This document shows positions 1 to 33,247 of a DNA stretch of 33,247 nucleotides, one piece after another. Position numbers and translations under genes: made by a program. Numbering within the stretch: position 1 is the stretch's first letter; the number at the start of each line of letters is the position of its first letter. This DNA is from Butyricicoccus sp. (lineage in GTDB: Bacteria; Bacillota; Clostridia; Oscillospirales; Butyricicoccaceae), in NCBI GenBank assembly GCA_029257685.1, contig JARIAV010000270.1, positions 1-33,247 of the forward strand, written 5' to 3'. The notes under the pieces are model-generated. The model made no database searches. It saw only the letters and a program-made list of their open reading frames with translations, and was not told the origin of the DNA.

Positions 1-2
1 TG

Positions 3-536
3 ATCAACGAGTATTTCAATCCGTATGATCGCCAGCTGACCTCTCTCGATGTGATCCAGTCCCCACCGGAGGGCAAGCGTCGTCCGGGTGTGACCTCGGA
101 TGAAGACGAGGAGGAGATCGCACCGCCGGAAGATACAGAAGATCCAAACGCAGAAGATCCGGAGCAGAACGGAACAGGAGATCCGGAAAATCCGGATACC
201 GAAAATCCGGAGGATCCGAACGGCGAGACAGAACAGGATCCATCAAACGGATCGAATGGTTCGAGTAACTCCAATGGCACGAATGGTTCGAGCGACCCCA
301 GCGGTTCCAACGGATCGAATGGACTGGATCCGTCCAACCCTTCGGACAATACCAATGGCACAGGCAGCCAGACGATGCCGTCCGATCCCATCGTACCGCC
401 AGCCGATCCCAATACAGGAAGTGATCCGCTGCCGTCCGACAATGATACAGATACAAATGGATCAGACAGTACAGACAGCAGTACATCTGCTCCGGAGCCC
501 GCTCCGTCTGATACAGCAACCGATCCGGAAGGATAA
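3..536 (+). CDS. LCP (LytR-CpsA-Psr) family protein, C-terminal end only
   Basis: This is the 3' end of a gene that begins before the window. The open frame runs from base 3 to a TAA at 534-536. The first residues visible (INEYFNPYDRQLTSLDV) resemble the end of the catalytic region of LCP proteins, which attach anionic glycopolymers to peptidoglycan outside the membrane. The remaining ~150 residues are a low-complexity tail rich in Asp, Glu, Asn, Gly, Ser, Thr and Pro, strongly acidic, which should be disordered and lie in the wall or outside it. The gene order LCP then rsfS then leuS is common in clostridia (often nadD-yqeK-lcp-rsfS), and this supports the family call. The rsfS start follows 21 bases after the stop, so they are probably co-transcribed. 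The catalytic part is not in the window, so the family name rests on the short N-terminal piece and on synteny. Confidence 0.6.
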   Translation: MNEYFNPYDRQLTSLDVIQSPPEGKRRPGVTSDEDEEEIAPPEDTEDPNAEDPEQNGTGDPENPDTENPEDPNGETEQDPSNGSNGSSNSNGTNGSSDPSGSNGSNGLDPSNPSDNTNGTGSQTMPSDPIVPPADPNTGSDPLPSDNDTDTNGSDSTDSSTSAPEPAPSDTATDPEG

Positions 537-557
537 CCAAGGAAAAGGAGAGCATAT

Positions 558-932
558 ATGAACGCACAAGAAACAGCAAAATATATCTGCGAGGCGCTTT
601 TGGAGCGCAAGGGCAGAGAGATCGATGTGCTGCAGGTCGAGCACCTGACCACATTGACGGAATATTTCGTGATTTGCAGCGCGACCTCTACCACACAGGT
701 CAGAGCGCTTGCAGACAGCGTGGAATATCACCTCAAGTATGATCATGATACCATGCCGCACCATGTGGAAGGCTTTGAGTCCTCCAGCTGGATCCTGCTG
801 GATTACGGCAGTGTACTGGTTCATATTTTCGTTCCCGAGGCACGCCAGTTCTATAATCTGGAAAACCTCTGGAAGGACGGCACCCGCATCCCGCTCAAGG
901 AGCTGGGTGTAGAGGATGCCGAGGTACAGTAA
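558..932 (+). CDS. rsfS: Ribosomal silencing factor RsfS
   Basis: This is a 124-residue protein of the RsfS/Iojap family. The family binds ribosomal protein L14 on the 50S subunit and blocks subunit joining in starvation or stationary phase, which saves translation capacity. The family core is plain to see: LTEYFVICSATSTTQVRALAD around residues 30-52, and the segment HHVEGFESSSWILLDYGSVLVHIF around 72-95 with its conserved Trp and Asp-Tyr-Gly. The length is typical. The start is ATG at 558 with AAGGAGAG a few bases upstream. It lies between the LCP gene and leuS, on the same strand with short gaps, which is a conserved clostridial arrangement. Confidence 0.95.
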   Translation: MNAQETAKYICEALLERKGREIDVLQVEHLTTLTEYFVICSATSTTQVRALADSVEYHLKYDHDTMPHHVEGFESSSWILLDYGSVLVHIFVPEARQFYNLENLWKDGTRIPLKELGVEDAEVQ

Positions 933-938
933 AATTTT

Positions 939-971
939 CATACGCGGCGCGGTCAAATGCCGCGCCGTATG
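939..971 (+). other. GC-rich hairpin in the rsfS-leuS gap
   Basis: The 12-bp stem pairs CATAC plus GGCGCGG on the left (939-952, with a two-base bulge) with CCGCGCC plus GTATG on the right (960-971), around a 7-nt loop. No T-run follows, so it is not a standard intrinsic terminator. It sits just ahead of the leuS ribosome binding site. It could act as an mRNA processing or stability element. No T-box features (specifier loop, TGGNACC-like motif) are visible. Confidence 0.5.
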
Positions 972-997
972 TATAGACAGTATTGGGGGTTATACCG

Positions 998-3403
998 TTG
1001 AATAAATACGATCATAAGGCTGTCGAAGCCAAGTGGCAGCAGGTTTGGGATGAAAAGGAATGCTTCGTTGCACCGAATGATTATTCCAAGCCGAAATTCT
1101 ATGCGCTTGTTGAGTTCCCGTATCCGTCTGGTATGGGTCTGCATGTAGGCCATCCGCGTTCCTATACCGCGCTCGATATCGTTTCCCGTAAGAAGCGTAT
1201 GCAGGGTTACAATGTACTGTATCCGATGGGCTGGGATGCTTTTGGTCTGCCAACTGAGAACTTCGCCATCAAGAACCATGTACATCCGGCAGAGGTCACC
1301 AAGCAGAACGTGGCACGCTTCAAGAGCCAGCTCAAGTCGCTTGGTCTGTCCTTTGACTGGTCGCGTGAGATCAACACCACCGACCCGTCCTATTATAAGT
1401 GGACGCAGTGGATCTTCTTGCAGCTGTTCAAAAAGGGCCTTGCTTACAAGAAAGAAATGGCGGTCAACTGGTGCACCTCCTGTAAGTGCGTGCTGGCAAA
1501 CGAGGAGGTCGTAGGTGGTACCTGTGAGCGCTGCGGCTCGGAGGTCGTGCGCAAGACCAAGAGCCAGTGGATGCTGGGCATCACCAAGTATGCACAGCGT
1601 CTGATCGATGATCTCGATGAAATGGACTTTGTCGATCGCGTCAAGACACAGCAGAAGAACTGGATCGGCCGTTCCACCGGTGCAGAGGTCGATTTTACGA
1701 CCACAGAAGGGGACAAGCTGACCGTGTATACCACACGTCCGGATACCCTTTTCGGTGCGACCTATATGGTCATCTCGCCGGAGCATCCGATGGTAGAGAC
1801 TTGGGCAGATAAGCTCAAGAACATCGACGCAGTCCGCGCATACCGCGAGGAAGCCGCACGCAAGTCTGACTTTGAGCGTACAGAGCTCAACAAGGACAAG
1901 ACAGGCGTGCGTCTGGACGGCGTTATGGCGATCAATCCGGTCAACGGCAAGCAGATCCCCATTTTCGTCTCCGACTATGTACTCATGACCTATGGCACGG
2001 GTGCGATCATGGCAGTTCCGGCACATGACGACCGTGACTGGGCATTTGCAAAGGTGTTCGATCTGCCCATCGTGGAGGTCATTGCAGGCGGCAATGTACA
2101 GGAGGCTGCATTCACCGATGTGGCAACCGGTACACTCGTCAATTCCGATTTCCTGAATGGTCTTTCCGTCGCGGAAGCGAAGAAAAAGATCATTGCCTTC
2201 CTGACTGAAAAGGGCATTGGACACGAAAAGGTCAACTACAAGCTGCGTGACTGGGTATTCTCCCGTCAGCGTTACTGGGGCGAGCCCATTCCGCTGGTCT
2301 CCTGTGAAAAGTGCGGCTGGGTGCCGCTGCCGGAGGATCAGCTGCCGCTGACCCTGCCTGATGTGGATTCCTATGAGCCGACCGAGAACGGAGAGTCGCC
2401 GCTGGCCAAGATGACCGATTGGGTCAATACCACCTGTCCGTGCTGCGGTGGTCCGGCAAAGCGCGAGACCGATACCATGCCGCAATGGGCAGGCTCCTCG
2501 TGGTACTTCCTGCGCTATATGGATCCGCACAATGACAAGGAGCTCTGCTCCAAGGAAGCACTGGAATACTGGAGTCCGGTCGATTGGTACAACGGCGGCA
2601 TGGAGCATACCACACTGCACCTGCTGTACAGCCGCTTCTGGCATAAGTTCCTGTATGATATCGGTGTTGTCCCGACCAAGGAGCCCTATGCAAAGCGCAC
2701 CTCACACGGTATGATCCTCGGCGAGAACGGCGAAAAGATGTCCAAGTCCCGCGGCAATGTCGTCAATCCGGACGAGATCGTCGAGACCTACGGCGCGGAC
2801 ACCATGCGCCTCTATGAAATGTTCATCGGTGACTTTGAAAAGGCTGCGCCGTGGTCCTCTGCGTCCATCAAGGGCTGCCGCCGCTTTGTCGAGCGCGTCT
2901 GGAACCTGTTCGAGAAGGTACAGGACGGGGACGCATACAGCGCAAACAATGAGATCATGCTGCACAAGACCATCAAGAAGGTCTCGGAGGACATCGAGAA
3001 CCTCAAGGCAAATACAGCGATCGCTGCTCTCATGAGCCTTGTCAATCAGTTCTACGATCAGGGCGTCAACCGTGCAGAGTATGAGACCCTGCTCAAGATC
3101 GTGAACCCGTTCGCACCGCATGTGACCGAAGAACTGTGGCAGATGCTGGGGCATGATACCGTGCTGTCCCTCGAGGCTTGGCCGGAATATGATGAGGCGA
3201 AGACCGTGGAATCCTCCATCGAGATCGGGGTACAGGTCAACGGTAAGATCAAGTCTACCATCCAGCTGCCCTTGGACTGCGAGCAGGAGCAGGCGGTCGA
3301 GATCGCGCTGGCTGACGAAAAGGTCAAGAACGCGGTGGCTGGAAAGAATATCGTCAAGACCATCGTGGTAAAGAATAAGATCATCAATTTGGTCGTAAAA
3401 TAA
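998..3403 (+). CDS. leuS: Leucyl-tRNA synthetase
   Basis: This class Ia aminoacyl-tRNA synthetase charges tRNA-Leu in the cytoplasm. It is ~801 residues long, as expected for bacterial LeuRS. The HIGH signature is HVGH near residues 49-52 and the KMSKS loop is present near 580-584 ([10 protein letters not shown]). A zinc-ribbon-like cysteine cluster (CTSC...CERC) lies near 159-182 and a second one (CEKC...CPCC) follows later. The CP1 editing region carries the threonine-rich stretch [12 protein letters not shown] and the later [15 protein letters not shown] motif. I chose the TTG at 998 because GGGGGT at 985-989 is at ribosome-binding distance. The in-frame TTG at 983 overlaps that site and is less likely. 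No separate promoter or T-box is seen, so it is probably read through from rsfS. Confidence 0.97.
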
Positions 3404-3416
3404 TTTCTATTTATAC

Positions 3417-3445
3417 TTGACAGCTTACGGGAGATTTAGTATAAT
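3417..3445 (+). promoter_or_regulatory. Consensus sigma-A promoter for rpsU
   Basis: TTGACA (3417-3422) and TATAAT (3440-3445) are both perfect consensus hexamers with a 17-bp spacer. It lies just after the leuS stop and reads toward rpsU. The leader to the rpsU start is about 105 nt. Confidence 0.9.
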
Positions 3446-3556
3446 AATCTTACGGTTTTATCGGGAGGATTGTGTCTGTTTGCAATCAGATACGACTGAA
3501 CAGGTAAAAGCGCAAGCGTTCTGGAAATAGCCGAACGCGCGGAGGGAGGGAAAACG

Positions 3557-3739
3557 ATGTCGGAAGTCCATATCAAGGAAAACGAGACCCTGGACAGCGC
3601 TCTGAGAAGATTCAAGCGTTCTTGTGCCAAGGCTGGTGTGCTTTCCGAGCTCCGCAAGCGTGAGCATTATGAGAGCCCGAGCGTAAAGCGCCGCAAGAAG
3701 TCTGAGGCTGCTCGCGCTAAGAAGCGTAAGTTCAGATAA
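3557..3739 (+). CDS. rpsU: 30S ribosomal protein S21
   Basis: This is a 60-residue, very basic protein with the S21 hallmarks: an N-terminal strand ([22 protein letters not shown]), then [23 protein letters not shown] at the C-terminus. S21 sits on the 30S platform near the anti-Shine-Dalgarno region and helps initiation. The ATG at 3557 has a strong GGAGGGAGGG upstream. It has its own consensus promoter and its own terminator, so it is monocistronic. Confidence 0.97.
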
Positions 3740-3752
3740 GTATGTTTTCTTC

Positions 3753-3793
3753 AAAACACCGAAGTGAGATCGCTTCGGTGTTTTGTTTTTTTG
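3753..3793 (+). terminator. Intrinsic terminator of rpsU
   Basis: A 12-bp perfect stem (AAAACACCGAAG at 3753-3764 with CTTCGGTGTTTT at 3773-3784) encloses an 8-nt loop and is followed by a T-run. It lies 14 bases after the rpsU stop. Confidence 0.93.
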
Positions 3794-3869
3794 TTCATAG
3801 AATCTTCATAGAACGTTCAAAAATAAGTCATAATTCCGACAAGATTCCGACACAAAGTTACGATACAAT
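3794..3869 (+). promoter_or_regulatory. Activator-type promoter: six 11-nt-phased direct repeats plus TACAAT
   Basis: Half-sites start every 11 bases exactly: TTCATAGAATC (3794), TTCATAGAACG (3805), TTCAAAAATAA (3816), GTCATAATTCC (3827), GACAAGATTCC (3838) and GACACAAAGTT (3849). A -10-like TACAAT follows at 3864-3869, 11 bases after the last GACA. No recognisable -35 hexamer exists at the right distance; repeats occupy that place. Direct repeats with 11-bp phasing just upstream of a -10 are the known architecture of PhoB/PhoP (OmpR-family) dependent promoters. The identity of the regulator is inference. Confidence 0.6.
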
Positions 3870-3875
3870 ATAGAC

Positions 3876-4130
3876 AGTCAAGAACAAGAGATTTCCCCCA
3901 TCTCAAGTTCCTGACTGATTACCCCAATCCCCCTACTTTTTTTCTTACCCCTTCAAAATTGCCTTCTGCCGTATGTCCCCCATGCGGCAGAATCAAGGCA
4001 ATGCCAACATCCAGGAGAATCTTTTCTCCTTTTATGATACCTTTTTCTTTCTATCCCCCTTCTTTTTTTTCATCCTTACTTTTTTTGAGTATAACGCCCA
4101 GACGAATGTTCGTCTGGGCGTTATACTTTT
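3876..4130 (+). ncRNA. Candidate C-rich small RNA with three hairpins and an intrinsic terminator
   Basis: No protein gene is present here. The expected transcription start (about 3876) falls one base before a 16-position imperfect hairpin (3877-3892 with 3900-3915) whose loop is TTCCCCC. A second hairpin (3958-3975 with 3981-4002, four-base bulge) again puts CCCCC in its loop. A third (AGGAGAA 4013-4019 with TTCTCCT 4024-4030) precedes the terminator. Between the stems lie further unpaired runs such as TACCCCAATCCCCCTAC. In total there are four CCCCC runs and two CCCC runs in about 190 bases, plus three T7-T8 tracts. C-rich loops that pair with purine-rich ribosome binding sites are known in several Gram-positive small RNAs, and this is the likely mode. 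Alternative: a leader for parE, but the terminator and the separate parE promoter argue against it. Confidence 0.55.
4088..4130 (+). terminator. Strong intrinsic terminator ending the candidate small RNA
   Basis: A perfect 19-bp stem (AGTATAACGCCCAGACGAA at 4088-4106 with its complement at 4109-4127) and a minimal loop are followed by TTTT. It ends before the parE promoter and separates the small-RNA unit from parE. Confidence 0.85.
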
Positions 4131-4213
4131 CCGCAAAAACAAAATATTTCCTGTCCGATCTATGCGTATGTGTATGCAGGAAACCGGAAAAATTCAGATA
4201 AACCGCTTTTTAT

Positions 4214-4243
4214 TTGACTTAAATGGGTTTGCTGGTATATAAT
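4214..4243 (+). promoter_or_regulatory. Promoter for the parE-parC operon
   Basis: TTGACT (4214-4219), an 18-bp spacer, then TATAAT (4238-4243). It is about 35 bases upstream of the parE start. Confidence 0.8.
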
Positions 4244-4278
4244 AGAACCAATTGTGAATCAAACAGGAGTTGTATTTT

Positions 4279-6273
4279 ATGGCGAAATCAAGTAACCAAT
4301 ATGGAAACGACAGTATTTCCTCTCTCAAAGGTGCAGATCGCGTTCGGAAACGTCCGGGCGTTATTTTTGGCTCTGACGGGATCGAGGGCTGCGAACATTC
4401 TGTCTTTGAAATTTTATCCAACTCGATTGATGAAGCGCGTGAAGGACATGGCAGTCGCATCACGGTGACACGCTATGCAGATGGATCGATCGAGGTCGAG
4501 GATATGGGGCGCGGCATCCCGATCGAGTTCAACCCCAGCGAGCAGCGGTATAACTGGGAGTTGGTATTCTGTGAATTGTATGCCGGCGGTAAATACAAGA
4601 ACAACGAAGGGGAGAACTATGAGTTCTCTCTGGGCCTCAATGGTCTCGGTACCTGCGCAACGCAGTATTCCTCCGAATATATGGATGTCACCGTTTGGCG
4701 TGACGGCTTCTCGTACAGCCTGCATTTTGAAAAGGGCGAGAACAAGACCAATACACCGGAAGGTTTTATCAAGACACCCTGCAAGACCAAAAAGACAGGC
4801 ACGCTCATCCATTGGCGCCCTGACCTCGAAGTTTTTACCGATATCAATATCCCATTGGCGTATTACAGCGATGTGCTCAAGCGACAGGCGGTCGTCAATG
4901 CCGGATTGGTGTTCGTCCTGCGCGATCAGAATGGAAGCCAGTTCGACACCACGGAGTTTTGCTATGAAAATGGCATCGTGGACTATGTGGGCGAGCTTGC
5001 AGGTGAGCAGGCCCTGACCAGCGTACAGTTCTACCAGACCGAACGCCGCGGACGCGATCGCGCGGATAAGGACGAATACCGCGTAAAGCTGTCCTGTGCG
5101 TTCTGCTTCTCGCGTGAAAATGCACGCACGGAGTATTATCATAACTCCTCCTGGCTGGAATATGGCGGCGCGCCGGATAAGGCCGTGCGTTCTGCCTTTG
5201 TCTCTGCGATCGATGCCTATCTCAAGCAGCAGAACAAGTACCAGAAAAATGAAAGCAAGGTCACCTTTCAGGATATCGCCGATGCCCTCGTACTCGTGAC
5301 CAACTGCTTCTCGACCCAGACCTCTTACGAGAACCAGACCAAGAAAGCCATCACGAACCGCTTTATCCAAGAGGCGACCACGGAATTCCTGAAGGAAAAT
5401 CTGGAGATCTACTTCATCGAGAACAAGGATGAAGCGGACAAGATCGCCGATCAGGTGCTCATCAACAAGCGCAGCCGTGAACAGGCAGAGCGTGCGCGTC
5501 TCAATATCAAGAAGAAGCTGTCCGGCAATCTGGATGTAGCCAACCGTGTCCAGAAGTTCGTGGACTGCCGCACCAAGGATACTTCCCGACGGGAACTCTA
5601 TATCGTCGAGGGTGACTCCGCGCTCGGCTCCTGTAAGCAGGGGCGTGATTCCGAGTTTCAGGCGATCATGCCTGTCCGCGGTAAGATCCTGAACTGTCTG
5701 AAAGCAGAGTATGATAAGATCTTCAAGAATGATATCATCACCGATCTCATTCGTGTGCTGGGCTGCGGCGTGGAGGTGCGCACCAAGGCGAACCGTGATC
5801 TGTCCGGCTTCGATCTGGACAGCCTGCGCTGGAACAAGGTCATCATCTGTACGGATGCCGATGTCGATGGATTTCAGATCCGTACCCTCATCCTGACCAT
5901 GATCTATCGTCTGATGCCCACGCTCATTGAACAGGGCTTTGTCTATATCGCCGAGTCTCCCCTGTATGAGATCACCTGCAAGGACAAGACCTATTTTGCA
6001 TTCGATGACGCGGAAAAGGCTGCCATACTCAAAAAACTTGCTGGAAAAAAAGTCAACATCCAGCGTTCCAAGGGACTTGGTGAGAACGAGGCCGATATGA
6101 TGTGGGAAACGACCATGAACCCTGCGTCGCGCCGTCTCATCCGTGTGACACCGGAGGACGCGCAGGCGACTGCGGATATGTTCGATCTGCTGCTGGGCGA
6201 TAACCTTGCAGGACGCAAGGAATATATTGCAGAAAACGGCGCGCAGTATCTCGACTTCGCGGATATTTCATAA
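4279..6273 (+). CDS. parE: Type IIA topoisomerase subunit B (ParE-like, divergent)
   Basis: This 664-residue ATPase subunit of a type II topoisomerase is expected to pair with the downstream subunit for decatenation or relaxation. The GHKL ATPase region is N-terminal: NSIDEA near 48-53 (Mg/ATP), DMGRGIP, and GLNGLGTCATQYSS where classic GyrB/ParE has GLHGVG plus AS. A transducer segment carries the QTK loop lysine (ENQTKKAITNRF). The TOPRIM domain has Glu444 in EGDSALGS and the DADVDG triad at about 526-531. The length suits ParE better than GyrB, and no extra GyrB insert is seen. The ATG at 4279 has AGGAG at 4265-4269; an in-frame TTG at 4270 abuts that site and is unlikely. Its own promoter lies upstream and parC follows after 15 bases. 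The unusual motif spellings mark a divergent clostridial branch, so assignment to topoisomerase IV rather than gyrase is from context and C-terminal features of the partner. Confidence 0.88.
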   Translation: MAKSSNQYGNDSISSLKGADRVRKRPGVIFGSDGIEGCEHSVFEILSNSIDEAREGHGSRITVTRYADGSIEVEDMGRGIPIEFNPSEQRYNWELVFCELYAGGKYKNNEGENYEFSLGLNGLGTCATQYSSEYMDVTVWRDGFSYSLHFEKGENKTNTPEGFIKTPCKTKKTGTLIHWRPDLEVFTDINIPLAYYSDVLKRQAVVNAGLVFVLRDQNGSQFDTTEFCYENGIVDYVGELAGEQALTSVQFYQTERRGRDRADKDEYRVKLSCAFCFSRENARTEYYHNSSWLEYGGAPDKAVRSAFVSAIDAYLKQQNKYQKNESKVTFQDIADALVLVTNCFSTQTSYENQTKKAITNRFIQEATTEFLKENLEIYFIENKDEADKIADQVLINKRSREQAERARLNIKKKLSGNLDVANRVQKFVDCRTKDTSRRELYIVEGDSALGSCKQGRDSEFQAIMPVRGKILNCLKAEYDKIFKNDIITDLIRVLGCGVEVRTKANRDLSGFDLDSLRWNKVIICTDADVDGFQIRTLILTMIYRLMPTLIEQGFVYIAESPLYEITCKDKTYFAFDDAEKAAILKKLAGKKVNIQRSKGLGENEADMMWETTMNPASRRLIRVTPEDAQATADMFDLLLGDNLAGRKEYIAENGAQYLDFADIS

Positions 6274-6288
6274 AGGAGGCCGCTACCT

Positions 6289-8505
6289 GTGGCGAAGAAA
6301 AAAGAAATCGATTCCAAGCGTCCGGTACAGCCGCCGCTGGAACCAACCGAGCAGCCCATCACGGAAACGCTGCGCGTCAACTATATGCCTTATGCAATGA
6401 GTGTCATCGTATCGCGTGCCATTCCGGAGATCGACGGCTTCAAGCCATCGCATAGAAAGCTGCTCTATACGATGTATAAAAAAGGATTGCTCAATGGAAA
6501 CCGTACCAAATCCGCGAACATCGTGGGTGAGACCATGAAGCTCAATCCGCATGGCGATCAGGCGATCTATGATACGATGGTACGTCTGACACGTGGAAAT
6601 GAGTCTCTGCTGACCCCGTTCATCGACTCTAAGGGCAACTTTGGCAAGGTCTATTCGCGCGATATGGCATACGCCGCACCGCGTTATACAGAGGCCAAGC
6701 TGGACGCATTCTGCATCGAGCTGTTCCGCGATATCGACTGTGATGCAGTCGATCTGGTGGACAACTATGACGGCTCCATGAAGGAGCCGACCCTGCTCCC
6801 GACGACCTTCCCGAATATTCTGGTCTCTGCCAATACGGGCATTGCCGTCGGTATGGCATCCTCGTTCTGCGGCTTCAATCTGCATGAGGTATGCCGCACG
6901 GCGATCGCCTGCATCAAAGACCCTGCGCATGATGTGATGGAGACCATGCCGGCACCCGATTTCCCGACGGGCGGCGAGATCATCTATGATGCGGCGGAGA
7001 TGCGCAAGATCTATGAGACTGGCCGCGGTTCGTTCAAGGTGCGCGGCAAATGGCAGTATCTCAAAAAGGAAAACCTCATCGAGATCACAGAGATCCCCTA
7101 TACCACCACCATTGAAGCCATCATCGATAAGGTAGCAGAGCTTGTAAAAGCCGGCAAGATCCGCGAGATCTCGGACATCCGCGATGAATCCGATCTGGGC
7201 GGTCTCAAGATCGCCATCGACCTCAAGCGCGGCACCGATCCGGACAAGCTCATGGATCGTCTGTTCCGTATGACACCGCTCATGGACTCCTGCTCGTGCA
7301 ACTTCAATGTACTCATTGAGGGGATGCCGCGCGTGCTGGGCGTGCGCGCGCTTCTGGATGAATGGACGGCATGGCGTATCGGCTGTGTCCGCCGCCGCGT
7401 TTATTTCGATCTGGAAAAGAAAAAGCAGAAGCTGCATCTGTTGGAAGGTCTTAAAAAGATCCTGCTCGATATCGACCACGCCATCCGGATCATTCGGGAA
7501 ACCGAGGAAGATGCAGAAGTCATCCCCAATCTCATGATCGGCTTTGGGGTAGATGAAGCACAGGCGGAATTCATCGCTGAGATCAAGCTGCGCCATATCA
7601 ATAAAGAGTATATCCTGAAACGCACACAGGAGACCGATGCCCTTGCAGCCGAGATCGAGAAGCTCCAAACGATCGTCAGCAGCCAAGCCAAGCTGCGCAA
7701 CATCATCGTCAAGGAGCTCGAGGCGGTCATCAAAAAATATCCGGCTCCACGCCATTCGGAGATCGTGAACGTGAATGCGGTCAAGTCCTTCGATGAGACC
7801 GACCATATCGAGGATTATCCGGTGCTCATCTTTATGACACAGGAGGGATATTTCAAGAAGATCACACCGGCGTCCTGGCGTATGTCTGCCGAGCACAAGC
7901 TCAAGGACGGCGATCGGGTCGTGTGGGACTGCGAGACCACGAACAAAGCCGAGATCATCTTCTTTACCAACCAGCATCAGGCATATAAGGCACACCTGCA
8001 TGATTTCGACGATTGCAAGGCATCCGTGCTGGGAGATTATCTGCCCTCCAAGCTGGATATGGATGAGGGAGAAGTGCCCGTATTTGCCCTGCTGCCCGAT
8101 TATAAGAGCAGTATGGTGGTGGTGTTTGAAAACGGTAAGGCGGCACGCTTCTCGCTGGAGAGCTTCGAGACCAAGACCAACCGCCGCCGCCTGACTGCGG
8201 CGTATTCGGATAAGTCGCCTGCAGTCGGCTTCTTCTATCCGGTGGACGATGACACCGAGATCGTGATGTATTCGACGGCAAACCGTGCCATGACGTTCCG
8301 GACAGGCATGCTGGATATCAAGGCGACACGCTCGACACAGGGCGTGCAGGCAATGGTGCTGCGTGCCAAGCACACGGTGACGCGTGCCATGCGCGCACAG
8401 GAAGCTGAGCTGAGCGACCCCAAACGCTATCTGACACGCACGCTCCCGTCGATCGGTGCGATCCTGAAGGATGAGGATCTGCCCAATCCGCAGATCACCC
8501 TATAG
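6289..8505 (+). CDS. parC: Type IIA topoisomerase subunit A (ParC-like, divergent)
   Basis: This 738-residue DNA breakage-reunion subunit has its catalytic tyrosine as Tyr133 in AAPRYTEAKL (classic AAMRYTE). The winged-helix region begins with YAMSVIVSRAIPEIDGFKPSHRKLLYTMYKKG, and SSFCGFNLHEV follows later. A coiled-coil tower lies near 375-500. The C-terminal part has weak beta-pinwheel repeats; the gyrase-specific GyrA box (QRRGGKG) is absent and only a RSTQGVQAM remnant is seen, which favours a topoisomerase IV-like enzyme over gyrase. The start is GTG at 6289 with AAAGGAGG nine bases upstream. It follows parE closely and a terminator follows it, so the two form one operon. Confidence 0.9.
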   Translation: MAKKKEIDSKRPVQPPLEPTEQPITETLRVNYMPYAMSVIVSRAIPEIDGFKPSHRKLLYTMYKKGLLNGNRTKSANIVGETMKLNPHGDQAIYDTMVRLTRGNESLLTPFIDSKGNFGKVYSRDMAYAAPRYTEAKLDAFCIELFRDIDCDAVDLVDNYDGSMKEPTLLPTTFPNILVSANTGIAVGMASSFCGFNLHEVCRTAIACIKDPAHDVMETMPAPDFPTGGEIIYDAAEMRKIYETGRGSFKVRGKWQYLKKENLIEITEIPYTTTIEAIIDKVAELVKAGKIREISDIRDESDLGGLKIAIDLKRGTDPDKLMDRLFRMTPLMDSCSCNFNVLIEGMPRVLGVRALLDEWTAWRIGCVRRRVYFDLEKKKQKLHLLEGLKKILLDIDHAIRIIRETEEDAEVIPNLMIGFGVDEAQAEFIAEIKLRHINKEYILKRTQETDALAAEIEKLQTIVSSQAKLRNIIVKELEAVIKKYPAPRHSEIVNVNAVKSFDETDHIEDYPVLIFMTQEGYFKKITPASWRMSAEHKLKDGDRVVWDCETTNKAEIIFFTNQHQAYKAHLHDFDDCKASVLGDYLPSKLDMDEGEVPVFALLPDYKSSMVVVFENGKAARFSLESFETKTNRRRLTAAYSDKSPAVGFFYPVDDDTEIVMYSTANRAMTFRTGMLDIKATRSTQGVQAMVLRAKHTVTRAMRAQEAELSDPKRYLTRTLPSIGAILKDEDLPNPQITL

Positions 8506-8525
8506 ATCCATATTTGAGACAAAAG

Positions 8526-8572
8526 AGATCCCACAGCTTTGCGATGTGTACGCGAAGCCGTGGGATCTTTTA
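8526..8572. terminator. Bidirectional terminator between parC and sigG
   Basis: AGATCCCACAGCTTTG (8526-8541) pairs with CGAAGCCGTGGGATCT (8553-8568) with wobble pairs. T-rich DNA follows on the plus side and the minus-strand gene sigG ends here too. It serves convergent transcripts. Confidence 0.8.
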
Positions 8573-9340
8573 GATATGCTTGCGGATGTGTGCGAGTGCG
8601 CCCTTTTCCAGACGGGAGACCTGTGCCTGTGAAATGTGAATGGCAGAAGCGACTTCCATTTGGGTGCGTCCCTCAAAAAAACGCATGTGTACGATGCGCT
8701 TCTCGCGCTCGGACAGGGTGCTGATCGCTTCCTTGAGTGCGATCTGGGTCAGCCAGTGCTCGTCCGTATTTTTGGGATCGCCCACCTGATCCATCACGCA
8801 TAGGGCATCGCCTTCCTCGCCCCACACAGGTTCATAGAGGGAGATGGGATCGGAAATGGCATCCAGTGCAAAGACGACATCTTCTTTTTTCATCTCCAGT
8901 GCCTTGGCAAGCTCGGTGATGGTGGGCTCACGCTGATGCTCTCTCAGAAAGGCTTCCTTGGCTTGCAATGCGCGATAAGCGGTATCACGCATGGAGCGGG
9001 AGACCCGAATGGCACTGTTATCGCGCAGATAGCGGCGGATCTCGCCGATGATCATGGGAACTGCATAGGTAGAAAAACGCACATTGAGGTCGCAGTTGAA
9101 GTTGTCGATGGATTTCATCAGTCCGATACAGCCGACCTGAAACAGATCATCGACAGATTCCCCGCGTCCGTTGAAGCGCTGGATGACGGAAAGCACCAGC
9201 TTCAAATTGCCGCGGATCAGCTTTTCCCGCGCGTTTTCATCGCCATTATGTGATTTGCGGAGCAGCTCAGTCATTTCAGCCGCAGGAATCACGGTCAAAG
9301 AAGCGGTATTCACACCACAGATCTCGACTTTGCTTTGCAT
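8570..9340 (-). CDS. sigG: Sporulation sigma factor SigG
   Basis: This is a 256-residue late forespore sigma factor. It directs RNA polymerase to forespore genes after engulfment. The opening MQSKVEICGVNTASL is the SigG signature. Region 2 is strongly conserved (NLKLVLSVIQRFNGRGESVDDLFQVGCIGLMKSIDNF...VRFSTYAVPMIIGEIRRYLRDN), region 3 is intermediate, and the region 4 helix-turn-helix ends the protein (MRFFEGRTQMEVASAIHISQAQVSRLEKGAL). The start is at 9340 with GGAGGG at 9348-9353 (minus strand). An upstream in-frame ATG at 9442 would run through the promoter and has no ribosome site. It stands alone here, without sigE/spoIIGA, and has a sigma-F-like promoter. Its presence shows that the organism can form endospores or descends from one that could. 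Confidence 0.95.
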   Translation of the reverse strand: MQSKVEICGVNTASLTVIPAAEMTELLRKSHNGDENAREKLIRGNLKLVLSVIQRFNGRGESVDDLFQVGCIGLMKSIDNFNCDLNVRFSTYAVPMIIGEIRRYLRDNSAIRVSRSMRDTAYRALQAKEAFLREHQREPTITELAKALEMKKEDVVFALDAISDPISLYEPVWGEEGDALCVMDQVGDPKNTDEHWLTQIALKEAISTLSEREKRIVHMRFFEGRTQMEVASAIHISQAQVSRLEKGALAHIRKHI

Positions 9341-9372
9341 GACGTATCCCTCCTGCCTTGTCTTGCTAAAGC

Positions 9373-9403
9373 AAGTTTGCCCACAAATGCAGGGAGGATA
9401 TAC
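9373..9403 (-). promoter_or_regulatory. Sigma-F-type promoter of sigG
   Basis: On the minus strand GTATA (9399-9403) is followed by exactly 16 bases and then GGGCAAACTT (9373-9382). This fits the published forespore sigma-F consensus (about GYWTA, 16 bp, GGNNANAHT). SigG genes are known to be switched on by sigma-F. The palindrome CTTGCTTTAGCAAG lies directly downstream (9363-9376). Confidence 0.65.
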
Positions 9404-9482
9404 CTCGGATATATTTTGCATTTCGACCGTTTTTGTGAGCATTTGACAGAACAGATGTGCTAAGAGGACGATATTGTCATAG

Positions 9483-10655
9483 TTATTTGGGCAGATGGTT
9501 GATCGGTGTGCGCGTCAGTGAGATCTCGCCGACAGGGATATCGTATGTACGCAGATGCTCTGCGATCCGTGTGGTCGCGTGTGCGGAGGTCTGGTAATGC
9601 CCCATACGAATGACGGTCGGTTCTGTGGTCTGCCCAATGGCGGCGAGGACCGTCTGTGCGGTGGTCTCAGCGTTGTAAGAATGATCGCGGCTGTCAAGGG
9701 TCGTATCCCAGATGCGGTAGCCTGCCTGCATGAGTCCTTCTCTCTGTACATTGCTCAGATGCTCGCTGCCGTTTGAGATGCTGAGCAGGCGGCTGACCGT
9801 GCCTGTCGCGCGGAACAGGGTATCGTTCGCGGTACGCAGCTTGCCGCTCATATCCTGCGCAGAGGACAGGACGGTGAAGCCGATCGTGTGTCCGCGTCCA
9901 AGGATCTGCCGCAACAGATCTTCATCGAGCCGTGTCCCATCAGCAGGAACAAAAAAGATCGCATGGTGATGTGCGCCCTCCAGTGCGTCCAGAATGGCAG
10001 GCGTGTCTGCGTCCGGTGCGCCGAAATAGCTCAGATAGACAACACTGGGTTTTTGCAGCGGAGCCATCGGCGCATTGGGGTTGCTGCCAGCAGGCAGGGG
10101 AGCGCCGCTTTGTGGGAGCGGTGCCGGAGTGGCAGGCGGGTTGCTGTAGGCATCGAGCATACTGCGAATGGTGGACGCAGAGGAGGAGGCAAAAGCGGAA
10201 TCTGACAGGGATGCGGAAGCATTGCAGATGCGCAGGATGGGCGCCGCTGCGGAAATGTTGGAGTAGGTCATGCCGAATTTGCCGCAGACCAGCTTGACGG
10301 GGACATAGATCGTGCCGTTGATCCAATAGGCAGGCGTTCCATAGCTGTTCATGTTCTGGTCATACACCGTGCCATGGCTCAGATCGAACCGCAGTACGGT
10401 GGAGCCGCTGGACATCGAGAGCGTTTCGTCTGCGCTGTTATAGGAGCCGGAGATACCAAGCGTGCCGGAAAACACGGAATAGGGGACGTATTGCGTACCG
10501 CCGCGCCGCTCAGGCATCGTAGCAGCCGAGAGGGGCAGAAAGGAATCGTTGACAGCGGTGAGGGTCACAGATGGTGCGGCTGTGCTTGTGGTCATACCGA
10601 GGAGCAGGAACGTGCAAAGGATCAGGGCAAGCACAGGCCTGCGGAGCTTCTTCAT
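9483..10655 (-). CDS. Exported stalk-domain protein with degenerate NodB/polysaccharide-deacetylase-like domain
   Basis: This is a 390-residue exported protein. It has an N-terminal signal peptide (residues 1-27, KKLRRP then a hydrophobic core, cut near TAA). Residues about 28-145 look like a copper-amine-oxidase-N (stalk) domain, with paired short strands and the typical INGTIYVPVKLVCGKFGM. A Pro/Ala-rich linker spans about 170-202. Residues about 205-390 follow a polysaccharide-deacetylase (NodB) layout (VVYLSYFGAPDADTPAILDAL, then HAIFFVPADGT, then GRGHTIGFTV). The metal/catalytic residues of the family are missing: the usual FDDGP is SYFGAP, and the HxxxH motif is not formed. It is therefore probably a wall-binding or structural protein rather than an enzyme. 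The start at 10655 has AGGAGG upstream on the minus strand. Confidence 0.7.
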   Translation of the reverse strand: MKKLRRPVLALILCTFLLLGMTTSTAAPSVTLTAVNDSFLPLSAATMPERRGGTQYVPYSVFSGTLGISGSYNSADETLSMSSGSTVLRFDLSHGTVYDQNMNSYGTPAYWINGTIYVPVKLVCGKFGMTYSNISAAAPILRICNASASLSDSAFASSSASTIRSMLDAYSNPPATPAPLPQSGAPLPAGSNPNAPMAPLQKPSVVYLSYFGAPDADTPAILDALEGAHHHAIFFVPADGTRLDEDLLRQILGRGHTIGFTVLSSAQDMSGKLRTANDTLFRATGTVSRLLSISNGSEHLSNVQREGLMQAGYRIWDTTLDSRDHSYNAETTAQTVLAAIGQTTEPTVIRMGHYQTSAHATTRIAEHLRTYDIPVGEISLTRTPINHLPK

Positions 10656-10706
10656 AGGGAACAGCCTCCTTTTGGAATGGCAGAGGATCGAAATGATATT
10701 GATTTT

Positions 10707-10715
10707 ATTATAGCA
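10707..10715 (-). promoter_or_regulatory. Extended -10 promoter for the deacetylase-like gene
   Basis: On the minus strand TGCTATAAT (10707-10715) is an extended -10 element. No convincing -35 hexamer lies 17 bases further up. The rest of the gap to the ilvE promoter (about 10716-10885) shows nothing else I can name. Confidence 0.5.
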
Positions 10716-10885
10716 TAGAAGCCTTGGGATTCGTACAGGAAAAGCATAAAATCATACGAAACATGCGCTGGAAAAGCCTGCCGGAATGGGGGAGCATTGC
10801 AGGGAAGAACAGGCGGTGGACGATCTGTTTGCGAGGCTGTTTTGAAAAAATCTCTACAAAAGAATGAAACAGACAGGGAAAACAC

Positions 10886-10914
10886 TTGAAAATATGGAAA
10901 GAAAGGGATAAAAT
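10886..10914 (+). promoter_or_regulatory. Promoter for ilvE
   Basis: TTGAAA (10886-10891), a 17-bp spacer, then TAAAAT (10909-10914). This falls within a possible upstream extension of the ilvE frame and so supports the shorter start at 10961. Confidence 0.75.
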
Positions 10915-10960
10915 AAAGAAAACACTTTCGCACAGTTTAACAGAAAAGAGTGAAAATCCT

Positions 10961-12025
10961 ATGCTCAATATCCAGTATGAACACACCACCCATCCCAAAC
11001 AAAAACCAGATGAAGCCGCACTGGGATTTGGAAAATACTACACAGACCACATGTTCCTGATGGAACATACCGAAGGACAGGGTTGGCATGATGCACGGAT
11101 CGTGCCCTATCAGCCGATCGCACTCGATCCGGCTGCGATGGTGCTCCACTATGCGATGGAGTCTTTCGAGGGCATGAAGGCGTACCGTCTGCCCGATGGC
11201 TCCATCCAGCTGTTCCGACCGGAGAAAAACGCGGAGCGGATGCAGAATACCAACCGCCGGATGTGTCTGCCGGAATTGCCGACCGAGGACTTTGTACAGG
11301 CAGTCAAGGCCCTCGTACAGACCGATGCGGATTGGGTGCCTCACGCACAGGGAACCAGCCTGTATATCCGTCCTTTTGTCATTGCGACCGAACCGCACTT
11401 GGGTGTGCGTATGGCGGCAACGCACAAATTCATCATCATTTGTTCGCCGGTCGGGGCGTACTATTCAACGGGGATCGATCCGGTGAAGATCTTCGTGGAA
11501 GATGAATATACCCGCGCCTGCCCAGGCGGTACAGGCTTTACCAAGTGCGGCGGAAACTATGCGGCTTCCCTGATCTCGCAGGTCAAGGCACATGAACTCG
11601 GATATGAGCAGACCCTGTGGCTCGATGGCGTATCCCATCGCTATGTAGAAGAAGTCGGTTCCATGAACTGCTTTTTCAAGATCGATGGAACCATTTATAC
11701 CGCGCCCTGCGCAGGCACCGTTTTGCCCGGCGTAACGCGTATGTCCTGCATCGAGCTGCTCAAAAAGTGGGGATTTTCCGTCTGTGAGCAACCGCTCGCC
11801 ATTGCGGACGTAATGAAAGCCTCGCGTGAGGGCAAGCTCGAAGAAGTCTTTGGAACCGGAACGGCAGCAGTCATCTCCCCTGTAGGTGAGCTGCGTTACG
11901 AAAATGAGGTCGCGCAGATCAATTCCGGCAAGATCGGTGCAGTGACACAGCGGCTCTATGACACCATTACAGGGATCCAGTGGGGACGGATCCCCGATGA
12001 TATGGGGTGGACGACCCCCGTTTGA
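10961..12025 (+). CDS. ilvE: Branched-chain amino acid aminotransferase (class IV PLP fold)
   Basis: This is a 354-residue enzyme that transfers amino groups between glutamate and the 2-keto acids of leucine, isoleucine and valine, using pyridoxal phosphate. The PLP lysine is most likely Lys195 in FTKCGGNYAASL, which matches the K-x-GGNY motif of type II BCATs. Other family marks are ALDPAAMVLHYAMESFEGMKAYR near 54-76 and GTGTAAVISPVG near the end. The length is typical. The ATG at 10961 has only a weak AAGAG upstream, but the promoter lies between it and any earlier start. No ilv/leu neighbours are present; the gene has its own promoter and terminator. No T-box is seen in the short leader. 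Confidence 0.93.
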   Translation: MLNIQYEHTTHPKQKPDEAALGFGKYYTDHMFLMEHTEGQGWHDARIVPYQPIALDPAAMVLHYAMESFEGMKAYRLPDGSIQLFRPEKNAERMQNTNRRMCLPELPTEDFVQAVKALVQTDADWVPHAQGTSLYIRPFVIATEPHLGVRMAATHKFIIICSPVGAYYSTGIDPVKIFVEDEYTRACPGGTGFTKCGGNYAASLISQVKAHELGYEQTLWLDGVSHRYVEEVGSMNCFFKIDGTIYTAPCAGTVLPGVTRMSCIELLKKWGFSVCEQPLAIADVMKASREGKLEEVFGTGTAAVISPVGELRYENEVAQINSGKIGAVTQRLYDTITGIQWGRIPDDMGWTTPV

Positions 12026-12033
12026 TCGACATA

Positions 12034-12082
12034 AAAACAGCCATGGTCCAACTTACGGCAATTGGATCATGGCTGTTTTTTT
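12034..12082. terminator. Terminator between ilvE and the convergent lacI-type gene
   Basis: AAAACAGCCATGGTCCAA (12034-12051) pairs with TTGGATCATGGCTGTTTT (12062-12079) and a T-run follows. It can serve both convergent genes. Confidence 0.88.
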
Positions 12083-12098
12083 CATCATTTTCGATGAT

Positions 12099-13103
12099 TT
12101 AGAGTGCGGTAGAATCGCGCCAGATGACATCACAGGGGAGTGTGACAGTCGGCGGATTTTCGATGCGCTCCCGAATGTGATCGATGAGCAGAGCCGCCGC
12201 AGTAGAGCCTTCCTGAAAGGCTGGCTGCACGATGGTCGAGACGGTCGGCATGGAGAGCGATGCCCAGTCCTCGTTGTCAAACCCTAAGATGCCGAGCTGC
12301 GTTGGGATCTCCGGATACAGCGGCTTGAGGGCAGTGAAAACCGCAGGCAGGAGCCAGCAGTTCGGGACAAAGACCAGTGTGCGGCCGCTGGTATAACGCT
12401 CCCGCACTGTCTGGAGGATCTCCTCGGCGGAGGTGTTTGCGTCGATGATCTGAACATAACAGGGCACATCCTTCTCTTTCAGGGCATCCAGACAGCCTTG
12501 ATAACGATCCTGACGGGAGACCAGCACGTTGGGGATCGCAGAAAACAGGATGACCTGTTCGTATCCGCGATCGATACAGGAGGTGATGGCATCGAAAGTG
12601 ACCTTATAGTTGTTGGTGACGACCCAAAGCGGCAGACCGACAGGGTTACTGTCGATGCAGACGACTGGGATACCGGCGCGGTTCAGCTTTTCGATGGACT
12701 CGCGCGGATTGCCACAGGGCTGGAGGATCAGGCCGTCTACGCCCATATCGATCATGCGGTCGATGTGGTTGAGCTCGGCTTCCGGCTCATAATCGCTGGT
12801 CCCGATCAGCACCTGATACTTTCCGGCACGGCATACCTGCGCGATGCCCTTTACAAGATGATTGGAGAAGGGATGGGTGATATCGCCGATGAGGACGCCG
12901 AGCAGACAGGAATGCTTGGCGGTCATGAGACGAGCCGTTGCACTGGGGCGGTAGTCGTATTTTTTTACGACCTTTGCGATACGGTTCCATGTGTTTGCAG
13001 ACATTTTTTCCCGCTTTCCATTCAGAAAAAAAGAAACTGTCGTCTTGGATACCTGTGCTTCGGCGGCGATTTCCTGTATGGTCATTTTATTTTTCAATGA
13101 CAT
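12099..13103 (-). CDS. LacI-family transcriptional regulator of the GAG locus
   Basis: This is a 334-residue repressor-type protein. The N-terminal helix-turn-helix is clear (MTIQEIAAEAQVSKTTVSFFLNGKREKMS, then the hinge YRPSATARLMTAK near 52-64). The periplasmic-binding-like effector domain follows (LLGVLIGDITHPFSNHLVKGI; GVDGLILQPCGNP; LGILGFDNEDWASLSMPTVSTIVQP). It is probably the local repressor, functionally like RegR of streptococcal GAG loci. It is divergent from the FAH-family gene, and LacI-type palindromes of one sequence class sit at that promoter and at both promoters of the ugl/aldolase region. The effector may be a GAG-derived unsaturated uronate or 2-keto-3-deoxygluconate (inference). 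The start at 13103 has AAGGAG on the minus strand. Confidence 0.88.
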   Translation of the reverse strand: MSLKNKMTIQEIAAEAQVSKTTVSFFLNGKREKMSANTWNRIAKVVKKYDYRPSATARLMTAKHSCLLGVLIGDITHPFSNHLVKGIAQVCRAGKYQVLIGTSDYEPEAELNHIDRMIDMGVDGLILQPCGNPRESIEKLNRAGIPVVCIDSNPVGLPLWVVTNNYKVTFDAITSCIDRGYEQVILFSAIPNVLVSRQDRYQGCLDALKEKDVPCYVQIIDANTSAEEILQTVRERYTSGRTLVFVPNCWLLPAVFTALKPLYPEIPTQLGILGFDNEDWASLSMPTVSTIVQPAFQEGSTAAALLIDHIRERIENPPTVTLPCDVIWRDSTAL

Positions 13104-13179
13104 AGAAATTCTCCTTTTTGCATGGATAGGTTAAGTCTATCATATTGGGTTGGAAAATGCAATTATAATATAAAATTGG

Positions 13180-13207
13180 TTGACAAGCAGAAAAAAATTG
13201 GTATGAT
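13180..13207 (+). promoter_or_regulatory. Promoter of the FAH-family gene
   Basis: TTGACA (13180-13185), a 16-bp spacer and TATGAT (13202-13207). The LacI-type operator lies immediately downstream, over the expected start point. Confidence 0.8.
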
Positions 13208-13216
13208 AAGAATATA

Positions 13217-13230
13217 TAAACCGTTTTACT
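13217..13230. promoter_or_regulatory. LacI-type operator O4 (FAH gene)
   Basis: TAAACCGTTTTACT matches the three operators at 19615, 19780 and 19810 (consensus GTAAACCGRTTTAC). It covers the expected transcription start, a classic repressor position. Confidence 0.7.
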
Positions 13231-13251
13231 TAAAATGAGGAGGTTATTCCA

Positions 13252-14130
13252 ATGAGACTGTACACATATCGCGAGCAACCGGATGGAAAGGATCAGATCG
13301 GTGTCGGGTTCACAGAAGGGGAACTGTATCCGCTCAGTGCATTTGGCCTGTCCTTTGCAGATATGAATGCACTCATCTGCACCATCACGCCTGAGCAGAT
13401 GGAGCTGCTGCGCAAGGAGCCGCAGGGCGTCGCGCCGCTTTCCTGTAAGGAGCTGGTCAGCCGTGCCCCCATCCCGTATCCGTTGCAGGATGTGCTTTGT
13501 CTTGGCATCAACTATGACGCGCATCATAAGGAAGCAGGACGCTTCGACAAGGAAGCATTCGGTGATCGTCCCAAGGCGATCTATTTTTCCAAGCGCGTTT
13601 CGGAAGCGAATGTGGACGGTGGCAAGATTCCCTTGTATGCCGGTCTGGTGGACAGTCTGGACTACGAGGTCGAGCTGGGTGTGATCCTTGGAAAAGATGC
13701 GTATCAGGTATCCGCAGAGGACGCCAAGGACTATATTTTTGGTTATACCATCATCAACGATGTATCGGCACGCAATTTGCAGACCGGACATAAGCAGTGG
13801 TATTTTGGAAAGTCTCTGGATGGATATACACCGATGGGGCCCTGTATCGTGACTGCGGATGAGATCAGTTATCCGCCTGCGCTTGCCATTCGCTGTTCGG
13901 TCAATGGACAGCTGCGGCAGGACAGCGTGACCAGTGCGCTCATTACCGATATCGGAGAGATCATCGCAGAGCTGTCACAGGGCATGACCCTCAAGGCGGG
14001 TACGATCATCGCGACCGGCACACCAGCCGGTGTCGGCATGGGGATGCAGCCGCCGTGCTTCCTGAAGCATGGGGACGTCGTGACCTGTGAGATCGAGACG
14101 ATCGGTACGCTGACGAATATCGTAGACTAA
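13252..14130 (+). CDS. Fumarylacetoacetate hydrolase (FAH) family protein
   Basis: This is a 292-residue member of the FAH superfamily (2-keto acid hydrolases, hydratases, decarboxylases acting with Mg/Mn). The metal ligands are visible: Glu139 and Glu141 in DYEVELG, and Asp170 in INDVSARNLQ. Other family marks are LGINYDAHHKEAG near 84-96, GKSLDGYTPMGP near 186-197 and the late ATGTPAGVGMGM. The length fits the group annotated as 2-keto-4-pentenoate hydratase-like. The exact substrate cannot be told from sequence. It shares an operator with the GAG genes, so it may act on a 2-keto acid derived from unsaturated uronates (inference). The start is ATG at 13252 with GAGGAGG upstream, and a strong terminator follows. 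Confidence 0.85.
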   Translation: MRLYTYREQPDGKDQIGVGFTEGELYPLSAFGLSFADMNALICTITPEQMELLRKEPQGVAPLSCKELVSRAPIPYPLQDVLCLGINYDAHHKEAGRFDKEAFGDRPKAIYFSKRVSEANVDGGKIPLYAGLVDSLDYEVELGVILGKDAYQVSAEDAKDYIFGYTIINDVSARNLQTGHKQWYFGKSLDGYTPMGPCIVTADEISYPPALAIRCSVNGQLRQDSVTSALITDIGEIIAELSQGMTLKAGTIIATGTPAGVGMGMQPPCFLKHGDVVTCEIETIGTLTNIVD

Positions 14131-14142
14131 AAGCTTCGAATG

Positions 14143-14176
14143 GATCCCACAGGCAGTTTGCCTGTGGGATCTTTTT
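14143..14176 (+). terminator. Terminator after the FAH-family gene
   Basis: GATCCCACAGGCA (14143-14155) pairs perfectly with TGCCTGTGGGATC (14159-14171), followed by TTTTT. It also lies just beyond the end of the convergent lyase gene. Confidence 0.92.
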
Positions 14177-14180
14177 GTGC

Positions 14181-16130
14181 TCAGGCCTTGAGTACGATCA
14201 GTTGTTTTTTTCCATCCTTTTGATGCACGGCAACACATTTGGCATGATAGGGCATGCCCTCACAGGACAGCACTTTCTTGCCCTTGTAGATCTCCTTGTG
14301 ACAGACAGCGACCGTGTAGCTTTCGTTTTCTGACAGCACAAACCGCCGCGCTTCTGCAAATTCCGGCGACATGGGAGTATCCAGATTCTGATACACGGGA
14401 ACCGATTCGACATGGATATCAGCGGCACAAAGGATCGTGATCTGTGTCATGGTATCCGTGAAGGTGCGCTTGGTGTGCAGGACAGGATGGGTAAGCAGTT
14501 CGTTATAGCGCAGGGAGCAGGGCTCTGCTGTGCGCTCTGCCATGCCCTCTGGCGGCAGGATCATAAGCTCTGTGCCTGCGATGCGGAACTGGCTGCCCTC
14601 TGCTTCCAGCGTCAGGCTGGGATCGAAATGGAAGCGTGTGTGCGCCTCGTGCGTACCATCTGCCTTGACGTCATCAACGATCATCCAGATAGAGGGTGCG
14701 ACAAAGATGACCTTGCGCGTCCAGATCTGCAAGGGATCATGGCCGATCATGGCACCCTCCAGATAATGTACATTGTCCGCATGACGCACATAGTTTTTGG
14801 TGGGGATCCCAAAATCTGCATAGCCCCAGCTGTCTGAGGGGACACAGTAGGGCTTGTCGTCCAGAATGATGCCGTTGTGCGCCTGCATTCCCTTGAGCGC
14901 AACACGCAGGGGGTGATCCTCGCGGTAGGTATAGCGGCCTGCATCGATGAGCACTTCCTGTCCCTTATGATACAAAGATACATGCAGGTTATCGCTGTGA
15001 CCGTGTCCGCTGCCCAGAGAACCGTTGGTAAACATCAGGAAGCTGGCGTGGCGGCTCCAGTCGCTGCGCATGACATACATTCCACTGTCCGTGCCGTCAT
15101 AGCAGAGTGCCTCCGGGAGCTTGGCAGGCATGGCGTTATACTGTACGGCACAAGCAGCGCCGAACGTGTACAGGCTTTCTGCATCGCAGACAGGTGTACC
15201 GCCAAAGCGGAAGTGTACATCGTGGAACAGGAGGGCGGCGCGGGTGAATACATCACGGGCACAGACGCGGTCACTGTCGCCAAAGCTCTCGATACCGCCA
15301 GCGGGGGTCAGCTGATAGAAGAGTGCTGTTGCAAGGCGGTAGACCGGATCATAGATCGTGCTGGTGTCGCCCAGCAGTCCCATATAGTACAGTGCTTTCA
15401 TGCCATAGTTGAGTACCTCGATGTGATACATGGTGGACTGCTCCCAGTGCATCCCGTCCGGATAGACCTGAATGGAGAATTGCAGCTCCATTTCCGCCTT
15501 GGCCCAGCGGTACAGGGCATTGTCCTTGTAATCCTCGCACAGATAGGGCAGGACGGAAACGATGGCACACGTCTGGATGCTGCCCCAGTTGCTCGTCTTG
15601 TACTTGGGAAGATAGGATTCCTTTAGATAGGACAGCTGCGCGAGCATACTGTCTGTGATCTGGGTCAGCTCGGCAGCAGAAAGGCAGCCAAGCTGCTGAA
15701 GATAGGGCAGGGCTTCAAACCAGTTCATGACACGGATGCCGGTATCCAGCGTGCGTGTGGAGGGCTCGGCGTGGATCTCCGGATGGGCGGCGATCCAGTC
15801 CAGCAGATAGGCTTTGGCTTTCTCTGCGTATTTGTTCTCGCCGGAAAGCAGGGTAGCAAGAACGAGATAGTCCTGATAGTCCATGCGGTTGAGCATGAAG
15901 CACCATTCCTCATCATCGTTGCGCTGTGCGTTCCAGTCCATCGTATCGAAATGATACGGGGTCAGGCAGCGTTCCATGTCCCAAGGCTTATCGAAGACGA
16001 AGGTCTGATCCAGCAGTTCTTCTGCACGGGTCAAGATAAGCTCCCGTTCTGCGGCTGCTATATTCTGTGCAGTTTCATGGAGCTGTTTTTTATCTGCAAG
16101 GAATTGCAGAGAGGTTTTCAAAAAGTTCAT
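14181..16130 (-). CDS. Heparinase II/III-like polysaccharide lyase, cytoplasmic
   Basis: This ~650-residue protein has the heparinase II/III layout: an alpha/alpha toroid N-terminal half and a beta-sandwich C-terminal half. Likely active-site elements (numbered from the ATG at 16133) are Asn182 in TSNWGS, Tyr236-His237 in EQSTMYHIEV, His377/His379 in GSGHGHSDNLHVSLYHKG, Tyr401/Tyr403 in DAGRYTYRE, and AHNGIILDD near 418-426. No signal peptide is present; the N-terminus is MNFLKTSLQFLADKKQLHE. It should therefore work in the cytosol on short imported uronate-containing oligosaccharides, as proposed for HepC-type proteins (PL12-like) in streptococcal GAG loci. ATG at 16130 is seven bases from AGGAGG; an ATG at 16133 is four bases away. 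It is the last gene of the ugl-PTS operon, behind an internal terminator. The exact PL family and substrate are uncertain. Confidence 0.85.
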   Translation of the reverse strand: MNFLKTSLQFLADKKQLHETAQNIAAAERELILTRAEELLDQTFVFDKPWDMERCLTPYHFDTMDWNAQRNDDEEWCFMLNRMDYQDYLVLATLLSGENKYAEKAKAYLLDWIAAHPEIHAEPSTRTLDTGIRVMNWFEALPYLQQLGCLSAAELTQITDSMLAQLSYLKESYLPKYKTSNWGSIQTCAIVSVLPYLCEDYKDNALYRWAKAEMELQFSIQVYPDGMHWEQSTMYHIEVLNYGMKALYYMGLLGDTSTIYDPVYRLATALFYQLTPAGGIESFGDSDRVCARDVFTRAALLFHDVHFRFGGTPVCDAESLYTFGAACAVQYNAMPAKLPEALCYDGTDSGMYVMRSDWSRHASFLMFTNGSLGSGHGHSDNLHVSLYHKGQEVLIDAGRYTYREDHPLRVALKGMQAHNGIILDDKPYCVPSDSWGYADFGIPTKNYVRHADNVHYLEGAMIGHDPLQIWTRKVIFVAPSIWMIVDDVKADGTHEAHTRFHFDPSLTLEAEGSQFRIAGTELMILPPEGMAERTAEPCSLRYNELLTHPVLHTKRTFTDTMTQITILCAADIHVESVPVYQNLDTPMSPEFAEARRFVLSENESYTVAVCHKEIYKGKKVLSCEGMPYHAKCVAVHQKDGKKQLIVLKA

Positions 16131-16152
16131 CATGGATCCTCCTAGATCGAAT

Positions 16153-16179
16153 AAAAAAAGAGCTGCCGTGCGGCAGCTC
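16153..16179 (-). terminator. Intra-operon terminator between PTS EIID and the lyase
   Basis: On the minus strand GAGCTGCCG pairs with CGGCAGCTC (16160-16168 with 16171-16179), followed by seven Ts (16153-16159). It lies 11 bases after the EIID stop and about 20 bases before the lyase start. It should reduce lyase expression relative to the upstream PTS genes. Confidence 0.88.
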
Positions 16180-16190
16180 CCTTTTGATGA

Positions 16191-17006
16191 TTAGCGCAGA
16201 ACACCGAGGCAGCTCAGTGCAACACCGAGTACAACGGTGATGAGAACGAGCCAGTAAGTCGTCACGTTCTTTTTCTTGATCAAGTAGTACATCAGCATCG
16301 TGTAGAGTACAGGCAGGAGCGCAGGAGCAACCTTGTCCAGCATTGCCTGAATGTCAACGGTGGACTGCTTCACGCCTTCCTGCATTTCACCTGCGGCGAA
16401 GCTGATCGCAACATTGATCTTAACGAAGGCAGCAGCCAGACCAGCGATAACGGTTACACCGATCATGCCCGCAGCGTCAGAGATCGCACCCATCTGCTCG
16501 CTGAGCTTGTCGATCATGCTGGTACCCAGCTTCATACCATAGTTACCCATGATGAGCTTGAGCAGCAGCAGGACAAAGTTCATGCAGAACAGGAACAGCA
16601 GCGGCGCGATGGAGATGCCATCCATTGCCATGGAAGCAAAGATGGTGGAGAACAGCGGTGCCAGACAGAACTGGGACAGGGAGTCACCGATACCGGCAAG
16701 CGGTCCCATCAGAGCCATCTTGATGCCGCGGATCTCGCTGTAGGACATACCGCGGTCTGCCATTGCAAGGTGGATGGAGGTGATGAACGGGAGCAGGTTC
16801 GGGTTCGTGTTGTAGAACTCGTTGTTGTCCTTGAGCTCCTGAGCCAGACGCTCCGGCTGATCGCCGTACAGCTTCTTGAGGCCCGGGTACATGACCAGAG
16901 AATAACCAAGTCCCTGATAGTTACTGTAGTTGAAACCGTTCTGCAGGAAATATGCACGCAGAGTCGTTTTCAGATAGTCTTTTTTTGTCAGCTTAGATCC
17001 AGTCAT
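16191..17006 (-). CDS. PTS mannose/GAG-family EIID component
   Basis: This is a 271-residue membrane subunit of a mannose-fructose-sorbose family PTS permease. The family signatures are present: a cytoplasmic N-terminal half (YSNYQGLGYSLVMYPGLKKLYGD; NTNPNLLPFITSIHLAMADRG near 70-90), GPLAGIGDSLSQFCLAPL near 110-127, then several hydrophobic segments, with a C-terminal membrane anchor. With EIIC it forms the translocation channel. Its ATG lies inside the end of the EIIC gene (14-base overlap), which points to translational coupling. The sequence is the type seen with ugl genes in streptococcal GAG loci, where the permease imports unsaturated disaccharides. Confidence 0.93.
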   Translation of the reverse strand: MTGSKLTKKDYLKTTLRAYFLQNGFNYSNYQGLGYSLVMYPGLKKLYGDQPERLAQELKDNNEFYNTNPNLLPFITSIHLAMADRGMSYSEIRGIKMALMGPLAGIGDSLSQFCLAPLFSTIFASMAMDGISIAPLLFLFCMNFVLLLLKLIMGNYGMKLGTSMIDKLSEQMGAISDAAGMIGVTVIAGLAAAFVKINVAISFAAGEMQEGVKQSTVDIQAMLDKVAPALLPVLYTMLMYYLIKKKNVTTYWLVLITVVLGVALSCLGVLR

Positions 17007-17781
17007 CGTGTTCTACCTCCTGCGGGCCTGCGGCAGCAGCTACTGCAGCATTGGAAGATTCGTTATAGTGCTTGATTGCGAATACTGCACCAACCAGTGC
17101 GATACCGATGATCGGCATGGAGAAATAAGCGGCGCAAATGTATCCGAGCAGTGCAAAAGGAATGAATTCCTTCTTGAGCATAACGCTCATGATCATTGCA
17201 AAGCCGATCGCAGGCAGCATACCACCGGCAACGGACAGACCGCTCAGCAGCCAGGACGGGATCATCTCTACCAGCTTGCTCAGGGTCTCCATGCTGAAGG
17301 CGCCGAGGAAGCCGAGTGCGAAACCACAGACAGCGAACAGGATCACAGTCATGTTAGAGGTACGCAGGAACTTGCCGAACTGCTTCTTTTCCAGTGCGTG
17401 TGCAGCGCTTTCCGGAGCACCTGCACGAACGGTATAGATCGCGGTCTGCAGGAACTGGATCGCAACTGCGAACGGGATGGAGATCGGCAGAGCGCTCTCC
17501 GGGGTCACAGAGGACATGGTGATCGCCATCAGGGTGCCGATGATACCAGGTCCGATCGGGTTCGGAGGAACGGTGCCGCCTGCACCAACGCCGAAGCCCA
17601 TGAATGCGAGCTCGCCGATCGCGCCGCACTGCAGAGCGGTCGGGATGTCACCTAAGATGACGCCAACGCCGAAGCTCAATACGATACATCTGTTTGTGTA
17701 GATGCCCCACAACATACCAGCATAACAGAATGCCGTCCAAAGACCAATGAGGATGGATTGGACAAGAGTGATTTCCACCAT
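16993..17781 (-). CDS. PTS mannose/GAG-family EIIC component
   Basis: This is a 262-residue polytopic membrane protein, the EIIC (sorbose/AgaW type) of the permease. The opening LVQSILIGLWTAFCYAGMLWGIYTNRCIVLSFGVGVILGD and the GGTVPPNPIGPGIIGTLMAIT segment near 68-88 are family marks. About seven membrane segments are visible. It is preceded by EIIB after a 50-base gap and overlaps EIID. The soluble C-terminal tail (EVEHDDWI) is encoded by bases that also start EIID. Residues specifying the sugar are not readable from sequence alone. Confidence 0.93.
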   Translation of the reverse strand: MVEITLVQSILIGLWTAFCYAGMLWGIYTNRCIVLSFGVGVILGDIPTALQCGAIGELAFMGFGVGAGGTVPPNPIGPGIIGTLMAITMSSVTPESALPISIPFAVAIQFLQTAIYTVRAGAPESAAHALEKKQFGKFLRTSNMTVILFAVCGFALGFLGAFSMETLSKLVEMIPSWLLSGLSVAGGMLPAIGFAMIMSVMLKKEFIPFALLGYICAAYFSMPIIGIALVGAVFAIKHYNESSNAAVAAAAGPQEVEHDDWI

Positions 17782-17831
17782 ACTTCACTTTCCTTTCTAA
17801 ACCAAAGGTGTTTCTTATTCTATTTTTACCC

Positions 17832-18323
17832 TTACAGATAATCCTTGATATTGACCTCAACACTGCCGTCAACACCGCTTGGGGTAGTCTGAGTATCAAA
17901 TTCAATGCCATGCTTTTCGATCATCTCACGCAGAGCGGCTTTGTCATCCGCGCCGAGGAAGATGGAACGGGTCACCTTTTCCTTGCCCTCTGCATTGTGG
18001 ATGTTGCCGATGTTGATCTTCTTGATCGGTACGTTGCCTGCAACCAGACGGAGTGCATCTGCGCAGTCCTTGACGATGATGAAGATGGTCTGTGCCGGAT
18101 TTGCCTTGTGGATGATATCGATGACCTTCTGCACCGGATAGAAGCGCATTGCAACTTCCTTCGGGATACCGGTCTTCATCAGGGTCTGTGCCATGCTGTC
18201 CTCAGCGGCTGCATCGTTTGCAACGATAACAGTGTTTGCGCCGAGGGACTTGATCCACAGCTGTCCCTGTCCATGAACCAGACGCTCATCGATACGGGTC
18301 ATCATAATGTTGGGTGTGCTCAT
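17832..18323 (-). CDS. PTS mannose/GAG-family EIIB component
   Basis: This 163-residue cytoplasmic phosphocarrier passes phosphate from EIIA to the incoming sugar. The active histidine is His17 in RIDERLVHGQGQLW, the standard EIIB-Man motif. The rest follows the family (ANDAAAEDSMAQTLMK; PKKINIGNIHNAEGKEKVTRSIFL-like block). It sits 36 bases downstream of ugl on the minus strand and precedes EIIC. No EIIA gene is present in this operon or elsewhere in the window, so EIIA must come from another locus. The start at 18323 has GAGAGG upstream. Confidence 0.93.
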   Translation of the reverse strand: MSTPNIMMTRIDERLVHGQGQLWIKSLGANTVIVANDAAAEDSMAQTLMKTGIPKEVAMRFYPVQKVIDIIHKANPAQTIFIIVKDCADALRLVAGNVPIKKINIGNIHNAEGKEKVTRSIFLGADDKAALREMIEKHGIEFDTQTTPSGVDGSVEVNIKDYL

Positions 18324-18359
18324 AATAAACCTCTCACTTTCTTATATTTAAAGTTTTTA

Positions 18360-19550
18360 TTACCAGTAAGGATTCCAGTCCTTGATGTAACGCAGGAGTG
18401 CTTCCATGTAGAAGTAGTCGCCCCAGATGTTGCCTTCATCAACGCCCTTGCCGGAATGCCAGCTGTATACACCGTGGTAGAGGATCGGTGCGCCTGGGGT
18501 AACGGTCTCACTTGTATAGTTTTTCATGAGCGAACGAAGCATATTGGATGCTGCGCCCAGATAGGTCTCGCGGTCTGCAAAGTCCTCCGGCACATGGCGA
18601 TCCATTTCAAGGATGCCGCAAACTGCGATCGCAGCGGCGCTGGAGTCACGGGACTGGTTGTCCTTATCTGTGAAGATGAGATCCCAGTAGCATACGTTGT
18701 CTTCGGGCAGACGGTTGAGGAAGTAGTTGAGCATGCCGCGGTACAGCTCGGCGTACTCGGTCTGATGGGTGTATCTGACGTTGAGCGGGATGCCGTAGAT
18801 TCCCCAAGCCTGACCGCGTGCCCATGCACTGTCATCGGTGTAGCCCTGACGGGTCGCACCGTGATCGGGGCCGCCGGTCTCCGGATTCATATAGAAGGTG
18901 TGGAATGCGCTTGCGTCATCACGGATGACATACTTGCAGCTGGTCTCAAAGTGCTTCTGTGCGATCTCGGCATAGTGCGGGTCGCCGGAGACCGAAGTTG
19001 CCCAGTAGAGCAGCGGAATGTTGAGCATGCAATCAATAATGAAGCGATAATGTTCCTTGCTGTTGAACGGGCCCCATGCCTGAAGGAACTCGCCCTTTTC
19101 CTGCCAGCGGGTGAGCAGCTTATCTGCTGCAAGCAGGCCGGCACGCTTTGCCTTTTCGCTTCCGGTGAGCTTATAACCGCTGACACAGGACAGGGAGTAC
19201 AGGAAGCCCAGGTCGTGGTGATCGAGCTCGATCTTGTTTTCAACACGGTGCAGGAAGCTGTCTACATTGCGCTCAGCCAGCGCACGGAACTTTTCGTCCT
19301 TGGTGTACTCGTAGCACAGCCACAGCATACCGGTCCAGAAGCCGTCGGTCCATTCGATATTCTCGATGATTGGATACTTGAGCTCCTTGGTAGCCGGCCA
19401 CGGGAACTTATCCTGGAAGTATTCCATGTTCGCCTCGACCTGCTTGATGCACTGTTCAAAAGCGGCAGCAGCCTCTTCTTTGGTAATGCGTGGTGTTTCG
19501 AGGAATTCCTTGCGCTTGGCGAGGTCTTCGATATTCACCGTTCTAATCAT
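18360..19550 (-). CDS. ugl: Unsaturated glucuronyl hydrolase (GH88)
   Basis: This 396-residue cytoplasmic enzyme hydrolyses unsaturated uronic acid from the non-reducing end of disaccharides made by GAG lyases. The fold is an alpha6/alpha6 barrel. Putative catalytic Asp113 (DHHDLGFLYS) and Asp173 (FIIDCMLNIPLLYWA) correspond to Asp115 and Asp175 of the Streptococcus agalactiae enzyme at a constant offset of two. Arg234, Ser363, Ser366 and Lys368 (in YSWHSGKGVDEG) sit at the same offset from Arg236, Ser365, Ser368 and Lys370, recalled as its sulfate-recognition residues. QGYTDDSAWARGQAWGIYG is the family core. The start at 19550 has AAGGTGAT upstream; longer frames run into the promoter. It is the first gene of the minus-strand operon ugl-EIIB-EIIC-EIID-lyase. 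Confidence 0.95.
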   Translation of the reverse strand: MIRTVNIEDLAKRKEFLETPRITKEEAAAAFEQCIKQVEANMEYFQDKFPWPATKELKYPIIENIEWTDGFWTGMLWLCYEYTKDEKFRALAERNVDSFLHRVENKIELDHHDLGFLYSLSCVSGYKLTGSEKAKRAGLLAADKLLTRWQEKGEFLQAWGPFNSKEHYRFIIDCMLNIPLLYWATSVSGDPHYAEIAQKHFETSCKYVIRDDASAFHTFYMNPETGGPDHGATRQGYTDDSAWARGQAWGIYGIPLNVRYTHQTEYAELYRGMLNYFLNRLPEDNVCYWDLIFTDKDNQSRDSSAAAIAVCGILEMDRHVPEDFADRETYLGAASNMLRSLMKNYTSETVTPGAPILYHGVYSWHSGKGVDEGNIWGDYFYMEALLRYIKDWNPYW

Positions 19551-19614
19551 AGTATCACCTTTTTTCTTGAAGGATTGGGAATGACTTGACGGGGCCGGAT
19601 CGGGGCCTCGAAAA

Positions 19615-19628
19615 GTAAACCGATTTAC
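19615..19628. promoter_or_regulatory. LacI-type operator O1 (ugl operon)
   Basis: GTAAACCGATTTAC is a near-perfect palindrome. It lies shortly downstream of the ugl -10, in the early transcribed leader. Confidence 0.75.
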
Positions 19629-19640
19629 CAGATGAGCATA

Positions 19641-19669
19641 ATTATAGAGGATTGCTGTTTTTTTGTCAA
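19641..19669 (-). promoter_or_regulatory. Consensus promoter of the ugl-PTS-lyase operon
   Basis: On the minus strand TTGACA (19664-19669), a 17-bp spacer and TATAAT (19641-19646) are both perfect matches. A strong promoter held by a repressor fits operator O1 just downstream. Confidence 0.9.
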
Positions 19670-19698
19670 TTGTTACTATTGCCAAAAGATTAATGTAA

Positions 19699-19777
19699 AA
19701 ATTTGTGCAATAATTTTATTTTCCCTCGAAAAACGCAAAATTTCAGAGAAAAAAGAAATTTGTGCAATATTTTTATT
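19699..19777. repeat. 22-bp direct repeat between divergent GAG promoters
   Basis: AAATTTGTGCAATAATTTTA at 19699 recurs as AAATTTGTGCAATATTTTTA at 19756 (22-bp units, one mismatch, 57 bases apart). The repeats lie between the two divergent promoters. They may be sites for a second regulator; no known consensus is claimed. Confidence 0.6.
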
Positions 19778-19804
19778 GACAAAACCGGTTTACTAAATTA
19801 TACT
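19776..19804 (+). promoter_or_regulatory. Promoter of the aldolase-like/dhuD/dhuI operon
   Basis: TTGACA (19776-19781), a 17-bp spacer and TATACT (19799-19804). Operator O2 occupies the spacer and O3 begins at the expected start point. Confidence 0.88.
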
Positions 19805-19823
19805 TTGGGTGAACCGATTTACT
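19780..19823. promoter_or_regulatory. LacI-type operators O2 and O3
   Basis: O2 (19780-19793, AAAACCGGTTTAC core) lies between -35 and -10. O3 (19810-19823, TGAACCGATTTACT) covers the start point. Their centres are about 29 bases apart, so two dimers could bind one face of the DNA. Confidence 0.75.
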
Positions 19824-19878
19824 AAGACGCATTTGAGTCATTGCAAATGGATAGATCAAAAGAAAGAAGAGATAGTTA

Positions 19879-20853
19879 ATGGATGCGTTGATCTCGAAAA
19901 TTTCCGGTATCGGAATGATACCGGCCGTATCGATCACCGAGCCGCAGGATGCTGCACCGCTCGCGCAGGCACTTTTCAAAGCGGATCTTGCAGCGATGCT
20001 TTGTATGGGAGAGACCGCTCAGGATGCGATCGCACAGATCTGTGCGGCATGTCCGGAGATGGCAGTCGGCGCTGCCGGCGTCAGAGATGCTGCTGAGGCA
20101 GAAAAGCTTGTCTCCGCAGGCGCAAAATGGATCATGACCCACGGCTTGCAGGAGGAAGTGATCCGCTGGTGCAAGGCACATGAGGTGGTTGTCATTCCGG
20201 GTGTTTCGACGGCAACAGAGATCGAAACTGCACTTTCTTATGGGGTCGACTGCCTGAACTTCTTCCCGGCTGAGATAAGCGGCGGTGCACAGGCACTGGA
20301 TCTGTTCCGTGCAGCTTATCCGGAGGTACGCTTCGTTGTTTCGGGTGGGATCTGTGCAGACAACCTGCATGCATATCTTTCACAGCCCAACGTTCTGGCT
20401 GCCATCGGAAACTTTATGCTGCCGGAAGAAGCACTGACTCAGAAAGACTGGGACAAGATCACAGAGGCCGGCGTACAGGCCGTGCGCGATATGCTGGGAT
20501 ATGAGCTGATCCACCTTGGGGTCAATCAGGACTCCTGTGAGGAAGCTTTGCAGACGGCCCAGACACTTTGCACACTCTTTGGCTTCCAGTATTATAAGAA
20601 GCCGAAGTCACACTTTGCCGGCAAGGGCTTTGAGATCCTCAATGCGCCCGGCCGAGGCCGCAATGGTCATATCGGCATTTATACGCCATATCCGGAAAAG
20701 GCGATGTATTATCTGGAAAAGAAGGGGATTCACTTCGTAGAATCCAGCATTACACGCAATAAAAAGACAAAACTCGTGAATTTTGTCTATCTGGATATCG
20801 AGATCGCAGGATTTGGCGTACACCTCATCAATCCTGATGTAAAAATGAAATAA
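19879..20853 (+). CDS. KDPG/KHG-aldolase-like protein lacking the Schiff-base lysine, fused to a VOC-like domain
   Basis: This is a 324-residue protein. Residues 1-~205 follow the KDPG/2-keto-4-hydroxyglutarate aldolase barrel (IPGVSTATEIETALSYGVD, FFPAEISGGAQALDLFRAAYP, VVSGGICADNLHAYL, NVLAAIGNFML). The family's Schiff-base lysine in KFFPAE is Asn127 here (codon AAC at 20257-20259). The motif GAGTV reads GAAGV, the SPG loop reads THG, and the early general-base Glu is not evident. Residues ~212-318 look like a single vicinal-oxygen-chelate (glyoxalase-like) module (ELIHLGVNQDSCEEALQTA; RNGHIGIYTPYPEKAMYYLEKKGIHFVE). It opens the operon with dhuD and dhuI, where a KDPG aldolase would be expected. 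Whether it is an aldolase by another mechanism, a binding protein or a new enzyme is unknown. Confidence 0.75.
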   Translation: MDALISKISGIGMIPAVSITEPQDAAPLAQALFKADLAAMLCMGETAQDAIAQICAACPEMAVGAAGVRDAAEAEKLVSAGAKWIMTHGLQEEVIRWCKAHEVVVIPGVSTATEIETALSYGVDCLNFFPAEISGGAQALDLFRAAYPEVRFVVSGGICADNLHAYLSQPNVLAAIGNFMLPEEALTQKDWDKITEAGVQAVRDMLGYELIHLGVNQDSCEEALQTAQTLCTLFGFQYYKKPKSHFAGKGFEILNAPGRGRNGHIGIYTPYPEKAMYYLEKKGIHFVESSITRNKKTKLVNFVYLDIEIAGFGVHLINPDVKMK

Positions 20854-20903
20854 ATTCATTTTGAACAACATAACAAATGATCTGAAAGGAACGTGAACAA
20901 ACA

Positions 20904-21707
20904 ATGTTTGATATGGAAAAGTTTTCCCTGAACGGTAAGATCGCACTCATCACGGGCGCATCCTACGGCATTGGCTTTGCAATCGCGACTGCATACGCAA
21001 AGGCAGGCGCTACGATCGTATTCAACGATATCAATGAAGAACTCGTTGCAAAGGGTATGGCTGCTTATGAGGCAGAGGGCATCAAGGCACATGGTTATGT
21101 ATGCGATGTTACCAACGAGGACGCAGTAAACGAACTGATCGCAAAGGTCGAGAAGGAAGTTGGCGTGATCGACGTTCTGGTAAACAATGCAGGTATCATC
21201 AAGCGTACGCCGATGCTGGAGATGAGCGCAAAGGATTTCCGTCAGGTCATCGATATCGACCTCAATGGTCCGTTCATCATGTCCAAGGCTGTTCTGCCGA
21301 GCATGATCAAGAAGGGTCATGGTAAGATCATCAACATCTGCTCCATGATGTCTGAGCTGGGCCGTGAGACCGTAAGTGCTTATGCAGCTGCAAAGGGCGG
21401 CCTCAAGATGCTGACCCGCAACATCTGCAGTGAGTTCGGCAGCCACAATATCCAGTGTAACGGCATTGGACCGGGCTACATCGCAACTCCGCAGACCGCT
21501 CCGCTGCGTGAGATCCAGCCGGACGGCTCTCGTCATCCGTTCGATCAGTTCATCATTGCAAAGACACCGGCTGCACGCTGGGGCGATCCGGAAGACCTCA
21601 TGGGTCCGGCAGTATTCCTTGCAAGTGATGCAAGTGACTTTGTAAATGGCCATGTACTGTATGTAGATGGCGGTATCCTCGCATATATCGGCAAGCAGCC
21701 GGAGTAA
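20904..21707 (+). CDS. dhuD: SDR-family 2-keto-3-deoxygluconate dehydrogenase (DhuD/IdnO-like)
   Basis: This is a 267-residue short-chain dehydrogenase. The Rossmann motif is TGASYGIG (17-24), NNAG is at 94-97, and the catalytic residues are Ser147, Tyr160 and Lys164 (SAYAAAKGG), with Asn121. In streptococcal GAG loci, DhuD reduces 2,5-diketo-3-deoxygluconate to 2-keto-3-deoxygluconate. The close relatives are also annotated gluconate 5-dehydrogenase. Position between the aldolase-like gene and the RpiB-type isomerase, and beside ugl, supports the DhuD role over gluconate metabolism. The ATG at 20904 has AAAGGAA about 12 bases upstream; Met4 is a less likely alternative start. Confidence 0.88.
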   Translation: MFDMEKFSLNGKIALITGASYGIGFAIATAYAKAGATIVFNDINEELVAKGMAAYEAEGIKAHGYVCDVTNEDAVNELIAKVEKEVGVIDVLVNNAGIIKRTPMLEMSAKDFRQVIDIDLNGPFIMSKAVLPSMIKKGHGKIINICSMMSELGRETVSAYAAAKGGLKMLTRNICSEFGSHNIQCNGIGPGYIATPQTAPLREIQPDGSRHPFDQFIIAKTPAARWGDPEDLMGPAVFLASDASDFVNGHVLYVDGGILAYIGKQPE

Positions 21708-21729
21708 GCAAAGGAAGGAAGTACATAAC

Positions 21730-22362
21730 ATGAAAATCGCATTGATCAACGAGAATTCTCAGGCAGCAAAGAACGCACAGATCTATGAAGTCCTGAAGGA
21801 AGAAGCAGAAAAGGCAGGCCATACCGTATTCAACTATGGTATGTATGCAGCAGACGACGAGACACAGCTGACCTATGTAAAGAATGGTCTTCTGGCAAGC
21901 ATCCTGCTTTCCAGCGGCGCAGTTGATTTTGTAATCACCGGCTGTGGCACTGGTCAAGGTGCAATGCTCGCATGCAACTCTTTCCCGAATGTACTGTGCG
22001 GCCATATCACCAATGGTCTGGACGCTTACCTGTTCGGTCAGGTAAATGATGGCAACTGCATTGCAATGCCGTTTGCACAGGGCTTTGGCTGGGGCGCAGA
22101 GATCAATCTGCGTGATACCTTTGCAAAGCTGTTCTCCGAGCCGTTCGGCGGCGGATATCCGAAGGAGAGAAGAGAGCCTGAGCAGAGAAACAAGAAGATC
22201 CTCGATCAGGTCAAGCTCGTTACCTATAAGCCGATCATGCAGGTCCTCAAGGAGATCGATCAGGAGTTCCTGAAGGAGACCATCTCTGGCAAGCACTTTG
22301 CAGAGTATTTCTATGCAAACTGCCAGAACGATGAGATCGCAAACTATCTTAAGTCTCTCTAA
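21730..22362 (+). CDS. dhuI: RpiB/LacAB-family isomerase (DhuI-like)
   Basis: This is a 210-residue sugar-phosphate isomerase-fold protein (RpiB/LacA/LacB). The motif TGCGTGQGAMLACN (70-83, Cys72) is the family's active-site loop. The opening KIALINENSQAAKNAQIYEVLKEEAEKAGH and the GMYAADDETQLTYVKNGLLAS segment resemble the streptococcal isomerase DhuI as I recall it. That enzyme converts 4-deoxy-L-threo-5-hexosulose-uronate to 2,5-diketo-3-deoxygluconate (the job of KduI elsewhere). It comes 22 bases after dhuD. The ATG at 21730 has GGAAGGAAG upstream. A terminator follows and closes the operon. Confidence 0.88.
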   Translation: MKIALINENSQAAKNAQIYEVLKEEAEKAGHTVFNYGMYAADDETQLTYVKNGLLASILLSSGAVDFVITGCGTGQGAMLACNSFPNVLCGHITNGLDAYLFGQVNDGNCIAMPFAQGFGWGAEINLRDTFAKLFSEPFGGGYPKERREPEQRNKKILDQVKLVTYKPIMQVLKEIDQEFLKETISGKHFAEYFYANCQNDEIANYLKSL

Positions 22363-22393
22363 TTGATACGCGATCAATATAGATAGAAAGCAA

Positions 22394-22424
22394 AAAAGGC
22401 AGTCTCACTGGGGGACTGCCTTTT
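22394..22424 (+). terminator. Terminator of the aldolase-like/dhuD/dhuI operon
   Basis: AAAAGGCAGTC (22394-22404) pairs with GACTGCCTTTT (22414-22424) and ends in a T-run. Confidence 0.93.
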
Positions 22425-22436
22425 CTGTTGTGAAAA

Positions 22437-22880
22437 GAGGGAGCGTTTTGGAACGTCCGCAGGGTTTTCTTTTTGGATCAAAGATTTGCGTTGAGAAATA
22501 AGAAAAGAAAGATTTTTTTGGGGGGATCCGTTTGGTTTTCCTTTCTGCGAAAAGGATTTGCTTCAAAGCAAAGAGCCTTGCCGAAATAGAAATTGACCCA
22601 GTGGGTCGATTTCCGGCGAGGCTGTGGTCGACCCCGTCGACCAAGTCATGAAATCGATTCGGTTTTCCTTTCTGCTAAAAAGATTTGCTTCAAAGCAAAG
22701 GGAAACGTGTCGCGGCCGCGCGACGGCGGCATAAGGGCTATAACCTTACGGTTCTTGCCCTTATGAATCCCACACTCCCTTCCATCAGATAGACAATGGC
22801 AATGCCCCAAGGAGTGTGAATGTATGACCTCCGCCACAAGGCGGGTTTTATCGAGCCCTTTTTGGTGCTTGGTGTTTCTG
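22437..22880 (+). repeat. Composite interspersed repeat, copy A
   Basis: Order on the plus strand: two ~65-bp palindromic units (about 22451-22575); two inserted palindromes (22574-22643); one more unit (22651-22706); the GC-rich box (22707-22730, contains NotI site GCGGCCGC); the covarying hairpin (22730-22765); and one 45-bp module (22804-22849). No protein gene is supported: frames here have no ribosome sites and translate the palindromes. Confidence 0.8.
22730..22765 (-). ncRNA. Covarying GNRA hairpin, copy A
   Basis: The outer stem is CATAAGGGC/GCCCTTATG (9 bp) and the inner stem AACC/GGTT. The loop is TTAC on plus, hence GTAA (GNRA) on the minus strand. Compare the copies at 23402-23437 and 32817-32856. 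Confidence 0.6.
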
Positions 22881-23160
22881 CAATTATAAAACCTGTTTCT
22901 GCGTTATGTCGCAAACAGGACTGGAAACCTTCTTTGCATTTCAGCAGGAAGGTTTTCATTGTATTATAGGATCTGCCGCGTTGCCGCATCCGGAACGAGC
23001 CGACCAGTGTGCGCACTGGTCGGACTGTTCCAATGCTGCGGATTGTTTCTGCTGGCGGTCAGTGCTCGAACGTCCATTGCTCTTTCTTTGGGTGCTGAAC
23101 AGCGTTCACGCGAGCGTTCATGGAGGGGCTGGTCAGGGAAGTGGTGTGCTTGCTTTGCTG
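22881..23160. other. Gene-free centre between inverted repeat copies A and B
   Basis: This holds three hairpins: 22892-22919 (CCTGTTT with AACAGG), 22922-22959 (GGAAACCTTC with GAAGGTTTTC) and 23001-23022 (GACCAGTG with CACTGGTC). A ~135-base tract, 23011-23148, recurs inverted at 33113-33247. No coding region is supported. Confidence 0.6.
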
Positions 23161-23172
23161 ATTACCTGTAAA

Positions 23173-23229
23173 AGACGCGCACCGCACCAATAGACGTGCA
23201 CCGCACCAATAGACGCGCACCGCACCAAT
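23173..23229. repeat. Three tandem copies of a 19-bp repeat
   Basis: AGACGYGCACCGCACCAAT occurs at 23173, 23192 and 23211 with one variable base and no spacers. Copy C contains one related GGTGCGGTGC near 33035-33045. Confidence 0.9.
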
Positions 23230-23401
23230 TTGTCAAAAGGCTGAAGAAGACCCGCCCTGCGGCGGAGTTCATACATTCACACCCTTGGGGCAAGACGCGG
23301 AAGCAATCCGACCTGCTGAAACCCCGCCCGTGGCGGAGTTCATACTTTCACACCCTTTCGGCGGCACCAAGGTCAACCGGATGGAGAGGGAGTGTGGGAT
23401 T

Positions 23402-23437
23402 CACAAGGGCAAGAACCGCAAGGTTCTACCCCTTGTG
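23402..23437 (+). ncRNA. Covarying GNRA hairpin, copy B
   Basis: On plus, the outer stem CACAAGGG pairs with CCCTTGTG and the inner stem AGAACC with GGTTCT (6 bp), with a GCAA tetraloop. Pairs changed relative to copies A and C are compensated. Confidence 0.6.
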
Positions 23438-23764
23438 CCGCCGTCGCGCGGCCGCGACACGTTTCCCTGCTTCTCGAAGCAAACCATTTTGCAGAAATGA
23501 AACTACTATCGCCGTTCCAAAAACCTTTCCGTTTGCTTTGCAGCAAATCTTTTTAGCAGAAAGGAAACCCCAACGGACGTTCCAAAAACCTTTCCGTTTG
23601 CTTTGCAGCAAATCTTTCTTAGCAGAAAAGAAAATCTTACGGATATTCTAAAAAAGTTCCCCTTTGCTTTGAAACAAACTCATTCAGGATAAATGAAAAC
23701 CCAACAGATTTTCAAAAAATAGAATTGTTTGCTTGGAATCAACCCTTTTCAAGGGAAAATTTTC

Positions 23765-23793
23765 TTGCACTCCCAAATAAATGGTGCTATACT
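23765..23793 (+). promoter_or_regulatory. Promoter of the lipoprotein gene
   Basis: TTGCAC (23765-23770), a 17-bp spacer and TATACT (23788-23793). It begins right at the edge of the repeat region. Confidence 0.7.
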
Positions 23794-23843
23794 CAAAACA
23801 ACCATACAGTGAAACAAAGCACCAATTAGGAAGGAGTTTCTAT

Positions 23844-24779
23844 ATGACGCGACAGAACCGACCCCTTGGACGCGTGGCAGTGCTTGCCAGTCTGCTCCTT
23901 GCCGTGCTCTCTGCCTGTGGCGCACCCAATACAGCAAATCCGACCCCCAACGAAACGACCGCGCAGGGGGACAATACATCCGAGAGCAGTCAGATCGCGC
24001 TCGATATCACCCAGAGGAAACTCAGCCTGCCAGACGGCTACCTCAAGGCGATCCGCAAGAATACCTACATTGCAGGAGACCCCATTGAGGATGCTGACCT
24101 CTTGGAGCAGTTCACCCTTGCCATCAATGAAAGTGAAGTCAAGGGCGTAATGGTCAATCTGGAGACGGTCGCAGACAAGCCTGCGCTGGCAGACCAGATA
24201 GAGCTGGATCATATTATGCAGTATCCCCTCGCGCTGGAGACCAGCTGTCCGGAAGATGACCTTCGCATCGATCTGCTGGCAGAGCAGGACGGAGACCCAC
24301 TGGTGCAGATGTATTTCACCGCATCAAAGGATAACATACAGGGGAACGTACCGGACGCACAGGACGGCTCAGAGAATTACCATGTCAGCTGCTTTGTAAA
24401 ATCACAGGCACTCTATGAAACGGCACAGCAGGCATGGGGTACACAGCTTACGCTGAAGGATCTCCAAAATGCAAACAAGATCACGCTTTCTTATCATGAC
24501 AAAAGCCCGTTCAAGGCGGAACACCCACAGAAGATCGAGCTGAATGCCACAGAATCCGCAGAATTTACCGCGCTGCTGCAAAACGCAAAAGCGATCTACG
24601 ATGACCATTCTTTTGACATCGTGGTGTTGATCGAGACAGAGGACAAGGGCGAGATCCCGCTTTTCTATGCAGAGGACGGGTGTGCAACGTTCCAGCTGGA
24701 CGGCGTGTCCTACATCGTGGAGGATCGCGCGGCTGCCGAATCCATAATGAAATATATCAGCAGATTGGGGACGATCTGA
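23844..24779 (+). CDS. Putative lipoprotein of unknown function
   Basis: This is a 311-residue protein with a lipoprotein signal: basic MTRQNRPLGR, hydrophobic core, lipobox LSAC with Cys25. A Thr/Asn/Pro-rich linker (26-50) follows. The rest is mixed alpha/beta with two roughly similar parts (about 55-170 and 180-300) and no family I recognise. No catalytic motif is evident. It should be anchored on the outer face of the membrane. The start at 23844 has AAGGAG upstream; a longer frame from 23781 lacks a ribosome site and overlaps the promoter. It is monocistronic: a promoter on one side, a terminator on the other. Its function cannot be inferred from the neighbours. Confidence 0.75.
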   Translation: MTRQNRPLGRVAVLASLLLAVLSACGAPNTANPTPNETTAQGDNTSESSQIALDITQRKLSLPDGYLKAIRKNTYIAGDPIEDADLLEQFTLAINESEVKGVMVNLETVADKPALADQIELDHIMQYPLALETSCPEDDLRIDLLAEQDGDPLVQMYFTASKDNIQGNVPDAQDGSENYHVSCFVKSQALYETAQQAWGTQLTLKDLQNANKITLSYHDKSPFKAEHPQKIELNATESAEFTALLQNAKAIYDDHSFDIVVLIETEDKGEIPLFYAEDGCATFQLDGVSYIVEDRAAAESIMKYISRLGTI

Positions 24780-24819
24780 AAAGTCTGCTTTTACACAAAA
24801 CGCGTCACACAAGGACATG

Positions 24820-24852
24820 AAAAAACCGTGGAAACGATTTCCACGGTTTTTT
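24820..24852. terminator. Bidirectional terminator
   Basis: A 15-bp perfect stem (24820-24834 with 24838-24852; AAAAAACCGTGGAAA) has a CGA loop. The A- and T-runs on its flanks let it end both the lipoprotein gene and the convergent membrane protein gene. Confidence 0.93.
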
Positions 24853-24860
24853 TGTATGCA

Positions 24861-25280
24861 TCAAAAAATGAGCGCGAGCAGGGAGAGCACCAGAAAGCAC
24901 AGTCCTGCAAGCAGATTGGAGCCAAGGGTCGCGACGATCTGTTCCTCATCGCTCAGTTCATCGAACGCAACGATCTTCTCGTCCACAAAGTCCACGATAT
25001 CGCGTGAGCGGTGACGCTTGCGGTTGTGGGGCATTTTGCGGAACAGCACATCGAGGTGCGGATTGACCCCATCGAGACGCAGATAGCACAGCCACGCCAT
25101 CAGCAGGAGATACAGCCCAACGACAAAGAAGCAGGACTCCGCCATCGAGTAATACTTCTGTACATTGACGAAGCGATCCCACAGCAGGGCGACACATAGA
25201 CCGATGCTGAAGCGCGTGACCGCCTTGTAGACGATGGGGCGCAGCATATACGGCTGATAGATTTCCTTGATTTTCTTCAT
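24861..25280 (-). CDS. Small membrane protein of unknown function
   Basis: This 139-residue protein has three likely membrane segments: about 21-35 (AVTRFSIGLCVALLW), 46-66 (SCFFVVGLYLLLMAWLCYL) and 119-138 (NLLAGLCFLVLSLLALIF). Between the second and third lies a basic then acidic cytoplasmic stretch (FRKMPHNRKRHRSRDIVDFVDEKIVAFDELSDEEQIV). I recognise no family. It has its own promoter and shares the bidirectional terminator, so it is a single-gene unit. The start at 25280 has AAAGGG upstream on the minus strand. Confidence 0.75.
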   Translation of the reverse strand: MKKIKEIYQPYMLRPIVYKAVTRFSIGLCVALLWDRFVNVQKYYSMAESCFFVVGLYLLLMAWLCYLRLDGVNPHLDVLFRKMPHNRKRHRSRDIVDFVDEKIVAFDELSDEEQIVATLGSNLLAGLCFLVLSLLALIF

Positions 25281-25315
25281 GACAAAGACCCTTTCGGTGC
25301 AGTTTCTCTCTTTTC

Positions 25316-25344
25316 AGTGTATTGGAATCGGTGCAGTTTGTCAA
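25316..25344 (-). promoter_or_regulatory. Promoter of the small membrane protein gene
   Basis: On the minus strand TTGACA (25339-25344), a 17-bp spacer and TACACT (25316-25321). Confidence 0.8.
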
Positions 25345-25351
25345 GGGCAAG

Positions 25352-25381
25352 AAAAAAGCCGACCCGTGATGGATCAGCTTT
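25352..25381 (-). terminator. Terminator of the opp operon
   Basis: On the minus strand AAGCTGATCC pairs with GGGTCGGCTT (25371-25380 with 25356-25365, two wobbles), followed by Ts. It lies about 20 bases past the oppF stop. Confidence 0.85.
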
Positions 25382-25400
25382 GTATCTTGCCGCGGATGCG

Positions 25401-26348
25401 TTATGCATGGTCGATCTGTTCGATCTCCTTGCGGTAGCCTTCCAGCTCCTTCTGGTTGCCGTAAACGAAGTGTCCGTCAAGGATCTCCGTCCAAACCGGC
25501 TTATCAGTGGAATAATCATGCATGGACGGGTCATAGACCAGCAGTTTCTTCTGCTTTTCGACCTCGGGATCGGGCTGAGGGATCGCGGAGAGCAGCGCCT
25601 TGGTGTAAGGGTGCAGGGGGTGGAGGAACAGCTCCTCAGCCTCTGCAAGCTCTACGATGCGTCCCTTGTGGATGACCGCGATGCGGTCGGAGATGAAGCG
25701 GACGACGGAGAGGTCATGCGCGATGAACAGGTACGTCAAGCCGCGGTCTTTTTTGAGACGGTTGAGCAGATTGAGCACCTGCGCACGAATGGATACATCG
25801 AGTGCGGAGATGGGCTCGTCCGCAACGACGAATTCCGGCTCCATGATGAGCGCACGCGCAATGCCGATACGCTGTCTCTGTCCGCCGGAGAACTCATGCG
25901 GGAAGCGGGAGGCGAACTCGGGGAGCAAGCCAACTTCACGCAGGACGCGCTGCACCTTTTCCTCGCGATCCGCCTCGTCTTTGTAGAGATGGTGGTTGAT
26001 GAGACCCTCGGAAATGATGTAATCGACCTTAGCGCGTTCGTTCAGGGACGCCATTGGGTCCTGAAAGATCATCTGGCAGGTACGGATGACTTCGCGGTCA
26101 AGTTCCTTGGAGATCTTGCCGTTGATCTGCCGCCCTTTCAGCAGGATCTGCCCCTTAGAGGTCGGATTGATGCGCAGGATGGCGCGGCCGATGGTGGTCT
26201 TGCCTGAGCCGGACTCACCAACGAGGGAGAAGGTCTCGCCCTTGTAGATATCGAAGTTTACATCGTCAACGGCGACGAACTTATGGCGTCCATGACCGAA
26301 GGTGATCTGAAGATCCTTGATTTCAATGAGCTTTTCGCGTTCTTCCAT
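25401..26348 (-). CDS. oppF: Oligopeptide ABC transporter ATP-binding protein OppF
   Basis: This 315-residue ABC ATPase is one of two in the peptide importer. Walker A is GESGSGKT (44-51), the signature is [15 protein letters not shown], and Walker B is [12 protein letters not shown]. The Opp/Dpp-type C-terminal motif ([18 protein letters not shown]) is present, as in peptide/nickel transporter ATPases. It is the last gene of oppABCDF and follows oppD after six bases. The start at 26348 has GGGGGT upstream. Peptide specificity resides in OppA. Confidence 0.95.
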
Positions 26349-26354
26349 GGCGTA

Positions 26355-27395
26355 TTACCCCCTTGCACGCATTTTTTCGCGCAGACGGCGTACCGCCTCC
26401 GGCTGTTCGATCTTTGGAGCGCGCGGGTCCAAATACCATGTCTTTGCCTTATGTGTCTCCGAAACATCGAAAAACGGCGGTTCCTTCACAAAGTCGATCG
26501 CAAGCGCCTGCTTGTTACGCGGTGCGAAGGCATCGCCCACGATGGTGGTATACAGGTTCGGCGGTGTGCCCTCGATGGAGGGCAGGTCTTCTCCCTTGAC
26601 ACCGAGCTGAGGCAGTGCGGAGAGCAGTGCCCATGTGTAGGGGTGCCATGCGTCATAGAAGATCTCGTTGACCAGTCCATACTCGACGATCTGACCGGCG
26701 TACATGACGGCAACGCGGTCAGCGACATTTGCCACGACGCCGAGGTCATGGGTGATGTAGATGACGGTCATGTGCAGCTCCTGCTGCAAGTGGCGGATGA
26801 GATCGAGGATCTGCGCCTGAATGGTCACATCGAGTGCGGTGGTCGGCTCGTCACAAATGAGGATCTGCGGATGGCAGGCGACCGCGATGGCGATGACGAC
26901 ACGCTGACGCATACCGCCGGAAAACTCGTGCGGATACTGGTTGTAGCGGCGTTCGGCATCGGAGATGCCCACCTTGCGGAGCATTTCGAGTGCCTTCTGC
27001 TTGGCAGCCTCGCCCTTGAGTCCCTGATGCAGTTCGATGCTTTCCTGAATCTGCTTACCGATCTTTTTGAGCGGGTTGAGGGAGGTCATGGGGTCCTGCA
27101 TGACCATCGCGATCTTTTTGCCGCGGATGTTGAGCCACTGCTGTTCCTTGGTGTACTTGGAAATGTCCTCGCCGTTGTAGAAGATGCTGCCGCCAACGAT
27201 CGAGCCGTTGGCGTCCAGCATCCCGACGAAGGACTTTGTGAATACGGACTTACCGGAACCGGATTCGCCTACGATGGCGAGGGTCTCGCCCTCGTAGAGA
27301 TCCAGAGAACATTTTCTGATCGCTGTGAGCTTACGGCCGCGCAGACTGAACTGGATTTCCACATCTCTAGCAGATAAAATGGGTTCTTTTGCCAT
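26355..27395 (-). CDS. oppD: Oligopeptide ABC transporter ATP-binding protein OppD
   Basis: This is a 346-residue ABC ATPase. Walker A is GESGSGKS (43-50), the signature is FSGGMRQRVVIAIAVA and Walker B is ILICDEPTTALD. The C-terminal extension holds the peptide-transporter motif (WHPYTWALLSALPQLG). The ATG at 27395 has GGAGGG at ribosome distance; a longer frame to 27446 runs into oppC and is rejected. It forms the heterodimeric ATPase with OppF. Confidence 0.95.
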   Translation of the reverse strand: MAKEPILSARDVEIQFSLRGRKLTAIRKCSLDLYEGETLAIVGESGSGKSVFTKSFVGMLDANGSIVGGSIFYNGEDISKYTKEQQWLNIRGKKIAMVMQDPMTSLNPLKKIGKQIQESIELHQGLKGEAAKQKALEMLRKVGISDAERRYNQYPHEFSGGMRQRVVIAIAVACHPQILICDEPTTALDVTIQAQILDLIRHLQQELHMTVIYITHDLGVVANVADRVAVMYAGQIVEYGLVNEIFYDAWHPYTWALLSALPQLGVKGEDLPSIEGTPPNLYTTIVGDAFAPRNKQALAIDFVKEPPFFDVSETHKAKTWYLDPRAPKIEQPEAVRRLREKMRARG

Positions 27396-27417
27396 ATTAT
27401 GTGTCCCTCCTGTTCGT

Positions 27418-28362
27418 TTAGACGTGATTTCGTGGGTCGGAAGCATCTGAGAATGCGTTGCCGATCAGATAGAATGTAATGGTGATGACCGAAACGATGA
27501 CCGCTGGGAAGACCAGCAGATACGGATAGTCGAGGAAGTAGGAACGCGCATTGCGCAGCAGGATGCCCAGAGACGGGGTGTTGATATCCAGACCGAGACC
27601 CAGATAGGACAGCGTGGACTCCATGCTGATCGTGCCCGGAATGGACAGCGCAAGACGGAGGATGATGACGCTGATGAGGTAGGGGAGGATATTCTTCACA
27701 AGGATGCGCCAGATGCTCGTTCCCAGTGTGCGGGAAGCGAGGTTATACTCGCGGTCGCGGTACATCAGAACAAGGTTGCGCACATTGCGCGCCATGACGA
27801 GCCAGCCAAAGAGGATGAGCGAGACCGCCATGATCTCGAAGCTCTGACCGATCATGAGCGCGATGAGCGTCATGTAGATGATGACCGGAATGTTGGTGAT
27901 GATGTTGTAGACCTCGGTGATGAAGCGGTCGAGCTTGCGGACATAACCCCACAGGCAGCCGATGGTGATGCCGAGGACACATTCACCGAATGCAACGATC
28001 AAAGCGAGCTTGATCGAGGTTTGGGACGCATACCAGACCTGACACCAGTAGTCACGGCCGATGTTGTCCGTACCGAACCAGTATTCCGCGTTGGGCGCGA
28101 TGAACGACTTGGCAGAGTCCGGAACGAGTGTCTGGTAGTCATATTTTCCGATCGCGAGCGCGACAAAGGAGAATATAACGAGTGCGATGAAAACGATGCT
28201 TAACACAACGGCAGATTTTTTCTTGAGGAAGTTCTGCCAAACCGATTTCCAATAGGAATATTCCGAATAGCTGACGGTTTCCGCGGCATCTGGAGAGTAT
28301 TCAACAAAATGGAAGAGCTCGTCTTCGTTGACGGTTTCGAGATCTTTCTTCTGGTCCTCCAT
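27418..28362 (-). CDS. oppC: Oligopeptide ABC transporter permease OppC
   Basis: This is a 314-residue inner-membrane permease. An N-terminal cytoplasmic stretch (1-~45, acidic) precedes the first membrane helix (SAVVLSIVFIALVIFSFVAL). The periplasmic-side motif TDNIGRDYWCQVWYASQTSI near 95-115 is the OppC/DppC signature region. Later helices include the EAA-like loop (ASRTLGTSIWRILVKNILPYL). It directly abuts oppB (TAA followed by ATG), so the two are coupled. Confidence 0.93.
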   Translation of the reverse strand: MEDQKKDLETVNEDELFHFVEYSPDAAETVSYSEYSYWKSVWQNFLKKKSAVVLSIVFIALVIFSFVALAIGKYDYQTLVPDSAKSFIAPNAEYWFGTDNIGRDYWCQVWYASQTSIKLALIVAFGECVLGITIGCLWGYVRKLDRFITEVYNIITNIPVIIYMTLIALMIGQSFEIMAVSLILFGWLVMARNVRNLVLMYRDREYNLASRTLGTSIWRILVKNILPYLISVIILRLALSIPGTISMESTLSYLGLGLDINTPSLGILLRNARSYFLDYPYLLVFPAVIVSVITITFYLIGNAFSDASDPRNHV

Positions 28363-29316
28363 TTATCTTGCCCCTCCTTCTTTGTCAATGAGTGTGATTC
28401 TCGGATCAACGATCATCATGAGCACGTCGCCGAGGAAAACGCCGATGATGCCGAGGGCAGCGTACAGGATCACGAGGGCCTGCACGATGTTGGTATCATA
28501 GCGGCTGATCGCGTCCGTCATCAGCGGGCCCATACCCGGAACAGAGAAGAAACGCTCTGCGAGCAGGGAGCCGGAGATGGTGAGCAGAAGCGAAGCCGGC
28601 AGGTACTGCGCGAGGGGAACGAACGCATTGCGGAGAACATGCTTGACCATGATCTCCTTGTTGGACATGCCCTTGACGCGTGCCAGCTTGATGTAGTCCT
28701 TGTTGAGCTCGTCGATCATATAGCGGCGTGTCCAGAGGGCATACCATGCGATCGAGCTGAGCGAAAGACAGACGATGGGCAGGATGCTGGAAGCACCGGT
28801 GTTTCGGTTGGAGTACATGGAGGGCAGCCCCAAGATACGCGAGCCGAACAGCAAAATGAGCGAGTAGGAAACAAGGGGCGGCACGGCGTTTACGAAGATG
28901 GTATAGGCAGTGCCGGTGTGGTCTAGGATGCGATCCTTGTGCTTTGCCTGCATGACACCCATGCCGACACCGACCACAAGGGAGATCGCGACGGAAATAA
29001 GCCCCAACTGCATGGAGATTCCGAATTTCTTGCTGATAACGTCCGTTACAGGGACTCCGTTTTGGATTCGGCGGGACTCACCTAAGTCACCCTGAATCAA
29101 TTGGCCATAAAAACGGAATAACTGTTCGGGAACGGGATCGAGCAAGCCTGCAGCCTCGAGCTGTTCCGTGCGCTGCTGCTCGCTGAATTTCATGAGCTGA
29201 TCTTCAGTGAAGTAGTAGTCGGTCGGAAGCATTCTGAGCAACAGAAAAACGATCGTAACGACTGTCAAGACTGTTACAACGGATTGCAACAGTCTTTTCA
29301 CAGTGTACTTAAACAT
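28363..29316 (-). CDS. oppB: Oligopeptide ABC transporter permease OppB
   Basis: This is a 317-residue permease with the OppB N-terminal helix (YTVKRLLQSVVTVLTVVTIVFLLLRMLP) and the family's extracellular loop. The EAA loop is ARVKGMSNKEIMVKHVLRNAFVPL near 225-250. C-terminal helices close the channel half. It lies 33 bases downstream of oppA, after a hairpin over the oppA stop. The start at 29316 has GAGG upstream. Confidence 0.93.
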   Translation of the reverse strand: MFKYTVKRLLQSVVTVLTVVTIVFLLLRMLPTDYYFTEDQLMKFSEQQRTEQLEAAGLLDPVPEQLFRFYGQLIQGDLGESRRIQNGVPVTDVISKKFGISMQLGLISVAISLVVGVGMGVMQAKHKDRILDHTGTAYTIFVNAVPPLVSYSLILLFGSRILGLPSMYSNRNTGASSILPIVCLSLSSIAWYALWTRRYMIDELNKDYIKLARVKGMSNKEIMVKHVLRNAFVPLAQYLPASLLLTISGSLLAERFFSVPGMGPLMTDAISRYDTNIVQALVILYAALGIIGVFLGDVLMMIVDPRITLIDKEGGAR

Positions 29317-29340
29317 AGATGGTGTTACCTCGAAGGGGGC

Positions 29341-29362
29341 CCTTGCAGATTATTCTGCAAGG
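29341..29362 (-). promoter_or_regulatory. Hairpin across the oppA stop codon
   Basis: A 9-bp perfect stem (CCTTGCAGA with TCTGCAAGG) and a four-base loop contains the TAA of oppA. With no T-run it is more likely an mRNA stabiliser that keeps OppA more abundant than the permease. Confidence 0.65.
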
Positions 29363-31293
29363 ATCGCCTTCATATCATCCACAGTATAGCCGTCTGCGGA
29401 GGATCTGATATTCTTGAGCTTGTCATTACACATGCCGTATGGAGCCTGCATCTTGTCATGGATGTTGAACTTGGTCAGGCAGTAGCCCATCTCATAGCTT
29501 GCTGGCAGAACGAGGGCATGATCGATGAGGTATGCCTCAGCCTCTGCAAACGCGTCATAACGCTTGTCGAGGTCATCGGTGATGGCGTCTGCCTTTGCAA
29601 CGAGTTCGGTGTACTCCTTGAACTGTGCCAGCAGCTCCTTGGTTGCCGGTGTTTCCGCAAGGTCAGCAATGTTCTCATAGTGGGTCGCATAGTATGCGTT
29701 GTCGTCGCCCAGAGTCAGCTGAGACAGATAGTTGACCGGATCACCGTAGTCTGCGCCCCAGCCGCTGCCGATGAAGGAGGCAACGCGCGGTGTGGCAACT
29801 TCCTTGCTGAGAGAGGACACGAAGGTCTTGATGTTGAGCTGTACATAGTCATTGCCAAGGCTGCTCTCAACGGCATTCTTGAGTACGTTTGCGCTGTCGA
29901 GTGCGGTCTGGCTCTTTGCCGGGATGTAGTAGTCGATGCCGACAGGGAAGGTAACGCCCTGTGCGGACAGCTCCTGCATCGCCTTTTCCTTGTACTCTTT
30001 GCCCTTTGCGGCATCCAGACGGATGGGCGCCTTGCCGTCAGACTCGCCCAGCTTGAGCTTGTCATGTACGAGCTTTACATAGTCATTGCCGTCCGAGGTG
30101 GAGACCAGACCCTTCATGGTGTAGTAGTTGTTCTCTACCTTGAATGGATCGATCGGGTTGAAGCGCTTGAGGTAGTTGGTCAGATCCAGACCGCTATAGA
30201 TGCTCTTACGGAAGGACTCGTTTGCGATCGCGGTGTTCCAGTTGACGTCCGGCTTGCCGTCCTCCTTGTTCTTGTTGTAGTTCCAGTGGAACTGGAAGGA
30301 GAACTTGAGCGGCAGCGCGTCTACCATGTAGTTATGGAACTTGTGGTTCTCGTCGCCGCTGATGGTCTTGACGTTGCTCTCGGTCAGGTCAACGTAATCG
30401 ACCTCGCCGGACTCAAAGAGCTGGTATGCAACATCGTTGGACTCGACCATCTTAAAGGTGACGGTATCGAAACGCTGGGACTCGGCATCCCAGTACTTTT
30501 CGTTCTTGGTGAATACCTTTTCGTTGTCCTGAATGTACTCGGTCATGGTGTAGCAGCCGTTGTACCACATGTTCTCGTTGTTCATGGCAGCAACCGCGTC
30601 CGCACCGCCCAGCTCATCGACCATTGCCTGAGACATCGGGTAGAGGGAAGCGTATGTACCGAGGGTATCGAAATACGGCTTCGGGGACTTACAGGTGTAA
30701 ACAACGGTGTGGTCGTCCGGGATCGCGATGCCGACCATCTCGAGGAACTTGGAGCCTTCGCCTGCGGTCAGGGCTTTTGCCTCTGCCTCGGGGAGGGACT
30801 TGGTGTACTCGTAATATTCCTCTGCGCCGCGGATCATATCGATCGGCATGGAGGTGTTGGAGGACTGATTCTTATGATAGTTCAGGACCCATTCGAGACC
30901 GGTCGCAAAGTCCTGTGCAACACAGTCTGCCTTTTCGTTCTGGTTCATATCGACCCACTTCACGCCGTCGCGCAGCTTGAAGGTCCAGGTCACGCCGTTG
31001 TCCTCGGTGCCCCACTCGGTAGCGAGTGCCGGAACGAGGTTGCCCTTGGGGTCGTGCTCGAGCAGACCGTCTACCAGATTGGTCAGGTTCTCGAAGTCCT
31101 CGTTTCTCTGCGAGTAGAGTACGTTGAAGGTTTCGAGCTCACGGGTCGCGAGCTTCGGGATGACCAGATCCTTGATCTCGTTGCCGTCACCGCCAGCGGA
31201 AGAACCGCCGCCGGAACCACCATTGGAGCAGCCGCCCAGAACGACACCAGTTGCGAGCATCAGCGCAAGTGTTTTAGAAACTTTGTTTGTCAT
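29350..31293 (-). CDS. oppA: Oligopeptide-binding lipoprotein OppA
   Basis: This is a 647-residue extracellular binding protein of the peptide/nickel (SBP_bac_5) family. The lipobox is LGGC with Cys22. A Gly/Ser-rich linker follows, then the conserved entry (VPALATEWGTEDNGVTWTFKLRDGVKWVDMNQNEKADCVAQDFATGLEW). A repeated cue of the family, PYFDTLGTYASLYPMSQAMVDELG, lies mid-protein. It captures peptides outside the membrane and hands them to OppBC. It is the first gene of the operon. The start at 31293 has GGGAGG upstream. The long 5' leader (about 205 nt) is unusual but no known riboswitch fits. Confidence 0.95.
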   Translation of the reverse strand: MTNKVSKTLALMLATGVVLGGCSNGGSGGGSSAGGDGNEIKDLVIPKLATRELETFNVLYSQRNEDFENLTNLVDGLLEHDPKGNLVPALATEWGTEDNGVTWTFKLRDGVKWVDMNQNEKADCVAQDFATGLEWVLNYHKNQSSNTSMPIDMIRGAEEYYEYTKSLPEAEAKALTAGEGSKFLEMVGIAIPDDHTVVYTCKSPKPYFDTLGTYASLYPMSQAMVDELGGADAVAAMNNENMWYNGCYTMTEYIQDNEKVFTKNEKYWDAESQRFDTVTFKMVESNDVAYQLFESGEVDYVDLTESNVKTISGDENHKFHNYMVDALPLKFSFQFHWNYNKNKEDGKPDVNWNTAIANESFRKSIYSGLDLTNYLKRFNPIDPFKVENNYYTMKGLVSTSDGNDYVKLVHDKLKLGESDGKAPIRLDAAKGKEYKEKAMQELSAQGVTFPVGIDYYIPAKSQTALDSANVLKNAVESSLGNDYVQLNIKTFVSSLSKEVATPRVASFIGSGWGADYGDPVNYLSQLTLGDDNAYYATHYENIADLAETPATKELLAQFKEYTELVAKADAITDDLDKRYDAFAEAEAYLIDHALVLPASYEMGYCLTKFNIHDKMQAPYGMCNDKLKNIRSSADGYTVDDMKAILAE

Positions 31294-31502
31294 GAAGAAT
31301 CCTCCCTTTCTTTCTCATCGCTTCTGGAAAATGAAGATCGTCTCAGCCCCGTGGTGCATCAAATTGAGGAAAAGCGTGATGCCGGAGCAGAGCGATTTTA
31401 TTGAAACCTGCATAGGCTCCGTCCGTCCCCGTGCGAGCGGGAAACGTGATATAGGAGAGCCACAGCTATTTTGTCGTTTGCTGGTTCAATAATTTAATAT
31501 CA

Positions 31503-31531
31503 AGGATAACAGATAACCTATGAACTGTCAA
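31503..31531 (-). promoter_or_regulatory. Promoter of the opp operon
   Basis: On the minus strand TTGACA (31526-31531), a 17-bp spacer and TATCCT (31503-31508). The predicted leader to oppA is about 205 nt. Confidence 0.8.
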
Positions 31532-32034
31532 TCTAACTACTTGCCGCGGCGGTTTCAGCCGAAGCCCATGTACAATCTGCACAAAGACACGGCAACGACC
31601 GAAAAATCCTTTCCAAATTCACCAGAGTACAGCAAAAATTCGATGGAAACATAGAAAATTTTCGGCATGAGAAGTTCTTAAAAGTGATTTTCTCAGAAAG
31701 AACATTGTATATGAGCGGTGGACTTCTTGAAAATTTTATATGTTTTCTATAGAATTCAGGAAAAATACCACAGGTTTTTTGGTCAGTTTATTTGTTGATT
31801 TTTGCCCTTATGCAATTTCACGATTGTAAAATTTTGAAAATTTTCGGGCAAAGGTCAGCAAAGCGGCGGAGAAGGTCAGACATATTTTTGTGATATGTGG
31901 ACAGGTGTTTTTGAGACGCGGACAAAAACCGGTCGGAGCGGCTGCTTCGCCGAGGGGACAGTATATATATAATGTAGGGACAGGGGAGATAGACCAAAAT
32001 TCTTTTTGCTGATGAAGTGATGAAGAAAAAACAG
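31532..32034. other. Gene-free AT-rich intergenic region
   Basis: This is the divergent gap between the opp promoter and the GNAT promoter. It is AT-rich and holds no coding frame with a ribosome site. TATATATATAAT near 31961-31973 resembles a -10 but has no fitting -35. Nothing else is recognised. Confidence 0.6.
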
Positions 32035-32063
32035 TTGTGTTTCCGGAGTGGATGGGATATAAT
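32035..32063 (+). promoter_or_regulatory. Promoter of the GNAT gene
   Basis: TTGTGT (32035-32040), a 17-bp spacer and TATAAT (32058-32063). Confidence 0.65.
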
Positions 32064-32104
32064 CGAGACGAAAAACAAATCCGAGAAAGTCGAGGTGTCA
32101 GGAT

Positions 32105-32611
32105 ATGGAATTTAGAAAGCTGTGTGCAGGCGAGCTTGGGACGGTGCAGGAGGTCTATCGTGGGATCTGCAAGCGCATGAGAGCGAACGGGGTCGCGCTT
32201 TGGGATGAGGAATATCCCTGTGAATATCTGGAGCAGGATGTGGAGAACGATCGGCTGTATGCGCTCATGGACGAGGGGGAGATCCTGTCTGCGTTTGCGC
32301 TTTGCGCGGTCAATGAGGGTGAGGAGGAGATCGCATGGATGGAGGATACCGAGGCGGTTCGGTACGTCAACCGGTTTGGGGTCAATGCGGCGCACGCAGG
32401 GCGTGGGATCGGGCAGCTGATGCTGGAAAAGGCGCGGGAGGAAGCCAGACGGCAGGGGGCGCGGTATCTCCGGTTGTTTGTGGTGGATTTCAATGTACCG
32501 GCGATCCGGTTGTATGAGAAAGATGGGTTTCTTAAGGCAGAGGGATATTATGATATGGTGCTGGAGGATGGGCGAGTGCTTCGGCAATATGGCTATGAAG
32601 TGAGATTATGA
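32105..32611 (+). CDS. GNAT-family N-acetyltransferase
   Basis: This 168-residue protein has the GNAT fold. The acetyl-CoA loop is AHAGRGIGQLMLEKA (97-111), followed by the helix EEARRQGARYLRLFVVDFN. Asn130 (VDFNVPAIRLYEKDGF) and Tyr137 are the usual late catalytic/CoA contacts. It should transfer acetyl groups to an unknown amine or protein. The start at 32105 has AGGTGTCAGGA upstream. It is a single gene with its own promoter, beside a repeat element. Substrate not inferable. Confidence 0.85.
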   Translation: MEFRKLCAGELGTVQEVYRGICKRMRANGVALWDEEYPCEYLEQDVENDRLYALMDEGEILSAFALCAVNEGEEEIAWMEDTEAVRYVNRFGVNAAHAGRGIGQLMLEKAREEARRQGARYLRLFVVDFNVPAIRLYEKDGFLKAEGYYDMVLEDGRVLRQYGYEVRL

Positions 32612-32639
32612 CCGCCGCCGCGGTCGGGGCAGGCGGTGA

Positions 32640-33247
32640 TTCTGCTCCCGCATACTGCGGAGGGATTGGAACGTCCGTTGGATTTTCTTTTCCGCTAAAA
32701 AAGATTTGCTTGGAAACAAGTGGAAATATTTTTTGGAACGTCCGTAGGATTTTTATTTCTGATAAATAGGCTTGCTTCAAAGCAAGGGGAGAAGTGTCGC
32801 GGCCGCGCGACGGCGGCCAAAGAGCTGGAAACCTTGCGGTTTCCTCTGCCCTTTGGAATCCTCCCCATCCCTCTCCATCCGGTTTACAATGGTGCCGCCG
32901 AAAGGGTGTGAAAGTATGACCACCGCCACAGGCGGGGTTTCAGCAGGTCGGATTCGTTCTGCGGAAGTGCCCCAAGGGTGTGAAAGTATGGCCTCCGCCG
33001 CAGGGCGGGGCTTCTTCAGCCCTTTTACAAAAGGGGTGCGGTGCAATCTTGTTTCAAATCAGCAGAAATGAAAATGTGTTCAGAGTTTTAAGGACAATCG
33101 ACAAAGTAAGCGCGGCACTTCCCGACCAGCCCCTCCATGAACGCTCGCGTGAACGCTGTTCAGCACCCAAAGCAGGAGCAATGGACGTTCGAGCACAGTG
33201 TGCCAACAGAAAGAATCCGCAGCATTGGAACAGTCCGACCAGTGCGC
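32640..33247 (+). repeat. Composite interspersed repeat, copy C (runs off the window)
   Basis: This copy is colinear with copy B on the opposite strand. It has two ~65-bp palindromic units (32668-32734 and 32735-32793), the GC box (32794-32817), the hairpin (32817-32856), two 45-bp modules (32897-32941 and 32969-33014), a GGTGCGGTGC element, and a final ~135 bases (33113-33247) that are the reverse complement of 23011-23148. No coding region is supported. Confidence 0.8.
32817..32856 (-). ncRNA. Covarying GNRA hairpin, copy C
   Basis: The outer stem CCAAAGAGC pairs with GCCCTTTGG (one mismatch) and the inner stem GGAAACC with GGTTTCC (7 bp). The loop is TTGC on plus and GCAA (GNRA) on the minus strand. 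Confidence 0.6.

Follow-up and report, generated by a model that had tools for sequence, protein, structure and literature searches.

A conserved structured RNA with accessible C-runs downstream of rpsU in gut Clostridia, probably controlled by an OmpR/PhoB-family response regulator

The stretch of DNA analysed (hereafter the window, 33,247 nucleotides) belongs to a member of a small genus of gut Clostridia related to Butyricicoccus, called g1 here and represented by six genomes including the window's own. The gene order at the locus is leuS, rpsU, the gene of a C-run RNA and a gene predicted, from its protein sequence, to encode a type II topoisomerase subunit. The C-run RNA lies at positions 3875–4131, between the terminator of rpsU and the promoter of the topoisomerase gene, and because of these two flanking signals it is regarded as an independent unit. 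Together with them, a -10 element, a repeat array and a terminator hairpin form the sequence-level basis for independent transcription, and we propose a stand-alone transcription unit of about 255 nt, with predicted ends. Comparisons extended to 12 species: the window species, four congeners, a fifth congener (G005) and six species of genus g4. The features of the locus are as follows.

3752–3785, plus strand: intrinsic terminator of rpsU, a 15-pair stem then TTTTTTTGTT; upstream boundary of the sRNA unit.
3793–3859 (67 nt), plus strand: 11-nt repeat array, GTTCATAGAAT CTTCATAGAAC GTTCAAAAATA AGTCATAATTC CGACAAGATTC CGACACAAAGT; probable tandem sites of an OmpR/PhoB-family response regulator.
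3864–3869, plus strand: -10 element TACAAT, in columns invariant in the five-species alignment, without a -35 hexamer; predicted start at about 3876.
3875–3917, plus strand: stem-loop 1, loop UUUCCCCCA; z = -5.56, with covarying pairs.
3918–3955, plus strand: linker 1, unpaired, with CCCC, CCCCC, CCCC and a U-run; unpaired probability 0.99–1.00 in the window species.
3958–4002, plus strand: stem-loop 2, loop UCCCCC; z = -7.33, 4 of 12 apical-stem pairs changed on both sides.
4013–4030, plus strand: stem-loop 3, without a C-run in the loop of the window species; z = -3.62.
4031–4086, plus strand: linker 2, pyrimidine-rich, AUCCCCCUUC, with a C-run at 4055–4059; unpaired probability 0.98.
4087–4131, plus strand: terminator hairpin, 19 pairs and a short U-tract; z = -11.47, 8 of 18 aligned pairs changed on both sides.
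4214–4243, plus strand: promoter of the downstream topoisomerase gene, TTGACT-18-TATAAT, 11 of 12 matches; downstream boundary.

The segment 3875–4131 was predicted to fold with an energy of -86.2 kcal/mol (z = -13.65), a value that none of 200 shuffled sequences equalled, and three of the four hairpins were individually more stable than all shuffles. The sequence-only reading of this DNA had placed four CCCCC and two CCCC runs in loops or linkers; their positions were exact (CCCCC at 3895, 3929, 3977 and 4055, CCCC at 3922 and 3948), and all were predicted to be unpaired, with mean unpaired probabilities of 0.80–1.00 in the ensemble of the window species. The contrast with the flanks that it had noticed was also found: the RNA contains six runs of at least four C per 256 nt, the maximum of the window, compared with a window mean of 0.39 per 256 nt, and this density was significant against composition-preserving shuffles of the RNA itself (P = 0.00035). 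The terminator had been described as a perfect 19-bp stem; it has 19 pairs, 18 of them Watson-Crick, and its closing pair at 4087/4128 is G-U, so that 'perfect' was nearly right. The U-tract that follows is UUUU then C. The transcript had further been said to start one base before a hairpin. Hairpin 1 opens with the pair C3875-G3917, which puts the start predicted from TACAAT at the very edge of this hairpin.

The 11-nt repeats that had been reported are real and reach further than was claimed, over 3793–3859, where the lag-11 self-identity was 0.61 compared with 0.28 after shuffling (0 of 20,000 shuffles as high). The array ends about 10 nt upstream of the -10 element. Repeats of 11 nt ending just upstream of the -10, without a -35 hexamer, are the layout of OmpR/PhoB-type activation, and direct repeats in this very arrangement were found here, which makes it probable that the sRNA promoter is driven by a response regulator of this family. 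The array is conserved in four congeners, and its inner repeat pair varies by species with both copies changing together (TTCCGACA twice or TTCGGACA twice), as expected for a binding site. In the other g1 promoters, those of g4 and that of G005, the best lag was 11 or 22, not all of these being significant alone. No second place matching the inner repeats with fewer than three mismatches was found in g1; matches of the TTCATA type near pepF, citrate synthase, an HtrA-like gene and ylxM-ffh were weak and indistinguishable from chance. The stress control proposed earlier is plausible; the stress itself cannot be inferred from the repeats, which point to an OmpR/PhoB-type response regulator.

Whether this regulator might be PhoP, the RNA being a member of the PhoP/PhoR regulon that serves phosphate starvation, was considered, and we find it doubtful. 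Such a role would be compatible with the mechanism favoured below, an 11-nt spacing of half-sites that stop shortly before the -10 is the PhoB/PhoP geometry, TTCATA resembles the core of the Escherichia coli Pho box, and the g2 version of the promoter has TTTACA. However, the same spacing is common to many other OmpR-family regulators, and the pst operons of the same family and genomes carry TTTACA-N5-TTTACA or TTTACA-N5-TTCACC, whereas the sRNA promoter has TTCATA and CGACA repeats. Because the pst promoters carry TTTACA-type boxes instead, a Pho identity is not supported.

The sequence-only reading had staked itself on the conservation of the stems and C-runs in relatives, and both are conserved in 12 species of two genera. 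A DNA search detected the C-run RNA in four of the five other g1 genomes, at the same place downstream of rpsU, and matched no genus outside g1; the RNA is single copy in five of the six g1 genomes. Linker 1 (38 nt) was almost invariant in the five-species alignment of g1, where the length of its U-run alone varies, and the C-run of linker 2 was retained in all five congeners. G005 and the six g4 species carry diverged versions in the same slot. In these, a 5' hairpin with a CCCC(C) loop is followed by the linker ACUCCUUUAUCCCCUAUUUUUUACCCCUCUUU, by middle hairpins that are not always present and may or may not have C-loops, and then by a second linker and the terminator. The loop equivalent to that of stem-loop 3 has CCCC(C) in some g4 species, and the terminator loop has CCCCC in three of the six. 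C-runs of at least four were almost all predicted to be unpaired in 12 of 12 species, although the stems differ and C-loop hairpins come and go; partly paired runs were observed in G003 (unpaired probability 0.47–0.67) and once at L159 (0.25). Multiple accessible C-runs in loops or linkers, a feature of C-rich trans-acting sRNAs that block Shine-Dalgarno sequences, were found throughout the set.

The covariance model built on g1 weakly recognised the syntenic loci of G005 and g4 (E 2e-4 to 0.5). Conversely, the g1 loci were matched weakly by the model built on g4 (E 2e-4 to 1 for both directions together). Because these cross-model scores are weak, the homology of the g1 and g4 RNAs rests on synteny, promoter layout and the shared linker layout. 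The g1 model (R1), run on 87 genomes of the family and 295 of the order, and the g4 model (R2), run on 394 genomes of the order, each matched their own genus alone, with strict filters that can miss weak members. C-rich regions in the Oscillibacter-like loci L014 and L015 were set aside, as these regions seem to lie antisense to converging genes.

The conserved structure, the C-runs and the repeat-filled promoter suggest that the RNA is probably a signal-controlled translational repressor, like C-rich sRNAs elsewhere. Our main reading, to which we give a probability of roughly two in three, is that of a single-copy, response-regulator-controlled and probably Hfq-assisted trans-acting sRNA, the C-runs of which would pair with G-rich ribosome sites. 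An OmpR/PhoB-family response regulator would bind the 11-nt array and activate the promoter; the C-runs of loop 1, linker 1, loop 2 and linker 2 would act as redundant seeds pairing with G-rich Shine-Dalgarno regions; pairing would block ribosomes and lower the translation of several mRNAs, and Hfq bound at the U-rich linkers may help. Hfq was found in five of the six g1 genomes; the copy in the window's own genome is incomplete and lies at a contig end. The redundant accessible C-runs, the U-rich stretches and the presence of Hfq in the genus are consistent with an RNA that represses translation in trans. An alternative is that the RNA does not pair with mRNA but serves as a sponge or scaffold for a protein, either Hfq or one that binds C-runs or pyrimidines; such an RNA would likewise be expected to carry several unpaired C/U-rich elements of similar kind, copies of which are gained or lost from species to species. 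We consider this alternative improbable, as the near invariance of linker 1 is more than a simple C-run motif needs, and the closest studied designs, sX13 and LhrC, pair with mRNA.

Covariation was measured in the five-species alignment, a small sample: 17 of 55 pairs had changed on both sides, compared with 7.5 +/- 1.9 in shuffled alignments (0 of 500 as high), and paired cells amounted to 90%, compared with 38–48% when partners were slid. G-U cells outnumbered A-C cells, 26:7 in g1 and 25:4 in g4, which identifies the plus strand as the functional RNA. A minus-strand G-rich element, for example a G-quadruplex or an antisense transcript, could be read into the six G-runs complementary to the C-runs, but it is very unlikely, since these ratios indicate that the plus strand folds, most of the gaps between G-runs exceed what a canonical quadruplex allows, and promoter and terminator are both read on the plus strand. 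That the region is instead a small protein gene is hardly credible: ORFs of 80–89 codons overlap it in the window, but neither their start nor their frame nor their length is conserved in congeners, they extend through the terminator, the alignment contains single-base indels in U-runs, and no conserved reading frame was found in the C-run RNA across congeners. Judged by these comparisons, the C-run RNA gene is real and conserved, and it specifies a structured, non-coding RNA from a promoter that looks regulated.

Base pairing of this RNA with G-rich ribosome sites is plausible. In the window's own genome, AGGGGGAT followed by ATG at ribosome-site distance occurred at 21 places, compared with four for the reversed control, and murG, accA and gmk (gene names read from translations) recurred among the G-rich sites, in two species each. 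These counts show that pairing partners exist, nothing more: ribosome sites rich in G occur widely for unremarkable reasons, and none of the target sites could be shown to follow the presence of the RNA. The G-rich site of leuS, which had been cited in support of pairing, lost that role. Its GGGGG is also present in genera g2, g5 and g7, which are without the C-run RNA, so it cannot count as coevolution, and leuS as a specific target was rejected as evidence, GGGGG being family-wide.

Independently of the RNA, it was observed that the leuS leader (window 980–1003) reads ATTGGGGGTTATACCGTTGAA unchanged in four g1 species, and that an unusually G-rich leuS site (nearly always at least GGGGG) with a TTG start is present in several genera of the family (L320, L321, L323, L324–L329, L331, L333–L337 and L339). 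An OmpR-family response regulator gene (L278; G000:C255:3322-3341, minus strand) has the leader AGGGGGATACATTGGGGATG (AGGGGGAT...GGGGATG), which was predicted to pair with linker 1 at -30.8 kcal/mol. Autoregulation through this regulator was set aside, as the repeats of its promoter, TCTTAAAGAAATCTTAAGA, differ from those of the sRNA.

Other sequences occupy the place downstream of rpsU in other genera. In g2 and g5 a different conserved RNA-like element, with a core AAATCTGTTCGGCCCTGTGGGACGGAATACCGCGCAGGCTCCCGGACAGTCC preceded by AAGGGAACAACCCC, lies behind a repeat-array promoter; the versions at L168, L170 and L173 matched nothing in Rfam at E up to 0.5.

L170, 1216–1355, minus strand: g2/g5 element; also at L173, L176, L177, L178, L182, L184, L188 and L194.
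L168, 1197–1336, minus strand: g2/g5 element.

In g3 (L161 and L008; also L186 and L190) a possible structured element, GGAGCAGAAATC... with CCCGATCCGGACTCTGTAA or GGTTCGATTCCTGTG, precedes a gene for a small hydrophobic protein; in L161 the element had no credible match in Rfam. At L180 and L181 (G009 and G010), long repeated intergenic units of the type CGAAGAAACACCCCGCCCGGCTAAGAAGCCTCGCCGCAGGCGGGGATTCGTGCCATAAGGGGTGTTTC follow rpsU, in several copies in G010.

One tentative idea is that the slot after rpsU is a regulated 'sRNA socket', in which similar repeat-array promoters would drive different structured RNAs in each genus, the C-run RNA in g1 and g4 and, in g2 and g5, a conserved RNA that looks unrelated to it. 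Among the C-run RNAs, hairpins presenting C would be gained, lost and moved, with the dose of accessible C-runs kept. To our knowledge, little is known of the regulatory RNAs of butyrate-producing gut Clostridia. The 12 species, with diverged stems and persistent accessible C-runs, amount to a naturally replicated experiment, and this set would allow the idea of seed redundancy, raised by sX13 and LhrC, to be tested by evolution and with simple mutants. Finding the regulator would connect translation control in these bacteria with a two-component signal.

With respect to known families, Rfam gave no match in the window at gathering score and no credible match in 3750–4200 at E up to 10, and no description of the C-run RNA was found in the literature; it apparently represents an undescribed sRNA family of narrow range. 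The 6C RNA (B11) of Actinobacteria has hairpins presenting C runs. Its covariance model did not match at gathering score and was absent even at E up to 10; it belongs to another phylum, and the C-run RNA also bears C-runs in long unpaired linkers. RsaE/RoxS and FsrA of Bacillota similarly have C-rich single-stranded seeds against Shine-Dalgarno sequences, but differ in architecture and locus, and Rfam scores were far below gathering: 19.4 bits versus 79 needed for RsaE/RoxS (RF01820), and, for FsrA (RF02273), which was not listed for the window, 27.7 bits versus 80 in the relative L152. In sX13 of Xanthomonas, stable hairpins with 4C/5C loops resemble those of the C-run RNA, and the C-rich loops and G-rich target motifs near the start codon are both needed for repression (PMC3771888); sX13 differs in its length (115 nt), its presence in Gammaproteobacteria, its unrelated locus, the confinement of C-runs to loops and its Hfq-independent activity, and no homology is claimed. 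LhrC of Listeria likewise carries several C-rich sites that are redundant and lie in loops or in a single-stranded stretch; three of them pair with the lapB ribosome site, and its transcription requires the LisRK two-component system (PMC4132741). LhrC is present in five copies at another locus, with the shorter C motif UCCC, whereas the C-run RNA is single copy. By analogy with these systems, the C-run RNA most likely works like the known C-rich sRNAs that block Shine-Dalgarno sequences.
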